Source: Adhaeribacter rhizoryzae
Lineage (GTDB): Bacteria; Bacteroidota; Bacteroidia; Cytophagales; Hymenobacteraceae
Length of the DNA stretch: 64,000 bases
Direction: 5' to 3'
Assembly (NCBI RefSeq): GCF_008629685.1
Contig: NZ_VWSF01000025.1
Location: 1 to 64,000, forward strand
Shown: positions 1 through 64,000 of the stretch, piece after piece
Layout: the number at the start of each line of letters is the position of its first letter
How positions within the stretch are numbered: the first letter of the stretch is position 1
Notes under the pieces: generated by a model
Seen by the model: the letters and a program-made list of their open reading frames with translations, nothing else
Told to the model about the DNA's origin: nothing
Databases searched by the model: none
Program-made: the position numbers and the translations under genes

Positions 1-73
1 TTTCTATTATCTTTTCTACTACTTGCTTGACCCGTCGCTCTATCCGAATGTTGCTAAATATTGCATCTGCCAT
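1..73 (-). CDS. Partial gene start, unknown protein (cut by window edge)
   Basis: On the reverse strand an ATG at 73 opens a frame that runs without a stop through 24 codons to the window edge. The peptide begins MADAIFSNIRIERR and continues with charged, helix-forming residues. A G-rich stretch (gggggtaa) lies directly before the ATG and could serve as a ribosome site. The product is not recognised and most of the gene lies outside the window. The frame is too short to prove coding. Confidence 0.35.
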   Translation of the reverse strand, partial: MADAIFSNIRIERRVKQVVEKIIE

Positions 74-129
74 TTACCCCCAACAGCTCCCCGCTCCATT
101 TTGTGTCCTAATCGTAGCCCTAAATTAGG

Positions 130-425
130 GAAGGAGTTCGGCCTATCCATATTGTTGCGGATTAGCTTTGTTGAGCAGGCTTGTTAATTGACTTTAGACT
201 TATTATAGAACCTAGAAGGCCGTAACTACGGAGCAGACTACAGCAGTTTGGGCGATGAGGGCCTTTCAGGTTTCCGGTGCGCAGCATTCCGACGGTAGGA
301 GGAAAGGAAAGATGAGCAGCCCGAATGACCAAACGGGGCCCCGCGGCCGGGAGCAAACTTAGACAAATAAAATTAGTTAGCACTAGAGCATTGAAAGATG
401 GAATCTTTCAAAAGATAAACGGACA
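130..425 (-). repeat. Dispersed ~295-bp non-coding repeat, copy A
   Basis: The reverse complement of this segment matches 24003-24308 along nearly its whole length, at an estimated 75-80 percent identity by eye. Best conserved are the GC-rich core around 310-350 (ggccccgtttggtca), the block around 220-260 (catcgcccaaactgctgtag) and the hairpin at 391-411. A 73-codon frame crosses this copy but has an in-frame stop in copy B, so the conservation is at DNA or RNA level. It lies between a partial gene and the 3' end of the SLC13 permease gene. Confidence 0.75.
391..411. repeat. Hairpin inside repeat copy A
   Basis: Perfect 9-bp arms (TTGAAAGAT / ATCTTTCAA) flank a 3-base loop. The same arms with a different loop occur at 24018-24038 in copy B. 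A changed loop with unchanged arms fits a structured element. Confidence 0.65.
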
Positions 426-584
426 AACCAAGCTATTTATGGAATATTATTAAGGAGCATTGGCATAATATTTTTCTTTACCAGGTATCATGGTTTAGCC
501 TGGCTTTTACAATACTTACGCGCTTTAACCTGGTTGTAGCACTTAACCACTTAGCGGGAATATTTTTAAAAAGCTAGCACCCGG

Positions 585-2342
585 CTATAAAGGCCAGATT
601 ACCGGTACCAACGCAATAATTAGCACAATCAGAATCAGGGTTAAACCAGAGCCTACTTTTAGGAAATCGCTGAATTTGTATTTGCCCGGCCCGTAAACCA
701 AAATACAGGCAGGCTCGAAAGGCGTTACCAGCGATACCGAAGCGGCTAACATAATAGCAATGGCAAAGGTACGGGGTTCAGAATTTAAGGCTTCGGCGGT
801 TTGCAGCGCTACTGGCACAATTACCAGAGCGGCAGCAGCATTAGACATGGGTTGGGTTAAGAACACCGTCAGGAAAACAAAACCAGCCAAAATAGATATG
901 GTACCATAAGGAGCCAGCAAATCTACAATGCCGCTGGCTAAATATTTCGCGGCGCCAGATTTATCCATTGCCGCGCCAAAAGCCGTCATGCCCCCAATCA
1001 GAATCAGCAAGCGCCAATCAATGGCCTGGTAAGCTCTATCGGTACTAATACAACCTGTTAAAATGCTGATAACAGCGGCACTCAGAAAACAAATAGACAA
1101 AGGCAATACCTCAAAAGAACCCAGAATAATGGCCAGCACAAACGCCGAAATGGTAATAATACCTTTGCGTTTCCGGAACAACACTTGCGAAAATTCTTCT
1201 AGTACGGCTAAGTGCTGGTTAGAGCGTAGATAATTAAGCCGTTCCTGCGCGCCCTGCACCAAAAGCAAATCGCCTAACTTCAGTTTTACATCACTAATTT
1301 GCGTACGGAGCGTTTCGCCCTGGCGCGAAACCGCCAGCACCGTTAAGCCATAACGTCTTTGAAAATCAATTTCGCGAATGGTGTGGCGGATAAGATTAGA
1401 ATGGGCAGTAATCAATATTTCGGCCAGCCGAATATCGGGGCTTTGGAGCGCATCTTCTAATACCACATCGGCCATTATTTCAATGCCTTTGGTTTCCCGA
1501 ATGGTAATTAAATCTTCTATTTGGCCTTCTACTAACAAAATATCATCGGCCTGAATGCGGGTGCGGTAATCCGGCAGAAATTTTTCTTTTCCCCGGATAA
1601 TATTCAGCATTTTAAATTTCTTTTTGCTTAAATCCGAAGCGTATACCAGTTGATTTACCAGCGGCGAATCTGGGCGCACGAGTACCTCGGTAATATATTT
1701 CTGCATTTTATATTCCTCGGTCAAAACGCTTTCCTGGTGATCGGGCAATAATCTGCGGCCGATGGTCATCATGTAAAGCATGCCTACCGCAAAAATAGCT
1801 AGGCCAATTCCCGAAATTTCGAACATCCCTACGGGCTCAAAGCCTGCTTTATCGATGTACCCGCTTACGGCTACGTTGGTAGAAGTGCCAATAAGCGTGC
1901 AGGTACCACCCAGAATAGAAGCAAAAGCCAGCGGCATTAATATTTTAGAAGCACTGAATTTTAGTTTCCGCGATACGCCCAGCAACGGCGACACAAACAT
2001 GGCCGTTACGGTGGTATTATTCATAAAAGCCGATATAGTGCCCGAAATAAGCATTACCAGGAAAAGCAGAATATGCGCCCCCCGACTAGCAATATTTACC
2101 AAACGGGCAATCATAAACTCTAAAATACCGGTTTCTTCTAAAGCCGCCGTTAGCACAAAAATAGAAGCCAGTATTACAATAAAATCGCTGCTGAAACCGG
2201 CAAATGCTTCTTGCGGGGTAATAATACGGGTTGTGCAAAGCACAATCAGCATGATTAAGGTAACAATATCAACTGAAATCTTTTCGGTAGCAAATAATAT
2301 AATGGCAATTAAGAGCAGCGATAAAACTATAATAATCTCCAT
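585..2342 (-). CDS. SLC13-family anion/dicarboxylate permease with two RCK_C domains
   Basis: A 585-residue inner-membrane transporter. Hydrophobic segments fill roughly residues 1-195 and 395-585. Between them lie two soluble TrkA-C-like (RCK_C) modules at about 205-290 and 300-380. This is the usual arrangement of SLC13/DASS-type permeases annotated as sodium:sulfate or dicarboxylate symporters. The segment MNNTTVTAMFVSP near residue 107 and MSNAAAALVIVPV near 500 match the paired Asn-Thr/Asn-Ala substrate-site loops of the family. The substrate cannot be told from sequence. The gene stands alone, 133 bases downstream of the aminotransferase gene on the same strand. Confidence 0.85.
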   Translation of the reverse strand: MEIIIVLSLLLIAIILFATEKISVDIVTLIMLIVLCTTRIITPQEAFAGFSSDFIVILASIFVLTAALEETGILEFMIARLVNIASRGAHILLFLVMLISGTISAFMNNTTVTAMFVSPLLGVSRKLKFSASKILMPLAFASILGGTCTLIGTSTNVAVSGYIDKAGFEPVGMFEISGIGLAIFAVGMLYMMTIGRRLLPDHQESVLTEEYKMQKYITEVLVRPDSPLVNQLVYASDLSKKKFKMLNIIRGKEKFLPDYRTRIQADDILLVEGQIEDLITIRETKGIEIMADVVLEDALQSPDIRLAEILITAHSNLIRHTIREIDFQRRYGLTVLAVSRQGETLRTQISDVKLKLGDLLLVQGAQERLNYLRSNQHLAVLEEFSQVLFRKRKGIITISAFVLAIILGSFEVLPLSICFLSAAVISILTGCISTDRAYQAIDWRLLILIGGMTAFGAAMDKSGAAKYLASGIVDLLAPYGTISILAGFVFLTVFLTQPMSNAAAALVIVPVALQTAEALNSEPRTFAIAIMLAASVSLVTPFEPACILVYGPGKYKFSDFLKVGSGLTLILIVLIIALVPVIWPL

Positions 2343-2475
2343 GTAGATGTTGCTGGAAGGTTATCCGGATAAGGGCTTCTTGAATTTTACCAGTTTAAAT
2401 GGTTTAAATCAGGTAATGCTTTTACTCGAAAAGCCAAATATAGTTTACCCGGTTTAAATTAAAAGAAAATACCGG

Positions 2476-3663
2476 TTAAGAAACTTCTGCAATGGCGGCC
2501 AGAATAATAGTGCAGGCTTCCTGTATTTGGTTTTCAGTAATAACCAGGGGCGGAGCCAGGCGCATAGAATTATCGCAGAATAAAAACCAATCGGTAATAA
2601 CACCTTTGGTAATGGCTTTATCTATAATGGGTTTAAGTACCTCAAAAGATTCGAACTCCACAGCCATTAATAAACCACTGTTCCGGATTGCCTTTATTTT
2701 GGAATGTACCAATAATTGCCGGAATAAATTTGCTTTGTCCTCTACTTGGGCTAGCAGGTTGCTGTTTTGTATTACGTTTAAAGTTGCTAAAGCCGCCGCA
2801 CACGAAACCGGATGGCCCCCAAAGGTGGTAATATGGCCTAATATCGGGTCGTTTTTAAATACACCCATTATTTCGGATGAGGAAATAAATGCTCCGATGG
2901 GCATACCGCCGCCCATGCCTTTGGCACACAATACCACATCCGGCACAATCCCATATTTTTCAAATCCCCAGAACGTTCCGGTACGGCCAAAACCTGTTTG
3001 AATTTCGTCCATGATGAGCAGCGCGCCCGTTTGGGTGCACTTTTCCCGCAGTGCACGCATATAAGTTACGTCCGGCAACCGAACCCCGGCTTCGCCTTGT
3101 ACCGCTTCAATAATTACGCCGGCAGTGCGATTGGTTATTAGGGCTAAATCGGGTAAGTGGTTGTAACGAATATGAGAAACATCGGGCAACAACGGCCGGA
3201 AGCTTCTTTTAAAGTTTTCGCTGCCCGTAACCGATAATGCGCCGTGCGTTGAGCCGTGGTACGAATTAAAACAAGAAATTAACTCCGTGCGGCCAGTATA
3301 TCTTTTAGCTAATTTCAGGGCGCCTTCTACGGCTTCGGCCCCGGAGTTTACCAAATAAGTATTGTTTAAGTGCGAAGGTAAAGTGGCTTGCAAGGCATGC
3401 GCTAATAACACTTGCGGCGCTTGTACAAACTCGCCGTAAACCATTAGGTGTAAATATTTATCTAGCTGCGCCTGAATGGCCGAAATAATCTCCGGATGCC
3501 TATGACCAACGTTACTAACCCCGATACCCGAAATCAGATCGAGGTAGGCCTGTCCGTTTACATCGTACAGGTAAACGCCTTCGGCTTTCTCAATTTCCAG
3601 CATTAGCGGAAAATCGGAAGTCTGGGCCTGGTGTTGTAAAAAAAGTTGACGGTTCGAGAGCAT
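2476..3663 (-). CDS. Class III PLP aminotransferase (acetylornithine/ornithine-like)
   Basis: A 395-residue fold-type I aminotransferase of the acetylornithine/GABA family. Visible are the phosphate-binding SGAEA at 107-111, the MDEIQTGFGRTG stretch at 218-229 with the cofactor-ring Asp219, and the Schiff-base Lys248 in CAKGMGGGMPIGAF. Length is normal for the subgroup. No arginine- or lysine-pathway gene adjoins it, so the amino-donor substrate is open. The start at 3663 lies just downstream of the terminator that closes the sigma operon, so it probably has its own promoter. Confidence 0.85.
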   Translation of the reverse strand: MLSNRQLFLQHQAQTSDFPLMLEIEKAEGVYLYDVNGQAYLDLISGIGVSNVGHRHPEIISAIQAQLDKYLHLMVYGEFVQAPQVLLAHALQATLPSHLNNTYLVNSGAEAVEGALKLAKRYTGRTELISCFNSYHGSTHGALSVTGSENFKRSFRPLLPDVSHIRYNHLPDLALITNRTAGVIIEAVQGEAGVRLPDVTYMRALREKCTQTGALLIMDEIQTGFGRTGTFWGFEKYGIVPDVVLCAKGMGGGMPIGAFISSSEIMGVFKNDPILGHITTFGGHPVSCAAALATLNVIQNSNLLAQVEDKANLFRQLLVHSKIKAIRNSGLLMAVEFESFEVLKPIIDKAITKGVITDWFLFCDNSMRLAPPLVITENQIQEACTIILAAIAEVS

Positions 3664-3689
3664 AAACTTAGTTTTTCGCGAAAGAACAT

Positions 3690-3721
3690 AAAAAAAGCCT
3701 GAATTATAAGTTCAGGCTTTA
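3690..3721 (-). terminator. Rho-independent terminator of the sigma operon
   Basis: Arms AAAGCCTGAA (3694-3703) and TTCAGGCTTT (3711-3720) form a 10-bp stem. Read on the reverse strand it is followed by a run of T, placing the stop just after the Spy-like gene. Confidence 0.75.
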
Positions 3722-3741
3722 AAGATATACTTAAAATATGG

Positions 3742-4209
3742 TTAACGGTTGCCCTTGGCAGTGCGTTCGGAGTCCAGTTTTTTTAATAACACTTTGGTAA
3801 ATTCCCGTTCGCTGCGGTACAAGGTAGCTAATTGTCGTACCGAAATAACCCGCAGAAATTTATCCATGTATTGTTTATCCAGATCCAGTTCGCTTTGCCG
3901 CCAGCTTAAACGGTTATTCAGGGCATTCCTGATTTCAACATCATTCATGGCATCCAGGTTTTCGTTACGTAAAGAATGCCATTTTTCGCGGTAAACTTCT
4001 TTTTCGGTTTCGAGTTGGTTATAGATGGGCCAGAATTTTTGCGATTGATCCGGCGTTAAATCCAGTTTTTCGGTAAGATAAGCAATTTTGGCGTTCTGAA
4101 TATTTTGTAACCGCTCTTTGCTGGGGTGATGTTTATCCTGAGAGAATCCCGGAACTTGGGCACCAATAATAAAAAAAAGTAAAATAATGCTTAAAAGTAA
4201 TTTTTTCAT
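3742..4209 (-). CDS. Spy/CpxP-like periplasmic protein, third gene of sigma operon
   Basis: About 155 residues starting at MKKLLLSIILLFF, a clear signal peptide ending near VPGFSQ. This start lies one base after the stop of the preceding gene. An upstream in-frame ATG at 4227 would overlap that gene and add six residues. The mature part is highly charged and helical, with an LTPDQSQKFWPIYNQ segment resembling the LTxxQ motif of Spy/CpxP-type periplasmic chaperone/sensor proteins. In Bacteroidota such proteins often sit after an ECF sigma factor. A role in envelope-stress sensing is inference. Confidence 0.65.
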   Translation of the reverse strand: MKKLLLSIILLFFIIGAQVPGFSQDKHHPSKERLQNIQNAKIAYLTEKLDLTPDQSQKFWPIYNQLETEKEVYREKWHSLRNENLDAMNDVEIRNALNNRLSWRQSELDLDKQYMDKFLRVISVRQLATLYRSEREFTKVLLKKLDSERTAKGNR

Positions 4210-4210
4210 T

Positions 4211-4639
4211 TTAATAAGATAGTTCATCTAAATCGGCTAATTCTACTTCCCGCATTATCTCAGCTTCCGATGCCTGAATAAATTCGTGGGTAAAATCCTG
4301 CTCTGCCTGGGGCAAAACTGCCAAATCGTAATTGTCCAGCTGGTCAGAAGTTAACAAATATTCCATAGCCTCATTTTCTGATACAGAAGCCAGAATCTGA
4401 TTACTTCCAGCAGCATTAATTTCAGGATTTGAGTTATTAGTTAAAAATATAAAAATAAATGAAATTACCAAAGCTAATCCCGCTAAAGCGTTCTTCAGCC
4501 ATGGCAAAGCGCTAAAAACAAATATTTCTTGGGTTTGCTGGCGGGCAGTAACCCGGTTCATCATTACTCCCGGCAACTTGTCGAAATAATCTGCCGGCGC
4601 CTCGTAAATATTCTTCTTCGGTATTTCGTCCAGTTTCAT
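4211..4639 (-). CDS. Putative one-TM anti-sigma-like membrane protein
   Basis: A 142-residue protein with a soluble N-terminus of about 45 residues, one hydrophobic segment (about 48-67, LKNALAGLALVISFIFIFLT) and an acidic C-terminal region ending ELADLDELSY. It is 30 bases downstream of the ECF sigma gene. Position and topology suggest an anti-sigma factor, but no zinc-binding ZAS motif (HxxxCxxC) is present, so the family is not recognised and the role is inferred from context. Confidence 0.6.
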   Translation of the reverse strand: MKLDEIPKKNIYEAPADYFDKLPGVMMNRVTARQQTQEIFVFSALPWLKNALAGLALVISFIFIFLTNNSNPEINAAGSNQILASVSENEAMEYLLTSDQLDNYDLAVLPQAEQDFTHEFIQASEAEIMREVELADLDELSY

Positions 4640-4669
4640 ATTTATTAGAGTGAAAATCAGGGTCTAGGT

Positions 4670-5209
4670 TTAATGTTGCGTTAAAAATTCTTCAATTTTT
4701 TTTGCAGCCAAATGGTACGAGGCTTTTAAGGCACCCACCGAGGTGCCCAATATATCGGAAATTTGCTCGTACGTTAAATCGTCGTAGTAACGCATATTAA
4801 AGACCAACCGTTGCTTATCGGGCAGCCGGAGCAGGGCTTTTTGTAATTTTTTTTGAATTTCGTCGCCTTCTAAGGTAGGACTAGCGTCAATTTTTTCGGC
4901 CAGCTCTGCGGCAACATCATTTAAAGGTAAAAAAAATTTGCGTCTTTTGGAGGAAAGAAAATTAAGACACTCGTTGGTGGCAATGCGGTAAATCCAGGTG
5001 TAGAGTTGGGATTCCTGGCGGAAGTTTTCCAGGTTTTTCCAGATTTTAATGAAAGTTTCCTGCGTTAAGTCGTCGGCATCGTCGTGGTCGATAACCATTT
5101 TACGAATGTGCCAGTAAACCTTTTGCTGATATTTCCGCACCAACTGGTTGTAGGCAAAGTTGCGGCTATCAGGGTTTAAAAACTTTTGTACGAGTTCTTT
5201 ATCTTCCAA
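4670..5209 (-). CDS. ECF RNA polymerase sigma factor
   Basis: A 179-residue sigma-70-family factor of ECF type. Region 2 covers about residues 15-85, with the DDADDLTQETFIKIW stretch that binds core polymerase and the -10 element. Region 4 covers about 120-172, with a helix-turn-helix (LTYEQISDILGTSVGALKASYH) that contacts the -35 element. It heads a three-gene operon with the one-TM protein and the Spy-like protein, ended by the hairpin at 3690-3721. Targets are unknown. Confidence 0.92.
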   Translation of the reverse strand: MEDKELVQKFLNPDSRNFAYNQLVRKYQQKVYWHIRKMVIDHDDADDLTQETFIKIWKNLENFRQESQLYTWIYRIATNECLNFLSSKRRKFFLPLNDVAAELAEKIDASPTLEGDEIQKKLQKALLRLPDKQRLVFNMRYYDDLTYEQISDILGTSVGALKASYHLAAKKIEEFLTQH

Positions 5210-5216
5210 TGTGTAG

Positions 5217-5289
5217 TTGTCGGTATATGGTTGTCAGTTGTCGGATAGTAGTTGCCTTTTCCGGACAACCGACAACCAAAAACTGACAA
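5217..5289. repeat. Short GTTGTC/GACAAC direct and inverted repeats
   Basis: The 9-mers gttgtcggt and gttgtcagt occur on the left, and their complements accgacaac and actgacaac on the right, around a ccttttccgg centre. The segment lies between the transketolase C-terminal gene and the sigma gene. It could fold as a hairpin and act as transcript end or sigma-gene leader. No T-run follows. Confidence 0.45.
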
Positions 5290-6243
5290 CTATTTGCGGG
5301 CCATTACTTTTTGTACGGCTTCTACAATGGCGCCTTCATTTAACCGGTATTTTTCCATTAACTGCTCCGGAGTACCGCTTTCGCCAAAGCTATCGTTTAC
5401 GCCTACCATTTCTAATGGCAACGGCATTTTACGGGCTAAAAGCTGGGCAATACTGTCGCCCAGGCCGCCGTTTAGCTGGTGCTCTTCGGCCGATACCACG
5501 CAACGGGTTTTGGCTACCGATGCTAAGATGGCTTCTTCGTCTAATGGTTTAATGGTGTGGATATTAATAATTTCGGCATCAATGCCCTGCTCCGCCAATA
5601 TTTTTCCGGCCAAAACAGCTTTCCAAACCAAGTGGCCGGTCGCAAAAATACTTACGTCTTTGCCTTCATTTAATACCCAGGCTTTGCCAATTTCAAACTT
5701 CTGATCGGCTGGGGTAAAGTTAGGTACTACCGGGCGACCAAAGCGCAAATAAACCGGGCCTTCGTAATCGGCAATGGCAATGGTAGCAGCTTTGGTTTGG
5801 TTAAAATCGCAGGGGTTAATTACAGTCATGTGGGGCAGCATTTTCATCATGCCCAAATCTTCCAGAATCTGGTGGGTAGCGCCGTCTTCGCCTAAAGTTA
5901 CCCCGGCGTGGGAGGCACAAATTTTTACGTTTTTACCGGAGTAAGCCACCGACTGGCGAATTTGGTCGTACACCCGACCGGTAGAAAAATTGGCAAAAGT
6001 ACCGGTAAAAGGAATTTTACCCCCGATGGTCATACCGGCAGCCAGGCCAATCATGTTGGCTTCGGCAATACCCACCTGGAAAAACCTTTCCGGGAAATCT
6101 TTTTTAAAGGCATCCATTTTCAGGGAGCCGGTCAGGTCGGCGCAAAGCGCTACCACATTGGGGTTGGTTTTTCCTAATTCGTGTAAACCGGCACCAAAAC
6201 CGGAGCGAGTATCTTTCGACTCGGTATAAGGGAAATCTTTCAT
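5290..6243 (-). CDS. Transketolase, C-terminal subunit
   Basis: A 317-residue protein matching the pyrimidine-binding and C-terminal domains of transketolase/DXPS-type enzymes. Residues about 5-165 carry the PP-type fold (RFFQVGIAEANMIGLAAGM, with the Glu that activates thiamine diphosphate) and about 185-310 the C-terminal domain. It needs the N-terminal subunit at 7692-8546 to form a full active site for two-carbon ketol transfer in the pentose phosphate pathway. The two halves share a strand but are separated by the VWA gene, whose stop lies 2 bases before this start. Confidence 0.9.
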   Translation of the reverse strand: MKDFPYTESKDTRSGFGAGLHELGKTNPNVVALCADLTGSLKMDAFKKDFPERFFQVGIAEANMIGLAAGMTIGGKIPFTGTFANFSTGRVYDQIRQSVAYSGKNVKICASHAGVTLGEDGATHQILEDLGMMKMLPHMTVINPCDFNQTKAATIAIADYEGPVYLRFGRPVVPNFTPADQKFEIGKAWVLNEGKDVSIFATGHLVWKAVLAGKILAEQGIDAEIINIHTIKPLDEEAILASVAKTRCVVSAEEHQLNGGLGDSIAQLLARKMPLPLEMVGVNDSFGESGTPEQLMEKYRLNEGAIVEAVQKVMARK

Positions 6244-6245
6244 CT

Positions 6246-7646
6246 TTATTTCGTAAATAGTTTAACGGTTGTGGTGATTGCAGAACGAATCGTAAAATCC
6301 TGCACATCGGTGAATTTACTGCCCCGCGCAAATTTACTACGGTAAACCAGCCTGTAATTTCCAGGCTGAAGCGGTAAATTTAATTTATTGATTACCTCTG
6401 GCAAATTATAAACCCAGGTTTGCTGCCCAGAATTATCTATTGTATACAAACTGCCGTAACCCTGCATATCCGAAGGAATGCTTAAAATACCGGGTGCCGG
6501 GTAAGTAACCGTGGTCATTAAGCCGGCTTTTACAGCTACATCCTGCATATAAATGCGGGGTAAGGTTAATATTTCTAAATCGTAATTACCGGTTAAGTAC
6601 TTTTGCCGGGAGCCAAATGGCTGCGCCAGTAAAGTCTTCTCCAAATTATTTTCCCGTACCAGCGCCTGTACCTGCCCATAAGGCGAGGGTCCGTCTTGCC
6701 GTAAATGCAAGGTGCCCTGCGGAATAGGTACCGAGAACACGTTGTGCTTACCCGGTTTAATATCCAGGCGCGGCAAAATTGTGGGCGGCACGGTATTTAT
6801 AACCAAATCGTAACTAATTACGGCATCAATGTCCAGGTTGTCGGGTTTGCCGTTCTGGTCCAGGTAATGCACGTAATTATATTCCGGCTCATTGGTTAAG
6901 CTATTAAGCAGCGTTAGGTTTACGTTGGTTTCTACGGGCCGCCCGCGGTCATCTTTTAACTCAATGGCAACGGTGGTTTTACTTAAGGCAATATCTACAA
7001 CCTGCTTTAATATACTGTTAAAAGCATTTATATCGGCGGCGTTAAAATATTGTCCTACGCACGAAAACTGTTGCTCAAACTGCGTATCAGCGCCAATCCC
7101 AATAACAAAGGGCCGCAAAAAAATATTCTTTTTTTGCAGCGCCAGCGAAGCCGCACACGGGTCGCCGCCGCACGATTCCAACCCATCGGTAATTAAAATA
7201 ATAATATTCCGGGCCGTTTTATCTGCCGGAAAATCATTTGCCGATTGGGTGATGGAATACGTGATAGGCGTATTTCCTTTGGGCGTAATGGTTTTTAACC
7301 GATTAATAATTTGCTTTTCGTTGTTTTCGGCAAACGGTACTTCCAGCTTCGAATCCTGGCAATTATTGCTTTCGCGCCCGTACAAATGCCCGTAAACCCG
7401 TAACGCCAATTCTAAATTCTGGTATTGCTGCAACGAATCTACCAGCTTCGAAAGTAAATTTTTAGCTACTTCGGTGCGGGTGCTGTTTTCCCATTTAGCC
7501 AGCATACTGCCCGACATATCGAGCATAAACAGAATACGGGTTTTTCTGGGTATTTCCGGGCGATTATTTGCCTGCGCCTGTGCGGTAATATTACCAAACA
7601 GGCAAAAAAGCAGGCAAACAAAAAATAATAACCGGGAAGCAAGCAT
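6246..7646 (-). CDS. Secreted VWA-domain protein between transketolase subunits
   Basis: A 466-residue protein with an N-terminal signal peptide (cleavage near NITAQA, residue 24). The von Willebrand A domain at about 35-225 has an intact MIDAS metal site: DMSGSM at about 43-48, TPITYS near 126-131 and the LITDGLES stretch with the distal Asp. The remaining ~240 residues look like beta-rich modules of unknown type. It is presumably periplasmic or surface-exposed. It is 45 bases after the transketolase N-subunit gene and 2 bases before the C-subunit gene, so co-transcription is likely. Why an exported binding protein sits here is unexplained. Confidence 0.85.
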   Translation of the reverse strand: MLASRLLFFVCLLFCLFGNITAQAQANNRPEIPRKTRILFMLDMSGSMLAKWENSTRTEVAKNLLSKLVDSLQQYQNLELALRVYGHLYGRESNNCQDSKLEVPFAENNEKQIINRLKTITPKGNTPITYSITQSANDFPADKTARNIIILITDGLESCGGDPCAASLALQKKNIFLRPFVIGIGADTQFEQQFSCVGQYFNAADINAFNSILKQVVDIALSKTTVAIELKDDRGRPVETNVNLTLLNSLTNEPEYNYVHYLDQNGKPDNLDIDAVISYDLVINTVPPTILPRLDIKPGKHNVFSVPIPQGTLHLRQDGPSPYGQVQALVRENNLEKTLLAQPFGSRQKYLTGNYDLEILTLPRIYMQDVAVKAGLMTTVTYPAPGILSIPSDMQGYGSLYTIDNSGQQTWVYNLPEVINKLNLPLQPGNYRLVYRSKFARGSKFTDVQDFTIRSAITTTVKLFTK

Positions 7647-7691
7647 GTGGCAATTTGCAAAATAAAAGGTTATCAGCCGCCGACGCTTTTA

Positions 7692-8546
7692 TTAATAATC
7701 GTTGCTGGCTGCTTTTAACTGCAATAATGCTTCCTGTAACTGGGCATCGTTAGGGGCAACGCCGTGCCATTTGTGCGAGCCCATCATAAAATCAACGCCA
7801 AAACCCATAATGGTATTCATTAAAATCATAATGGGTTTACCCTGGCCGGTTAAAGATTTAGCTTCTTCTAAAGTCGGAATTAATTCATCGAAATCGTTGC
7901 CGTTGGTTTCCAGCACTTTCCAGCCAAAAGATTCCCATTTGGCGTGCAGGTTACCCAGGTACATAATAGCATCGGTCGGGCCGTCTATCTGCTGGCCGTT
8001 ACGGTCTACAATGGCAATTAAATTATCTACTTTATGGTGCGGCGCGTACATGGCAGCTTCCCAAACCTGGCCTTCGTCCAGTTCGCCGTCGCCCATCAGC
8101 ACGTATACCAGGTTTTTATCGTTATTTAATTTTTTAGCCTGGGCAGCGCCGGTAGCAACCGATAAACCCTGACCTAAAGAGCCGGAGGCAATCCGGATGC
8201 CGGGCAAGTTTTCTTCGGTAGCCGGGTGGCCTTGTAACCGGGAATTTAATTTCCGGAAAGTAGCTAATTCTTTTACATCGAAATAACCGGCCCGGGCCAG
8301 TACGCTGTACCAAACCGGCGAAATGTGGCCATTTGATAAGAAGAATAAATCTTCGTTACGGCCTTCCATTTTAAAATCCGGGTTATGATCCATCATTTTA
8401 AAATACAGCGATACCAGTAATTCGGTACAGCCTAGTGAGCCGCCCGGGTGACCAGAGTTAACGGCGTGTACCATGCGCAGAATGTCGCGTCTTACCTGCG
8501 CGGCAGTTTGTTTAAGTTCTTCGGTATCGTAATTAAATGGATTCAT
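7692..8546 (-). CDS. Transketolase, N-terminal subunit
   Basis: A 284-residue thiamine-diphosphate-binding subunit. The motif GDGELDEGQVWEAAMYA at about 152-168 is the GDG...N cofactor/Mg2+ site, and SGHPGGSLGCTELL near 31-44 carries a conserved substrate-side His. It pairs with the C-terminal subunit at 5290-6243. Split transketolases of this size (about 280 plus 315 residues) are common in Bacteroidota and Firmicutes. It opens the three-gene set N-VWA-C, with about 120 AT-rich bases before its start. Confidence 0.9.
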   Translation of the reverse strand: MNPFNYDTEELKQTAAQVRRDILRMVHAVNSGHPGGSLGCTELLVSLYFKMMDHNPDFKMEGRNEDLFFLSNGHISPVWYSVLARAGYFDVKELATFRKLNSRLQGHPATEENLPGIRIASGSLGQGLSVATGAAQAKKLNNDKNLVYVLMGDGELDEGQVWEAAMYAPHHKVDNLIAIVDRNGQQIDGPTDAIMYLGNLHAKWESFGWKVLETNGNDFDELIPTLEEAKSLTGQGKPIMILMNTIMGFGVDFMMGSHKWHGVAPNDAQLQEALLQLKAASNDY

Positions 8547-8668
8547 AAGTATATTTTAGGCGTTATGATTAAAAGCGGTAAGTTGATAAATAATATTTAA
8601 ATTTAAAAGTGTCAAACTGGCAATTATAAGAATTAATTACCAAAATAGTAGCCGAAAAAGGTTAATAT

Positions 8669-9121
8669 TTAATCTTTAACTAATTGGGCAGCATGATCTT
8701 TGGTATCTACCTTGGTAACAATATCCTGGATAATGCTATTTTCGTCTATCACAAACGTATAGCGCATGGTGCCCATGTATTTACGGCCATACATCGATTT
8801 TTCTTGCCAAACCCCATAATCTTCTACCATTTTCTTCTCGGTATCGGATAACAGTGTAAAAGGTAACTCAAATTTCCGAATAAATTTCTGGTGCGATTTT
8901 TCGTCGTCGACGCTTACGCCAATTATTTCGTACCCTTTCTCGCGCATCGCATAATAATTATCGCGCAGGTTGCAGGCCTGGGCCGTACAGCCAGGGGTAT
9001 CGTCTTTCGGGTAAAAATAAATAATTAATTTACGGCCCTGGTAATCGCTTAATTTATGTACGATGCCATCCTGGTCCGGTACAGCAAAATCTGGAGCTTC
9101 ATCGCCAATATTTAATTTCAT
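8669..9121 (-). CDS. bcp: Thioredoxin-dependent peroxiredoxin, BCP/PrxQ type
   Basis: A 150-residue cytosolic peroxidase starting at MKLNIGDEAPDFAVPDQDG. An upstream in-frame start at 9181 would add 20 residues unlike the family, so the internal ATG at 9121 is preferred. The peroxidatic Cys45 and resolving Cys50 stand in DDTPGCTAQAC, the CxxxxC arrangement of PrxQ/BCP. The enzyme reduces hydrogen and organic peroxides with thioredoxin. It lies between the transketolase set and the M23 peptidase gene, all on the reverse strand. Confidence 0.92.
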   Translation of the reverse strand: MKLNIGDEAPDFAVPDQDGIVHKLSDYQGRKLIIYFYPKDDTPGCTAQACNLRDNYYAMREKGYEIIGVSVDDEKSHQKFIRKFELPFTLLSDTEKKMVEDYGVWQEKSMYGRKYMGTMRYTFVIDENSIIQDIVTKVDTKDHAAQLVKD

Positions 9122-9204
9122 AATAGCAATAATAAAAAGGTTAGGCAGCCAAAGATAATTAAATCCGGGCTTTTTGTACAATAAACAATAAGTAAAATAT
9201 TTAT

Positions 9205-11127
9205 TTAAATTTTTACCCGGTAAACACTTTCGTTACCCATGGCATCTTTTAACCGCAGCACAAAATCGCCGGCCAATGGTTCTGCTTTATTTAAACGTTC
9301 CGAAGTAAGCGTCGCGTTTTTGTGTTCAAACTGCATCAGCAAAAATTCACCGTTCAGTTCTGCCCGGAAAGAAGTAACACCCGATAAATCATCGCCTATT
9401 TTTAATTTTATTACTTTCGGCGATTTGGTTAGTAAACGCACCGTAGGCGGTTTAGTATCGCTTAATATTTTATATTTACCTAAGTTGCGGGCCGAAAAGG
9501 TAATATTATCGCCTTCCCATACGCCGCCTAAAAAGCCCCGGCTGTTGCCCCAGCCTAAATAATAAACGGCGGCTTTGCTCTTATCCAGAATATTTTCGTT
9601 GGCCTTTAACGTTACTTTTACTGGCTGAAACAACGGCGTAAGCGGACTGCTGATGCTGTAAATACCATTTGTATATGCGGTGTGCAGGTAAAGCGTATCG
9701 AAAAGAGAATTTTTATTGAAAATAATATTCATGTACCGGTTGGTGTAAGAAAAATCGGTACCGGCCGGAATGGAAACGTTTTGCGTGAATTTTTTAGTTT
9801 GATTGTTCCAACTAATAGAATCGGGCAGGCCGCCGCGTAAATCGTACAGGTAAACGGCGTAAGATGCCTGCGCATAACTCGGTACTAAATCGTACTGCAT
9901 TTTACCCACAAACAAACGCATGTTCTGCGGCTGACGGGCAGTGTCGGTAGCCATTACTTTTAATAAATTTTCGGATACTTCGTAGCCAAAATCCGGTTTT
10001 TTAACGGGTGGCCCGGGCGTATAAAAGTACGATGGTTTTTCGCCGCGCAGGGTAAACTGTAACGTGGTGGTATTGTTGTGCGAATCTTTTAAAATCATGG
10101 TTATACCGTAAGTACGGCCGGGCTCAACGCGCAATTTGCCCCGCCCAGCGCCCGCGTTGTAAATAGGTAAGCGGTTACCATCGTCCACGTAGCACTTCTG
10201 AAAATTTTTGCCGGTGGTTTTGTAGTGCTCGTAATTAATGTGCCACGATACATGCCGGTTTAATTCAAAAGGTATTCCATCAATTAAATGATTATAAAAA
10301 GGTTTACCATCAATTAAAATATCTACCTGCTGTACGCCATTCTTGTTTAAGGCCTGGTTCAGGCGGTCGAAAGCAAATACTTCTAAACCCAGTAAACCGT
10401 GCGCCGAAAGCGTGTCGGGGAGGGTAAAGCCGGTTCCATTTTTTACCGGCGTAAATTCAAAGCGGCCAAAGCGGTTATTAACCCGCCCGTCTATCGAGAG
10501 CGTTTTAATGGCAATAGCGTTAAAAGTAGGAGCAATATCGTCGCGGATTTCGGGAAAAGTATATTTAAGCGGATTAAGCAAAGCATTTTTATCGTCGCGT
10601 ACTTCAAAATGCAAATGCGGTCCGCCCGAGCCACCCGTATTACCCGATTTGGCAATTTCATCGCCTTTCCGGAACACAAATAAATCTTTGGGCACATTTA
10701 AGCGCAGTTCAAAAGCTTCCTGTTCGTAGTGCTTGCGCAGCACGTAATCCCAAATGGCGGGCGCAAAAGTTTCGAGGTGGGCATACGTGGTAACCAAGCC
10801 GTTGGGGTGCGTAAGGTACAGCATATTGCCGTAGCCGTAGGTAGAAACCTCGATGCGCGAAACATAGCCATCGGCGGCCGCATACACCGGCAAGCCCGTA
10901 ACCTGGTTGGTTTTAATATCAATGCCCCCATGGAAGTGATTAGGCCGGATTTCGCCCATGCTGCCCGCCAGGAAATTTTGCTGCCCCGGCATTATCGGGA
11001 ACCCAAAATAACCAGTGGGTACCAAATCCGGGGTATATTGTAACTGATTAAACTGGGCCTGTCCGCCCAAAGCAAAAAGAAATATTAGGCTGAAAAAAAC
11101 TACGCCTGCTTTACTACTTAATTTCAA
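9205..11127 (-). CDS. M23-family (LytM-type) metallopeptidase, exported
   Basis: A 640-residue protein with a signal peptide (cleavage after GGQAQ, residue 25). The LytM/M23 domain covers about 45-195. Zinc ligands are His66 and Asp70 in HFHGGIDIK, and the catalytic pair His171/His173 is in PHLHFEVRD, so the site is intact. The ~440 residues after it are beta-rich and unlike other M23 proteins I know. It probably cleaves peptidoglycan cross-bridges in the periplasm or outside the cell. Its start overlaps the end of the FAH-family gene by 14 bases, implying coupled translation. Confidence 0.88.
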   Translation of the reverse strand: MKLSSKAGVVFFSLIFLFALGGQAQFNQLQYTPDLVPTGYFGFPIMPGQQNFLAGSMGEIRPNHFHGGIDIKTNQVTGLPVYAAADGYVSRIEVSTYGYGNMLYLTHPNGLVTTYAHLETFAPAIWDYVLRKHYEQEAFELRLNVPKDLFVFRKGDEIAKSGNTGGSGGPHLHFEVRDDKNALLNPLKYTFPEIRDDIAPTFNAIAIKTLSIDGRVNNRFGRFEFTPVKNGTGFTLPDTLSAHGLLGLEVFAFDRLNQALNKNGVQQVDILIDGKPFYNHLIDGIPFELNRHVSWHINYEHYKTTGKNFQKCYVDDGNRLPIYNAGAGRGKLRVEPGRTYGITMILKDSHNNTTTLQFTLRGEKPSYFYTPGPPVKKPDFGYEVSENLLKVMATDTARQPQNMRLFVGKMQYDLVPSYAQASYAVYLYDLRGGLPDSISWNNQTKKFTQNVSIPAGTDFSYTNRYMNIIFNKNSLFDTLYLHTAYTNGIYSISSPLTPLFQPVKVTLKANENILDKSKAAVYYLGWGNSRGFLGGVWEGDNITFSARNLGKYKILSDTKPPTVRLLTKSPKVIKLKIGDDLSGVTSFRAELNGEFLLMQFEHKNATLTSERLNKAEPLAGDFVLRLKDAMGNESVYRVKI

Positions 11128-11725
11128 AATCTAAAAGCTTTTTATCTTCTATAAATCCTTCTAACCGGTCGCCAATTTTAATAGGCCCAACGCCGCTGGG
11201 AGTACCCGTAAATATAATATCGCCTTTTTTCAGGGTAATAAACCGCGACATGTAGGCCAGCATATCGTCGAACGAATTCAGCATCATGCTGGTGTTGCCG
11301 TTTTGTTTTTCCTGACCGTTTATCTGTAACCGGAAATTAATATTTTTTAAATCCGGGAAATCGCTGATCGGTAAAAACTCCGATACCGGTGCCGAGCCGT
11401 TAAAGCCTTTGGCCACCGTCCAGGGCAGGCCTTTGCTTTTGGCTTTGGCTTGCAAATCGCGGGCAGTAAAATCAATACCCAAGCCCAATGCATCGTAATA
11501 TTTAGAAGCAAATTTAGGCGCTATGTTTTTGCCTTCTTTCGAAATACGCAATATTATTTCTATTTCATGGTGAATATCCTGGCTAAAATCCGGGTAATAA
11601 AATGGGTCGTTGTTTTTGAGTAACGCGGTATCGGGTTTAAAAAATATAACCGGCTCATCCGGAATCTGGTTATTTAGTTCGGCTATATGTTCGGCGTAAT
11701 TGCGGCCGATGGCTAATATTTTCAT
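11114..11725 (-). CDS. Fumarylacetoacetate-hydrolase-family protein (FAHD1-like)
   Basis: A 203-residue single-domain member of the FAH fold, the size of FAHD1/YcgM acylpyruvases. The metal-ligand Glu pair is in HHEIEIILRI (about 72-81), with the conserved GLGIDFTARDLQ and FTGTPSGVGPI stretches further on. FAHD1-type enzymes hydrolyse acylpyruvates or decarboxylate oxaloacetate. Tyrosine degradation is less likely because true fumarylacetoacetase is about twice as long, although hppD lies 11 kb away. The gene precedes and overlaps the M23 peptidase gene. Confidence 0.85.
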   Translation of the reverse strand: MKILAIGRNYAEHIAELNNQIPDEPVIFFKPDTALLKNNDPFYYPDFSQDIHHEIEIILRISKEGKNIAPKFASKYYDALGLGIDFTARDLQAKAKSKGLPWTVAKGFNGSAPVSEFLPISDFPDLKNINFRLQINGQEKQNGNTSMMLNSFDDMLAYMSRFITLKKGDIIFTGTPSGVGPIKIGDRLEGFIEDKKLLDFEIK

Positions 11726-11991
11726 GTGGGGTTAAATTAAGCAAGCCAAAAATAAATTAATATTTCCGGGCATAAAAATCTGATTTTAAGATTATGCCAA
11801 GATCGGACCTTGGTGGGGCCATAACTTTTTATATTAACAAAACCGTATAAACCGCAATTGGCATGAAAGGTGCATAAGCAAAAATACCAAGCGGAAGTTT
11901 AACCTTCGTTATTTTAGCCGTTATTGGCAGACTATGTTGGAGAAAAAATGTCAGGAAAGATTTAAAAAAGTTTACTTAAAAAATTAAGAGC

Positions 11992-12783
11992 ATGTTAAGG
12001 AAAATATTGATTTCGGCAGTTTTTTTAGCTACAGTAGCTTGTGCTACCGTGCCTATTACCGGCCGCCGGCAACTATCGTTGGTTTCGAGCGCCGAAATGC
12101 AAACTATGAGTTACCAGGCTTACCGCCAGGTTTTAGATACCGCTAAGGTTTTAAATAACAACGATGCGGCCATGGTAAAAAGGGTAGGTGGCAAAATTCA
12201 GCGGGCGGTAGAGCAATACATGTCCCAGAATAATATGTCCAGTCAGTTACAAGGCTTTCAGTGGGAATTTAATTTAATTCAGGATAAACAGGTAAACGCC
12301 TGGTGTATGCCCGGCGGAAAAGTGGCCGTTTACACCGGCATTTTGCCCATAACTCAAAACGAAACCGGCTTAGCTGTGGTTATGGGGCACGAAATTGCCC
12401 ACGCCATTGCGAAACACGGCGAAGAACGTATGAGCCAGGCTGTAGCTGCCCAGGCGGGTGGCTCAGTAGCCGCGGCGGCATTAGGCGGTTCGGCGGCTTC
12501 GCAAAATTTATTCATGAACGCTTTTGGGCTAGGTAGCCAGTTGGGTATGTTGCGGCACGGCCGTAAACAAGAATCGGAATCGGACCACCTGGGCTTAATA
12601 TTTATGGCGATTGCCGGTTATGATCCGCAGCAGGCAGTGCCGTTCTGGCAAAGAATGGCGTCGCAGAAAGGAGCCGGTAGTGCCCCGCCAACTTTCTTGT
12701 CTTCGCACCCTTCCGACCAAACCCGCATCGCCGATTTACAACGGTTAATGCCCGAGGCGCTGAAATATTACCGCAAAAAATAA
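11992..12783 (+). CDS. M48-family metallopeptidase, lipoprotein
   Basis: A 263-residue protein with a lipobox (ATVAC, Cys17), so it is probably anchored to the outer membrane on its periplasmic face. The zinc site HEIAH has His133, Glu134 and His137, and the ESESD stretch at 194-198 supplies the third ligand. This is the Oma1/LoiP/BepA-like branch of M48, which degrades misassembled envelope proteins. It is divergent from the FAH gene, with 266 bases between them, and ends at the hairpin 12818-12851. Confidence 0.9.
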   Translation: MLRKILISAVFLATVACATVPITGRRQLSLVSSAEMQTMSYQAYRQVLDTAKVLNNNDAAMVKRVGGKIQRAVEQYMSQNNMSSQLQGFQWEFNLIQDKQVNAWCMPGGKVAVYTGILPITQNETGLAVVMGHEIAHAIAKHGEERMSQAVAAQAGGSVAAAALGGSAASQNLFMNAFGLGSQLGMLRHGRKQESESDHLGLIFMAIAGYDPQQAVPFWQRMASQKGAGSAPPTFLSSHPSDQTRIADLQRLMPEALKYYRKK

Positions 12784-12817
12784 TCGCGATCTTCTGATTG
12801 TTAAAAATATTAAAAAC

Positions 12818-12856
12818 AAAAAAGCTGGTGGCCAGAACCATCAGCTTTTTTATTGG
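12818..12856 (+). terminator. Rho-independent terminator after M48 gene
   Basis: A 14-bp stem (12818-12831 with 12838-12851, one G-T pair) with a 6-base loop ends in six T. Confidence 0.8.
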
Positions 12857-12925
12857 TATAAATTAGAAATTGATGTTACGCGAGCACCATTTGGTTACTT
12901 TTAACAAGTTAGTGGAGTCTACACG

Positions 12926-12982
12926 TGTCATTCAGGAGGAACCTATTTGGCAGTTAACTAAATAGGTTCCTCCTGAATGACA
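12926..12982. repeat. 23-bp-arm palindromic repeat, copy 1
   Basis: Perfect inverted arms at 12926-12948 (beginning tgtcattcaggagg) and 12960-12982 surround an 11-base loop. The same arms occur at 49756-49812 with one mismatch and a different loop. The element lies between genes and resembles REP/MITE-like palindromes. Confidence 0.85.
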
Positions 12983-13047
12983 GCTGTGAATTATTTAGAC
13001 GGCTTGCATTTTGGCTTTTTTGTAACTTCATTCATAAAAGAGAACAA

Positions 13048-13122
13048 ATGAATAAAAAGAAAATCGCCTTAATTTCAATCCTGGTGCTGGCTTTCTGCTT
13101 AAAATCAGACAAAGCGCATTAA
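13048..13122 (+). CDS. Tiny lipoprotein-like ORF or remnant, 24 residues
   Basis: ATG at 13048 opens a 24-codon frame that reads as a signal peptide, MNKKKIALISILVLAFCLKS, with Lys-rich start, hydrophobic core and a Cys at 17 where a lipobox would be. It stops after DKAH. It could be a minimal lipoprotein, like lysis or entericidin-type peptides, or the 5' remnant of a decayed gene. No longer frame continues it. Confidence 0.25.
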   Translation: MNKKKIALISILVLAFCLKSDKAH

Positions 13123-13202
13123 TGCTTTAGCTAAGTTTTGCGGGCCGATAATATTTAACCGGATTGAGATAATCCTCAACCTTTAACCTTGCAACTTTAA
13201 GC

Positions 13203-14027
13203 CTAACTGCTAACCTTCATGAAGGCGCTGGCGCTACTGCGGAATTTAATGCGGGTAATTACTTTTTTCGTGTAAAGCGGGAAATCTCCTTTTTGCATCC
13301 AATCGTAATAACTGGGTTCTTTCCGGAATACGTCTTCTACGGGCACGTTCTTGTATTTGCCAAAATTAAATACTTCTTTACCTTCGGCGTTGTACACAAT
13401 ACGACCGGCTAAATCTACGCAGTTCTGGGCGGTAAATTTGTGCAGTTGCTCCATGTCGTTTTTTACCGGAAACACTTCTTTTAAATCGGCGGCCAGCATC
13501 GAAACGTTTTCGTACCGTTGGATCTGCGATTTCAGGATTTCGTAGGTGGCAATGGTATCGGCTTCGGCGCTGTGGGCGTTATCCAGGGGCTTATCGCAAT
13601 AAAATTTGTAGGCCGCAGATAGGGTGCGCTGCTCCATCTGGTGGAATATTTTGCAAACGTCCACAATGGCCCGGTCCGATATATCAAATTCAATATTGCA
13701 CCGCATAAATTCTTCGGCCAGCAGCGGAATATCAAACTTGCACAGGTTATAACCACCCAAATCGCAACCCTGTAAAAATTCGTTCATGCCTTTAGCAAGC
13801 TGGGCAAAAGTGGGCGCATCTTTTACATCCTCATCGTAAATTTTATGAATCATGCTCGATTCCAACGGAATGGGAATGGTAGGGTTAATGCGCTTGGTTT
13901 TTAATATTTCTTCGCCGGTAGGCAAAACTTTAAGCATACTAATTTCCACAATCCGGTCTTTGCAAATATCAACGCCCGTGGTTTCGAGGTCAAAGAACAC
14001 AATGGGTCTTTTCAGGTTTAATTTCAT
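13203..14027 (-). CDS. DnaQ-like 3'-5' exonuclease (DEDDh)
   Basis: A 274-residue nuclease. Exo I motif DLETTG gives Asp13 and Glu15. Exo II has Asp99 in NLCKFDIPLL, and Exo III has His152 and Asp157 in AHSAEADT, so all DEDDh residues are present. The domain covers about 1-170. The C-terminal ~100 residues include FNFGKYKNVPVEDV, a segment found in many Bacteroidota DnaQ-like proteins. It may proofread DNA or degrade nucleic acid; it is not fused to a polymerase. It lies 19 bases after the Mpl-like gene. Confidence 0.9.
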   Translation of the reverse strand: MKLNLKRPIVFFDLETTGVDICKDRIVEISMLKVLPTGEEILKTKRINPTIPIPLESSMIHKIYDEDVKDAPTFAQLAKGMNEFLQGCDLGGYNLCKFDIPLLAEEFMRCNIEFDISDRAIVDVCKIFHQMEQRTLSAAYKFYCDKPLDNAHSAEADTIATYEILKSQIQRYENVSMLAADLKEVFPVKNDMEQLHKFTAQNCVDLAGRIVYNAEGKEVFNFGKYKNVPVEDVFRKEPSYYDWMQKGDFPLYTKKVITRIKFRSSASAFMKVSS

Positions 14028-14046
14028 AGAAGCAGTAAGGCTTTTA

Positions 14047-15423
14047 TTACGAAAGAATAGCGGTAGCTAATTCTCCTAAATCCATATTATTATAAGTGCC
14101 GGAGCTCATCAGCAATAAATTCTGATTTTCCCACCGCAGCGATTTCAGGTAATCGGCCAAAGCCTGGCTATCGGTAAATACCTGTATTTTTTCGTTGCCG
14201 AAGGCTTGGGTAATATCCGCCGCCGCTAAAGCTGGCATGCGTTTGTGCTCCAGCGTTTTGGGGTTGAAATACACAATTGGCACATCGGCAGCATTTAAGG
14301 TCTGTTGGTATTGCGGCAGAAAATCTTTATTCAAACTACTGAAAGTATGCAACTCCAGACAGGCTACTAATTTCCGTTCCGGAAACTGGTCTTTAATGGC
14401 TTGGGTGGTGGCCATTACCTTAGAAGGCGCGTGGGCAAAATCTTTGTAAACCCGTACGGTGCCGTGGCTGCCCAATAATTCTAAGCGGCGGGCGGCACCT
14501 TTAAACGTAGCTACTGCCTCGTAAAATCCTTGCGACTTTATGCCTAATTGTTTACAAACTTCTTTGGCAGCGCTTATATTTTGTAAATTGTGCTCCCCGA
14601 ATATTTGTAAAGGAATATTTTCTTTTTTGGTAGTCAGGTACGTTACGCCGTTGTAAACTTCGTGTTCGTGCGCCGAATAGCCAATAAATTTTACATCGGG
14701 GTTCCGGGGCACGCATACGCGCAATACCTGTTCATCGTCCTGGTTATAAATAATTACCCCGGCTTTCGGCGTCATGTCGGTAAATATCCGGAACTGTTTG
14801 CGGTAGGTGTCCGGGTCCGGGAAAACGTTGATGTGATCCCAACTGATGCCGCTAATGACCCCAATATGGTGATGGTACAAATGAAACTTAGGTACCCGCT
14901 GAATCGGCGAAGATAAATATTCGTCGCCTTCAATAATAATAATAGGGGCTTCTTCGGTCAGCTTCACCATGTTATCAAAGCCTTCCAGTTGCGCGCCCAC
15001 AGCGTAATCAAACAACCAGTTATGGTGTTTGAGCACGTGCATAATAATAGAGGTAATGGAAGTTTTGCCGTGACTACCGCCAATAACCACCCGCTGTTTG
15101 TTGCGGGACTGCTCGTAAATAAATTCCGGAAACGAATATACCGGCAAACCTAATTCCTGCGCTTTTAACAGTTCCGGATTATCGGGCCGGGCGTGCATGC
15201 CCACAATAACGGCATCTAGTTGGGAAGTTATTTTTTCCGGAAACCAGCCTTCCTGGGCGGGTAATAAACCGGCCGCTTTTAAGCGGCTTTGCGCGGGTTC
15301 AAATATTTCGTCGTCGGAGCCGGTAATGGTAAGTCCTTTCTGATGCAGAGCCAGGGCTAAATTATGCATAATGCTGCCCCCAGTGGCAATCAGATGTATG
15401 TTTTGCAGTGCAGTTTGCGTCAT
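14047..15423 (-). CDS. mpl: Mur ligase, probable Mpl (peptidoglycan recycling)
   Basis: A 458-residue Mur-ligase-family protein, starting at MTQTALQNIHLIATGG; an upstream ATG at 15447 adds eight unlikely residues. The N-terminal Rossmann domain carries IATGGSIMHNLA. The ATP-binding P-loop is VVIGGSHGKTS near residue 113-123. The C-terminal domain includes the DFAHAPSKV segment. It resembles Mpl, which joins UDP-MurNAc to the L-Ala-gamma-D-Glu-mDAP tripeptide in cell-wall recycling, more than MurC. The MurC alternative cannot be excluded by eye. Confidence 0.8.
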   Translation of the reverse strand: MTQTALQNIHLIATGGSIMHNLALALHQKGLTITGSDDEIFEPAQSRLKAAGLLPAQEGWFPEKITSQLDAVIVGMHARPDNPELLKAQELGLPVYSFPEFIYEQSRNKQRVVIGGSHGKTSITSIIMHVLKHHNWLFDYAVGAQLEGFDNMVKLTEEAPIIIIEGDEYLSSPIQRVPKFHLYHHHIGVISGISWDHINVFPDPDTYRKQFRIFTDMTPKAGVIIYNQDDEQVLRVCVPRNPDVKFIGYSAHEHEVYNGVTYLTTKKENIPLQIFGEHNLQNISAAKEVCKQLGIKSQGFYEAVATFKGAARRLELLGSHGTVRVYKDFAHAPSKVMATTQAIKDQFPERKLVACLELHTFSSLNKDFLPQYQQTLNAADVPIVYFNPKTLEHKRMPALAAADITQAFGNEKIQVFTDSQALADYLKSLRWENQNLLLMSSGTYNNMDLGELATAILS

Positions 15424-15633
15424 GAAAAAAACTAATGGGCTTAGCAAATGTACAAAAATAAATTTCCGGTTAAAGTGCCTTTTCCTTGGCCAAAGCCGCC
15501 AGTAAGTTTAAATACTTCTGCGCCTTGGTTTTATATTTTTTATTCCGCCGGATTTATTTTCCAAGGTAATGATATAATTCAAACCAAAAGTACAGTGTGC
15601 ATAAATTGTTAATAACACAGCCCGGGAGTTCGT

Positions 15634-15641
15634 TAGATTTG
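15634..15641 (+). promoter_or_regulatory. TAnnTTTG -7 box before dnaB
   Basis: TAGATTTG fits the Bacteroidota -7 consensus and ends 5 bases before the dnaB ATG. Transcription would begin at or within a few bases of the start codon. No well-spaced -33 TTG is seen; the nearest is 25 bases upstream. Confidence 0.4.
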
Positions 15642-15646
15642 TAAGT

Positions 15647-17215
15647 ATGGAGGAGAATAATGTAAAATTTGGAGGAGTGAAAACCAAAGCGGCCTGGACG
15701 CCCAAAACCACCACGCCGGTAGCTTTTGGTAAATTGCCTCCGCAGGCCCTGGAACTGGAAGAAGCGGTTTTGGGTGCTTTAATGTTGGAAAAAGATGCCC
15801 TAACGGCGGTAATTGATATTCTGAAACCCCAGAGTTTTTACAAAGATGCGCACCAGCGTATTTTCGGAGCTATTCTGGCGTTGTTCGATAAATCAGAACC
15901 GATTGACATTTTAACGGTAACCCAGCAGTTGCGCGAACAAGGGGAGTTGGAGATAGTAGGCGGGCCTTACTACATCATGAACCTGACCACGCGTATTAAC
16001 TCGGCGGCCAACGTAGAATTTCACGCCCGGATTATTACGGAAAATGCCATTAAGCGCGAACTGATTTCTATCTCCACTGATATTTTAACCAAAGCCTACG
16101 AAGATACCACCGACGTTTTCGATTTATTAGACCGAAGCGAAAAATCTTTATTTGAAGTATCGGAATCGAACATCCGGAAGAACTTCGACGACATGCGCTC
16201 CTTGATGCACAAGGCCATTAAAGAACTGGAGGAAAAGAAAAACCAAAAAGACGGTTTAACCGGGGTGCCGAGCGGCTTTACCGCTTTGGATCGGGTAACT
16301 TCCGGTTGGCAACCTTCCGACTTAATTATTCTGGCCGCTCGTCCGGCAATGGGTAAAACGGCGTTCGTAATTTCGGCGATGCGGAATGCGGCTATTGATT
16401 TTAAAAAGCCAGTGGCAATATTTTCTTTGGAGATGTCGTCGTTGCAGTTGGTTAACCGCTTAATTTCGTCGGAAGCAGAACTCGAAGGGGAAAAAATTAA
16501 GAAAGGTAACCTAGCCGATTACGAGTGGGCGCAGCTCAACCATAAAATATCCAAACTCTCCGAAGCACCAATATTTATTGATGATACTCCTGGTTTATCT
16601 ATCCGGGAATTGCGTACCAAGTGCCGCCGCTTAAAGGCCCACCACGATATTCAAATGATTATTATTGACTATTTGCAGTTGATGAGTGGTCATTCGGAAG
16701 GTGGTAAAGGCGGTGGTAACCGGGAGCAGGAAATTGCCTCTATTTCCAGGGCCTTGAAAATGCTGGCCAAAGAACTGAACGTGCCGGTAATTGCGTTGTC
16801 GCAGTTAAGCCGGGCCGTGGAAACCCGCGGCGGCGATAAAAAACCGCAGCTCTCCGACTTACGCGAATCCGGTTCTATTGAGCAGGATGCCGATATGGTT
16901 TGCTTTTTGTACCGTCCCGAATATTATGGCATTACCGAAGACGAAATGGGTAACCCGACTTTAGGCGTAGGCGAAGTAATTATTGCAAAACACCGGAATG
17001 GTTCTTTAGCCAACGTAGCGCTTAAATTTATTGGTAAGTATACTAAATTCGGCGACCTGGACGGCGGCTTTGGCGATGATCCGTTTGGCGGCGGTTTACC
17101 ACCCAGTAATTTCGACGATGCGCCGGGCGGGGGCAGCTTTAAAGTGTTAGGCAGCAAAATGAACGGCGATTCTTTACCCAGATCGACCTTTGATGTAGAA
17201 GAACCTCCTTTTTAG
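15647..17215 (+). CDS. dnaB: Replicative DNA helicase DnaB
   Basis: A 522-residue hexameric helicase. The N-terminal primase-interacting domain is at about 25-130 (PPQALELEEAVLGALML). The RecA-like helicase domain is at about 195-470, with Walker A ARPAMGKTAF near 233-242, Walker B MIIIDYLQLM near 337-346, and the LSQLSRAVE and DLRESGSIEQDADM motifs. No intein is present. The C-terminal ~50 residues are Gly/Pro/Asp-rich and probably disordered. It is transcribed alone and ends at the terminator 17240-17267. Gene order gives no origin nearby. Confidence 0.97.
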   Translation: MEENNVKFGGVKTKAAWTPKTTTPVAFGKLPPQALELEEAVLGALMLEKDALTAVIDILKPQSFYKDAHQRIFGAILALFDKSEPIDILTVTQQLREQGELEIVGGPYYIMNLTTRINSAANVEFHARIITENAIKRELISISTDILTKAYEDTTDVFDLLDRSEKSLFEVSESNIRKNFDDMRSLMHKAIKELEEKKNQKDGLTGVPSGFTALDRVTSGWQPSDLIILAARPAMGKTAFVISAMRNAAIDFKKPVAIFSLEMSSLQLVNRLISSEAELEGEKIKKGNLADYEWAQLNHKISKLSEAPIFIDDTPGLSIRELRTKCRRLKAHHDIQMIIIDYLQLMSGHSEGGKGGGNREQEIASISRALKMLAKELNVPVIALSQLSRAVETRGGDKKPQLSDLRESGSIEQDADMVCFLYRPEYYGITEDEMGNPTLGVGEVIIAKHRNGSLANVALKFIGKYTKFGDLDGGFGDDPFGGGLPPSNFDDAPGGGSFKVLGSKMNGDSLPRSTFDVEEPPF

Positions 17216-17239
17216 AATTACAAGTTTTTTATTATTGCT

Positions 17240-17272
17240 AAACCCTGCTCCCAAAAGAGCAGGGTTTATTAT
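17240..17272 (+). terminator. Rho-independent terminator after dnaB
   Basis: Perfect 11-bp stem AAACCCTGCTC / GAGCAGGGTTT with a 6-base loop, followed by attattattt. Confidence 0.8.
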
Positions 17273-17380
17273 TTATATATAATTATTTATTTTATTAATA
17301 AAAAATGTAGACTAGTAGCTTAGAATAAAAAAGGATTTGTTAGTTTTAGATAAACTTGTTTTCCCAAGAATATTCCGTCT

Positions 17381-18451
17381 ATGTTTAAGTTCTCGCTAGT
17401 TTTAGGAGTTATTTTTTTCAGCAGCTATTTTTTGCAAAAAAACAATTCCGCAGTAAAAGCCTTAACAAAGATTGTACAGCAGGCAACTAAGCAGGACACC
17501 ACTGCAGAGAAGATGCTCAATTACCAGCGGGACAATGGCGGCTGGCCGCAGTACAATGGCAATGCCACCAATTACCAAAAAAATATTACTGATGAACACA
17601 AAGCGCTGCTGTTAAAAGATAAAAATAAGCCCGACGCCACCATCGACGATAAATCTACTACTTACGAAATAAATTATTTAGTTAAAGCTTATACCGAAAC
17701 CCGAAATCCGGCATATTTAACAGCGGCTGAAAATGGCATAAAATATTTACTCCTGGCGCAGTACCCCAACGGCGGTTGGCCCCAATCTTACCCAGATACC
17801 AGCAGTTACCACAAACACATAACTTACAACGACGGCGCCATGACCGATGCTTTGTGGGTGCTTGCAAAAACGGCCGCCAAAGCTGATGGCTACAGTGCCG
17901 TAGACAAAAAATTAGCAGCCCAAGCCAAAACCGCCGTGAATAAAGGCTTAAAATGCATCTTGAAAACCCAATATTATCAAAACGGTAGACTAACGGCCTG
18001 GGGAGCGCAGCACCATTATAAAACCCTGGAACCAGTTGCAGCACGTAAGTTTGAACTGGCATCGCTGAGTAGTTCCGAATCGGTAGCCGTGTTAGACTTC
18101 CTGATGCATATTCCTAATCCAAATCCGGAAATAAAAAGAGCCGTTGTTGCCGCCGTAGCCTGGCTGGAAAAAGTTAAAATTACTGGTATTACTACCCAAA
18201 AAGTAACCGATGCTACGCAGCCAAAAGGCCGGGATGTTAAAGTAATCGCTGACCCAAACGCCATTACCTGGGCCCGCTTTTACGAATTAGAAAGCAATAA
18301 ACCCATATTTACCGGCCGGGATGGCATTAAGCGGTACGCATTGGCCGAAATTGAAAACGAACGGCGCGTAGGTTACAGTTGGTACAATACCCGTCCGGCT
18401 AAATTACTTCATACCGATTACCCGAACTGGGTTAAAAAGTGGGGAAAATAA
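17381..18451 (+). CDS. Pectate lyase, polysaccharide lyase family 10
   Basis: A 356-residue secreted enzyme. A hydrophobic N-terminus (about 3-18) probably serves as export signal. The conserved QRDNGGWPQ motif near 49-57 and the repeat-like QYPNGGWPQSYPD near 126-138 belong to the alpha/alpha toroid of PL10. The later YNDGAMTDALWVL and WARFYELESNKPIFTGRDG segments hold family catalytic and substrate-binding residues. The enzyme cleaves polygalacturonate by beta-elimination. It is not inside a polysaccharide-utilisation locus here. Confidence 0.9.
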   Translation: MFKFSLVLGVIFFSSYFLQKNNSAVKALTKIVQQATKQDTTAEKMLNYQRDNGGWPQYNGNATNYQKNITDEHKALLLKDKNKPDATIDDKSTTYEINYLVKAYTETRNPAYLTAAENGIKYLLLAQYPNGGWPQSYPDTSSYHKHITYNDGAMTDALWVLAKTAAKADGYSAVDKKLAAQAKTAVNKGLKCILKTQYYQNGRLTAWGAQHHYKTLEPVAARKFELASLSSSESVAVLDFLMHIPNPNPEIKRAVVAAVAWLEKVKITGITTQKVTDATQPKGRDVKVIADPNAITWARFYELESNKPIFTGRDGIKRYALAEIENERRVGYSWYNTRPAKLLHTDYPNWVKKWGK

Positions 18452-18686
18452 AAGTAAATTTTCACTTACCTAACCATTTAAGCCTTTCATGAATAAGTTT
18501 ACCGGATCGCCGGGTACATAAATATTGGTAGTAATGGTTTGCTTTAAGCTTTCAAAATATAACTGCTTGTAAATTAAACCGGTATTATTTTAATAAACTT
18601 TGTTTTCTGCGTAAAAAACAAGTTTATTTCAAAACATTTATACCGGCTTACGGGTAAGTAAAAAATGATTGTTTAACTAAAAGGCT

Positions 18687-20351
18687 ATGATAAAAGAAGA
18701 AAACCAAACACCACTCAACCACGGTGCCAACGGAAATGGCGCTGCCGGTAACGGCCAGGGAAGTCCGGGCGGAAATGGAATGGGAGCCGACGGAAAAGAA
18801 CGGATTCTCACTACCCGCCAGGGGCACCCAGTTGTGGATAATCAGAATATCCGCACGGTTGGCAACCGGGGACCTGCCACCATGGAAAACTACCACTTTA
18901 TTGAAAAGATATCTCATTTCGATCGGGAGCGGGTTCCGGAACGGGTAGTGCATGCTCGGGGAGCTGGTGCTCATGGTGTTTTCGAAGCCTACGGAACCGT
19001 AGGTGATGAGCCGGTTGCCAAATATACCAGAGCTAAATTATTTCAGGAAAAAGGAAAGCAAACGCCGGTTTTTGTGCGGTTTTCTACGGTAGGGCACGGC
19101 ACTCATTCGCCGGAAACCTTACGCGACCCGCGCGGCTTTGCCGTTAAATTTTATACCGAAGATGGTAACTGGGATTTAGTAGGTAATAACCTGAAAATAT
19201 TCTTTATCAGGGATGCCATGAAGTTTCCGGACTTAATTCACTCCCAAAAACCAGACCCGGTAACCAATATTCAGAGCGGCGAGCGCATTTTTGACTTTAT
19301 TGCCGGCACTCCCGAAGCTACCCACATGGCTACTTTCCTGTTTTCCCCGTGGGGTATTCCGGCTAACTACCGGCAAATGCAAGGCTCGGGCGTTAACACC
19401 TATAAATGGGTAAATGCCGATGGCGAAGCTGTGCTGGTAAAATACCACTGGGAGCCGCTGCAAGGTATCCGCAATTTAACCCAGGCCGAAGCCGAAGCAA
19501 TTCAGGGTAAGAATTTTAACCACGCGACGCAGGATTTATACGAAGCCATTAAAGCTGGCAATTTCCCGCAGTGGGAACTGTTTGTGCAAATTTTGAGCGA
19601 CGATGAGCATCCGGAACTGGATTTCGACCCCTTAGATGATACCAAACTGTGGCCCAAAGAGCAATTCCCGTGGCTGCCCGTGGGTAAAATGACTTTGAAC
19701 CGGAACCCGGTTGATTATTTTAACGAAGTAGAACTTTCGGCTTTTGGTACCGGCGTATTGGTAGATGGCCTGGATTTCTCCGATGATAAAATGCTGCAGG
19801 GCCGTACTTTCTCTTATTCCGACACCCAACGGTACCGGGTTGGCGCTAATTATTTGCAACTGCCTATTAATGCTCCTCGGGTAAAAGTAGCTACCAACCA
19901 ACGGGGCGGACAAATGGCGTTTAACACGGATTTTGCCGAAGGCCAGAACCCGCACATTAACTATGAGCCATCGTTCTTAGGTGGTTTACAGGAAGCCAAG
20001 GCAGCCGATAAACCCTATACTCCTCGCTACGAAGCTAACTTGGTGCGCCAAAAAATAGACCGGACCAACGACTTTAAGCAGGCCGGAGAAACGTACCGCA
20101 ACTTTGAAGACTGGGAACGCGACGAACTGATTTTAAACCTAGTTACCACGCTCAGCACCTGCGATAAAAAAATTCAGGATAAAATGGTTGAGCACTTTAC
20201 GCTGGCCGATGAGGATTACGGCCGCCGGGTAGCCGAAGGCTTGCAGCTTAAACTAAAAGACCAAAGCGATAAAGGGCCGATTGGAGCTACTTCGCCGAGA
20301 GAAGGCGTGGAAGAAGCACAGCGGGTTTCCCACGAATCTAAACCTTATTGA
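18687..20351 (+). CDS. Haem catalase (monofunctional)
   Basis: A 554-residue catalase converting hydrogen peroxide to water and oxygen. The distal-His segment [13 protein letters not shown] is near 91-103 and the proximal haem-ligand segment [19 protein letters not shown] near 374-392, with the Tyr ligand. The body is the size of a small-subunit catalase. It carries a ~35-residue Asn/Gly-rich N-terminal leader ([17 protein letters not shown]) and a short polar C-terminal tail. It ends at a strong terminator shared with the convergent phosphohexomutase gene. Confidence 0.95.
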
Positions 20352-20370
20352 TAAATATTCCGAAGTTCAT

Positions 20371-20408
20371 AAAAAAGCCTGCTTTAATATTTTAAAGCAG
20401 GCTTTTTT
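20371..20408. terminator. Bidirectional terminator between catalase and phosphohexomutase
   Basis: Perfect 16-bp stem (20371-20386 with 20393-20408) with A-run on one side and T-run on the other. It can end both convergent transcripts. Confidence 0.88.
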
Positions 20409-20428
20409 ATTATTTAAAAATCAGCTAT

Positions 20429-22162
20429 TTATCTCAGCTTCATATCCGAAATAATATCCTGAATACGCTGCGAAAGTTGTTGATTTACCTTATCAAAATC
20501 GGCTTCGGAAGCTAAGGCTTCGTTTACACTAAAGTAAAATTTAATTTTTGGTTCAGTACCAGATGGCCGGGCTGATATTTTAGAACCATCGGCGGTAATA
20601 AATTGCAGCACGTTCGAGCGTTCCATATCAATGGTTTCGGTAGCGTTGGCTTCTACGTTTTTCACCTCTCCCGATTTATAATCCCGGATTTGCACTACCG
20701 GCGATCCGTTAATGGTTTGGGGTGGGTTTTGCCGGAGTTCCTGCATCATTTCGGCAATTTCCTGCTGACCCCGCTGGCCTTTTTTGGTTAAAGAAATTAA
20801 GTCTTCTTTGTAAAACCGGAATTCCTGGTACATGCTAATCATGAGCTGGTACAAGGTTTTGCCCTGGTCTTTGGCCGCTGCCGCCATTTCGGCAATCATG
20901 GCGCAGGAAGCCACGGCATCTTTATCGCGCACCGAATCGCCTACCAAATAACCGTAGCTTTCTTCGCCGCCGCCAATAAATTGCTCTTTACCTTCCAGCG
21001 AACGAATTATTTCGGCAATGTATTTAAAGCCGGTAAGGGTTTGGTAAGATTTTACGCCGTAACGTTTGGCCACTTCACCAATCAGGTCGGAAGTTACTAT
21101 GGTATAGGCAATAAATTCTTTGCCGGTAAGTTTGCCGGCATCGTTCCAGGCTTTAATAAGATAATAAATGAGCAAACTGCCGGTTTGGTTACCGTTCAGG
21201 AGTACAAATTCGCCGCTCAGGTTTTTCACGCCAATGCCAACGCGGTCAGCATCGGGGTCGGTGGCCAGTACCAAATCAGCATCAATTTCGGTAGCTTTTT
21301 GCAAGGCCAGGCTCATGGCTTCTTTTTCCTCGGGGTTCGGGTAAACTACCGTCGGGAAATTACCATCTGGCGTGGCTTGCTCCTGCACAATGGTTACGTT
21401 GGTAAAGCCCAGCCGCTCCAAAACTTTCGGTACCAACGTAATACCCGTGCCGTGAATAGGCGTGTAAACAATTTTTAAGTCGTGCTGTTGCTTTATTACT
21501 GCAGGGTTAACGGCCAAACCCGCTACCATTTGGATGTAGGCGTTATCAACCTCGGCCCCAATTACCTGAATATTTTCTTCTTTCGACTCAAATTTAATTT
21601 CTTCAATGCCCGAAATGGCTTTCACCTCGTTGATAATATTTTTATCGTGCGGAGCCACTACCTGGCCGCCATCGTTCCAGTAAGCTTTGTAGCCGTTGTA
21701 TTCTTTGGGATTGTGCGAAGCCGTTAGTACCACACCGCTGTGGCAACCCAAATGCCGGATAGCAAACGAGAGTTCCGGAGTAGGACGCAGGGCTTCGAAA
21801 AAATATACTTTTATATCGTTGGCGCTGAAAACGTTGGCTACAATGCGGGCAAATTCCGGACTATTATTGCGGCTGTCGTGGGCTATGGCTACTTTTACTT
21901 GCTCGTTGGCAAAAGATTTTTTTAAATAATTACTCAGTCCCTGGGTGGCGGCGCCCAAGGTATATTTATTCATGCGGTTGCTGCCTACGCCCATAATACC
22001 CCGCAAACCGCCGGTACCAAATTCTAAATCCTGGTAAAAGGCATCGCCCAAGGCTTCTGTTTCGCCTTGTTCCGATAATCTTTTTATTTCGGCTTTTGTT
22101 TCGTCGTCGTAAGGGCCATTAAGCCAGGTGTTTATTTTGCTTTGAATAGCTGGTTCTAACAT
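20429..22162 (-). CDS. Phospho-sugar mutase (phosphoglucomutase/phosphomannomutase)
   Basis: A 577-residue alpha-D-phosphohexomutase. The phosphoserine loop TASHNPKEYNGYK is near 145-157, the metal loop DPDADRVGIG near 304-313, the sugar loop GGEESYGYLVGD near 398-409, and the phosphate-binding RPSGTEPKIKF near 537-547. All four active-site loops are intact. It interconverts hexose 1- and 6-phosphates. Length and loops fit the bacterial PgcA-type group. It lies 77 bases after hppD on the same strand. Confidence 0.93.
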   Translation of the reverse strand: MLEPAIQSKINTWLNGPYDDETKAEIKRLSEQGETEALGDAFYQDLEFGTGGLRGIMGVGSNRMNKYTLGAATQGLSNYLKKSFANEQVKVAIAHDSRNNSPEFARIVANVFSANDIKVYFFEALRPTPELSFAIRHLGCHSGVVLTASHNPKEYNGYKAYWNDGGQVVAPHDKNIINEVKAISGIEEIKFESKEENIQVIGAEVDNAYIQMVAGLAVNPAVIKQQHDLKIVYTPIHGTGITLVPKVLERLGFTNVTIVQEQATPDGNFPTVVYPNPEEKEAMSLALQKATEIDADLVLATDPDADRVGIGVKNLSGEFVLLNGNQTGSLLIYYLIKAWNDAGKLTGKEFIAYTIVTSDLIGEVAKRYGVKSYQTLTGFKYIAEIIRSLEGKEQFIGGGEESYGYLVGDSVRDKDAVASCAMIAEMAAAAKDQGKTLYQLMISMYQEFRFYKEDLISLTKKGQRGQQEIAEMMQELRQNPPQTINGSPVVQIRDYKSGEVKNVEANATETIDMERSNVLQFITADGSKISARPSGTEPKIKFYFSVNEALASEADFDKVNQQLSQRIQDIISDMKLR

Positions 22163-22239
22163 AGTTTTATTTTAATTAAGATATTTAATTCGGGTTCTCT
22201 AATATTTTAGGGGAGTTAAATTACAGTTTAAATTAAGAA

Positions 22240-23346
22240 TTACAAATTGCCCCGTAAAGCCTGTTCGCGTTCTATGGCTTCGAAAAGCGCCTTAAAATTG
22301 CCTTTGCCAAAAGACTTAGCGCCTTTGCGTTGAATAATTTCGTAAAACAAGGTGGGCCGGTCTTCTACGGGTTTGGTAAATATTTGCAACAGGTAGCCTT
22401 CTTCGTCGCGATCAACCAAAATATTCAGATCGCGCAGGGCTGGCAAATCTTCGTCTATATGGCCTACCCGGTCCAGCAGGTCGTCGTAATAATTGCGGGG
22501 TACTACCAAAAATTCTACGCCGCGGCGGCGCAATTCCGAAACCGTATGCAGCATATCGTCGGTGGCTAAGGCTATGTGCTGTACGCCGGGGCCGCCGTAA
22601 AAATCTAAATATTCTTCTATCTGGGATTTCTTTTTGCCTTCAGCGGGCTCGTTTATCGGAAATTTAATGTAGCCGTTCCCGTTCGAAACTACTTTCGACA
22701 TCAAGGCCGAATAATCGGTAGAAATATCGGTATCATCAAAAGTTATCAGCAACTTAAAGCCCATTACTTCCTCGTAAAAACGAACCCATTTATTCATCTC
22801 GCCCCAGCCCACGTTGCCCACACAATGGTCTACATATTGTAGCCCCAGCGGCGTAGTTTTAAAAGAACTTTGGCGGGCAACATAACCCGGCATAAAAAGG
22901 CCGGTATAATTTTTTCGCTCTACAAATGTATGCAGGGTATCGCCGTAGGTACGGATAGAAGCTGTTTTTACTTCACCAAAATTATCGGTTAAGGTTTGGG
23001 GCGCGAAAGCCGGAATGGCGCCGCGGCTTACGGTTTCCCGGAACGATTTTTCGGCATCATCTACCCATAGCGCCAGTACCTTTACACCATCGCCGTGTTT
23101 TTGTACGTGCTGCGCAATTTCCGAATTGGGCAGGAGCGAGGCCGTAAGTACCAGCCTAACTTTACCTTGTTGCAATACGTACGAAGTCCCGTCGCGCCAG
23201 CCGGTTTCGGGGCCGGCATACGCCACCAGTTCAAACCCGAAGGCGGTCTGGTAATAATACGCCGCCTGCTTGGCATTGCCCACGTAAAATTCCAGGTGAT
23301 CGGTGCCGTTTAAAGGTAAAAAATCGGTGTTGGTGCTTGCGGTCAT
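22240..23346 (-). CDS. hppD: 4-hydroxyphenylpyruvate dioxygenase
   Basis: A 368-residue two-domain vicinal-oxygen-chelate dioxygenase of tyrosine degradation. It forms homogentisate from 4-hydroxyphenylpyruvate using Fe(II). The iron ligands appear in the expected order: His in YVDHCVGNVG, His in GVQHIALATDD and Glu in LFYEIIQRKG. The C-terminal GNFKALFEAIEREQ helix that closes the active site is present. Homogentisate dioxygenase is not in this window. The gene is divergent from the small acidic protein gene. Confidence 0.95.
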   Translation of the reverse strand: MTASTNTDFLPLNGTDHLEFYVGNAKQAAYYYQTAFGFELVAYAGPETGWRDGTSYVLQQGKVRLVLTASLLPNSEIAQHVQKHGDGVKVLALWVDDAEKSFRETVSRGAIPAFAPQTLTDNFGEVKTASIRTYGDTLHTFVERKNYTGLFMPGYVARQSSFKTTPLGLQYVDHCVGNVGWGEMNKWVRFYEEVMGFKLLITFDDTDISTDYSALMSKVVSNGNGYIKFPINEPAEGKKKSQIEEYLDFYGGPGVQHIALATDDMLHTVSELRRRGVEFLVVPRNYYDDLLDRVGHIDEDLPALRDLNILVDRDEEGYLLQIFTKPVEDRPTLFYEIIQRKGAKSFGKGNFKALFEAIEREQALRGNL

Positions 23347-23488
23347 AATTGGCGGTTGGGTTTATTAAACTCCTGGCAATTGAACCTGATAATAAAGAAA
23401 TTTTAGTTTATTTGTAAATTATAGGGTTTTACTTGCAAATGCCCGTTCATGTTTTAAACTTTGTATTAAATCTATAGCAGTTGCTTTT

Positions 23489-23890
23489 ATGAATATTGCA
23501 GAATTAAATACGTCTCTCGTATCGATAATTGAAAAAAAAGCGGAGTTAAGTAAATTATCGTACAACGATGAGCGCTACGACGAGGTTGAGGAAGAACTCC
23601 ACGACCTGGAAGATGATTTTAACGAAACCTACGGCGATTACCTGGAGGAAGTATTGGAAGAAGTGCACGAGCGCATTTGCCCGGATTCTGATGTACTTTT
23701 ACCTACCGCCTATTTACCAAGTAATTTATTAGGCAATACCGGCGGCGAAACTTTTAAAGGCGAAGGCGTTTGGGTTGATACCGACGAATACCCGAACAAA
23801 GAATCGCGGTTGGTGCTGGTACCAAATCCTACCCGGTTAATATTATCGGTGGGTAATACCATTAAAAAAGAAGTCTGGAAAGCTGAATAA
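23489..23890 (+). CDS. Conserved small acidic protein, function unknown
   Basis: A 133-residue cytosolic protein with no signal peptide or membrane segment. Residues about 15-60 are very acidic and helical (YDEVEEELHDLEDDFNETYG), and the rest is likely mixed alpha/beta. I do not recognise the family. It is a single-gene unit, divergent from hppD with 142 bases between, and ends in a clear terminator. Codon use looks like its neighbours, so it appears native. Confidence 0.7.
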   Translation: MNIAELNTSLVSIIEKKAELSKLSYNDERYDEVEEELHDLEDDFNETYGDYLEEVLEEVHERICPDSDVLLPTAYLPSNLLGNTGGETFKGEGVWVDTDEYPNKESRLVLVPNPTRLILSVGNTIKKEVWKAE

Positions 23891-23912
23891 TTTATCTAAA
23901 CAGCTTTAATAA

Positions 23913-23953
23913 AAAAATCCTGAGTTGCTACATGGCCGCTCAGGATTTTTTAT
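23913..23953 (+). terminator. Terminator after small acidic protein gene
   Basis: Perfect 12-bp stem AAAAATCCTGAG / CTCAGGATTTTT with a 14-base loop and a following T-rich tract. Confidence 0.78.
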
Positions 23954-24002
23954 TTATGGACTAATGCCAATGTTCCTTACCGTTATTCCTTAAACAGTCT
24001 GG

Positions 24003-24308
24003 TTCTTTGTTTATCTTTTGAAAGATTTCATCTTTCAAGGCTGAGGTGCTAACTGTTAGTTGCTGTTTAAGTTTGCTCAAGGCCGCAGGGCCCCGTTTGG
24101 TCACTCGGGCTGTCTAAGCTTGTTTTCCTCCTATCGTCGGAATGCTACGCACCACAAGCTTAGAAGGCCCTCATCGCCCAAACTGCTGTAGTCTGCTCCG
24201 TAGCTACTGCTTTTCTAAGTTTAATAATAATTATTAATTCTAAACCAAATTATTAATCTGCCCAACAAAGCTAATGCGCAACGTTCCGGTTCGGCCGAGT
24301 TCCTTTAC
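24003..24308 (+). repeat. Dispersed ~295-bp non-coding repeat, copy B
   Basis: This is the inverted partner of 130-425. The conserved blocks lie in the same order: hairpin 24018-24038, the ggccccgtttggtca core near 24089, the cctcctatcgtcggaatgct block near 24127, the catcgcccaaactgctgtagtctgctccgta block near 24171 and the caacaaagctaatgcgcaac block near 24263. Its right end reaches the trpS stop codon. It fills the 414-base gap between the terminator and trpS; nothing else is seen there. Confidence 0.75.
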
Positions 24309-25282
24309 TTCGTTAAATAGCCAATTTTTTCGCGTACGCGTTTCAAGGTTTGGGAAGCTATAGTCCGGGCTTTTTCGGCACCAACAGCTAAACGGGCGTC
24401 TATTTCGGGTAGGTTGTTCATGTAATAATTAAACTGCTCGCGCTCCTGCGTAAACCGCGCTAATATTAATTCGAACAAAGCTTGCTTGGCGTGGCCGTAA
24501 CCGTAGTTGCCGTTCAGGTAATTCTGGCGCATGGTTTCTACCTCGGGAGGCGATGCCAGTAAAGCATACAATTTAAACGTAACATCCTCTTCCGGATTTT
24601 TCGGTTCTTCCAGGGTTTTGCTATCCGAAATAATAGATTTAACTACCTTTTTCAGTTCCTTTTCCGGCGCAAAAATATCAATAATATTACCGTACGATTT
24701 GCTCATTTTTTCGCCGTTGATGCCCGGTATGGTCATTACGTTTTCGTCTACGCGGGTTTGGGGCAATACAAAAGTTTCGCCATAGCGGTTGTTAAAAGCG
24801 CTGGCAATATCGCGGGCAATCTCTAAGTGCTGAATCTGGTCTTTTCCTACGGGTACATAATCGGCATCGTACAAAATAATATCGGCAGTCATGAGCACGG
24901 GGTAGGTAAACAAACCGGCATTTACCTCGGCTAAGCGGCTGCTTTTATCTTTAAAAGAATGCGCGTTGGCCAGCATCGGATACGGCGTAAAACAGCTCAA
25001 ATACCAGGTAAGCTCACATACTTCGGGCACATCCGATTGCCGGTAAAAAATATTACGTTCGGTATCGAAACCACAAGCCAGCCAGGCGGCTGCAACGGCG
25101 TAGGTATTCTGGCGTAGGGTTTCGGCCTCGCGCACAGTGGTTAGCGAGTGTAAATCCGCAATAAAATAAAGCGATTCGTTTTCGGAATTTTTAGAAAGGG
25201 CTATAGCCGGCAAAATAGCGCCAAGTAAATTGCCTAAATGCGGCCGGCCGGTACTCTGTATTCCGGTAAGTATTCTGGACAT
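24305..25282 (-). CDS. trpS: Tryptophan--tRNA ligase
   Basis: A 325-residue class I aminoacyl-tRNA synthetase. The HIGH-like signature is GRPHLGNLLGA near 12-22 and the KMSKS loop is GEKMSKSYGN near 193-202. The ASFKDKSSR-like region and VPVGKDQIQHLEIARDIA motif belong to bacterial TrpRS. The length is normal. The stop codon lies at the very edge of repeat copy B, so the transcript probably runs into the repeat. Confidence 0.96.
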   Translation of the reverse strand: MSRILTGIQSTGRPHLGNLLGAILPAIALSKNSENESLYFIADLHSLTTVREAETLRQNTYAVAAAWLACGFDTERNIFYRQSDVPEVCELTWYLSCFTPYPMLANAHSFKDKSSRLAEVNAGLFTYPVLMTADIILYDADYVPVGKDQIQHLEIARDIASAFNNRYGETFVLPQTRVDENVMTIPGINGEKMSKSYGNIIDIFAPEKELKKVVKSIISDSKTLEEPKNPEEDVTFKLYALLASPPEVETMRQNYLNGNYGYGHAKQALFELILARFTQEREQFNYYMNNLPEIDARLAVGAEKARTIASQTLKRVREKIGYLTK

Positions 25283-25398
25283 GCTTTAAAATTTTACGCA
25301 ATTTAATTATAAGATAGTTCCGTACCTAAACGAGTAACCAGATTAAATTTTTAGCGCTAATAAATCATAAAAATCAATAAATCAGATAAAATAAAAAA

Positions 25399-26199
25399 TT
25401 AAGCAGATAACGTTTTATCTCTTTCGGCTTCTTGTAAAATCAGCTCGGCATCGCGGCCCAAATATCCATCAATAAAGTAATGCGCAATGTATAAAAGCGG
25501 CGTGAGCACAATGGCTACTGTAAATTTATAAATGTAATTAATAATGGCTACCGATATTACCTGCGCAACACTCCAGTTACCAAACGCATAAAAAGCAATA
25601 AACAACACCACAAACGAATCTATTAATTGCGAAACCAAGGTAGAACCAGTAGCCCGTAGCCATATTTTTTTACTGCCGGTTAATTTCCGAAGCCAGTGAA
25701 ATACCGAGGCATCCAGGAGTTGAGAAACCAGAAAAGCTACTACCGACCCAATAATAATGCCGCCGCCCTGCCGGAAAATACTGTTAAAGGCAAAATCAAT
25801 ATTAAAGGCATTACCAGTAGTATCTTTGCTATTTACATCGAGCCAGAATTGAGCCGGCGGCAAATTGGTTATAATGGTTATTACCAAAAAAGCGTACAAA
25901 ATAAGGCAAACTGTAATAATGCTGATTCGTTTAACCCCTTTTTTACCAAAATATTCATTTATAATATCGGTAGTAATAAAAACAATAGGCCAGATAACCA
26001 CCCCGGCCGTTAAGTTAAAATCGAGCGTAAAGCCAGGTAAAACCGGAATTTGAGCACCGGGTAAGCCCAGCAAGGCTTCGGCCGAAAATATTTTTACCCC
26101 GATTATTTCTGCTAATAAGGCGTTGGCCAGGAAAATACTGCATAACACCAGAAACAACTTTGTTTTTTTAGCCTGCAAATGGTCTAGGGTAACGGACAT
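25399..26199 (-). CDS. Queuosine precursor transporter (YhhQ/QPTR family)
   Basis: A 266-residue integral membrane protein with about six hydrophobic segments. The family pattern is visible: an N-terminal segment with ANALLAEIIGVKIF, VFITTDIINEYFGKKG near 75-90, and QLIDSFVVLFIAFYAFG near 190-206. YhhQ-type ECF-like proteins import queuosine precursors (preQ0/preQ1) for tRNA modification. It is 116 bases before trpS on the same strand. No queuosine biosynthesis gene is nearby. Confidence 0.88.
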   Translation of the reverse strand: MSVTLDHLQAKKTKLFLVLCSIFLANALLAEIIGVKIFSAEALLGLPGAQIPVLPGFTLDFNLTAGVVIWPIVFITTDIINEYFGKKGVKRISIITVCLILYAFLVITIITNLPPAQFWLDVNSKDTTGNAFNIDFAFNSIFRQGGGIIIGSVVAFLVSQLLDASVFHWLRKLTGSKKIWLRATGSTLVSQLIDSFVVLFIAFYAFGNWSVAQVISVAIINYIYKFTVAIVLTPLLYIAHYFIDGYLGRDAELILQEAERDKTLSA

Positions 26200-26249
26200 A
26201 ACTGCGGATTTTTTAGAAAGGAAATATAGAGAATATTTAGCTAATATAG

Positions 26250-26530
26250 TTATACCATTATCAAGCGAATCCTACGCTTAAATGTACATAATTGGTCATC
26301 CTGAGCTTGTCGCAGGATCTATAACAGCCTTATAAAATAGATTTATACCAGCTCGTATAAAGATTCTTCCATAGCCGCACTGTAATAATAGCTTTTGAAC
26401 AAACCTCACAGGTCTTTTAGACCTGCGAGGTTTTAACCTATGACAGCTACTTTATACTATTAGGTATTAGATGTTTCGACAAGCTCAACATGACTCCTGT
26501 AGTTGGCGCATTATCAAATTGATAATAATA
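26250..26530. repeat. Nested palindromic repeat block
   Basis: Four sets of inverted sequences sit one inside another. The outermost ttataccattatcaa / ttgataataat is at 26250-26264 and 26516-26530. Next is tcatcctgagcttgtcg (26297-26313) against cgacaagctcaacatga (26477-26493). Then ataccagctcgtataaag / ctttatactattaggtat lie at about 26345-26362 and 26449-26466. At the centre is aaacctcacaggtctt / agacctgcgaggttt (26400-26433). It fills most of the 421-base gap between the queuosine transporter and rnz genes; no gene is seen. Confidence 0.7.
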
Positions 26531-26620
26531 TTGTTTAAATCCGTTTAGGTCCAAGAACTAAGCCCCTGAATATTTAGGATAGTAGCTTATTGCGAGAATT
26601 TAAAAATATCTAAATAATAT

Positions 26621-27538
26621 TTACTCCAGAATACCAATGGTTTTACCTTCCAGGGCCAGGTGGGTATTATCAAAGACAGCTTTGGCTTCTTCGAGCAGCG
26701 GCGTTAAATCTTTGTAGCGCGCCGAAAAATGGCCAATCAATAACCGTTTTACTTCGGCTTTCAGGGCTAAGGTAGCAGCTTGTTTGGCCGTACTGTGGTA
26801 GGTATACACCGCGCGCTCCAACATATTATCCAGGAAAGTGGCTTCGTGGTAAAGCAAATCTACACCTTTTATGTAAGGTATTATATCTTCTTTGTAGCGG
26901 GTGTCACTGCAATAGGCGTACGATCGGCTGCGGCTAGGTTCGCTGGTAACATCTTCGTTTCGCACCAAAATATTGCCGGTTTCGTCCAGAATATCTTCGC
27001 CATTTTTCAGCCGGACTAGTTGCGGCGGAGAGAGAAAATCGGGTAGTTTGGCTTTTACCAGGTGCCGCGGTTTGGGCTTTTCCCGGAACAAAAAGCCGCA
27101 GCAGCTTACGCGGTGCTGCATGGGCAACGTATGGACGGTAATATATTTATCTTCGAAAATTTGCTGATGAACCGTGGTATCGAGTTCCTGAAAATCGAGC
27201 TTAAAATTGTAATGGGTGTTGGAATATTTAAACTGTAAAGTTAAAATATCGGCCAGGCCAGGTGGGCCAAAAATGGTGAGGGGAGTGGTTCGCTGCTGCA
27301 GGTGCATGGTAGAAAGCAAACCAAATAAGCCAAAAAAATGATCGCCGTGTAAATGGCTGATGAAAATATTAGAAATGCGCTGATGCTTTACTTTGTATCG
27401 CATCAGCTGCATTTGTGTGCCTTCTCCGCAATCAATTAAATTTAACTGATTGCCAATAGTTAAAATCTGGGCGGTATGATTACGGTTATACGATGGGGTG
27501 GCCGAAGAACTGCCTAATATTTTAAGTTCAAATTCCAA
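26621..27538 (-). CDS. rnz: Ribonuclease Z
   Basis: A 305-residue metallo-beta-lactamase-fold endonuclease that trims tRNA 3' ends. The zinc motif HLHGDH gives His62, His64, Asp66 and His67. The N-terminal LGSSSATPSYNRN and the late YHSTAKQAATLA and LIGHFSARY motifs are typical of RNase Z. The exosite arm (about 165-180, with KPKPRHLVKAK) is of bacterial type. It follows the STAS gene by 18 bases and is probably co-transcribed with it. Two of the tRNAs in this window lack encoded CCA and would need this enzyme. Confidence 0.95.
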   Translation of the reverse strand: MEFELKILGSSSATPSYNRNHTAQILTIGNQLNLIDCGEGTQMQLMRYKVKHQRISNIFISHLHGDHFFGLFGLLSTMHLQQRTTPLTIFGPPGLADILTLQFKYSNTHYNFKLDFQELDTTVHQQIFEDKYITVHTLPMQHRVSCCGFLFREKPKPRHLVKAKLPDFLSPPQLVRLKNGEDILDETGNILVRNEDVTSEPSRSRSYAYCSDTRYKEDIIPYIKGVDLLYHEATFLDNMLERAVYTYHSTAKQAATLALKAEVKRLLIGHFSARYKDLTPLLEEAKAVFDNTHLALEGKTIGILE

Positions 27539-27556
27539 ATGCTACCCCAGCCGTTA

Positions 27557-27934
27557 TTATTCTTCTTTGTTAGTCAGGTCGCGCTCAATCTCGTGCAGAA
27601 ATACGCGATCAATAGCCTCTTCTACAGTTGGCAGAATATTTAAAACCGACTCCAGTTTAGAAATGGTTATCAGTTTCATTACATGGTCCTGCAAGCCAGC
27701 TAATATTAACAAGCCGTTAGATGAATTACACAAACGGTTGGCAATCAAGATAGAACTAAGCCCGGAAGAGTCGGTGTATTTAACATTGCTCAAATCCAGA
27801 ATCAGGTTGCTGATGCCTTCGGCGTTCAATTTCACAAATTCTGATTTTAAATCAGGAGCAATAGTAGTATCTAATTTTTTCTCATCAATGGTAATGATGG
27901 TGTAATTTTCTTTTTTATCGATAGTGTATTTCAT
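27557..27934 (-). CDS. STAS-domain anti-sigma-factor antagonist-like protein
   Basis: A 125-residue protein that is essentially a single STAS domain (about 5-105). The phosphorylatable loop KYTDSSGLSS has Ser56/Ser57 where SpoIIAA/RsbV proteins are phosphorylated. Partner kinases or phosphatases are not in this window. It lies 18 bases before rnz and 49 bases after purC on the same strand. Regulation of a sigma factor or another signalling partner is family inference. Confidence 0.85.
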   Translation of the reverse strand: MKYTIDKKENYTIITIDEKKLDTTIAPDLKSEFVKLNAEGISNLILDLSNVKYTDSSGLSSILIANRLCNSSNGLLILAGLQDHVMKLITISKLESVLNILPTVEEAIDRVFLHEIERDLTNKEE

Positions 27935-27983
27935 ACGTATTGCAATATAGATTTAAAGGCGAAGGTACCAATTTATAATTAAA

Positions 27984-28934
27984 TTACGATGGTGTAATGG
28001 TTAAAATGTTTTGTTCAATGCCTTGCCGGATTCTTTCTTCCACGTTATCGTAAGGCACCCGTTCAAATTTTTTGCCGGTTACCACTTCGTATAATTCTAT
28101 GTAGCGGGCCGAAATCTGGTCGAGCCACTCGTCGGTCATTTCGGGCACTTGTTGGCCGGCTTGTCCGCTAAAATTATTATCTAAAAGCCATTGCCGCACA
28201 AACTCTTTCGATAGCTGCCGCTGCGGCTCCCCGTTCGCCTGCCGCGCTTCGTAACCATCAGCGTAAAAATAGCGCGACGAATCTGGCGTATGAATTTCAT
28301 CAATCAAATATATTTTGCCGTTGGCTTTCCCGAATTCATACTTCGTATCCACTAAAATTAATCCGCGTTCAGCGGCTATTTTGGAGCCTCGTTTAAATAA
28401 AGCCCGGGTATATTCTTCCAGTTGGCGGTATTCTCTTTCCGAAACAAGATTCGACCCAATAATGTTTTCGGCTGAAATATCTTCGTCGTGGCCTTCGGCG
28501 GCTTTGGTAGTGGGGGTAATAATGGGTTCGGGTAATTTATCGTTTTCCCGCAGGCCTTCGGGCATGTGTTGACCGCAAATTTCGCGCTTGCCGCTTTTGT
28601 ATTCGCGCCAGGCGTGGCCAGCCAAATAACCCCTAATTACCATTTCTACTTTGTAAGGCTCGCATTTTACCCCAACCGTTACGCATGGGTCGGGTTGAGC
28701 CAGCACCCAGTTAGGTACCACATCGGCAGTAGCCGCCAGCGAAAAAGCAGCTATCTGGTTTAATACCTGACCTTTATACGGAATGGCCCGTGGCAAAACC
28801 ACATCAAAGGCCGAAATGCGATCGGTTGCTACTACGGCCAGCTTATCCTGGAAATAATAAACATCGCGTACTTTGCCGCGGTAAAAACCGGTTTGTCCTG
28901 CAAAATTGAAATTGGTTTCTTTTAAGGCCTTCAT
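27984..28934 (-). CDS. purC: SAICAR synthase (purine biosynthesis)
   Basis: A 316-residue phosphoribosylaminoimidazole-succinocarboxamide synthase, joining CAIR and aspartate with ATP. It is of the longer type seen in Bacteroidota and yeast. The GKVRDVYYF and [20 protein letters not shown] motifs near the N-terminus, the [20 protein letters not shown] and [16 protein letters not shown] segments and [14 protein letters not shown] are all present. It heads the purC-STAS-rnz set and has a good -33/-7 promoter upstream. Confidence 0.96.
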
Positions 28935-28958
28935 CTAACTTGGTATAGCTACGGAGAG

Positions 28959-28988
28959 CAAAGTTAGAAAGATATTCTGAGCCTCAAA
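28959..28988 (-). promoter_or_regulatory. Bacteroidota-type promoter of purC
   Basis: Read on the reverse strand, TTTG (28988-28985) is followed after 18 bases by TAACTTTG (28966-28959). This fits the Bacteroidota -33/-7 consensus. The -7 box ends 24 bases before the purC ATG. Confidence 0.55.
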
Positions 28989-29111
28989 ATAATGAATAAT
29001 ACGGATCGAAATTAAGCTTATATACCCAAGTTTAAGTATTAAACGAAGGCGCATGCAACCAACTAAGATGGATTGGCGTCGTAAGAAATAGCAGGAAAGG
29101 GGTTTTAAGTA

Positions 29112-29789
29112 ATGATGAAGCAAGTATATTGTAAATATCTGGTGTTGGTTTTTTTTACGCTAACGGTGGGATGTCAGCCGGAATATGTTGAACCTGCCAG
29201 TACAGTGGGAACTACCAATAGCGAAGATTTGTGGAAGAAACCAGGCAAACCTTGCCCAGAATATTTTTACTTCTACGGGCAATCTAAAATTGATTTAGGA
29301 ACCGTAAACACCTCTAAAATAATCCTCGGTTTTCAGGAGGGCATTACTGCGGCTCAGAAGGCAAGGTTTGTAGCGCAGTTTCCTTACCTGCATCGTATTC
29401 AAAACGAGTTTAATACCGGCAGTGCTGATGCAACCGTGGTGCAACTGAAAGATGGATTATCGTGTGCCCAAGTAGAAGCAATATTATTTAAATTAGCTAA
29501 AAAACGCGAAATACGGTATGCTACGCCATTTTTTCAATCTCCTTTCGAGGCAAACCTGCTCGGAATTACTAACCAGTTTATTGTAAACCTCAAGCCCGGC
29601 TATTCGGCTGCGGATATGAAAAAATTAACCAAACGCACCAAAACCCAAATAGTGGAGCAACTAGGGGATTATACTTTTATACTAAGTGCCGATAAATATG
29701 CCGCTGGCCATGCGCTGCAAATGGCTAATAAATTTGCCCGGTTTTACCAGGTAGAAAGTAGCGAGCCCGATTTTTATTATGGGTTTTAA
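29112..29789 (+). CDS. Lipoprotein with two propeptide-like domains, function unknown
   Basis: A 225-residue protein with a lipobox (LTVGC, Cys near 21), so it is exported and lipid-anchored. The mature part seems to hold two related modules, about 62-140 and 150-223. Each starts with a strand (KIILGFQEGIT, QFIVNLKPGYS), then a helix, and closes with a surface strand (EIRYATPFFQS, QVESSEPDFYY). This pattern resembles I9/subtilisin prodomains, which inhibit or fold S8 proteases, but no protease domain follows. The assignment is by pattern only. Confidence 0.6.
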   Translation: MMKQVYCKYLVLVFFTLTVGCQPEYVEPASTVGTTNSEDLWKKPGKPCPEYFYFYGQSKIDLGTVNTSKIILGFQEGITAAQKARFVAQFPYLHRIQNEFNTGSADATVVQLKDGLSCAQVEAILFKLAKKREIRYATPFFQSPFEANLLGITNQFIVNLKPGYSAADMKKLTKRTKTQIVEQLGDYTFILSADKYAAGHALQMANKFARFYQVESSEPDFYYGF

Positions 29790-30123
29790 ATATCCGTAGT
29801 AGTTGGTAAAAAATCTTTCCTTTTCCGGACAAAATATTATTTAACCTGCTGCCAGCTATTTTGCGCTGGTTTGGCCCCGCGTGGCTGGTGGCTTCATGGC
29901 AAGTTTGCTACCGGGTTAACATAAACCTCAATACCAGCGTATTAAATTATTATTGTTTGTCTGGGGTAGTATAAGCTTTTTAGTTAAAGTCAGATGCTGG
30001 GCATTGTAAGCTTTGCGCAGGGCTAAAAATAATATAACCAACGATAAACAACTGATTAGACCAAAAAAGGCAGTAAATATTGCCGGATTTAAATTAAACT
30101 ATGAAAAATTAAAATTTAGCAGC

Positions 30124-30309
30124 ATGGCAGAAATTAATATTGAACGTAAAAAAACGCCGGTATGGCGGTGGTTATTAATCCTTATTTTATTGGCCTTAAT
30201 AGCCTGGGCGGTTTATGAATTTGCCTACGATAAAGAAGACAATGATTTTGATGAAGTACCGGCTACCGGTATGGTAACCCTGGTGCCGCAGGCCCCGCTT
30301 TTAACCTGA
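30124..30309 (+). CDS. Small single-pass membrane protein
   Basis: About 61 residues from the ATG at 30124 (MAEINIERKKTPVWRW). A TTG 37 codons upstream is possible but gives a poorly hydrophobic, unlikely extension. One membrane segment (WLLILILLALIAWAVYEFA) is followed by an acidic tail (YDKEDNDFDEVPATG), so the C-terminus is probably outside the cytoplasm. It lies 38 bases before the PRC-barrel gene and is likely co-expressed. The family is not recognised. Confidence 0.65.
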   Translation: MAEINIERKKTPVWRWLLILILLALIAWAVYEFAYDKEDNDFDEVPATGMVTLVPQAPLLT

Positions 30310-30347
30310 ACACGCTTTACTAAAAACTAACCTTAAGCGAAAAAACT

Positions 30348-31127
30348 ATGAGAAATGATGAAATAAGAACCGAAGGGAATGAGCGTTTGCTGCCCTTGAG
30401 TAATTCTAAAGATTTTAAAGTAGCCAAAGATAACCCCGATGTTCGCGGCTGGCGCGTAGTAGGCTCCGATGGCGAAAGCCTGGGTGTAGTAAAAGACCTG
30501 ATTGTAGATACCCAGGAAATGAAAGTGCGCTACCTGGCTTTAACGGCCGATAAGCGTTATTACAACGATAACTACGATCGTTATTTGCTGGTACCTATCG
30601 GGTCGGCTGCCCTCGACAAAAAAGGTAGTAATGTATTTGTTTCTAATATCGATTCCCGGACTATCCTGAATTATCCTACTTACCAGGGCGGGCCTATTAC
30701 CGAAGATTATGAATACGCGGTGCGCGAAGCTTCCTTGCATCCCGGTGACCGGACCGATACGGTAAAAAGAGATAATGTAGCAACTGACCAGACTACAACC
30801 GTTAACGACCAAACAACTACCGTTAACGAACAGCCGGCTACGGTAGCGCCCCGGCGTATCTCCAATGATTTTTACAACAACGATACCTACAACGATAATA
30901 AATTTTATACTTCTGACCGCAACAATAACTACGACGACCGGTCGAGCTTTTCGCGGGATAACGTGAACACCGATATTTACCCGGATCGCAATGACACGGC
31001 TAACGGCATTCGCCCGGATGTAGATGAGTCAATATCTACTATTGAACGCCTAGAGCGCTTGCGGGAACGTGGTTCGATTACCGAAGACGAATTTAGGGTG
31101 CTGAAGAAAAGAGCCCTTGATTTGTAG
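30348..31127 (+). CDS. PRC-barrel protein with C-terminal SHOCT-like motif
   Basis: A 259-residue soluble protein. The PRC-barrel domain spans about 25-105 (VRGWRVVGSDGESLGVVKDLIVD, then YLLVPIGSAALD). A low-complexity Asp/Asn/Thr/Tyr-rich linker follows at about 145-220, with the short tandem TTTVNDQ/TTTVNEQ. The last ~32 residues (IERLERLRERGSITEDEFRVLKKRAL) match the SHOCT short helical motif. PRC-barrel proteins of this type are often induced by stress, but the function is unknown. It ends at the hairpin 31157-31184. Confidence 0.8.
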   Translation: MRNDEIRTEGNERLLPLSNSKDFKVAKDNPDVRGWRVVGSDGESLGVVKDLIVDTQEMKVRYLALTADKRYYNDNYDRYLLVPIGSAALDKKGSNVFVSNIDSRTILNYPTYQGGPITEDYEYAVREASLHPGDRTDTVKRDNVATDQTTTVNDQTTTVNEQPATVAPRRISNDFYNNDTYNDNKFYTSDRNNNYDDRSSFSRDNVNTDIYPDRNDTANGIRPDVDESISTIERLERLRERGSITEDEFRVLKKRALDL

Positions 31128-31156
31128 CGTTGGTGCCGCAATATTCCTTTAAAACA

Positions 31157-31188
31157 GAAGCGCATCCCAACTGGGATGCGTTTCTATT
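31157..31188. terminator. Hairpin between convergent PRC-barrel and lysA genes
   Basis: CGCATCCCA / TGGGATGCG (31161-31169, 31172-31180) extends by A-T pairs and is followed by a T-rich tract on the forward strand. It probably ends the forward transcript and perhaps the reverse one. Confidence 0.65.
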
Positions 31189-31207
31189 TGAAATAAAAAT
31201 ATATTAA

Positions 31208-32371
31208 TTAATGGCTTTTCACTTCGGCACTTACGTAAACGGCTTTGGCTTTATCGCGCAGGTTATATTCCGAAGACATTACTTCGGCGTAAGCCCCGGC
31301 CGTACGGATAGCTACAAAATCGTTCCGTTTGGTTTCGGGCAGAAAAACATCTTTGGCAAAACAATCCGTCGATTCGCAAATAGGCCCTACTACATTGTAT
31401 TTTACTTCCGGACCCTGGCTGGTCAGGTTTTCAATTTTGTGGTAAGCCTGGTACAACATGGGCCGTAATAATTCGGTCATGCCGGCATCCAGAATGGTAA
31501 AATTAGTGGTTAAACCTTTTTTAACGTACAACACCCGCGATATTAACGAGCCGCATTGCGCTACCAGGGCCCGGCCTAACTCAAAATGTACCTGCTGGCC
31601 CGGCTGAACTTCTAAATGCTCGTTAAAAATGGCAAAGTAAGATTCAAAATCCGAAATCGGGCTTTCGTCGGGGTGGTAATAATCTACGCCTAAACCGCCG
31701 CCCACATTCAGGTGGGGTAAACGAATATTACGGCTGATAAACCATTGCTGTATTTCGTTAACCCGGTTGCACAGGTTTTTAAATACCGTTAAATCCATAA
31801 TCTGCGAGCCAATATGGAAGTGCGTACCAATTAATTCCAGGTTTTCACAATTTTGTAAAAGCGCCAGCACATCTTCCAGTTCCCACATATTAATACCAAA
31901 CTTATTTTCTTCTAAGCCGGTAGTGATGTATTTATGGGTATTGGCATCTACGTTGGGGTTAATGCGCAAAGCAATGCGAGCCACCTTGCCTTGTTTGCCA
32001 GCCAGCTCGTTAATTACTTCCAGTTCCTGCAACGATTCGCAGTTAAAACAGAAAATATTGTGTTGCAGCGCAAAGTTTATTTCGGCATCTGATTTACCTA
32101 CGCCGGCAAAAACAATGTGCTCCGCATCGAAGCCCCGCTTTAAAGCCCGTTTTACTTCGTTGCCGCTTACGCAATCGGCGCCAAAGCCAAATTCCTGAAT
32201 AAGCCGTAAAACCGGTTTGTTGCTGTTAGCCTTTAAAGCGTAATGTACCTGAAAATTATATTTAGAAGCAGCGTGCTGGGCACTTTCCAGTGTTTGCCGC
32301 AGTAAATCTAAATCGTATAAATAAAAAGGAGTAGGCTCTTGTTGCCAGCTCTCCTGCAAATCTTTAAGCAT
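31208..32371 (-). CDS. lysA: Diaminopimelate decarboxylase
   Basis: A 387-residue fold-type III PLP enzyme making lysine from meso-diaminopimelate. The PLP Lys is in VHYALKANSNK near 43-53. The HFHIGSQIMD and LNVGGGLGVDYY motifs hold the cofactor phosphate. The late VGPICESTDCFAKD supplies the substrate-binding Cys/Glu, and EMSSEYNLR-like VMSSEYNLR the final contact. Its start overlaps the end of lysC by 8 bases, so the two form one operon for lysine synthesis. Confidence 0.95.
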   Translation of the reverse strand: MLKDLQESWQQEPTPFYLYDLDLLRQTLESAQHAASKYNFQVHYALKANSNKPVLRLIQEFGFGADCVSGNEVKRALKRGFDAEHIVFAGVGKSDAEINFALQHNIFCFNCESLQELEVINELAGKQGKVARIALRINPNVDANTHKYITTGLEENKFGINMWELEDVLALLQNCENLELIGTHFHIGSQIMDLTVFKNLCNRVNEIQQWFISRNIRLPHLNVGGGLGVDYYHPDESPISDFESYFAIFNEHLEVQPGQQVHFELGRALVAQCGSLISRVLYVKKGLTTNFTILDAGMTELLRPMLYQAYHKIENLTSQGPEVKYNVVGPICESTDCFAKDVFLPETKRNDFVAIRTAGAYAEVMSSEYNLRDKAKAVYVSAEVKSH

Positions 32372-33701
32372 GTGCGGGTTGTTCTGTTTTGGTAAATACC
32401 CCTTCGTTTAAGGCAATTAAAGCCTGATTTTTATAGCTGGTATTTACTAATAAACTAATATTGTTTCTGCTGCCACCGTAAGAAATCATGCGTAACGGAA
32501 TTTGCTGCAGCGATTTAAATATGGTTACCACAGTTCCGGGCGCAGCTTCAATAGAATCGCCCACGAGGCAAATAATCGAAAGATCCTGGTCTACTTCTAC
32601 GGTACCAAATTCTTTCAATTCCGAAATAATTTCGTTCAGGAAGCGGGTATTATCAACCGTTAAAGATACCGCTACTTCCGAAGTGGTAATCATATCAATC
32701 GAAGTTTTGTATTCTTCAAAAACCTCGAAAATGCGGCGTAAAAAGCCGTAAGCCAGCAGCATACGGGTAGATTTTATTTTAATGGCGGTAATGCCATCTT
32801 TGGCGGCTACGGCTTTAATGCTGCTGCCAGAAGTACGGGCCGAAATAGTAGTGCCGCGGGCTTCGGGTTGCATGGTATTAAGCAGGCGCACCGGAATATT
32901 TTTTTGCTTAGCCGGCAATACGCTGGAAGGGTGCAATATTTTAGCCCCAAAGTAAGCCAGCTCGGCCGCTTCGTCGAACGATAATTCCGCGATAGGATAA
33001 GTGTTTTTTACAATTCGCGGGTCGTTGTTGTGCATGCCGTCAATATCGGTCCAAATCTGAATTTCTTCGGCTTGAATGGCCGCGCCAATTAAAGAAGCAG
33101 AATAATCGCTGCCGCCGCGTTTCAGGTTATCAATCTCTCCGAAGGTGTTCCGGCAAATATAACCCTGGGTAACAAATAATTGAGTATCGGGGTATTGAGC
33201 TAAATCAGTAACTAACTGTTGCGAGATAAAAGCGGTATCGGGCTCTTCGTTTTCATCAATTTTCATGAAATTCAAGGCCGGTAATAATACCGATGAAATA
33301 TTGCTTTCTTCCAGGAAAAGCTGAAATAAACCCGTAGAAAGCAATTCGCCCTGGGCCAGAATGCCCCGCTCTTCGTGGCTGCTAAAATCATTTTTTACCT
33401 GCGATTTAATAAATTCAAAATGGCTTTGAATAAAATCTAAGGCAAGTTGTTTGTATTTATCTGTTTTATACAGGCCGTCAATTACCTGTTTATAAGTCTG
33501 GTGTAAATCTTCTATTAACCCCAAGGCCTCGGTTTGCTTGGCTTTAAACAGGTTATCAGAAATTTGTACGAGTTTATTGGTAGTACCCGACATGGCCGAT
33601 AATACTACAATTTTGGGGTCTGGTGTGTTAATTAAACTAGCCACCATCTTCATGTTGGTAGGGGAGCCTACGGAAGTGCCGCCAAATTTTAAAACTTTCA
33701 T
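32364..33701 (-). CDS. lysC: Aspartate kinase (monofunctional)
   Basis: A 445-residue aspartokinase, the first enzyme of the lysine/threonine/methionine pathway. The N-terminal KFGGTSVGSPTNM binds ATP/aspartate. The catalytic domain runs to about 280, with RGGSDYSASLIGAAIQAEEIQIWTDIDG split among known motifs. Two ACT regulatory domains follow at about 295-365 and 370-440. It is monofunctional, since no homoserine dehydrogenase domain is attached. It overlaps lysA and is probably inhibited by lysine through the ACT domains. Confidence 0.95.
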   Translation of the reverse strand: MKVLKFGGTSVGSPTNMKMVASLINTPDPKIVVLSAMSGTTNKLVQISDNLFKAKQTEALGLIEDLHQTYKQVIDGLYKTDKYKQLALDFIQSHFEFIKSQVKNDFSSHEERGILAQGELLSTGLFQLFLEESNISSVLLPALNFMKIDENEEPDTAFISQQLVTDLAQYPDTQLFVTQGYICRNTFGEIDNLKRGGSDYSASLIGAAIQAEEIQIWTDIDGMHNNDPRIVKNTYPIAELSFDEAAELAYFGAKILHPSSVLPAKQKNIPVRLLNTMQPEARGTTISARTSGSSIKAVAAKDGITAIKIKSTRMLLAYGFLRRIFEVFEEYKTSIDMITTSEVAVSLTVDNTRFLNEIISELKEFGTVEVDQDLSIICLVGDSIEAAPGTVVTIFKSLQQIPLRMISYGGSRNNISLLVNTSYKNQALIALNEGVFTKTEQPAHA

Positions 33702-33902
33702 GTAAAACAGTTTGGTTTTTTAGTAAAGTGCCACAAAGGTAATGATTTATGATACAATTGGTAAAAGTATACCCGCTTTTATAGATAAATATTTAATAGC
33801 AAGTAGCGTTAATCTGCCACCAGCATAAACAACCTGAGCAGTAAGCTTTAAGCATAATATTTAGTGACAACAGTGCTTTAAATAACCGCGCAGGTATAAT
33901 AT

Positions 33903-35102
33903 TTAGCTTTTTCCGGAAGATAAAATTACTGCGGCAGCATTGCCCCCAAAGCCCGCTGCTAAAATTAATATGCGATTTACAGCTGTAAACGGTTTGTTAT
34001 TCAGGAAACAAGGGTAAGGAAAGGAGAGCGGAGCTAAATGCTGGAGAAGGTGAATAGCGTACTCCAGGCTAAAAGCCGCGGAAGCGCCTAAAGTGTGGCC
34101 AATCAGCCATTTATTAGAAGTGAGCGGAGGTAGATTATTCTCGCCGAATACCGCTTGCAAAGCCCTGATTTCCGCCGCATCGCCGGCAACGGTACCGGGC
34201 GCATGTAAAATAATTAAATCGATGGGCTGCGTGTTTTCAGCTTGTTGCAAGGCATTCCGAATGGCTTTCTGAAAATGCTGGCCATCTTTGGAGAGACCGG
34301 TTTTACTCGGAATAGCCTCCGTGGCAAACCCCACCGATTCGATAATAATGGGTGGATGGCTGGAATTATTTAATTCGGCAGCACTTACTTTCTCTAAGGC
34401 AAAAATGGCCGCGCCTTCCCCCAGAACAAAGGTGTTTTTCTTTTCTTCGTTTAAAGGGCGGCAAGGAATGGTTGGCTCCTGATCCTGGGAATAAATGCCA
34501 ATGGCTTTCATTTGGGCAATCGTAAACGGGGTTAGCGGCGCTTCGGCGCCGCCGGCCAGAAAACGGGTAGCCATGCCGGATTTTAGCCAGGCAAAACCAT
34601 TGGCAATAGCTTGTAAAGTAGTACTGCAGGTAACCGAGTGACTAACTACCGGCCCATTGGTTTGTAAATCGTTGGCTACCCACGACGAAATATTGCCCAG
34701 GGTAGTAACCGGTGAAGTTGGGGCCGGCACCTGTCCGGTGGTTAAATATTCTGTTAGGTAATTCTCGAAAAGCTCCGTAGCGCCGCGCGACGAACCAATA
34801 TTTATGGCCACTTCTGAATCGCTCAGCCAACCGGCGGCCGCTACTGCCTGGCGCGCAGCTATGATGGCCAGCAGCACCGACCGGTCCACCGATTGGTAAT
34901 TTTTTTTCTCCTGCTTTAACACTTTAAGAAAATTTTCGGCAACTTCGGATAAAGCGCCTACGGGCGTAACCATATGCTGGTAAATTCTTTTACCAAAGGT
35001 AGGCGTTGCGGTTTTATATGCTTTAGCTACCAAATTCTGATTATGGCCCAGCGGGGAGATGGAACCGTGCCCCCTAATAACAATATATTCTTTTTGGCTC
35101 AA
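33903..35102 (-). CDS. Beta-ketoacyl synthase attached to the biotin operon
   Basis: A 399-residue KAS I/II-type condensing enzyme. The Cys-His-His triad is intact: Cys159 in SVTCSTTLQAI, His300 in ILHAPGTVAGD and His336 in KWLIGHTLGAS, with Lys331. The sequence around His300 (HAPGT..GD) differs from the NAHGTST of FabF. Its start overlaps the bioA end by 4 bases, so it is translated with the biotin genes. A role in making the pimeloyl chain is the natural inference. An alternative is a diverged synthase with another product. Confidence 0.85.
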   Translation of the reverse strand: MSQKEYIVIRGHGSISPLGHNQNLVAKAYKTATPTFGKRIYQHMVTPVGALSEVAENFLKVLKQEKKNYQSVDRSVLLAIIAARQAVAAAGWLSDSEVAINIGSSRGATELFENYLTEYLTTGQVPAPTSPVTTLGNISSWVANDLQTNGPVVSHSVTCSTTLQAIANGFAWLKSGMATRFLAGGAEAPLTPFTIAQMKAIGIYSQDQEPTIPCRPLNEEKKNTFVLGEGAAIFALEKVSAAELNNSSHPPIIIESVGFATEAIPSKTGLSKDGQHFQKAIRNALQQAENTQPIDLIILHAPGTVAGDAAEIRALQAVFGENNLPPLTSNKWLIGHTLGASAAFSLEYAIHLLQHLAPLSFPYPCFLNNKPFTAVNRILILAAGFGGNAAAVILSSGKS

Positions 35103-36391
35103 GATGCTGAATCAGTGTTTTCGGTAAGCAAAGCGCTCATTTTTTCGATTACGCCGTACACAATATTTAATTGCTCTTCGGTAATACAGTAGGGCGGAAA
35201 TATATAAATAATATTACCGAGGGGCCGTAATAAAACCTGGTGTTGTAAGGCAAAGTTATACAAACGGTTCCGGATTTGGTTAAAATAAGAGGTTGTGCCC
35301 ATGTTAAATTCCAGAGCCAAAATAGTACCGGTTTGCCGGATATTTTTTATAGACGGATGACCGTTTAATTTTTCCTTGAATTGCTGGTGTTGGGCCGCAA
35401 TGCGTTGCATGTTTTGCTGGGTTTGCGGTTGCACGAGCAACTCGTAGCTGGCAATACCGGCGGTACAGGCAATAGGGTTAGCGGTGTAGGAATGCCCGTG
35501 GAAGAAAGTTTTATTTGTTTCGGTACTTAAAAAAGCTTCAAAAATTGCCTGCGCGCAGGTAGTAACACCCAACGCCATTACGCCTCCCGTAAGCCCTTTC
35601 GATAAGCAAACCATATCAGGTTGTTTTGATAAATATTCGCAGGCAAAGTTGCGGCCGGTACGGCCAAAGCCCGTCATTACTTCATCGGCAATGGTTAAAA
35701 TCTGGTGTTCTTTACAAATTTGCATGAGCTGGTTCAGAATATCGGGGCTATACATTACCATGCCGGCAGTGCCTAATACCAGCGGCTCAAATATAAAGGC
35801 AGCTATATCTTCTTGCTCAGTCAGTAATTTTAGCTGTGCAACGGTTTCTGCTTCGCGGCCCGTAACCGGCACATCTATAAATAAAACATCAAATAAATAT
35901 TGCTGAAATGGCTGGGTAAAAGCGCTCCGGCTACTCACCGACATGGCCCCAAAGGTATCGCCGTGGTAACTATCGCGGAAGGCAATAATTTTATATTTAG
36001 TTTGCCCCAGGTTTTGCCAATATTGCATCGCCATTTTCAGGGCCACTTCTACGGCCGTAGAACCATTATCAGAATAAAAAACTTTGGCCTGATTAGCGGG
36101 TAATATTTGTAGTAAGTTTTCGGCTAAGGCTACGGCGGGTTCGTGGGTAAAGCCGGCAAATATTACGTGGTCGAGGCGGTTAAGCTGCTCGGTTATTTTT
36201 TGTGTAATGTGCGGGTGGCAATGGCCGTGTAAATTAACCCACCACGACGAAATAGCATCGATGTAGGTATTACCTGCCTCGTCGTATAATAAAGCACCTT
36301 CTCCGCGCACAATTGGCAACGGTGGCGCTGCCGTTTGCATTTGTGTATAAGGATGCCAGATTATAGCTTGGTCGCGTTGTGTTAAATTCAT
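35099..36391 (-). CDS. bioA: Adenosylmethionine-8-amino-7-oxononanoate aminotransferase
   Basis: A 430-residue class III PLP aminotransferase that makes 7,8-diaminopelargonate from KAPA using S-adenosylmethionine. The start IIWHPYTQMQTAAPPLPIV is typical of BioA. DEVMTGFGRTG holds the cofactor Asp and LSKGLTGGVMALGV the Schiff-base Lys. The length is normal. The stop/start codons abut bioD (shared base at 36391) and overlap the ketosynthase gene by 4 bases. Confidence 0.95.
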   Translation of the reverse strand: MNLTQRDQAIIWHPYTQMQTAAPPLPIVRGEGALLYDEAGNTYIDAISSWWVNLHGHCHPHITQKITEQLNRLDHVIFAGFTHEPAVALAENLLQILPANQAKVFYSDNGSTAVEVALKMAMQYWQNLGQTKYKIIAFRDSYHGDTFGAMSVSSRSAFTQPFQQYLFDVLFIDVPVTGREAETVAQLKLLTEQEDIAAFIFEPLVLGTAGMVMYSPDILNQLMQICKEHQILTIADEVMTGFGRTGRNFACEYLSKQPDMVCLSKGLTGGVMALGVTTCAQAIFEAFLSTETNKTFFHGHSYTANPIACTAGIASYELLVQPQTQQNMQRIAAQHQQFKEKLNGHPSIKNIRQTGTILALEFNMGTTSYFNQIRNRLYNFALQHQVLLRPLGNIIYIFPPYCITEEQLNIVYGVIEKMSALLTENTDSAS

Positions 36392-37014
36392 TATAAAACG
36401 TTTAATCTATCTCTAAGCTGAACCGCATAATCCGAAATAATCTCCAGGGTTAATTTTTCTTCGGGTAAAACCGATAATAATTTAGGCAGGCCGGTATAAT
36501 TCAGAATAAAGTCTTCGGAAGCAGTATTGGGTTCGCCATTAAATATTAGACCTAATATGTTGATGTTGCGGTTTTTTAAAGCTTCCCAGGTTAATAAAGT
36601 ATGATTAATGCTGCCTAAATAATTCCGGGAAACCAATACAACTTCGCACGCAAATATTGGCAGCAAATCTACCATAAGTTTAATATTGTTTAGGGGTACC
36701 AATAAACCACCGGCTCCCTCAATAACTAAATGGTTAGCAGTTTCCGGAAGTTGAATATTTTTAAGTTCGATGGTTATGTTTTCTGCTTCGGCGGCAGCGT
36801 GTGGCGAAAGCGGCAATGGCAACCGGTAAGCTTCCGGGTGAAACCTGGATTTTTTGTTTTGAATTAACTTATTAACGGTTGCGGTATCGGAATCGGTTAG
36901 GGTGCCCGATTGTACCGGCTTCCAGTAATCGGCTTGCAGGGCTTCGGTTAAAATAGCCGCAACTACAGTTTTGCCAACATCAGTGCCAATGCCGGTTACA
37001 AATATTCTTCTCAT
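36391..37014 (-). CDS. bioD: Dethiobiotin synthetase
   Basis: A 207-residue ATP-dependent enzyme closing the ureido ring of dethiobiotin with CO2. The P-loop FVTGIGTDVGKTVV is at 5-18, YWKPVQSG near 31-38 holds the substrate-side Lys, and VIEGAGGLLVPLN is near 97-109. The start overlaps the end of bioF by 4 bases (37011-37014). The order bioB-bioF-bioD-bioA-KAS is tightly coupled throughout. Confidence 0.95.
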   Translation of the reverse strand: MRRIFVTGIGTDVGKTVVAAILTEALQADYWKPVQSGTLTDSDTATVNKLIQNKKSRFHPEAYRLPLPLSPHAAAEAENITIELKNIQLPETANHLVIEGAGGLLVPLNNIKLMVDLLPIFACEVVLVSRNYLGSINHTLLTWEALKNRNINILGLIFNGEPNTASEDFILNYTGLPKLLSVLPEEKLTLEIISDYAVQLRDRLNVL

Positions 37015-38150
37015 AATTGCGTGCTAATTGCGGCGGCTAATGCATCTATTTCGGCCTCCGTGTTAAAAGCGTGCACAATCAGGCGCAGCCTTTCTTTTCC
37101 GGCTGGTACCGTCGGACTGAAAATAGGCCGGGCATCAATGCCGTCGGCTTGCAACTTTTGGCTGATTGTTCTCAAGGAAGCTACATCTGGCGCTTGCAGC
37201 CATTGAATAGGACTATCGGTTGGGTTTACTTTAATATTTGGGTAAGGCGCCAACGCGTTTTTTAAATAAACTGCCAATTGTTTAACCCGGCTTCTTTCAA
37301 AGTTTAATTCGGGCAAAAGTTCGTAAGCTGTTTTAATATTTAATAAAGCATGCAGCGGCAGGGCCGTGGTATAAATAAAGGGCCGGCTGAAATTAATTAA
37401 AAATTGGCGGAGCGCCTCTGAACCAACCATCGCCGCCCCGTGGCAACCCAGCGCTTTCCCAAAAGTCATGATGCGGGCAAAGACTTTATCTGCTAAACCC
37501 AATTCCTGCACCAGGCCACCACCGTTGGGACCGTACAAACCGTTAGAATGCGCTTCGTCTACGACCAGGTAAGCACCTTTTTCTGCGCAAATCTGTACCA
37601 AATCAATTAACGGGGCAAAATCGCCATCCATAGAATACAGCGATTCTACGGCTACGTAAACATCGCCGGTAGCACGTTGAAATTTTTTTTGTAAATCATC
37701 CGGAGAATTGTGCCGGAACGAAAACGATTGGGCAAAACTTAAGCGAATGCCGTCTTTAATAGACGCATGGCTGGCCTCGTCATACAAAATGGTATCGCCG
37801 CGTTGCGGAATTGCCGAGAAAAAACCGGTGTTGGCGGCAAAACCCGAATTAAAAAGCAAGGTGGCTTTGGCAGCGTGAAATTGGGCAATTTGTTTTTCTA
37901 AAGCTTCGGCCAAAGCAGAATTACCCGATAACAGCCGGGAACCCGTAGCACCCACGGGTAAGTGCGCATAATTTAATAATTCCGCTTCCAGCCGGGCACG
38001 GAGTTTTTGCGAGCGGGCCAGGCCCAGGTAATCGTTTGAGCAAAAATCAATAGCGGCAGCCGTGGTTTTGAGCTGCCGCAAAATGCCGTTTTGTTCCCGC
38101 TGGGCCAGTTTTTGCCTTAATTTTAAGGGCAAATCCATTTGGTTAAGCAA
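37011..38150 (-). CDS. bioF: 8-amino-7-oxononanoate synthase
   Basis: A 379-residue PLP enzyme of the alpha-oxoamine synthase family, joining pimeloyl thioester and alanine to [13 protein letters not shown], the [12 protein letters not shown] phosphate-binding stretch, [13 protein letters not shown], and the Schiff-base Lys in [12 protein letters not shown] are visible. It overlaps bioB by 8 bases upstream and bioD by 4 bases downstream. The acyl donor it uses would come from the pathway in which the operon ketosynthase might act. Confidence 0.94.
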
Positions 38151-39141
38151 CTACTTCGCCGGCTTCTTTAAAAGCTTTGCGGGGCGATAAACCCAGCAAC
38201 TGAAACATGAGTTGGTCTTCGTTTACGCCTGGGTTAGGCGTAGTTAATAATTTATCGCCGGAAAAAATAGAGTTAGCGCCCGCCATAAAGCACAGAGCCT
38301 GTTCGGGTAAGCTCATTTCGGTGCGGCCAGCCGATAAGCGAACCATGGTGCGCGGCATGGTAATACGGGCCGTGGCAATCATCCGGATCATTTCCCAAAC
38401 CGAAACGCGGGGCTGATGCTCCAGGGGCGTACCCGCTACCGGCACCAGCGCATTTACCGGTACTGACTCGGGGTGCTCGGGCAAGTTAGAGAGTACGTGC
38501 AGCATTTCAATCCGGTCTTCGTCGGTTTCGCCTAAGCCAATAATGCCGCCGCTGCACACCGAAATACCGGCGTTGCGCACGTTTTCGATGGTATTCAGGC
38601 GGTCTTCGTATTTACGGGTAGTAATAATTTTTTCGTAATGGTCGCCGGAAGTATCCAGGTTGTGGTTGTAGGCGTATAAACCGGCTTCTTTTAGGCGCTG
38701 GGCCTGGTACTCGTTCAGCATACCCAGCGTACAGCAAACTTCCAGGCCAATATCATTTACTTTGGAAACCATACCCAGCACCCGGTCAAAATCGCGGTTA
38801 TCGCGTACTTCGCGCCAGGCGGCTCCCATACAAAAACGAGTAGAGCCGGCAGCTTTGGCCTTTTGGGCGGCAGCCAGTACGGTTTCTTCCTGCAACAAGG
38901 CCTGCACTTTTACATCGGTGTGGTAACGGGCGGCCTGCGGGCAATAAGCGCAATCTTCGGGGCAACCACCGGTTTTTACCGATAACAACGTACACACCTG
39001 AACCTCGCTGCCGGTATGGTATTTCCGGTGCACCTGCGATGCCTCGTAAATAAGTTCCAGCAAAGGTTTTTCGTATATTTCTTTAATCTCCTCCGGAGTC
39101 CAGTTATTGCGTATTTCGGCAGTAAGGCTATTCAGGCTCAT
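38143..39141 (-). CDS. bioB: Biotin synthase (radical SAM)
   Basis: A 332-residue radical-SAM sulfur-inserting enzyme. The [4Fe-4S] motif CxxxCxxC is Cys60, Cys64 and Cys67 in [10 protein letters not shown]. The second cluster's Cys/Arg environment is in [16 protein letters not shown] and RLSAGRTEM. It heads the operon, with 125 bases to the next upstream gene. No BirA box was recognised by eye in that spacer. Confidence 0.96.
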
Positions 39142-39266
39142 AAGTAATTTAATTTGGCGCTACGAAAATAAGTAAGATTACTTTTCGAACCGAATATTTT
39201 TATTGCTGGTCCGGTAAAAAATAACGTACGCTAAGGTTTAGCGCCTGGACTAAAGGCTTCTAAATA

Positions 39267-40685
39267 TTAAGCGCCCGCATCCGACACTACCTGCCCGTTG
39301 CGGTAAGTTACCGATTTTATTGTTTTACCGGAGGCATCGAAATATTTCCAGATGCCGGATTGTTTATTGTTTTTGTAGATGCCGGTAATTTCGGGTTTGC
39401 CGTCTTCGAAATATTGCTTGAAAGCGCCTTGGCGGAGCCCTACTTTAAACTCGGTCTCGGATTTTACTTTGCCCGATGGATAATATTGTAGCTGCACGCC
39501 ATTTATTTTGCCTTTGGTGTACGGCGATTTTTCCTGTACCTGTCCATCTTCGAAATAAACCAGGCGGTCGCCTTCGAGTTTATTGATTTCGTAAGTTTCT
39601 TTTATCTTAATTTTTTTAGGGGCATCGTAATAGGTCTTCCAGTCGCCTGATTTAGCATTTTGCTTTAGGTTTTGTTCTTCTTTTACGTTGCCCGACGGGT
39701 AAAAAGAGGTGATTTTCTGGGTAGTACCATTATCTGAATACCGGATTTCCTGCTTGAGTTTGCCTGTTTCGTAAAAATGCTGCGTTAAACCTTCTTTAAC
39801 TCCCTCTTTATAATTAATACTGCTCATTATTTGGCCGTTTTCGTAGTAAGTTTTAGCCAAACCATCAATCTGGCTGGTGGTATTTTTACTCTGAAATACG
39901 TCGCGGCCTGTTACAATACTGGTGCTGGCGCGTGCTTGTTCTTTGGGCTTGGCAATGGTTACAGATTTATAATTAATTTCGGATTTTAACTTACCAGAGC
40001 GGTAATAACTTTTAAAACTGCCGGTCCGTTTACCATCAATATTCTGCGCTTCTGATTCCAGTTGGCCGTTGTCGTAAAAGATTTTGTACATGCCATCGGG
40101 TACGCCGTTTTTGTAATTGGCTTCGGTGTGTGGTTTGCCGTTAGGAAAATAAGTAAGCGCCGTACCATTCTGTTGGCTCCGGGCGTATGTTATAGCCGAT
40201 TTTAAGGTGCCATCCGGGTAATATTCTTTTACCACGCCTTCCGGCACGCCATTTACAAAAGTTGCTTCGGTTTTGGGCTGGCCGTTTTCGTGGTACGTTT
40301 TAAAGGTGCTGGTTTGCTGGTCGTTTTGGTAAGTGCCTTCCTGCAACAATTTGCCGTTGGCGTAATACGATTTAAAAGGCCCCTGCTTTTTATTGTCGGC
40401 GTAATTAATTATTAATTTTGTTTGGCCGTTCTCGAAATATTCGGTGTAGGTGCTGTCGCGTTTGCCCCGCACAAATTTGCCTACGCCTTCCAGTTTGCCG
40501 CTCCGGTAAAACCGCTGGTATTTGCCGTGCGGTACCGTATCGGTGGGCAGCATAAAATAAACTTCCTTAACTTTTGCATTAAGGGTATCGTGGTAAGTTA
40601 CTACTTTTTTAAGTTGGGCAAAGCCGGTGGTCTGGCAGAAAAATATTGCCAGTAAAGCAATTGCCCAGCGCATTAATTTTAACAT
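39267..40685 (-). CDS. MORN-repeat (YwqK-like) exported protein
   Basis: A 472-residue protein with a signal peptide (cleavage near TTGFAQ, residue 23). More than ten MORN_2-type repeats follow, each with YY/YFxNGxxK (for example YYANGKLLQEG, YYPDGTLKS, YYPSGKVKSE). The family is often labelled YwqK antitoxin, but no toxin partner is seen and the export signal argues against a cytosolic antitoxin. Such proteins are abundant in Bacteroidota and may bind envelope or lipid components. It is a single gene. Confidence 0.8.
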   Translation of the reverse strand: MLKLMRWAIALLAIFFCQTTGFAQLKKVVTYHDTLNAKVKEVYFMLPTDTVPHGKYQRFYRSGKLEGVGKFVRGKRDSTYTEYFENGQTKLIINYADNKKQGPFKSYYANGKLLQEGTYQNDQQTSTFKTYHENGQPKTEATFVNGVPEGVVKEYYPDGTLKSAITYARSQQNGTALTYFPNGKPHTEANYKNGVPDGMYKIFYDNGQLESEAQNIDGKRTGSFKSYYRSGKLKSEINYKSVTIAKPKEQARASTSIVTGRDVFQSKNTTSQIDGLAKTYYENGQIMSSINYKEGVKEGLTQHFYETGKLKQEIRYSDNGTTQKITSFYPSGNVKEEQNLKQNAKSGDWKTYYDAPKKIKIKETYEINKLEGDRLVYFEDGQVQEKSPYTKGKINGVQLQYYPSGKVKSETEFKVGLRQGAFKQYFEDGKPEITGIYKNNKQSGIWKYFDASGKTIKSVTYRNGQVVSDAGA

Positions 40686-40699
40686 AGGGTATCTAAAAT

Positions 40700-40731
40700 A
40701 AAAACAGCCTTACATTTTAACGTAAGGCTGC
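40700..40731 (-). terminator. Terminator after thiolase gene
   Basis: CAGCCTTAC / GTAAGGCTG (40705-40713, 40722-40730) with an 8-base loop. On the reverse strand it is followed by a T-run. Confidence 0.78.
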
Positions 40732-40757
40732 CTGTAAAAAACATGCCAGATTTAAAA

Positions 40758-41942
40758 TTATATTTTTTGAATAACCAAAGCTGAGGCACCGCCGCCGCCA
40801 TTGCAAATACCGGCTACGCCAATTTTACCTTGCTTTTTATCTAACACATTGCACAAGGTGGTAACAATACGCGCCCCGGAAGCGCCCAACGGATGACCCA
40901 GCGATACCGCGCCCCCAAAAATATTAACTTTCTCGTTTTCGAGGTTTAGCTTCTGATTATTAGCCAACGAGACTACCGCAAAGGCTTCGTTAATTTCGTA
41001 ATAATCAACTTCGTTGGCGTTAACTCCGGCATTTTTTAAAGCTTTGGGAATGGCCAGGGCAGGAGAGGTGGTAAACCATTTGGGTTCTTGTTCGGCATCG
41101 GCAAAACCTAATATTTTAGCAATTGGTTTTACACCCAGCGCTTCGGCTTTTTCGCGGCTCATGAGGAGCACTGCTGCCGCGCCATCGTTCAGGGTAGAGG
41201 CATTAGCGGCCGTAATGGTACCTTCTTTGTCGAAAACCGGTTTCAGGCCGGCAATTTTATCGAAGTTAACTTTAGAATATTCTTCGTCTTGGGTTACCAG
41301 CAACGGATCTTTGCCGCGTTGCGGAATTTCTACCGGTATTATTTCGTCTTTAAAATAGCCTTGTTCGGCGGCGGCGGCACTGCGGCGGTACGATTCAATG
41401 GCAAAGGCATCCTGCATTTCGCGGGTTATACCCATTTCGCGGGCCGTATTTTCGGCCGCATTACCCATGTGATAATCGTTGTACACATCCCACAAGCCGT
41501 CTCTAAGCAAGCCATCTATCATCTGGCCGTGGCCCAGTTTAGCGCCAAAGCGGGCTTTATCCAGGTAAAACGGCACATTCGACATACTTTCCATGCCGCC
41601 GGCTACCACTACTTCTTTGTGGCCCAGCATAATAGCCTGCGCCCCAAACATAATGGCTTTGGTACCCGAGGCACAAACTTTATTAATAGTTGTACATTCT
41701 ACTTCGTAGCCCAGGCCGGCAAAAAGCGCCGCTTGCCGGGCCGGCGCCTGCCCCAGGTTAGCCGATAGTACATTGCCCATGAGTACTTCCTGTACTTCAT
41801 TCGGATCTACACCGGCTTTGGCCAAAGCCCCTTTTATAGCAATTGCGCCTAGCTGGGTAGCCGATAAACTGGCTAAAGCGCCGCCAAAACTGCCAATAGG
41901 CGTCCGGATAGCCGATATAATATATACTTCTTTTAGTTGCAT
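40758..41942 (-). CDS. Acetyl-CoA acetyltransferase (thiolase)
   Basis: A 394-residue biosynthetic/degradative thiolase beginning MQLKEVYIISAIRTPIG. An in-frame start at 42098 would add 52 atypical residues, so the ATG at 41942 is preferred. The acyl-binding Cys is in NKVCASGTKAI near 87-97. The late GHPLGASGARI supplies the catalytic His and CNGGGGASAL the Cys. It condenses two acetyl-CoA or cleaves ketoacyl-CoA. It is monocistronic, between the Bat genes and the MORN protein gene. Confidence 0.93.
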   Translation of the reverse strand: MQLKEVYIISAIRTPIGSFGGALASLSATQLGAIAIKGALAKAGVDPNEVQEVLMGNVLSANLGQAPARQAALFAGLGYEVECTTINKVCASGTKAIMFGAQAIMLGHKEVVVAGGMESMSNVPFYLDKARFGAKLGHGQMIDGLLRDGLWDVYNDYHMGNAAENTAREMGITREMQDAFAIESYRRSAAAAEQGYFKDEIIPVEIPQRGKDPLLVTQDEEYSKVNFDKIAGLKPVFDKEGTITAANASTLNDGAAAVLLMSREKAEALGVKPIAKILGFADAEQEPKWFTTSPALAIPKALKNAGVNANEVDYYEINEAFAVVSLANNQKLNLENEKVNIFGGAVSLGHPLGASGARIVTTLCNVLDKKQGKIGVAGICNGGGGASALVIQKI

Positions 41943-42018
41943 GGTGCGTGGGGAATATTCAAAATAAAAAATTATGCTGGTTAGGCAAGCCATAATAACC
42001 TGTTTGGCTACTTTGAGT

Positions 42019-42984
42019 TTACCAATCCGGTTTGTTTTTGTTTTGCCGGGATTGCGGTTGGGGCTTGGGTAACTGCTGCAAATATTGTAATTCGGCATTC
42101 TGCATGGCTTCCAGCAACAGCAAAGCTTTTTCCGGCGATAAATCGGTTTTGCCTAAACGTTTGTGTAAGGTTTGCATTTGCTGCTCCTGGTTGGTAATTT
42201 CTGCGGGGTTTTCGCTGGCCCCGAAAGCACCTGGGTTTACTGAATTATTGTTATTATTTAATCCTTTGGTGTTACCGGGTTGGTTGCCGCTATTTTGGGG
42301 CGTATCGCCACCCGCAACTGGTTGCTTATCCGGCTTGTTTCCGGTAGAATTATTTTGCTGATTATCCGTTGGGCCTTCGGGCTGCGGTTTATTTTGTGGC
42401 GGTTCCTGGCCTTGCTGTGTTAAGTCGCTGATAAAATCGGGGTTGCCGGCTTCAGAGGCGCTCACGCCCTGACCCCTTTTGGGTTGCGGTGCTGCCTGCT
42501 TTTCTTTCGGGTTTTTTCGATTGGCGGAACGGCGCGGAAATCTAGCTGGGTTTTGGGTTTGATATTTTTTTACCAGCTCGTAGTTGTAGCGGGCAATCTC
42601 GTTGCGCGGGTTTTTAATTATAGCCTGCCGGAAGAAATACAAAGCTTTTTCGGGGTTATTATCTTCATAAGCCAGTATACCTAACTGGTTGAGGGCAGCG
42701 CCTTGCAAATCGGCATCGGGGTTGTTGCGGAGTTGGTGGTAATATTTTTGGGCTTTCTCTAAGTTGCCCGCCAGGTACGTAGCATGGGCCAGGTTTAAGA
42801 GCAAGCCAGCGTCTTTAACGTTAAGCGAGTTGCGCAGATAGTTGTATTGTTGCTCGGCTTGTTCGTAGGCTTGCTGTAAATAATATTCCTGGGCCTTGGC
42901 TACGCCTTCGTTTATGCGCGAAGCTTTTTTCAGCCCATCGCCTACCGAAGAAAAAAATAATAAAACCAGGAGGAAATACCTCAT
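42019..42984 (-). CDS. batC: TPR protein, BatC-like
   Basis: A 321-residue exported protein. After a short signal-like start there are tetratricopeptide repeats at about 25-135 (the NYLRNSLNVKDAGLLLNLAHATYLAG region and ALYFFRQAIIKNPRNEIARYN). A Gln/Asn/Pro-rich low-complexity tract covers about 155-265 and a helical C-terminus follows. It overlaps the end of the BatB gene by 4 bases. In Bacteroidota the Bat (Bacteroides aerotolerance) operon pairs these two proteins. Their molecular role is uncertain. Confidence 0.78.
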   Translation of the reverse strand: MRYFLLVLLFFSSVGDGLKKASRINEGVAKAQEYYLQQAYEQAEQQYNYLRNSLNVKDAGLLLNLAHATYLAGNLEKAQKYYHQLRNNPDADLQGAALNQLGILAYEDNNPEKALYFFRQAIIKNPRNEIARYNYELVKKYQTQNPARFPRRSANRKNPKEKQAAPQPKRGQGVSASEAGNPDFISDLTQQGQEPPQNKPQPEGPTDNQQNNSTGNKPDKQPVAGGDTPQNSGNQPGNTKGLNNNNNSVNPGAFGASENPAEITNQEQQMQTLHKRLGKTDLSPEKALLLLEAMQNAELQYLQQLPKPQPQSRQNKNKPDW

Positions 42985-43952
42985 ATTTTAATCACATTAA
43001 CTGTAATCAGCACATCAGCTACTATTAATATTAACGCTAAAAAAAGCGGATACATATATTTATTCGCGGTAATATCAATGGTTTTGGCTTCCTGGGTTTC
43101 GCCTTCTACTAAATTAACAGCCCGCACCAGTTCGTCCATTTCGTTTTTATCATTTGTAATTTCGAAATAGCTACCATTGGTGCGCCGGGCAATTTCCCGT
43201 AAAGGCTCATCGTTTAGCCGGCTCGTAACCTGTTGGCCGTTGCGATCCTTTTTAAAATTCTGGCCCTCGGGCACAAAATCACCGGTTTCGGTGCCAATAC
43301 CCAACGTAAATACTTTTATTTGTTGGTTACGCAGCCGTTGTAAAGTTACCCGCACATCTTCCCCAAAATTTTCGCCGTCACTTATTAATGTAATTAGCCG
43401 GGCTTTCGGCGAAATATTACCTGAATCAGGATTTGCTTCGAATTTTTGTAAGGCCAATTGCAGAGCAGGTTCGTAATTGGTGCCGGTAGCGGAGGCTTGG
43501 TTGGTATTTAACAAACGGGTGTAAAGCAGTAAGGCTTCCAGGTCGAAAGTCAGGGGACATTGCACCAAAGCTTCGGACGTAAATAGTATCAGGCCTACAC
43601 GGTCGGCGTTAAACGCCGGCACCGCCTGGGTTAGCTCGTACTTAATTTTTTCGAGGCGGGAAGGGGCAACATCCCGCACGTTCATAGACGCAGATAAATC
43701 GACTAGCAGGAATATATCTTTGCCAACCGTTTTAATTTCTTTTTTCATGGCCCCAAAAGAAGGACCCAGCACGGCAATAAGCAGGAGCAGCATATAAACC
43801 GACCGGATAATAAATTTAATCCAGAGCCACTGCGGACCTTGTTTAAAATATTGCGCCAGTCTTTTAATGCGGTAAGCGTAGGAGCCGTACAGCAACAGAA
43901 ATAAGGTGCCAAATAATATTTCGAGCCAGGAAAGCGATTGGTACCAGTTCAT
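42981..43952 (-). CDS. batB: VWA-domain membrane protein, BatB-like
   Basis: A 323-residue inner-membrane protein with hydrophobic segments at about 10-28, 45-66 and 300-322 and a VWA domain at about 78-290. The MIDAS motif is DLSASM near 84-89, followed by TGTNY and ISDGENFGED, so the metal site is intact. Size and topology match BatB. It opens a two-gene set with BatC. MoxR, DUF58 and BatA genes, which usually precede it, are absent here; tRNA genes lie upstream. Confidence 0.82.
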   Translation of the reverse strand: MNWYQSLSWLEILFGTLFLLLYGSYAYRIKRLAQYFKQGPQWLWIKFIIRSVYMLLLLIAVLGPSFGAMKKEIKTVGKDIFLLVDLSASMNVRDVAPSRLEKIKYELTQAVPAFNADRVGLILFTSEALVQCPLTFDLEALLLYTRLLNTNQASATGTNYEPALQLALQKFEANPDSGNISPKARLITLISDGENFGEDVRVTLQRLRNQQIKVFTLGIGTETGDFVPEGQNFKKDRNGQQVTSRLNDEPLREIARRTNGSYFEITNDKNEMDELVRAVNLVEGETQEAKTIDITANKYMYPLFLALILIVADVLITVNVIKI

Positions 43953-44147
43953 GTAGGGCGATAACAGCAGTGGCGAAACTGCAAATATAGGAAAGCTTTT
44001 GGAAGCACTATTGTTTTAGAAGAAACGCCGGGACGCTGAAAGGCAGTATACGCAACAAAACAATTTTTGGAAGCACCTGAGCCTCTGAAATATACTCCGG
44101 AAAGAATATTTTTTAGCAGATTCTTAACCAGAAATTAAGCTGAACAG

Positions 44148-44179
44148 TTGTGTAATTGAAAATTGTTATTGTATATTTG
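44148..44179 (+). promoter_or_regulatory. Promoter of tRNA-Ser
   Basis: TTG (44148-44150) is followed after 21 bases by TATATTTG (44172-44179), fitting the Bacteroidota -33/-7 pattern. The tRNA begins 25 bases after the -7 box. Confidence 0.55.
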
Positions 44180-44203
44180 CGCACTCTTCAACCGGAAGAG
44201 CAT

Positions 44204-44294
<91 letters not shown>

Positions 44295-44335
44295 GATTTT
44301 TTTTAAATAAAGTTTTTTTTCTAAAAAAAAGCTTT

Positions 44336-44343
44336 TATGTTTG
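44336..44343 (+). promoter_or_regulatory. -7 box before tRNA-Pro
   Basis: TATGTTTG fits TAnnTTTG and lies 49 bases before the tRNA-Pro. A T-tract lies where -33 would be. The tRNA may be transcribed separately from tRNA-Ser. Confidence 0.4.
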
Positions 44344-44392
44344 CACCGCGATTAGCAAAAGCCGCTTCCAGGAATTTGTTCTTCGTGTTGTT

Positions 44393-44466
44393 CGGGGTGT
44401 AGCGTAGCCCGGTATCGCGCCACATTTGGGATGTGGAGGTCGTAGGTTCGAATCCTGCCACCCCGA
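44393..44466 (+). tRNA. tRNA-Pro(TGG)
   Basis: Acceptor CGGGGTG pairs with CACCCCG. The anticodon stem CCACA / TGTGG holds loop TTTGGGA, anticodon TGG. The T-loop is GTTCGAATC. A73 is not followed by CCA, which must be added after transcription. Confidence 0.95.
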
Positions 44467-44558
44467 CAAAAACTGAATTACGAATTAGAATTAGAATGAC
44501 GAAACGTATCTTAAGATATACCTCAATTCTAAATTCCAGTTCGTAATTTTTTTTTGAT

Positions 44559-44632
44559 GGTCTCGTAGCTCAGCTGGATAGAGCAACTGCCTTCTAAGCA
44601 GTAGGTCTTTGGTTCGAATCCAAACGGGATCA
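44559..44632 (+). tRNA. tRNA-Arg(TCT)
   Basis: Acceptor GGTCTCG pairs with CGGGATC using two G-T wobbles. The anticodon stem ACTGC / GCAGT holds loop CTTCTAA, anticodon TCT. The D-arm AGCTCAGCTGGATAGAGC and T-loop are standard. CCA is not encoded. Confidence 0.94.
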
Positions 44633-44645
44633 CAAATTGAGAAAG

Positions 44646-44685
44646 AAAACCCTCTTTGTACTATGCAGAGAGGGTTTTTTATTTT
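44646..44685 (+). terminator. Terminator after tRNA cluster
   Basis: AAAACCCTCT / AGAGGGTTTT (44646-44655, 44669-44678) then a T-rich tract. Confidence 0.82.
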
Positions 44686-44894
44686 ACAAGTTTTATATTT
44701 TATGTTGAGAATATAGCTAAAGTTAGCTACTAATTATAATTCTCTACAGTTTCGACCTATCCTTTTTACACTAATTGAGTTCGTCAATTATTTTATGTGT
44801 TATAAGCACAATGTATTACAAATATTTAATTTAAGTTTAGTTAAAGCTTTTTCCCTATATTTCTCCTGCTATTTATTTCTGGTAAGTTTAAGAT

Positions 44895-46307
44895 ATGAAT
44901 GATTCTTCGTTTAAACCGGCTTTGGGTTTAGTAGATGCTACCATGTTGGTGGCGGGTAGTATGATTGGTTCCGGAATTTTTATTGTGAGTGCCGATATAA
45001 CCCGCAACGTGGGCAGCGCCGGTTGGCTCATAATGGTTTGGCTGCTAACAGGCTTTATGACTTTAACCGCCGCTTTAAGTTATGGCGAATTAAGTGCCAT
45101 GTTCCCGCGAGCCGGTGGCCAGTACGTTTACCTGAAAGAAGCTTATAACCCGCTGGTTGGTTTTTTGTATGGCTGGAGTTTTTTTGCGGTAATCCAAACG
45201 GCTACCATTGCAGCCGTAGGAGTAGCCTTTGCCAAGTTTACCGCTTACCTGATTCCCCAGTTCAGCGAAGATTTAGTGGCGCTGGATTTAGGTTTTCTGC
45301 AAATATCTTCGGCCCAATTATTATCGATTGTGGTAATTGTGTTACTTACTTTTATTAATACCCGGGGCATTCAGAGCGGTAAAATAATTCAGACTACTTT
45401 TACGGTAACCAAGCTACTGAGCCTTTTTGGCCTGATTGTTTTTGGGTTACTAGCCCTTAAACCAGATGTTTGGAATACCAACTGGCAAAACGCCTGGCAC
45501 ATGCAGCCCTTACAAACCGATGGCAGTACGGGTAACTATACTTTAATGGTGGCTTTAGGTGCCATAGCCGCGGCAATGGTGGGTTCTATTTTCAGCAGCG
45601 ATGCCTGGAATAATGTAACTTTTATTGCCGGCGAAATTAAAAACCCGCGCCGGAATATTGGCCTGAGTTTATTTTTAGGAACCTTAATTGTAACCGTAAT
45701 TTACACGGTTACCAATATTGTGTACGTGGCCGTACTCCCCTTATCCGAAATTGCTTCTGCCGAAAAAGACCGGGTAGCTGTAGCCGCTTCGCAAGAAATA
45801 TTTGGAAATGCCGGTACTATTATTATTGCCCTCATGATTATGATTTCTACTTTTGGCTGTAACAACGGTTTAATTCTGGCTGGGGCGCGGGTATATTATA
45901 CCATGGCAAAAGACCGCCTCTTTTTTAAAAAAGTAGGAAACTTAAATAATAATGCAGTACCCGCGTTTGCGTTGTGGGTACAGTGTTTGGCGGCCGCAGG
46001 TTGGTGTTTAAGCGGCAAGTACGGCGATTTACTCGATATGATATCGTTTGTGGTAGTAGGTTTTTACATGCTTACCATTTTAGGAATATTTATTTTGCGG
46101 GTTAAACGTCCGGAAGCCGATAGACCCTACAAAGCGCTGGGTTACCCTGTTTTACCTATTATTTACATATTAATGGCTTTAATATTTTGCGGGCTCTTAA
46201 TTATGTATAAACCTAAATTTACGTGGCCTGGCCTGATTATTACCTTGCTGGGCATTCCTATTTATTACGCCACGGTTGCCAAAAACAAAGCCAAAGTGCT
46301 GCAATAG
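44895..46307 (+). CDS. APC-superfamily amino acid permease
   Basis: A 470-residue inner-membrane transporter with about 12 hydrophobic segments. The first segment carries VAGSMIGSGIFIV, the unwound substrate-binding motif of APC transporters. LPRAGGQYVYLKE-like FPRAGGQYVYLKEAY follows at about 73-87. The similarity is to LAT/YhdG-type amino acid permeases. The substrate is not defined by sequence. It has a long AT-rich 5' region (262 bases after tRNA-Arg) in which no clear promoter was picked out. Confidence 0.9.
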   Translation: MNDSSFKPALGLVDATMLVAGSMIGSGIFIVSADITRNVGSAGWLIMVWLLTGFMTLTAALSYGELSAMFPRAGGQYVYLKEAYNPLVGFLYGWSFFAVIQTATIAAVGVAFAKFTAYLIPQFSEDLVALDLGFLQISSAQLLSIVVIVLLTFINTRGIQSGKIIQTTFTVTKLLSLFGLIVFGLLALKPDVWNTNWQNAWHMQPLQTDGSTGNYTLMVALGAIAAAMVGSIFSSDAWNNVTFIAGEIKNPRRNIGLSLFLGTLIVTVIYTVTNIVYVAVLPLSEIASAEKDRVAVAASQEIFGNAGTIIIALMIMISTFGCNNGLILAGARVYYTMAKDRLFFKKVGNLNNNAVPAFALWVQCLAAAGWCLSGKYGDLLDMISFVVVGFYMLTILGIFILRVKRPEADRPYKALGYPVLPIIYILMALIFCGLLIMYKPKFTWPGLIITLLGIPIYYATVAKNKAKVLQ

Positions 46308-46392
46308 CTATCTGCCTGGTTGGTAGACTTAACAGAAGCAAAACATAAAAAATAAATAAATACGGCTTGTATTAAAATATAAGTATTGCCTG

Positions 46393-46400
46393 TATCTTTG
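46393..46400 (+). promoter_or_regulatory. -7 box abutting the 46406 gene
   Basis: TATCTTTG fits TAnnTTTG and ends 5 bases before the ATG at 46406. A TTG lies 23 bases upstream. A leaderless transcript, or a later true start, would follow. Confidence 0.4.
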
Positions 46401-46405
46401 TTTAT

Positions 46406-46798
46406 ATGCAGCAACAGCCTTTATTAACATTAAAAATCCGGCTCGCCGTAATATTAATGGTGGGGCTGTACTTGCTGGTATCTGTTATTGGTTTTGCTAA
46501 CCTAAACATTAGTGCTAACCAGAAAAAACACCCGTTAAAAGCCCAAACTGCGGATCTTGCTCCAAAAACTAACTTTACTAAAGCGGCTGCAGAGCCGTTA
46601 AAAGTAACCGAAGCCGTACCTTCAGCTGCCTCGCGATCCGGATTGGTAAACGAGTTTGATTTGCTATTGGCGGTTCCGCTACTTTTTCTGCTGCTCGCGC
46701 TTTTCTATCCAAATTTCCAGACCAAACAGCTAATTAAGCAGGTAGCTTGGCGCTGCTCTTTTCTGGATTTTTACCGCATTCTTCCGAACGGTCCTTAG
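46406..46798 (+). CDS. Small two-TM membrane protein, unknown
   Basis: A 130-residue protein with hydrophobic segments at about 13-32 and 86-104, separated by a Lys/Ala/Pro-rich loop of about 55 residues, and a basic C-terminus. No family is recognised. The assigned ATG lies only 5 bases after a good -7 box. If the mRNA is not leaderless, Met19 (MVGLYLLVSVIGFA) could be the start. A palindrome at 46821-46844 may end the transcript. Confidence 0.55.
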   Translation: MQQQPLLTLKIRLAVILMVGLYLLVSVIGFANLNISANQKKHPLKAQTADLAPKTNFTKAAAEPLKVTEAVPSAASRSGLVNEFDLLLAVPLLFLLLALFYPNFQTKQLIKQVAWRCSFLDFYRILPNGP

Positions 46799-46820
46799 AA
46801 TTAACCTTTTTTCTGAAAAG

Positions 46821-46850
46821 CAGGATTTAAGCACTTAAATCCTGTTTGCC
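46821..46850 (+). terminator. Palindrome, possible terminator
   Basis: CAGGATTTAAG / CTTAAATCCTG with a 2-base centre follows the small membrane protein gene. The T-tract after it is weak. Confidence 0.45.
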
Positions 46851-46950
46851 CTGTTGCTTCCTGATTTTACCGGATTAGGTTTAATTACTTTTTCAAAGGT
46901 AAGCGGGTACGGCGTGTTCATTATTTTTTAATCAGAAAAAAGCATTTCTT

Positions 46951-47655
46951 ATGTTACTGCTAAATATATTATTACAAGTTACAAACCCCGTTAATTTACC
47001 CGAAACTTCTCCTGAAATGGGTTTATCGCTTTTTGATTTACTCCTGAAGGGTGGCTTTGTAATGGTGCCTATTTTTATACTTTCCTTAGCCACGCTTTAT
47101 CTTTTCATGGAGCGCTGGTTATTTATTCGTTCGGCTAATAAAATAAAACCGGCATTTTTGGTAAATGTAGAAAACCTGATGCGCTACGGGCATATAGACG
47201 AGGCTATGCGTTTATGTGAGCGTACAGCTTCACCTATTGCCCGTATTTTAAATAAAGGCTTAAGCCGCATAGGTTCGCCGGTGCGCGATATTGAAGCCGC
47301 TCTGGAAAATACGGCCCAAGTAGAGGTCTATAACTTAGAAAAAAATCTGGGTTATTTATCGGCTATTGCAGCCGTTGCCCCTATGATGGGCTTTTTGGGT
47401 ACCGTTACGGGCATGATTAAAGCATTTTACCATATTTCACTCGCCGATAATATTAGCATTGGTATTATTGCGGGTGGTATTTACGAAAAAATGATAACCT
47501 CGGCAGCTGGTTTGCTAGTGGGCATGCTGGCTTATGCCTTGCATACGTACTTAGTTGCCCAAATAGACCGCACTGTTAACACCCTGGAAGTGGCCTCTAT
47601 TAGTTTTATGGATATTCTCTTTAAAGTGCCGACCCATGAATTTCAGGAAAACTAA
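46951..47655 (+). CDS. exbB: MotA/TolQ/ExbB proton channel protein
   Basis: A 234-residue inner-membrane protein with three membrane segments, at about 28-48, 130-155 and 175-200. The cytoplasmic domain between the first and second is at about 52-130. The second and third helices carry AAVAPMMGFLGTVTGMIKAF and ITSAAGLLVGMLAYAL, the conserved channel-lining pattern. With ExbD it energises TonB-type outer-membrane transport, which fits the SusC receptor in this window. It overlaps exbD by 20 bases. Confidence 0.92.
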   Translation: MLLLNILLQVTNPVNLPETSPEMGLSLFDLLLKGGFVMVPIFILSLATLYLFMERWLFIRSANKIKPAFLVNVENLMRYGHIDEAMRLCERTASPIARILNKGLSRIGSPVRDIEAALENTAQVEVYNLEKNLGYLSAIAAVAPMMGFLGTVTGMIKAFYHISLADNISIGIIAGGIYEKMITSAAGLLVGMLAYALHTYLVAQIDRTVNTLEVASISFMDILFKVPTHEFQEN

Positions 47656-48034
47656 AAAAAGGCACGCCTCCGTAGAAGCAGCTTCTTTATCAGATATTTT
47701 ATTTTTTCTGCTGCTGTTCTTTCTCATCATTTCGACATTGGCCAGCCCAACGGCCATTAAACTACTTTTACCTAAAGCGCAGCATACCCAAAGCATACCC
47801 AAAAATTTAATTAATCTTTCGGTAAATAGCCAGTTAGAATATTTTATCGAAAAAAACCAGCTTTCTTTTACCGATTTAAATGCCGCCCTGGAAAGTTTAG
47901 CCCTGAACACGGTTAAGCCAACCATTGTGCTGCGAATTGACCGGACGGTGCAGGTAGATGAATTAATTAAAGTGGTTGATATTATTAATAAAAACCATTT
48001 ACCCATGGTTGTAGCCACCACCAAAGCCCAATAA
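47636..48034 (+). CDS. exbD: Biopolymer transport protein ExbD
   Basis: A 132-residue protein with one membrane segment (about 21-40). The proton-carrying Asp is in ASLSDILFFLLLFF, at the usual place (Asp20). The periplasmic domain is at about 45-132. It overlaps exbB by 20 bases, a tight coupling. No TonB gene follows; the next 925 bases are non-coding. TonB must be elsewhere. Confidence 0.92.
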   Translation: MNFRKTKKRHASVEAASLSDILFFLLLFFLIISTLASPTAIKLLLPKAQHTQSIPKNLINLSVNSQLEYFIEKNQLSFTDLNAALESLALNTVKPTIVLRIDRTVQVDELIKVVDIINKNHLPMVVATTKAQ

Positions 48035-48959
48035 ATATTTTTAAAGAAGATTAAATCTCATAAGTAGCTTCCGGCTTTTGCCCTCTGTTAAATTGTTAAA
48101 GCAAATTGTTTTTATACGTTTAATCGGCGGCTTTCCGGATACTGTAAGGGGTTATACCAAAAAGTAAATATTACCTTCCAAAAAACGCAACTTTATTTTT
48201 GTCATCCTGAAAGGACCTTTTGGTTAGAAAATCAAGTAGGCAATATACCTTTTAACGCTAATTGCCTGTAAGAATATCTAAACAATAGATTTTTTCAAAA
48301 TGACAGAGAGCGTATCTATGCAGGATAGCTTATACTATTTGGTATTATTTATTAGCAGTTTAACCCTTGCTGCGGCGGCAAGTAGTCTGGCAGCAGCTTT
48401 ATAATTGGCAGTGTTATCCACGCTAATTATAAAGCTGCTGTTTTTATAGCAAAATATTAAACTGCTTTTATTCAGGATATTTTATAGTAATGCCAAGTAT
48501 TGTAAAAGGCTTTCCATAGCTAAAAGTATAGAATCATATTATCCCTCCTGTTATTCCGCAGGAATCTGCTGCCTGGAAGGCATTACAGGTAAATTCCAGA
48601 CTAGGTTTATTCCCTGTTTATCCAACTCAAGCAAAAGCTTCTTTTAGAATTCTGCGAATGCTCCTGAATGACTGGTAGGAGAAGTTGTTTGCTGGGCTAT
48701 TATGGAAATGTTTACTATCTGGTATTACCGCCTGCTAAATCATTGACGTTGTTTAACACGTAAACTGTTTAATATTTTAATTAATATTTTAAATATTGCG
48801 GTAAAAGTTATTTTTGAATAGCGTAGCGGTGAGCTATCTTAATTTAAATAAAACGGTAAAGGTCATTTTCAGGTAAATAGCAAAATAAAAATAATCCAAA
48901 ATAAGATTAAACTTTACTATTTACTATTACCTAAATAATAACCGTTTAAATAAGACAAC
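48035..48959. repeat. Repeat-rich non-coding island
   Basis: No frame here looks coding. The island holds several repeat pieces. Inverted ggttataccaaaaagtaa (48150-48167) pairs with ttactatctggtattacc (48711-48728) at 15 of 18 bases, and a partial third copy is at 48332-48347. Inside lie tgtcatcctgaaagg (48200-48214) against cttttttcaaaatgaca-like sequence near 48289-48304. The string ctcctgaatgac at 48661-48672 is shared with the 23-bp hairpin arms, and attccgcaggaatct is at 48553-48567. The exbD transcript probably ends in this region. Confidence 0.6.
48391..48446. terminator. 16-bp stem-loop with T-tract
   Basis: Perfect arms 48391-48406 and 48425-48440 enclose an 18-base loop, with TTTTT after. 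It could be a terminator, but it is 357 bases past the exbD stop and may be another repeat unit. Confidence 0.5.
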
Positions 48960-49592
48960 ATGCTGGAACTAGAATTACTGGCTATTTTGCCGGATGCAGA
49001 AAAACTAATTCAATGGGGTGGCGTAGGTTTAATTGCGGCCCTGGTTTTTATAGAAACCGGCTTTTTGGTGGGCCTGATTGTACCCGGCGGCGAAACCTTA
49101 CTTTTTTCGGCTGGCCTTTTTGCTGGACTAAAAACCCTGGATATGCCGGTATGGTGGCTAATTCCGCTTTTAATAATAATGGCCTTTGCCGGCGATTTAA
49201 CCGGTTATGGTATTGGCCGCAAACTAGGTAAACGCCTGCATAATAAAAAAGACAGCTTACTTTTCCGGCGCGAATACCTCGAAAAATCAGAAAAATATTA
49301 CCACAAACATCCCCGGAGAGCTTTAATATTTGGCCGTTTTTTACCCATTATCCGCACGTTTAATCCTTTATTATCGGGCAGCAGTGGCATGGATATTAAA
49401 AAATTCATGCTGTTAAGCGGCTTTGGCGGGTGTTTGTATATTACTTCTATCATATTGGCCGGCTATTTTTTAGGCCAGGCTTTCCCGAAGTTAGGCGATT
49501 ACGTAGGGTATATTTTTATGGGGGTAGTGGTGTTGGTGCTGGGTTCGTTGTTTATTAGTTTTTACCGCGAGCACCGAAAAACCGCCAGTTAA
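48960..49592 (+). CDS. DedA-family membrane protein
   Basis: A 210-residue integral membrane protein of the DedA/VTT superfamily. The EtGFLVGLIVPGGETLLFSAG region near 32-51 and FAGDLTGYGIGRKLGKRL near 79-96 are family hallmarks. GRFLPIIRTFNPLLSGSSGM near 121-140 holds the conserved Arg/Pro/Gly motif. Members flip or scramble lipids such as undecaprenyl phosphate. It has its own AT-rich promoter region and no operon partner. Confidence 0.9.
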   Translation: MLELELLAILPDAEKLIQWGGVGLIAALVFIETGFLVGLIVPGGETLLFSAGLFAGLKTLDMPVWWLIPLLIIMAFAGDLTGYGIGRKLGKRLHNKKDSLLFRREYLEKSEKYYHKHPRRALIFGRFLPIIRTFNPLLSGSSGMDIKKFMLLSGFGGCLYITSIILAGYFLGQAFPKLGDYVGYIFMGVVVLVLGSLFISFYREHRKTAS

Positions 49593-49755
49593 AACTCTAT
49601 AAAATAAACCTGTGGCGTTAAATTGTACCTATTCTGCCAAACCGCAAAAGGCTTGTTATTATTATATTTAGGTATTAACTGCTATTAAGTAAATAGTCGC
49701 CTTAACAATTGCATATTTTCACCTGAAATATTTGTGAATTTGATGAGCGCACTTT

Positions 49756-49812
49756 TGTCATTCAGGAGGAAACTATTTGGCTACCTGCTAAATAGGTTCC
49801 TCCTGAATGACA
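49756..49812. repeat. 23-bp-arm palindromic repeat, copy 2
   Basis: Arms 49756-49778 and 49790-49812 form the hairpin found at 12926-12982, with a single mismatch in the left arm and a loop of 11 bases with different sequence. The right arm is identical to copy 1. It lies in the 305-base gap between convergent dedA and lipoprotein genes, where no gene is seen. Confidence 0.85.
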
Positions 49813-49897
49813 ATTGTGGGGTACTTAAACCTCATTTTAGAAATTTATTTAATCACCAGTATTAATCCAACTTCTACAACCAATAGTTAAAAGCAAC

Positions 49898-50881
49898 CTA
49901 ATTCGGCCTTTTGTCTTTCCACAACTTAAAATCGTCCCAATATATTTGCAGGGTTTTTACCTGGCGTTGCATGTGGGCAATCAGTTCTTTAGATGTATAA
50001 AGCTTAAGCGGGTTAAAATCTGTAACGCCGTCGGGGTTCGGGTCCTGGGAGTTGTGGGTAATTTTGTGCAGGTCGAAAACTATTTTTCTTTTTTCGCCAT
50101 CGGGCGCAATGGCCAGGTAAAAACGACCGTTTTGCTGGTTACCTTCTTTGTAGTAATAATCCATGGTAAACCATTTACCAATGGGTACTTTAACGGCTTC
50201 GTTGGTTTCGGCCCACAGCGTGGTATATTTTTGTTTGCCGTCGGGGAATAGTTCGCAGTCCTGGGCATCCAGAATAAAATGCAAATCACTTTCTTTTTCG
50301 GTGGGTTTGCCTAAACCCAGGGTAATCCGGAAACCGTAAGGAACCTCCTGGCTCCAGGTAATATTATTCCAAAATTCCGCTATGGTTAACCAATGAATCT
50401 GCTTCGGAAACGTACGCACCGTATTAAAATCGTTGGGCAAAAACACCCGTACCGATTGGTAAAATTCCTTTACGCCTTTATTGTTGTACAAATTAGCTTG
50501 TATTCTGCCTTTAGAACCTGCTACATTGGGTTCGTTCAGCCAGAAATGAAGTACCTGGTTACGGGCATTAGTTGGGTCTGGTACCAGGCGGGCATACCGC
50601 ATGGTAGAATCGCCGCCCTGAAACTGAATATTGAAATTGCCAATAGCCGGGTGGTTGTCTAAATCATTTACCCAATCGTTGTGGCTGGATAAAGTTTTAT
50701 CGGCCCCAATTATATCGGTATCCCGGTTCCGGGAAACTACATTAACTCCGGCTTCAAAACCCGATTGAAACAGTAGTTCGCCTGTTGCGGAATCTTGCTG
50801 CGCTACCGGATTTAATTTACAGCCACTTATTACCAGCAGCGCAAAGCATAACAAGGCCGGGACTTTTTGCCAATGCATCAT
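49898..50881 (-). CDS. Secreted lipoprotein, possible polysaccharide-lyase-like jelly roll
   Basis: A 327-residue lipoprotein with a lipobox (LVISGC, Cys21). The mature part is rich in beta strands and aromatic residues, with FQSGFE near 40-45 at the start and KTLQIYWDDFKLWKD near the end, the usual borders of a concanavalin-like jelly-roll domain. The pattern resembles heparin-lyase-I-like or alginate-lyase-like secreted proteins of Bacteroidota, but no catalytic motif was secured. It may bind or cleave polysaccharide outside the cell. It is a single gene. Confidence 0.6.
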   Translation of the reverse strand: MMHWQKVPALLCFALLVISGCKLNPVAQQDSATGELLFQSGFEAGVNVVSRNRDTDIIGADKTLSSHNDWVNDLDNHPAIGNFNIQFQGGDSTMRYARLVPDPTNARNQVLHFWLNEPNVAGSKGRIQANLYNNKGVKEFYQSVRVFLPNDFNTVRTFPKQIHWLTIAEFWNNITWSQEVPYGFRITLGLGKPTEKESDLHFILDAQDCELFPDGKQKYTTLWAETNEAVKVPIGKWFTMDYYYKEGNQQNGRFYLAIAPDGEKRKIVFDLHKITHNSQDPNPDGVTDFNPLKLYTSKELIAHMQRQVKTLQIYWDDFKLWKDKRPN

Positions 50882-50976
50882 ATTTTAAAGAAGCTTTTTA
50901 TGGTTTAAACCGAATAAAAGCAAATTTTAGCTATTATCCGAAGCTCCTCCTGGTTTTGCTACTGCTTAAATTATAT

Positions 50977-51300
50977 TTATTTAAGCAACAGCATTTTAAA
51001 GTTACTTTGGGCTGTTAAAGCATGCGGAATATTGGCCGGAATAATAATAACTGCACCCGCTTGCAACGTTTGGGAGTTGCCCTGCATGTGAAACAAACAG
51101 CTTCCTTCCAGTACAGTTAACAAGGCGGGGTGGGGAGTGGTATGGGTTTTTAGTTCCTGGCCGGCGGCAAAGGCAAACAACAAGGCTTTTTGCCCGGCTT
51201 CTTCCCAAATAACCTGAACGTTAAACTTATTGGGCTGGTAAGTAATCTGGTGGGCCAGATTTTCTAAATTAGGGGTAGAGGCTATTTCGAGTGGTTGCAT
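50977..51300 (-). CDS. Small cupin-domain protein
   Basis: A 107-residue single-cupin protein. The metal-binding motifs are partly kept: KTHTTPHPALLTVLEG near 51-66 gives two His and the Glu, and PANIPHALTAQ near 90-100 gives the last His. The function is not predictable beyond metal binding. It is 103 bases downstream of the truncated haemoglobin gene on the same strand, so the two may be co-expressed and linked to redox or nitric-oxide responses (inference). Confidence 0.8.
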   Translation of the reverse strand: MQPLEIASTPNLENLAHQITYQPNKFNVQVIWEEAGQKALLFAFAAGQELKTHTTPHPALLTVLEGSCLFHMQGNSQTLQAGAVIIIPANIPHALTAQSNFKMLLLK

Positions 51301-51403
51301 GTTACTGGCTTTTATAATCAGGGTTTAAATCAGAGTTTCTTGTAAGCTTAACCGATAGCGGAACAAAGCATAATACCGGTTGGGGCGCAATAAATAAGCA
51401 TGC

Positions 51404-51787
51404 TTAAAAGTTACGCGCCGGTTTATAAGCAAAAATACGCACCAGTTGCTCGGCTAAACCTTTAGTGGCCGAAGCGGTTGGCCCTTTAAAATGCTCTTCT
51501 ACGGTTTCGTGAAACAAATGTACCCATTCCCGCACCTGGGCCTGGTGGGCTGGTAGCAAAGCATGTAATATTTGGGGGTGTCCGGTTAAAGCAGCCGATT
51601 TTAATAATACCGAGTGCCAGAAGTTTTTCATTTGAAACAAATGCTGGTTCCAGTCGCGGTTAGAAAGGTTATCGAATAAGGCTAACAGGTAAGGTTGCGA
51701 TTTTAGTTTTTGGTAAAAAGCATCTACCAGTAATTGTATGTCGGCGGGTTGCGAAATATCGGGTTTGTGTAAGTTCATGGCTTTCAA
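51404..51787 (-). CDS. Group III truncated haemoglobin
   Basis: A 127-residue haem protein. Alignment by eye to Campylobacter Ctb places the proximal His at His75 (PQILHALLP) and the B10 Tyr at Tyr25 (FYQKL). MKNFWHSVLL near 53-62 and REWVHLFHETV near 87-97 are group III signatures. Likely roles are oxygen or nitric-oxide chemistry. An internal ATG at codon 4 could be the start. A haem protein fits the light-signalling and ABM genes upstream, but it is separated from them by 506 non-coding bases and the MBL gene. Confidence 0.85.
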   Translation of the reverse strand: MKAMNLHKPDISQPADIQLLVDAFYQKLKSQPYLLALFDNLSNRDWNQHLFQMKNFWHSVLLKSAALTGHPQILHALLPAHQAQVREWVHLFHETVEEHFKGPTASATKGLAEQLVRIFAYKPARNF

Positions 51788-52293
51788 TAGTTAATATTTA
51801 AAGCTGGCGGTAAAAGCTTCTTTGCTTAATTTAGTTTTGCAGCAAAGGAGCGTTATACAAATATCGTTTCGGAACGGCAATTATAGCATGACGTTAGTCA
51901 ACCGGCCAAATGATTTGCCTCATCTTTCGGCCAATTTGCGTGTACCTTAAGGGCTAAGCCAGCAATAAGTAAACGCTTAATGTAGGATTGTATTTTGGTA
52001 TGTTGCAGCCGCGTATTGCTTTAAGAGTAGAAAGCAATTTAATTTAAACGCGGTTAATTATTTGAAATGGATGATTTTCAGGCTTATAAAAGTAAGTACC
52101 TGTATTAACAAGCAACTTAATTTTAATAGCTTTTTCAGTTAAATTTTGATAATACGCTTCTACTTTGCCAAAATAATCGGCACAGAGATTTAATTCTTAA
52201 CAGAAAGGAATTATGTTTTAGGAATATATTTATAATTATAGAGCCGATAATATACGCGGTAATTTTCAAGCCAATGCAACAAGGCGGAGCGCC
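51788..52293. other. 506-base gap, nothing recognised
   Basis: Between the haemoglobin and MBL-hydrolase genes. It is AT-rich, with no frame that looks coding, no clear promoter and no repeat shared with the rest of the window. Confidence 0.5.
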
Positions 52294-53154
52294 TTAATGT
52301 TGGTTGGTGTTGTTTACAAATTTGCCATAATCCGGAACGGCCACTTGCTCAAAATCCTGCACCAGCTTGCGCAAACCCTGACTTAAAGCCTCGCCTTGCA
52401 TAAAAGTGCCATGGCCGGGTACAACCATTTGCGGCTGCAAAGCTTCTAATTTCTTAACCGAGTCGTAAGCAGCCGGCCAATTCGTAGTTAAATAAACTGG
52501 TGGACCGCAAACTTCTTCTTTCTGCACCAGCACTTTATAAAGCGAATCTTGCTTAACCGTTATAAAAGCGTCGGCGGAAAGCAACGTACGGTCGTGGTCG
52601 CGGAAGAAAGCTACCTGGCCCGGGGAGTGGCCGGGCGTATGCACCCAACGCCAGCCGGGCATAAAAGGTACGCTGCCATCTTCGGGTAAAGGTTGTAAAG
52701 CCGGTGCAATATTAATGGGTTCGTTGGGGTAAATCGATGATATTTTAGCTAATAAGCCACCTTGTACGGTTACGTCGGGCTCGGGGTAAGCCTGCTGACC
52801 GGTTAAGAACGGAAACTCCAGCGGATGGGCAAAAACCGGTACCGGCCATTCTTCGAGTAAACTTACCAAACTACCCACATGATCGAAATGGCCGTGCGTG
52901 AGTACGATAGCCGCGGGTTTGCTGTTCTCGCCAAAACGGCCGCGGCATACTTCTTTTATTTCCGAAGCTGATTTAGGCATGCCCGCATCTACCAACACCC
53001 AATCGCCGCCCGACGGATTTCCAACCAGCACCAGATTTACAATCTGGTTTGTGTAATAATATACATCAGGCCTTACTTCGTGGCCGGTTCCGCTGCTTAC
53101 CGAAGTCATGGGAATAAATTTATTATCCGCGCTCTGATGCATATTAGTATCCAT
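52294..53154 (-). CDS. MBL-fold metallo-hydrolase
   Basis: A 286-residue metallo-beta-lactamase-fold enzyme. The HxHxDH motif (His87, His89, Asp91, His92) in LTHGHFDHVGS is intact, and HTPGHSPGQVAFF near 173-185 and VVPGHGTFM near 248-256 hold later ligands. Start at MDTNMHQSADNK or Met5. The substrate could be a glyoxalase II- or lactonase-like thioester or ester; it is not resolved. It lies 194 bases after the ABM-fold gene on the same strand. Confidence 0.87.
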   Translation of the reverse strand: MDTNMHQSADNKFIPMTSVSSGTGHEVRPDVYYYTNQIVNLVLVGNPSGGDWVLVDAGMPKSASEIKEVCRGRFGENSKPAAIVLTHGHFDHVGSLVSLLEEWPVPVFAHPLEFPFLTGQQAYPEPDVTVQGGLLAKISSIYPNEPINIAPALQPLPEDGSVPFMPGWRWVHTPGHSPGQVAFFRDHDRTLLSADAFITVKQDSLYKVLVQKEEVCGPPVYLTTNWPAAYDSVKKLEALQPQMVVPGHGTFMQGEALSQGLRKLVQDFEQVAVPDYGKFVNNTNQH

Positions 53155-53348
53155 AAGAAAACTATTAGGTGAATGGATAATTATACCGGCTTTCCTGACT
53201 TGGTGTTACACTTTATGTAAGGCTACTTTTTGTATTTGAGAATATTTTTTAAGAATCTGTTTATTTTAAGTAAACTGAATTTAGCTCAGTTCAGAAAATG
53301 ATTATTTAAAGTTAGCGGCAATATTATAAGTTTTATTCTCAGCAATAT

Positions 53349-53648
53349 TTACACACTTACGCGGTTAAAATATTTAACCCAAACACTCTTGGGAACCAGT
53401 TTTACGCCTTTGGGAATGCCGTTGTGCGAATCGTGGTATTTGTGGCTTTCGTACCAAACGTTAAAGCTCGCTTCATCTTCCCAATAGCTCATAAGCCAGA
53501 ATTCGTTGGGGTTTTCCTGGGCCGTAAAAACTTCCATTCGTACAAAGCCAGGCGCTTCATCTACCAGGTGCGGGCGGTTAATAAAAGCGGTTTTAACTTC
53601 TTCGCCCATATCGTTGGCTACTGTAAAAGAACTCAGGGAAATAAACAT
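53349..53648 (-). CDS. ABM-fold monooxygenase, possibly haem-degrading
   Basis: A 99-residue ferredoxin-like (antibiotic biosynthesis monooxygenase) protein. Compared with IsdG, Trp65 in FNVW and His75 in YHDSH have the same 10-residue spacing as the haem-distorting Trp and the haem-ligand His of that enzyme. The third key residue, Asn7 of IsdG, is Ser here. It lies 51 bases after the kinase gene on the same strand and is probably co-transcribed. A role in haem breakdown, and hence bilin supply to the phytochrome, is inference. Other ABM monooxygenases remain possible. Confidence 0.7.
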   Translation of the reverse strand: MFISLSSFTVANDMGEEVKTAFINRPHLVDEAPGFVRMEVFTAQENPNEFWLMSYWEDEASFNVWYESHKYHDSHNGIPKGVKLVPKSVWVKYFNRVSV

Positions 53649-53699
53649 AGCTAATAATTAAAATAAAATAATGTTAACTAAACCGGCCTGGGCGGTTTA

Positions 53700-56600
53700 T
53701 TAACTTTCTAAAAAATATAAGATAAAGGTAGTACCCTGGCCTTCTTCGCTTTGTACGTCAATTTTGCCGCCGGCATTATCCATCATGCGTTTTACAATGT
53801 AAAGGCCCATGCCGGTGCCGCTTACGTGCGAGTGAAAACGCCTGAAAAGGGCGAATAATTTAGATACATTTTCTTGGCTTAAACCTAAACCGTTGTCGGC
53901 TACCGATAATACCAAATAGGGGCCTTGCCGTTCGGTGCTCAGGGTTATTTCGGGATCGCGTTCCGAGGACCGGTATTTTACCGCATTGCTGATTAAGTTA
54001 TAGAAAATGCTGTATAAGTTTTTGCGCGAGAAGTTTAGCTGGGTTACGCCAAAATTAATGTTAAACTGTACGGGTACGCCGGCAATTAAGTCCTGAATAT
54101 TGCCCCGCACTTGTTCCAGAATTTCGTTTAAATTAACCAGCTCGGCTTCTCCGTCTACGTCGCGCTGTACTTTGGCAATATCGGTTAAGTCGTTTATTAC
54201 GGTTTTAAAGCTATTAATTGATTCTTTAATCATCGTAAAAATAGGCCGGGTGCTTTCTTCCGTAATCTCTTCCGACGAATTTATTTCTTCTTCTAAAAGC
54301 AAAACCAGCCCTTCTACGTTGGCCATCGGCGATTTTAAGTCGTGGGAAGCGGTGTACACGAACATATCCAGGTCTTCGATAACCCGCACCAGGTGTTCGT
54401 TGGTGTTTTGCAGTTTTTGCTGCGCCTGTTTTAAATCGGTTAAATCAATAAACGAGCCTAAAACCCGGTACGGAATTTTGTACTCATTGTGTAAAATATA
54501 GGCCCGGTTAAAAACATAAGCGTAGGTGCCATCGGCTTTCATAATGCGGTATTCGTCCATCCACTGGTCTTTGCCGCGGTTAATAGCCTGGTTAATGCCT
54601 TTTTTTATACTGTCTTTATCTTCCGGATGCACTTTATTGAACCAGCCGTCAATGCCTTCTTCCATCTGGCTGGCCGGGTAACCCAACATGGCCTCAATGG
54701 TTTCGCTCCACCAAATTTCGTTCGAAACCAAATCCCAGTCCCAAACCACATCGTTGGTAGCCATAGATACCAACCGGAAACGTTCTTCGCTGGCCGTAAG
54801 CTGCTGGGTACGTTCGGCTACCCGTTCTTCTAATTTATTATTTAATTTTATTAATTCGCCTTCGGCTTTTTTCAACTCTTCGTAGGCCAGTAATATTTTT
54901 TCTTCGCTTAACTTTTTCTGGGTTATTTCGGCCATGGTTACGGTTAAGCCATCGCCAACTTTAGCCCCCGATATTTCGAACCAGTCTTTGCGGTCGTTTA
55001 CTTCCAGGTGTTGTTCGGTAAGCAGGTGTTTGCCGGTTTCTACCACATCTACAAACTTCCGGAAAAGCCCGGATTTTTTTAAGAAAGGCAGCTCGGTCAG
55101 GGCGCTGCTGTTAAGCAACTGCGCTTGCGGTTTACCTATTAATTCCTCGGCTTTTTTGTTTAATAATATCCAGTTAAAATCAATAATCTTATTTTGCTCG
55201 TTCCGGATGGCGCTCAGGGCCATAATATTATTGAACGAGCTGTTTAAAACACCTTGTACCACGTTGCTTAGCGTAGTGAGAGTGGTTACATCTACAAAGC
55301 TTACCACCACGCCGTCTTTGTTGCCGTCTTGTTTTAAGTACGGAATAATTTTTATTAAAAAATATTTGCCCGTAGTGGTTTCTACTTCCTGTTCTAACTC
55401 CAGCGAATACCGGTTAACGTGCTTAATATTTTCCAGAAAATCTGCATACTGCAGGTTATGCGATAAATGGTGAATAGGGCGGCCTAAATCGCTTTCGATA
55501 ATATTAATTATTTCTTTAACCGAAGGCGTAAATTTCCGGATTACCAGGTCGTGGTCGAGGTAAAGCTGGGCAATATTTGAGCTGCGGATATAATTATCCA
55601 GATCTTCGTTTAATTCCTGCAGCTCTTTTATTTTTAACTGGTGTTCGGAGTTTACGGTGTGCAGCTCTTCGTTTAACGATTGCATTTCTTCGTTGGAGCT
55701 TTGCAACTCCTCGTTCGAAGACATGAGTTCTTCGTTTACCGATTGTAATTCTTCGTTGGCCGTGCTTAAATCCTGAACGGTCAGGTGCAAACTTTCGTGG
55801 GCATCTTTTAGCTCCAGTTCCAGGGCGGTAAGCTGGCGGTAAAAATCGGTTTCGGGCATTTGCAGGGTTTCGCTCAGCACAAAAGGGGTAATACTTTGAA
55901 TAATTTCCTGCAATAAAATCAGGATTACCCGCGGCTGGTTTTTACCTGCATCAACCGGTTTAATGGTTATTTGCACCAGTTGGTTTTTCTCGTTTAATTT
56001 TATAACCACCTGTCGGCTTTCAACTTCTTGGTGGTGTTGCAAAACTTTCCGTATATCAACACTTAATATTACGGCGAGTTCTTTGGGTACTACTTTGAGC
56101 AGGTTAAACTGTAAACGCTTGTTCGGAAATTTAAGAAACCGCTCAATATCGCCAATGCCGTGTAGCAACTGATAATTTTCATCAACATACAAGGCGGTTA
56201 TTTTATAGGTTTCGGCCACGGCATCCATAAAGAAGTCGTTGAACTGCGAAATCTGCGTATTTTTAACCGGCAAACCGTTGCTTACTCCAAACGTTGGGTT
56301 GTAATTGCCATAACCATAATTGGGCTGAGGCCGGGTACTTTCTTTTATTTTCCGGTAAATTCGCCATTTCCGGTTTTCTTCGTAAAACAGCATTTTTATA
56401 TCGCCGAGCTGCTCACTTGGGCCCAGAAACAAATAGCCGTTTAAATTAAGGGCGTACGGAAAAGTAGCCATTACCTTGTTTTGCAGCGCCGGGTTTAAAT
56501 AAATAAGCATATTGCGGCACGAAATTAAATCGAGCTTGCTGTAGGGCGGATCTTTCTGCAAATCGTGTTTGGCAAAAACCACCATTTTGCGCACCTCGGC

Positions 56601-57806
56601 ATTAATTACATATTTATTGCCTTTGGGGTAAAAGAACTTCTCCAGCCTTTCCGCCGATACATCTTTTTCAATCGAAGACGAATAAATACCTTTAGAGGCT
56701 TTGTCCAAGGCCCGCTGGTCAATATCAGTGGCAAATATTTTTACCTGCGACTCGCGGCTGGCTTCAGCACAACATTCCTGAAACAGCATGGCCAACGAAT
56801 AAGCTTCTTCGCCGGTGCTGCAAGCTGTAACCCAAACTTTTATAGATTCTTCGGTGGTTTTGGAGGCAATAATCCGGGGCAGGATATCATTTTTCAGAAT
56901 TTCGAAGGCTTCGGGATCGCGGAAAAATTTGGTTACGCCAATTAAAATTTCCTGGCATAATTTTTTTATTTCGGCCGGATTTACGTGCAAATACTGGAGG
57001 TACTCTTCCAGGGTTTTTACTTCTACCTCACCCATCCGTTTGTTGATGCGGCGGTAAACAGTAGCTTCTTTGTAATCTTTAAAATCGGTTTTGGTATGGG
57101 TGCAAATTAAATCTAATATTTCGTGCAGTACCTGTTGCTTTCTTTGTTCTTCCGGCATTTCTACCAAAGATTTTACCAGCGGTATTTGCCGGGCGTACTC
57201 CAGAATTTCGTGCGCCATTAAGTCGGGGGCCAGAATAAAATCGGCGGAGCCGGCTTCTATCGCGCTCCGGGGCATGCCATCGAATTTTGCCGTATGCGGA
57301 TCTTGTACCACAACCATGCCGCCAGCCGTTTTAATGGCCAGGCTGCCTTTAGTGCCATCGGTACCCGTACCCGATAAAATAATGCCAATAGCCGAGCGCC
57401 CCCGGTCTTTGGCCAGCGACTCAAAAAATATATCGATGGCAAAGTTTGGTTCGCGGCTGCGCTGTTTTTCTACTAACCGCAAGCGGCCTTTTTTTAAGGT
57501 AAGCTGTTTGCCGCTGGGCAGCACGTAAATGCAATTAGGCCGGGTAGGCATGTTGTCTTCGGCTTCCTGCACCTGCATGCGCGTATGCTTCGACAATAAT
57601 TCGGCCATCAGGCTTTTATGGTCCGGCGATAAATGCTGCACAATAACAAACGAAAAACTCGAATTGCTCGGAAAATGATCGAAGAGGGTATGAATAGCTT
57701 CCAGGCCACCGGCCGAAGCGCCAATCCCGATCAGGTAATGATCGGCTTTTGCTTTAAGGGGCGCTGGGTTGGCTGAGGTATGCTGAATATCGTTAGGCAA
57801 AGGCAT
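53700..57806 (-). CDS. CheB-CheR-PAS-histidine kinase hybrid sensor
   Basis: A 1368-residue cytosolic signalling protein. CheB-type methylesterase at about 24-205 has Ser31, His58 and Asp150, so it is intact. CheR-type methyltransferase at about 230-485 includes VWVTACSTGEEAYSLA and ATDIDQRAL. A PAS-like region lies at about 520-640 and a SNEEL-rich coiled coil at about 660-740. Further PAS domains follow (about 745-860, 870-975, 1020-1125). The HisKA H-box is at His1155 (TASHDLKSPMAN). The HATPase domain has the N-box (about 1267-1280), ADNGLGLS and GTGMGLYIV. It follows the phytochrome gene by 29 bases and is its likely output. Confidence 0.93.
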   Translation of the reverse strand: MPLPNDIQHTSANPAPLKAKADHYLIGIGASAGGLEAIHTLFDHFPSNSSFSFVIVQHLSPDHKSLMAELLSKHTRMQVQEAEDNMPTRPNCIYVLPSGKQLTLKKGRLRLVEKQRSREPNFAIDIFFESLAKDRGRSAIGIILSGTGTDGTKGSLAIKTAGGMVVVQDPHTAKFDGMPRSAIEAGSADFILAPDLMAHEILEYARQIPLVKSLVEMPEEQRKQQVLHEILDLICTHTKTDFKDYKEATVYRRINKRMGEVEVKTLEEYLQYLHVNPAEIKKLCQEILIGVTKFFRDPEAFEILKNDILPRIIASKTTEESIKVWVTACSTGEEAYSLAMLFQECCAEASRESQVKIFATDIDQRALDKASKGIYSSSIEKDVSAERLEKFFYPKGNKYVINAEVRKMVVFAKHDLQKDPPYSKLDLISCRNMLIYLNPALQNKVMATFPYALNLNGYLFLGPSEQLGDIKMLFYEENRKWRIYRKIKESTRPQPNYGYGNYNPTFGVSNGLPVKNTQISQFNDFFMDAVAETYKITALYVDENYQLLHGIGDIERFLKFPNKRLQFNLLKVVPKELAVILSVDIRKVLQHHQEVESRQVVIKLNEKNQLVQITIKPVDAGKNQPRVILILLQEIIQSITPFVLSETLQMPETDFYRQLTALELELKDAHESLHLTVQDLSTANEELQSVNEELMSSNEELQSSNEEMQSLNEELHTVNSEHQLKIKELQELNEDLDNYIRSSNIAQLYLDHDLVIRKFTPSVKEIINIIESDLGRPIHHLSHNLQYADFLENIKHVNRYSLELEQEVETTTGKYFLIKIIPYLKQDGNKDGVVVSFVDVTTLTTLSNVVQGVLNSSFNNIMALSAIRNEQNKIIDFNWILLNKKAEELIGKPQAQLLNSSALTELPFLKKSGLFRKFVDVVETGKHLLTEQHLEVNDRKDWFEISGAKVGDGLTVTMAEITQKKLSEEKILLAYEELKKAEGELIKLNNKLEERVAERTQQLTASEERFRLVSMATNDVVWDWDLVSNEIWWSETIEAMLGYPASQMEEGIDGWFNKVHPEDKDSIKKGINQAINRGKDQWMDEYRIMKADGTYAYVFNRAYILHNEYKIPYRVLGSFIDLTDLKQAQQKLQNTNEHLVRVIEDLDMFVYTASHDLKSPMANVEGLVLLLEEEINSSEEITEESTRPIFTMIKESINSFKTVINDLTDIAKVQRDVDGEAELVNLNEILEQVRGNIQDLIAGVPVQFNINFGVTQLNFSRKNLYSIFYNLISNAVKYRSSERDPEITLSTERQGPYLVLSVADNGLGLSQENVSKLFALFRRFHSHVSGTGMGLYIVKRMMDNAGGKIDVQSEEGQGTTFILYFLES

Positions 57807-57835
57807 TTTTAGCAGGCTACTCCTAAAGTTACTAT

Positions 57836-59395
57836 CTAATAATTTTCTTTAATAATTTTTTCCAGCACCGCGCTGCGCAAAGCATGGGCTACTTCTATTT
57901 CTTCGAATGCCCAGGGCAGGGAAGTTTGCTTTACGGTTTCCTGGTAAGTAGCAAATGAATTACGCGGATGGTAAGATTTACCGTCGGGTTCCATTTGAAT
58001 GGCCTGGTTGGGATTACCACCCCATTCTATGGTTTGCAGCACTTCGGGCCGGAAACCCAGAATATATTCGCCTTGTTCCGGATTAATGGCTATGGCCAGC
58101 AGGCCGCTGGCAATTTCTTTATATTCCTGGCTGCGGGCATACTCGGCGGGCAAAGCATTGGTAACGTATAACTTATTTAATTCGTGGCGGCGCAGCCAGT
58201 AAATTAATTCTTTTATTTCCTGCTCGTTGGGGGTTTGGCCCAATACAATGGTAGCGCCATCGTAAACTACGGCAACGCCAGCGAGGTTTAACAAAGCCAG
58301 CAAATTGGTTTCGCCTGTAAGCAGGCCTTCGGTAAAACTTGGCTGGTTGTATATTTGCTCCAGTAAATTGGCGTAAATCTCTTGCAACTGCACCCGCAAG
58401 GTCATGGCGTTTTCTTTTTCTTTTGCAGCCAGCTGCGCCGATACAATGCCCGAAAGCAACTCCAGCGAAGACCGCAGTTCATAGCTCAGGTTTAGCGGTG
58501 TTTTATGGTGGCACGAAATGAGCCCCCACAATTTATCGTCGAAAATAATGGGCAGCGACATAGACGCCATAATTTGCATGTTGCGCAAATATTCTAAATG
58601 CACGGTGGCCACACTCCGTAAATTACAATCCGATAAATCGGTAAACCGCATGGTTAACGGATTAATAACCGGAATAAGGCCCACCGGCTGGTACGAGCGG
58701 GTAGGAATTAAGCGGTAAGGATTGCGGAAATATAAATCGCGGGCTTGTTTGGGTACATCCGAGGCCGGAAAGCGCAGTCCCATGTAATCGTCCATGTCAT
58801 CTTCTTTGGCCTGGGCAATTACAATACCGTTCCACTGCGGGTCGAACTGGTAAACCATTACCTTATCGAAATTAGTTATTCGCTTAATTTCGTTTACCGT
58901 AATATGGGCCGCCGCAACCGTAGAATCAGCCTGTTTAAGCAAAGAGGTAATATATTTTATTTGCTGGTAAAGTCCAATAAAAGAATTATCGGAGGTTGCT
59001 GGTGCATTTTCTTCTAATTCAACTAAAATATATTCGTCTTTGGGGTGCACCAGGGCTGTAAAAAAAACCGTTTTGGCATTTGCCGTAAAAGTGAGGCTGA
59101 AAGGAATTTTATCCTGGCTGTTTTGCCGGATAATTTTTTCCTGAATATCGCTGAACTGACTGGCCGGCAGATAAGCTGACAATGGTTGCTCTAAAAAATC
59201 ATCCACGGGCAGCGAAAACAACTCCTTCAGGTTCTCGCTGGCTTGCACAATTTGTAATTCTGCTTTATCCAGCACCAGCAACAGGCCGTGGGGCTGAATT
59301 AAATTAACCAAATTGAGGGGAATGGACCCGCAAAAATCAGAATCATAATTTTTATCAATAGCAATATTAATCGGGTTGGTATTCAGATTTCTCAT
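57836..59395 (-). CDS. Phytochrome photosensory module (PAS-GAF-PHY) without kinase
   Basis: A 519-residue protein with PAS at about 20-130, GAF at about 145-325 and PHY at about 335-510. Numbering against Deinococcus BphP shows the pocket intact: Cys22 near C24, Tyr182 for Y176, Asp213 for D207 (PASDVP), Arg260 for R254, His266 for H260, Tyr269 for Y263, His296 for H290. The PHY tongue has FRPE (448-451), WGGNP (458-462) and PRNSF (477-481). It ends about 9 residues after the last helix, so it has no output domain. It should bind biliverdin and sense red/far-red light. The partner is the kinase 29 bases downstream. Confidence 0.93.
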   Translation of the reverse strand: MRNLNTNPINIAIDKNYDSDFCGSIPLNLVNLIQPHGLLLVLDKAELQIVQASENLKELFSLPVDDFLEQPLSAYLPASQFSDIQEKIIRQNSQDKIPFSLTFTANAKTVFFTALVHPKDEYILVELEENAPATSDNSFIGLYQQIKYITSLLKQADSTVAAAHITVNEIKRITNFDKVMVYQFDPQWNGIVIAQAKEDDMDDYMGLRFPASDVPKQARDLYFRNPYRLIPTRSYQPVGLIPVINPLTMRFTDLSDCNLRSVATVHLEYLRNMQIMASMSLPIIFDDKLWGLISCHHKTPLNLSYELRSSLELLSGIVSAQLAAKEKENAMTLRVQLQEIYANLLEQIYNQPSFTEGLLTGETNLLALLNLAGVAVVYDGATIVLGQTPNEQEIKELIYWLRRHELNKLYVTNALPAEYARSQEYKEIASGLLAIAINPEQGEYILGFRPEVLQTIEWGGNPNQAIQMEPDGKSYHPRNSFATYQETVKQTSLPWAFEEIEVAHALRSAVLEKIIKENY

Positions 59396-59689
59396 TTGGT
59401 TAAGAAACAGGATTAGGCCTGCGGTTGTTTTATAAATTAAAATAATTCAATAACGGGATAACGCGCAAGGCAGTTATTAATTGGCACTCAAATAATATTT
59501 TTGCTTCGGAACCCGGCATAGGTAATTAAAAAGCCTGGCGCAAAAAGCAGAAGCAGGTAAAATTACAAACTTCCGTTTTTGCTGGTGTTCTTGGGGGTAT
59601 TTAAAAATAAGCAGCGACCCAGGTTAAATTACCTAGAGCCTATTTAATAAGCGCTTATTTTAAATAGTGTAAACGGAAAGTGGCAATAT
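59396..59689. other. 294-base spacer with palindrome
   Basis: Between the response regulator and phytochrome genes. It is non-coding. A near-perfect palindrome, ctatttaataagcgcttattttaaatag, spans about 59640-59666 around the centre AATAAGCGCTTATT (59646-59659). It may end the regulator transcript or bind a regulator of the phytochrome operon. No -33/-7 promoter was clear. Confidence 0.4.
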
Positions 59690-60085
59690 TTATACTAAGA
59701 TTTCTTTTAGTTTTGCCGTAGTTAAGGGTTTATTCAGGAAAAATTCTATCCCCTCATCTTTTGCCTGCTTAAAATCGGAGGGTGCCAAAGAGGTTGTCAG
59801 CATTACCACTTTCGTGTGCGCCACCAAATCAGGGTCAAAAGTTTGTTTGTAAATCCGGTAAAACTCTATCCCATCCATTACAGGCATTTTAAGATCTACC
59901 AGAATAACATCCGGAAACCGGGTATTGGTCCGGACAAATTCCTGTAAAAGCTCCAGGGCTGCTTTGCCATCGGGGGCAGTATGCAACTCGGCAGCATTAT
60001 CTACTTTGGCAATTAATAATTTATTCAGACTAATAGTAGTCCGGTTATCATCAACTAATAAAATATGAGGCAATGGCTTATTCAT
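59690..60085 (-). CDS. Single-domain response regulator (CheY-like)
   Basis: A 131-residue receiver domain only. The acidic pair is Asp12/Asp13, the phosphoacceptor Asp64 is in VDLKMPVMDG, and the conserved Thr and Lys are in MLTTS and NKPL. No output domain is attached, so it works by protein contact like CheY or a phosphorelay carrier. It precedes the phytochrome gene on the same strand, separated by 294 bases. It is the natural candidate to be phosphorylated by the hybrid kinase, though pairing is unproven. Confidence 0.92.
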   Translation of the reverse strand: MNKPLPHILLVDDNRTTISLNKLLIAKVDNAAELHTAPDGKAALELLQEFVRTNTRFPDVILVDLKMPVMDGIEFYRIYKQTFDPDLVAHTKVVMLTTSLAPSDFKQAKDEGIEFFLNKPLTTAKLKEILV

Positions 60086-60434
60086 TGGCGCTACTTTTGA
60101 GCCCTAAAGGTAAAAAATATTTATTATTTAAGGTAAATCTAACGAATGCCCGGGGCTGCTGGTAAACAAGTTTTTAATCCGGAAGTTTAGTCGAAAGAGA
60201 AATTAAAGGGGAATAGGCTGGGTTTAACGTTCAAATATGCTGTAAATCAGGAGTTTATTTGGTTTTGCAAACGCACAGAAACGACAGAACCTTATTCGGT
60301 TAAAGCAAAATTTTATTATTTAGAAAAGTTAAAAAGCAGGTTTTTAAGTAAACAAGCCTGCTTTGGAATAAAGAATCTGGGTTTTACCCACATTAGCCAG
60401 ATTAATTAAAGAATCATCTGGTAAATTAGCGCTT

Positions 60435-60767
60435 ATGGAACTACAAGGTAAATGGACCAGAGACCCCGAAGGTTTTATGGATTTTGATTCATCGGCGGCA
60501 CAGCGTTTATACGAAACAATAACCGATACTTACCACCAGGTTTACAACAACTACCTCGACCAGTTTGATGATGAGGAAGAAGCCCACCAGCAAGCATTAG
60601 CCGATGGGTACGAGATGGTTACGGATTATAAAACTATAAATGGAGCGGAAGAATTTGTAACCACTTATACAACCCCCACCCATGTAGCCGATATCTGGTA
60701 TGTTTTTGATGCGGTTAGCGGCAAAAGAATTTACGATCGCGGCTTTATCCGGATAAGCAATAAGTAG
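60435..60767 (+). CDS. Small acidic protein, unknown
   Basis: A 110-residue cytosolic protein with an acidic helix-rich middle (about 20-55, DQFDDEEEAHQQALADGYE) and a beta-rich end (IWYVFDAVSGKRIYDRGFIR). No signal peptide, membrane segment or recognised family. It is a single gene, divergent from the response regulator by 349 bases, with a terminator-like hairpin after it. Confidence 0.6.
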   Translation: MELQGKWTRDPEGFMDFDSSAAQRLYETITDTYHQVYNNYLDQFDDEEEAHQQALADGYEMVTDYKTINGAEEFVTTYTTPTHVADIWYVFDAVSGKRIYDRGFIRISNK

Positions 60768-60880
60768 AACCGATTATTAAACTGGTTCTAAGTTTTAATA
60801 AATATTACTTCCGCTATTATAATCGGGCTTCTTCGCGGCAGCTTAGTTGTCTGGTATAAGGGTTAGCTTCATTAATTTAA

Positions 60881-60935
60881 AAAGGCCATTACTTTCTAAG
60901 GAAATAGTTTCCGGAAGGTAGTGGCCTTTCTTTAT
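60881..60935 (+). terminator. Terminator after 60435 gene
   Basis: AAAGGCCATTACTTT (60881-60895) pairs with AAGGTAGTGGCCTTT (60915-60929) using two G-T wobbles, then ctttata. Confidence 0.65.
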
Positions 60936-61443
60936 ACACGGCGCTTTATTTTGCTGTTGATTTATGCGTGTATATTATTAAAGGTCAATATTTGATTTAA
61001 TTTGCTACGGTTAAAATTAAAACTGATTACTTATAATAGTATAGTAATTATTTATATATGCCTTAAAATATTTTGGCGTATATGTGTAAATAATGAATGT
61101 TTATTGCTTTGTGGCTTAATATTAAAATGCCTTTTATAAATATTTAAAAGTTTGCTTAATAATTTAATATTAGAAAAATTCAAAAAATTATTGCTTTATA
61201 ATCTATTCCCTTCCAAAAACAACTTACAAGATTTACAACTCTTTGTCTAAATTGTAAATATTTCAATAAAATTGCCTTTTAAATTAAAATATTCTAACTA
61301 TGTAGAATAATAGTTAATAAATATTTAATAAAATCAAACTAACAAACAATCCAAACAAACATTATTAACCACTGCCGGGGTTTATAGAACTGTTGCCTCT
61401 GCTCACCTTATTCTAAACAGTTCTGGAACTTAAAAGTGACTTT
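60936..61443 (+). promoter_or_regulatory. AT-rich leader region of susC-like gene with hairpin
   Basis: About 500 AT-rich bases with no gene. Near the start codon AGAACTGTT (61386-61394) and AACAGTTCT (61426-61434) form a 9-bp stem around a 31-base loop, ending 9 bases before the SusC ATG. The stem lies in what should be the mRNA leader and could affect translation start. No -7/-33 promoter was assigned with confidence. Confidence 0.4.
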
Positions 61444-64000
61444 ATGAAAAGAATTCTATCCCTGTTCCTTGTCATGTTATGCATATCGCAGGCAATGGCG
61501 CAAAATTCAAAAATTACCGGCAAGGTAACCGAAGCTGGCGGCGGTGCTTTGCCCGGGGTTACGGTTTTGGTAAAAGGCACCAATACCGGCACAGCTTCCG
61601 ATTTGGAAGGTGCTTTTGCACTGGAAGCGCCCACCAACAGTACCCTGGTTTTCTCTTTTATTGGTTACGCCACCCAGGAAGTAGCGTTGGGTAACAAAAC
61701 CACCCTGAACGTGGAAATGGCGATGGATGCCAAACAACTCGGCGAAGTCGTAATTACCGCCTTTGGTATTGAAAGAGAGAAAAAAGCTTTGGGTTATACC
61801 ATTCAGGAGGTGAGCGGTGAAAAATTAGCCCAGGTAAAATCCTCTAACGTGGTTAACAGCTTATCGGGCCGGGTTGCCGGGGTGCAGGTAAGTTCTAACG
61901 GCGGACCCGGCAGCAGCTCTAATATTGTAATCCGCGGAATGGGCTCCGTGAGCCGGAATAACCAACCTTTAGTTGTAATCGACGGGGTACCCATTCAACA
62001 AGCAAACAACAACCGGTATGGCGGGGGCATTTCCGAAGTAAACCCCGAAAATATTGCCTCTATGTCGGTGCTTAAAGGGCCAAATGCGGCAGCATTATAC
62101 GGTTCGCGGGCAGCCAACGGGGTTATTTTAATTACTACTAAAAACGGAGTCGGGGTTAAAGGCATTGGGGTAGAAGTTAGCTCCAGCATAACCACCGAGC
62201 GGCCTTCGGTTAAACCTGATTTCCAGGATATTTACGGCGGCGGTAACGGTTACCGCACCTGGTACAACAACGGCCGGAGCGGCTCTATTACCGACCCGCT
62301 CGAAATTGAGCAATACCGCGCCGCTTACGGACCAAATGCGCCGCTGAGTGGTACCGAAGGAACCGATGAAAGCTGGGGTGCACCCATGGACGGCCGTTTG
62401 GTGCGCCAATGGTGGACCGGAACCGGCGTAGCACCTTTAACGCCGCAACCAAATAACTGGGAAGAATATTGGGAGACCGGCCAAACCTTTGTGAATTCCG
62501 TGGCCCTCACCGGCGGTAACGATAAAGGCAGCTTCCGCTTGTCTTTGGGCCGCCTCGACCAAACCGGTATTATGTACAACAACGATTTTCAGCGGAACAA
62601 CATTAACCTGAGCTCGGCTTATAACCTAACGCCCGAGTTAAAAGCTACTGTTAGCGCCGAGTATATTAAATCTGGTTCCGATAACCGGTCTTACCAGTCG
62701 GGGCAGCAATTTATTTGGTCGCACCGGTCGGTTTCCTGGGATCAGCTGAAAAACTGGCGCGATTATACCGGTGTGCACATTCAGCGGCCCGGCGACGATT
62801 TGCCGCCCAACTGGCAGCACACCTTCTTTAGCAACCCTTTTTACCAGCAAGATTATATGCCCAACGCCAACGACAAAGACCGGCTGCGGGGTAGTATGGC
62901 GCTTAGTTACGATATTAACAGCAACCTGAGTTTGATGCTAAGAAGCGGCACAGATTTCTGGACCGATACCCGCATTAATGTTACCAACTGGGAACGGGTT
63001 TCGAACGGCAACCGCCTGTACGGCGCTTACAACGAAGAAGTGCTGCGCAACTCCGAAACCAACCACGATATTATGCTGACTTACAAGAAAGATTTCGGAC
63101 CCGATTTCTCGTTTAACGGCCAGGCCGGAGGCATTTACCGCAATAATTATTACAAGCGCAACTATACTTCGGTGGCCCAGTTGGTAATCGATCGGTTGTA
63201 TACGCTTAACAACAACGCCGTGCCCAACACCAACGAAAGTGCTATCGAAGAATTTAACGTGCAAAGTTTGTTTGGTGCGGCGCAGTTTGGTTTCCGCAAC
63301 GCCTTGTTTTTGGATGTAACCGGCCGCAACGATTGGTCCAGTACCTTGCCTACCAGCAATAATTCCTTCTTCTACCCGTCGGTTTCTTTAAGTGCGGTGG
63401 TAACGGATTTGATGGAGATGAACAGCAATATTTTATCGTTCGCGAAGTTAAGAGCGAGTTGGGCCCAAGTAGGTAACGATGCCGATCCGTATCAGTTGTA
63501 CCAGTTATACGAATCCAAAACGCCCTGGAACGGTTCCTTACCGGCCTTTGGCGAAAGCACAGACATTAACAACGCCAACTTAAAACCCGAAATAACTACT
63601 GGTACTGAGTTTGGCGCTGATGTAAGATTCCTGGGCGGCCGGATTGGTTTAGATGCGACTTATTACACCAAGAGCACCAAAGACCAGATTCTGGGCGTAG
63701 AAATATCGAAAGCTACCGGTTATAACCGCCGGTTCCTAAACGCCGGGGAAGTAACGAACAAAGGGGTAGAGGTAATGCTGAGCGGTACGCCTTTACAATT
63801 AGCGAATGGTTTCCAGTGGGAAGTAAGTTTAAACTATGCCCGCAACCGCAGCATGGTAGTAGAACTGGCCGAAGGTTTAACCACTTACACCTTGTACACC
63901 ACCCGCGGTCTTTCTTCGGAAGCCCGGGTAGGGCAGGCCTACGGTACTTTCTACGGCAATGCTTTCCTGCGCTCGCCCGATGGCCAGATTATTTACGACA
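61444..64000 (+). CDS. SusC/RagA-type TonB-dependent receptor (cut by window end)
   Basis: The frame is open from the ATG at 61444 to the window edge, 852 codons. A signal peptide (MKRILSLFLVMLCISQAMAQ, residues 1-20) is followed by a carboxypeptidase-regulatory-like beta domain (about 22-95, KITGKVTEAGGGALPGV). Then come a TonB-box-like GEVVITAFG near 100-108 and the plug domain (about 115-225, with VIDGVPI and GSRAANGVILITT). A beta-barrel rich in aromatic strands follows. Such receptors import glycans or peptides with a SusD lipoprotein, whose gene should follow outside the window. Confidence 0.93.
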   Translation, partial: MKRILSLFLVMLCISQAMAQNSKITGKVTEAGGGALPGVTVLVKGTNTGTASDLEGAFALEAPTNSTLVFSFIGYATQEVALGNKTTLNVEMAMDAKQLGEVVITAFGIEREKKALGYTIQEVSGEKLAQVKSSNVVNSLSGRVAGVQVSSNGGPGSSSNIVIRGMGSVSRNNQPLVVIDGVPIQQANNNRYGGGISEVNPENIASMSVLKGPNAAALYGSRAANGVILITTKNGVGVKGIGVEVSSSITTERPSVKPDFQDIYGGGNGYRTWYNNGRSGSITDPLEIEQYRAAYGPNAPLSGTEGTDESWGAPMDGRLVRQWWTGTGVAPLTPQPNNWEEYWETGQTFVNSVALTGGNDKGSFRLSLGRLDQTGIMYNNDFQRNNINLSSAYNLTPELKATVSAEYIKSGSDNRSYQSGQQFIWSHRSVSWDQLKNWRDYTGVHIQRPGDDLPPNWQHTFFSNPFYQQDYMPNANDKDRLRGSMALSYDINSNLSLMLRSGTDFWTDTRINVTNWERVSNGNRLYGAYNEEVLRNSETNHDIMLTYKKDFGPDFSFNGQAGGIYRNNYYKRNYTSVAQLVIDRLYTLNNNAVPNTNESAIEEFNVQSLFGAAQFGFRNALFLDVTGRNDWSSTLPTSNNSFFYPSVSLSAVVTDLMEMNSNILSFAKLRASWAQVGNDADPYQLYQLYESKTPWNGSLPAFGESTDINNANLKPEITTGTEFGADVRFLGGRIGLDATYYTKSTKDQILGVEISKATGYNRRFLNAGEVTNKGVEVMLSGTPLQLANGFQWEVSLNYARNRSMVVELAEGLTTYTLYTTRGLSSEARVGQAYGTFYGNAFLRSPDGQIIYD

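Follow-up and report, generated by a model that had tools for sequence, protein, structure and literature searches.

A candidate light-signalling unit in Adhaeribacter rhizoryzae: a kinase-less phytochrome, a separate CheB-CheR kinase and a putative bilin-forming ABM protein

Three contiguous genes in the soil bacterium Adhaeribacter rhizoryzae (family Hymenobacteraceae, order Cytophagales) probably form a light-signalling unit, in which an ABM-domain protein would make a bilin, a phytochrome would bind it and the signal would go to a separate kinase. From sequence comparisons, we give this reading a probability of about 0.6. The ABM gene very probably concerns the chromophore, and we propose its product as a candidate for a bilin synthase dedicated to photoreceptors. 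It seems to take the place of the enzyme that normally makes the sensor's pigment. The genes lie in a window (the whole stretch of DNA analyzed) of 64,000 nucleotides, as follows.

57836..59395, (-) strand: kinase-less bacteriophytochrome, 519 aa, PAS_2-GAF-PHY (ORF call, Pfam, PDB sequence matches, residue check)
53700..57806, (-) strand: CheB-CheR-PAS-PAS-PAS-HisKA-HATPase protein of 1368 aa, taken to be the output partner in trans (ORF call, Pfam, conserved pairing)
53349..53648, (-) strand: ABM-domain protein, 99 aa, candidate bilin-forming heme degrader with Ser6-Trp65-His75 (Pfam, NCBIfam/PDB profile matches)
59690..60085, (-) strand: single-domain response regulator with a receiver domain (Pfam); optional part

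The kinase gene starts 29 bp downstream of the phytochrome gene, and the ABM gene follows 51 bp downstream of the kinase gene. The response regulator gene lies 294 bp upstream of the phytochrome gene. An ORF check agreed with the original prediction on the coordinates of phytochrome and kinase and on the 29 bases between them. The ABM gene beside the pair had been overlooked there.

In the proposed mechanism, the ABM protein (53349-53648) would open heme to a bilin, replacing a classical heme oxygenase of the BphO type. The bilin would attach to Cys22 of the phytochrome, and the conserved residues suggest that the photosensory module then photoconverts. Because the phytochrome has no output domain, its signal would be passed to the separate CheB-CheR-PAS-histidine kinase, presumably by contact, as the conserved pairing suggests; short LOV proteins offer a parallel.

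The phytochrome and its neighbouring kinase

Pfam found PAS_2 (residues 26-128), GAF (161-323) and PHY (339-516) in the phytochrome and no other domain at E-values up to 0.01. The protein ends 3 residues past PHY and carries no covalent output domain by Pfam, as predicted for a photosensory module without output. The predicted chromophore-pocket residues (Cys22, Tyr182, Asp213, Arg260, His266, Tyr269 and His296) and the tongue P-R-N-S-F (477-481) were all found at the positions claimed. The protein thus has the PAS-GAF-PHY architecture, the bilin-binding Cys and the pocket residues that characterize a bacteriophytochrome photosensory module. The same pocket and tongue residues occurred in 100% of 62 short phytochromes from ABM lineages, except Asn479 (98%). 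Its best PDB sequence matches were FiDCB, BphP and Cph1 chains, with nearly full-length coverage.

With fused-kinase bacteriophytochromes (the NCBIfam model NF041576 BphP and fused homologues in its own family), the protein shares PAS-GAF-PHY, a Cys near the N-terminus, a PASDIP-type motif (here PASDVP), conserved His, Tyr and Arg, and the PRxSF tongue. It differs from them in stopping after PHY, the kinase being a separate CheB-CheR-PAS protein. It scored 274 bits against NF041576, whose cut-off is 1040. A FastTree tree separated 79 short phytochromes, as a single group, from 49 fused sequences (support 0.80). Short LOV proteins are likewise photosensors without an attached effector and are presumed to act in trans, according to the available text of PMC6798134; here a phytochrome takes the place of LOV, and a conserved kinase gene is its neighbour.

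A pocket signature evolved convergently in the ABM lineages was considered and rejected. When short and fused phytochromes from ABM and heme-oxygenase lineages were compared, only columns 101, 163, 348 and 501 passed the filter, none of them among the pocket positions checked. No pocket change was common to the two ABM groups, and hence the pocket sequences gave no evidence of an unusual bilin in split phytochromes.

A search of genomes for the gene pair and its order found the phytochrome paired with a CheB-CheR kinase in 66 of 66 loci of the family (homologues of at least 50% identity, a count that leaves out one short phytochrome in G128, L102, of 506 aa and 33% identity, paired with no such kinase). 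In four other families the pairing was present in 13 of 13 loci, with the gene order reversed in 4. Over all 79 loci the median gap was 43 bp. This recurrence is far beyond chance, and, judged from its distribution among these sequences, the pairing is old.

The CheB and CheR domains that the original prediction had placed in the 1368-aa kinase were recovered by Pfam, which reported CheB, CheR_N, CheR, PAS_10, PAS, HisKA and HATPase_c. The residues we checked, which we take to be catalytic, were identical in 77 of 77 aligned full-length kinases for CheB (S31, H58, D150), CheR (G332, C430-R431-N432), HisKA (H1155) and the HATPase domain; CheR T331 was present in 74 and E333 in 76 of the 77. Signalling in trans from the phytochrome to this kinase is likely on these grounds. 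The A. rhizoryzae genome has a single MCPsignal match, which lies in a long frame, so that a substrate for the CheB-CheR part, and with it a role in chemotaxis, may exist.

The predicted division of sensor and kinase between two proteins thus gained from the separate genes, the conserved pair and the conserved kinase residues. The inclusion of the regulator at 59690-60085 as a target did not fare as well. Among the 66 family loci, 2 (the window and L037) had a receiver gene immediately upstream of the phytochrome gene, and 6 more had one just behind the kinase gene, at 51-85 bp. Of the 13 loci in other families, 7 had a receiver gene within 0.9 kb of the pair. This scattered occurrence excludes it as a fixed part of the unit and leaves it as an optional one.

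The ABM protein and its catalytic residues

The product of 53349-53648 matched Pfam ABM with 48.8 bits. For the four ABM proteins scanned, the closest NCBIfam model was HmuQ (NF053649), at 39.4 bits for the window protein and 31.6, 48.1 and 35.0 bits for three relatives, where the curated cut-off is 130; all their HmuQ and IsdG scores were far under curated cut-offs. The best NCBIfam and PDB profile matches were heme degraders (HmuQ, MhuD, IsdG). The ABM profile matched 18 PDB sequences. Where a heme function is given for these, it is heme degradation; the others carry labels such as hypothetical, uncharacterised or simply monooxygenase. The weakest was 8ecp, labelled as an antibiotic biosynthesis monooxygenase (E 0.087).

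Trp65 and His75 are conserved and align with a Trp and a His of MhuD, presumably its catalytic Trp66 and His75. In one alignment row (L270), which no longer follows the rest of the family beyond about residue 57, the placement of Trp and His is unsure. The catalytic Asn of the IsdG family was replaced by Ser6 in 88 of 88 aligned sequences, which sets the protein outside the IsdG type with its Asn-Trp-His triad. This Asn is reported as required in the available text of PMC5557675.

The predicted model (pLDDT 89.7) has the dimeric ferredoxin-like ABM fold. It matched MhuD (Z 12.0, rmsd 2.5, 96 residues) and IsdG (Z 11.8, rmsd 2.2, 91 residues), and the MhuD R26S crystal with biliverdin (6ple) was also among the matches. 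Because non-heme ABM proteins tied with the heme degraders, we dropped the fold as evidence of heme chemistry. With HmuQ and IsdG/IsdI/MhuD/HmoB the protein shares the fold, Trp65, His75 and the best profile matches; it differs in the Ser and in its ties to light-sensor genes. HmuQ is a Bradyrhizobium enzyme reported to make biliverdin (available text of PMC6449446). The A. rhizoryzae genome encodes two other ABM proteins, L176 and L178.

ABM genes, heme oxygenases and bilin receptors across genomes

The A. rhizoryzae genome has one phytochrome, and no classical heme oxygenase was matched in it by PF01126, PF14518 or our heme-oxygenase profile A1. Among 165 phytochrome-matching genomes sampled from the order, 129 had a heme oxygenase only, 25 an ABM gene only, none both and 11 neither; strong phytochrome matches occurred in five of these 11 (G240, G293, G310, G357, G370). 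The Fisher p of 2e-21 for this exclusion is not a true probability, because the pattern follows lineages with few independent switches. Within the genus, three genomes (G000-G002) have the ABM gene, and four (G003, G004, G005, G007) lack it and carry a heme oxygenase gene immediately ahead of the phytochrome gene. Of the 70 family genomes with strong ABM matches, 26 were searched with the sensitive heme-oxygenase profile and the other 44 with PF01126 alone; PF01126 misses some divergent heme oxygenases, such as those of G018 and G036, which profile A1 caught. A heme-opening enzyme gene beside the phytochrome is seen in the BphO-BphP operons of Pseudomonas (available text of PMC12670364); here the ABM gene appears to replace that of the PF01126-type enzyme.

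Of the 71 places with a strong ABM match in the family, 50 adjoin a bilin receptor gene: a split phytochrome in 20 (among the 66 loci of the pair), a fused phytochrome in 22 and a photocobilin-like gene in 8. The remaining 21 have no bilin receptor beside them. Outside the family there were 18 ABM matches, all in MAGs, and 16 of them adjoin a photocobilin-like gene. Genome G480 also has ABM and receptor side by side, and G180 has a photocobilin-like gene and no ABM gene. The ABM tree (87 rows, 99 columns) leaves many forks open. A branch with 77/79 support has all photocobilin-linked rows on the same side. The fused-phytochrome label must change 6 times on the tree and the split-phytochrome label 3 times, and branches of good support require at least 4 and at least 1 of these changes, respectively, which is weakly suggestive of repeated association with receptors. 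Among the papers that literature searches brought up, no title or abstract opening linked an ABM or IsdG-like gene to phytochromes or photocobilins; a photoglobin survey (PMC8717448) and the HmuQ/HmuD paper (PMC1595471) may mention such a link.

All 12 photocobilin-like proteins scanned had B12 domains. The phycobilisome domain PF00502 scored above its cut-off in 5 of them and below it in 1, and had no match in 6; these six align with the query from about residue 10-35 on. The nearest structures, the photocobilins 8j2w, 8j2y and 8j2x, matched over residues 136-351 only, and the B12 domain superposed on 8j2w with Z 27.6 and rmsd 1.6 over 208 residues. The N-terminal domain, barely covered by structure matches, was assigned from Pfam in half of the proteins scanned and from a single match of allophycocyanin type (8imi, ApcB3, E 4e-4). 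As in photocobilins and photoglobins (available text of PMC10979010 and PMC10151467), there is a B12 domain and in part a phycobilisome-like domain. The bilin-type domain is N-terminal and the B12 domain C-terminal in the ABM partner, opposite to their order in the solved chain of 8j2w; the available text of PMC10979010 states that the AdoCbl domain can sit at either end. Here an ABM gene precedes the partner, and the available text of those two papers mentions none.

In 25 ABM-linked proteins, the globin-type-domain residues C44, D47, H51, Y70, W73 and R81 were present in 24-25. In 17 unlinked homologues the counts were 2, 0, 11, 2, 3 and 2, respectively, and E201, H202 and H239 of the B12 domain were kept in all 17. 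Since 12 of the 17 come from one genus (g3), these losses are not independent.

Alternative readings and significance

An ABM protein that acts on a bilin rather than on heme, tailoring, carrying or loading a bilin that is taken up or made by a heme oxygenase not recognised as such, would suit the many non-heme oxygenases with ABM folds, the absence of the IsdG-type Asn and the biliverdin in 6ple. We consider it unlikely: a tailoring enzyme would be expected alongside a heme oxygenase, yet the two never shared a genome among the 165, and every PDB match for which a heme function is given degrades heme, 8ecp being the weakest match. Still less probable is a general housekeeping role in recycling heme or iron, with inherited synteny accounting for the place of the gene near light-sensor genes. 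The 21 places without a receptor could be explained in this way, and so could the ABM genes of G008 and G009, two genomes without a phytochrome match; however, in both genomes the ABM gene directly adjoins a photocobilin-like gene. Adjacency also recurs with two unrelated kinds of receptor, in different orientations and in other phyla (16 of 18 matches). Of the 70 family genomes with strong ABM matches, 68 have a phytochrome match and the others a photocobilin-like gene.

The phytochrome might, alternatively, be merely co-expressed with the kinase and signal elsewhere or store bilin. That the kinase itself contains PAS domains would suit this reading, but the persistence of the pair in all 79 loci examined, also with inverted order, and the canonical pocket and tongue of the 62 short phytochromes from ABM lineages make it improbable. 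We favour the three-gene light-signalling unit. A broader proposal, tentative and rather doubtful, is that Ser-Trp-His ABM proteins, unrelated in fold to classical heme oxygenases, are a separate bilin-forming class of several phyla, serving specifically photocobilins and the phytochromes of Adhaeribacter, Rufibacter and Pontibacter. Their product might not be biliverdin IX-alpha, in which case the native pigment of these receptors would differ from that of published reconstitutions.

In the sampled genomes of the order and in the Pseudomonas case, phytochromes accompany a classical heme oxygenase that supplies biliverdin. If true, the role suggested here for the ABM protein would explain where photoreceptors get their pigment in bacteria without heme oxygenase. 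It would also name a chromophore source for photocobilins and offer a small enzyme, of 99 aa, with which to load bilin proteins. The kinase-less phytochrome and its CheB-CheR kinase would be a natural two-protein system for light control of a kinase in trans.

The split phytochrome-kinase pair

The first three genes below are given in transcription order:

57836-59395, minus strand: phytochrome, 519 aa, with PAS_2, GAF and PHY domains only
53700-57806, minus strand: CheB-CheR-PAS-histidine kinase, 1368 aa, 29 bp after the phytochrome gene
53349-53648, minus strand: ABM-domain protein, 99 aa, 51 bp after the kinase gene
59690-60085: single-domain response regulator, 294 bp upstream of the phytochrome gene

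The phytochrome is the only phytochrome match in its genome (G000; 6.5 Mb, completeness 100), and its closest PDB sequences are phytochrome photosensory modules. All the residues named in the original prediction are present in it, and the predicted lack of an output domain and the kinase neighbour were both confirmed.

Phytochrome matches were found in 163 of the 204 Hymenobacteraceae genomes. Every listed place of 50% identity or more was fetched, 66 in total (the window and L037-L101), and the pairing and order seen in the window held in each, with a CheB-CheR kinase downstream on the same strand. A wider search of 390 genomes of Cytophagales gave 13 more short phytochromes (41-51% identity) in four other families (f5, f9, f15 and f19). 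All 13 had an adjacent kinase on the same strand, downstream in nine and upstream in four. The gap between the two genes had a median of 43 bp (n = 79 loci); at L160 and L168, the kinase appears as two ORFs. In a FastTree tree, the 79 short phytochromes formed one group separate from 49 fused ones (support 0.80). In 77 full-length kinases, the CheB, HisKA and HATPase residues checked and the CheR C-R-N were identical, and two CheR motif residues differed in three and one of them. We conclude that the split arrangement is genuine and ancient. The simplest reading is that light signals would pass in trans from the phytochrome to the kinase.

Several variants were seen. A second kind of short phytochrome in G128 (L102, 7953-9473, 506 aa, 33% identity) is not paired with a CheB-CheR kinase and lies outside the group of 79. 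In one genus of f15 (L161, L162, L164 and L168), the order is reversed to kinase, phytochrome and heme oxygenase, and at three of these loci the kinase and phytochrome genes overlap by 11 bp. The kinase partners at L165, L167 and L169 (1506-1618 aa) align differently in their C-terminal part, which suggests extra domains. The single MCPsignal match of the window's genome, a 1588-aa frame (L175, contig C27) with repeats that we take to resemble HAMP, is a possible substrate for the CheB/CheR activity.

The ABM gene and heme oxygenase

When neighbours of the 66 pairs were clustered, many clusters were antisense shadows of the phytochrome and kinase genes. The most widespread real neighbour was the ABM gene (20 of 66 loci), lying directly after the kinase in 16 loci (1-112 bp), directly before the phytochrome in three (69-112 bp) and 677 bp away on the opposite strand in one. 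The few other clusters that recur, in 12-14 loci, have no visible tie to light sensing and appear to reflect synteny within clades. Among named organisms, the closest relative of the window's ABM locus is in Adhaeribacter aerolatus (L211, 84%).

An ABM profile matched the heme degraders MhuD, HmoB, IsdI and IsdG in the PDB (E 4e-9 to 9e-5), as well as TT1380, labelled hypothetical (E 7e-12). The NCBIfam model closest to the window's protein was HmuQ, with a score below its cut-off. IsdG-like enzymes of Bradyrhizobium are reported, in an excerpt of PMC6449446, to make biliverdin.

The window's genome had no match to PF01126, PF14518 or a heme-oxygenase profile (A1) built from 13 sequences and more sensitive than PF01126. 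Among the 204 family genomes, 76 had PF01126 matches and 72 had ABM matches (70 strong; two weak, G076 and G101). None of the 70 strong-ABM genomes had a PF01126 match, nor did the 26 of them scanned with A1 match that profile. Each of the 70 had either a phytochrome match (68 genomes) or, in G008 and G009, a photocobilin-like gene (B12-binding and globin-type or phycobilisome-like domains). Within Adhaeribacter, ABM was present in G000, G001 and G002; in G003, G004, G005 and G007 it was absent and heme oxygenase lay beside the phytochrome; G006 (78% complete) lacked both enzymes.

Of 390 genomes in the order sample, 165 had a phytochrome match. It was accompanied by heme oxygenase alone in 129, by ABM alone in 25, by both in none and by neither in 11 (six weak phytochrome matches, E >1e-35, and five strong). 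The ABM cut-off here was E <1e-20 (27 genomes), which excluded the weaker G275, G313, G394 and G505. Because 129 of the 131 heme-oxygenase genomes had a phytochrome match, heme oxygenase is itself phytochrome-linked in this sample. All these counts track lineages and are not independent. In the genomes searched, ABM occurs where heme oxygenase is missing.

Interruptions were seen in G003 and G119, which have heme oxygenase beside the phytochrome. The G003 heme oxygenase (L100, 7260-7837, plus strand) reads as two overlapping ORFs and the G003 phytochrome match has one internal TAA; the G119 heme oxygenase was hit twice, and one of the hits contains a stop. These are either broken genes or sequencing errors.

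ABM genes away from the pair

We fetched 51 strong family ABM places away from the split pair. A fused phytochrome kinase lay within 200 bp in 22, on the opposite strand in Rufibacter and the same strand in Pontibacter. Eight were directly before a gene for a protein of ~355 aa, with B12-binding and phycobilisome domains in the two members scanned (L107 and L155). The other 21 had no adjacent receptor. Many of these lie near a TPR gene and electron-transfer-flavoprotein genes, surroundings shared with ABM-less photocobilin-like genes (L273, L275, L279 and L286), and may thus be what remains after the loss of a photocobilin.

Scanning GTDB species genomes yielded 61 loci with ABM, of which 18, all in MAGs, lie outside Hymenobacteraceae (Acidobacteriota 4, Pseudomonadota 12, Nitrospirota 1, Flavisolibacter 1). 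A photocobilin-like gene directly followed ABM in 16 of the 18; the exceptions were a partial ABM match (L270) and a 30-residue match (L271). In the ABM tree, the Nitrospirota contig clusters with Nitrotoga; it may have been binned wrongly. G480, from another family of the order, has the same gene pair. One partner was modelled with AlphaFold2 (pLDDT 92.1); its three best structural matches were the photocobilins 8j2w, 8j2y and 8j2x, all confined to the B12 part (for 8j2w, Z 27.6, rmsd 1.6, 208 residues).

If ABM makes bilin, photocobilins without it might lose bilin binding. The family has 36 strong photocobilin-like matches (E <1e-60), eight directly beside ABM (linked) and 28 unlinked, of which 17 were fetched. 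The linked set (n = 25) comprised these eight, 16 from outside the family and that of G480. In the globin-type domain, C44, D47, H51, Y70, W73 and R81 were found in 24, 25, 24, 25, 25 and 25 linked proteins and in 2, 0, 11, 2, 3 and 2 unlinked proteins, respectively. The B12 motifs E201, H202 and H239 were present in all 25 and all 17. The unlinked proteins (L273-L288 and L291) come mostly from one genus, g3, presumably Hymenobacter (12; g6, two; Pontibacter, three), and thus represent few independent losses. G173 and G159 have an unlinked photocobilin, yet keep ABM beside the split phytochrome; G180 has a photocobilin-like gene and neither ABM nor a phytochrome match. That the six globin-type-domain residues would bind bilin is suggested by analogy with the phycobiliprotein Cys-x-Arg-Asp motif, a loose one, since related BBAG-2 globins lack the motif yet bind biliverdin (excerpt of PMC10151467).

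Reading of the ABM protein

The IsdG-type Asn, reported as necessary in characterised members (excerpts of PMC5557675 and of PMC12670364, section 5.2), is replaced by Ser6 in 88 of 88 ABM sequences. Fold by itself fails to tell heme degraders apart from other ABM proteins, and a pocket comparison between split and fused phytochromes of ABM lineages found no common change. For these reasons, we do not claim membership in the IsdG family. The ABM protein probably works like a heme degrader.

An altered chromophore pocket was seen in 25 fused phytochrome kinases of Rufibacter and Pontibacter (L103, L108, L111, L113, L116, L118-L122, L128, L130-L135, L137, L139, L143, L144, L150, L152, L173 and L174). 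In window numbering, all 25 carry Tyr222Leu and Ser261Asn, 40% carry Tyr182Thr and 48% His296Gln; none of the four changes occurred in 24 fused homologues from other genera.

Our literature search turned up no paper that deals with an ABM gene together with a phytochrome or photocobilin, and heme oxygenase, gene cluster and operon are absent from the main text of the photocobilin paper (PMC10979010). The arrangement, provisionally new, would combine split phytochrome signalling with an enzyme that probably takes the place of heme oxygenase in supplying bilin.
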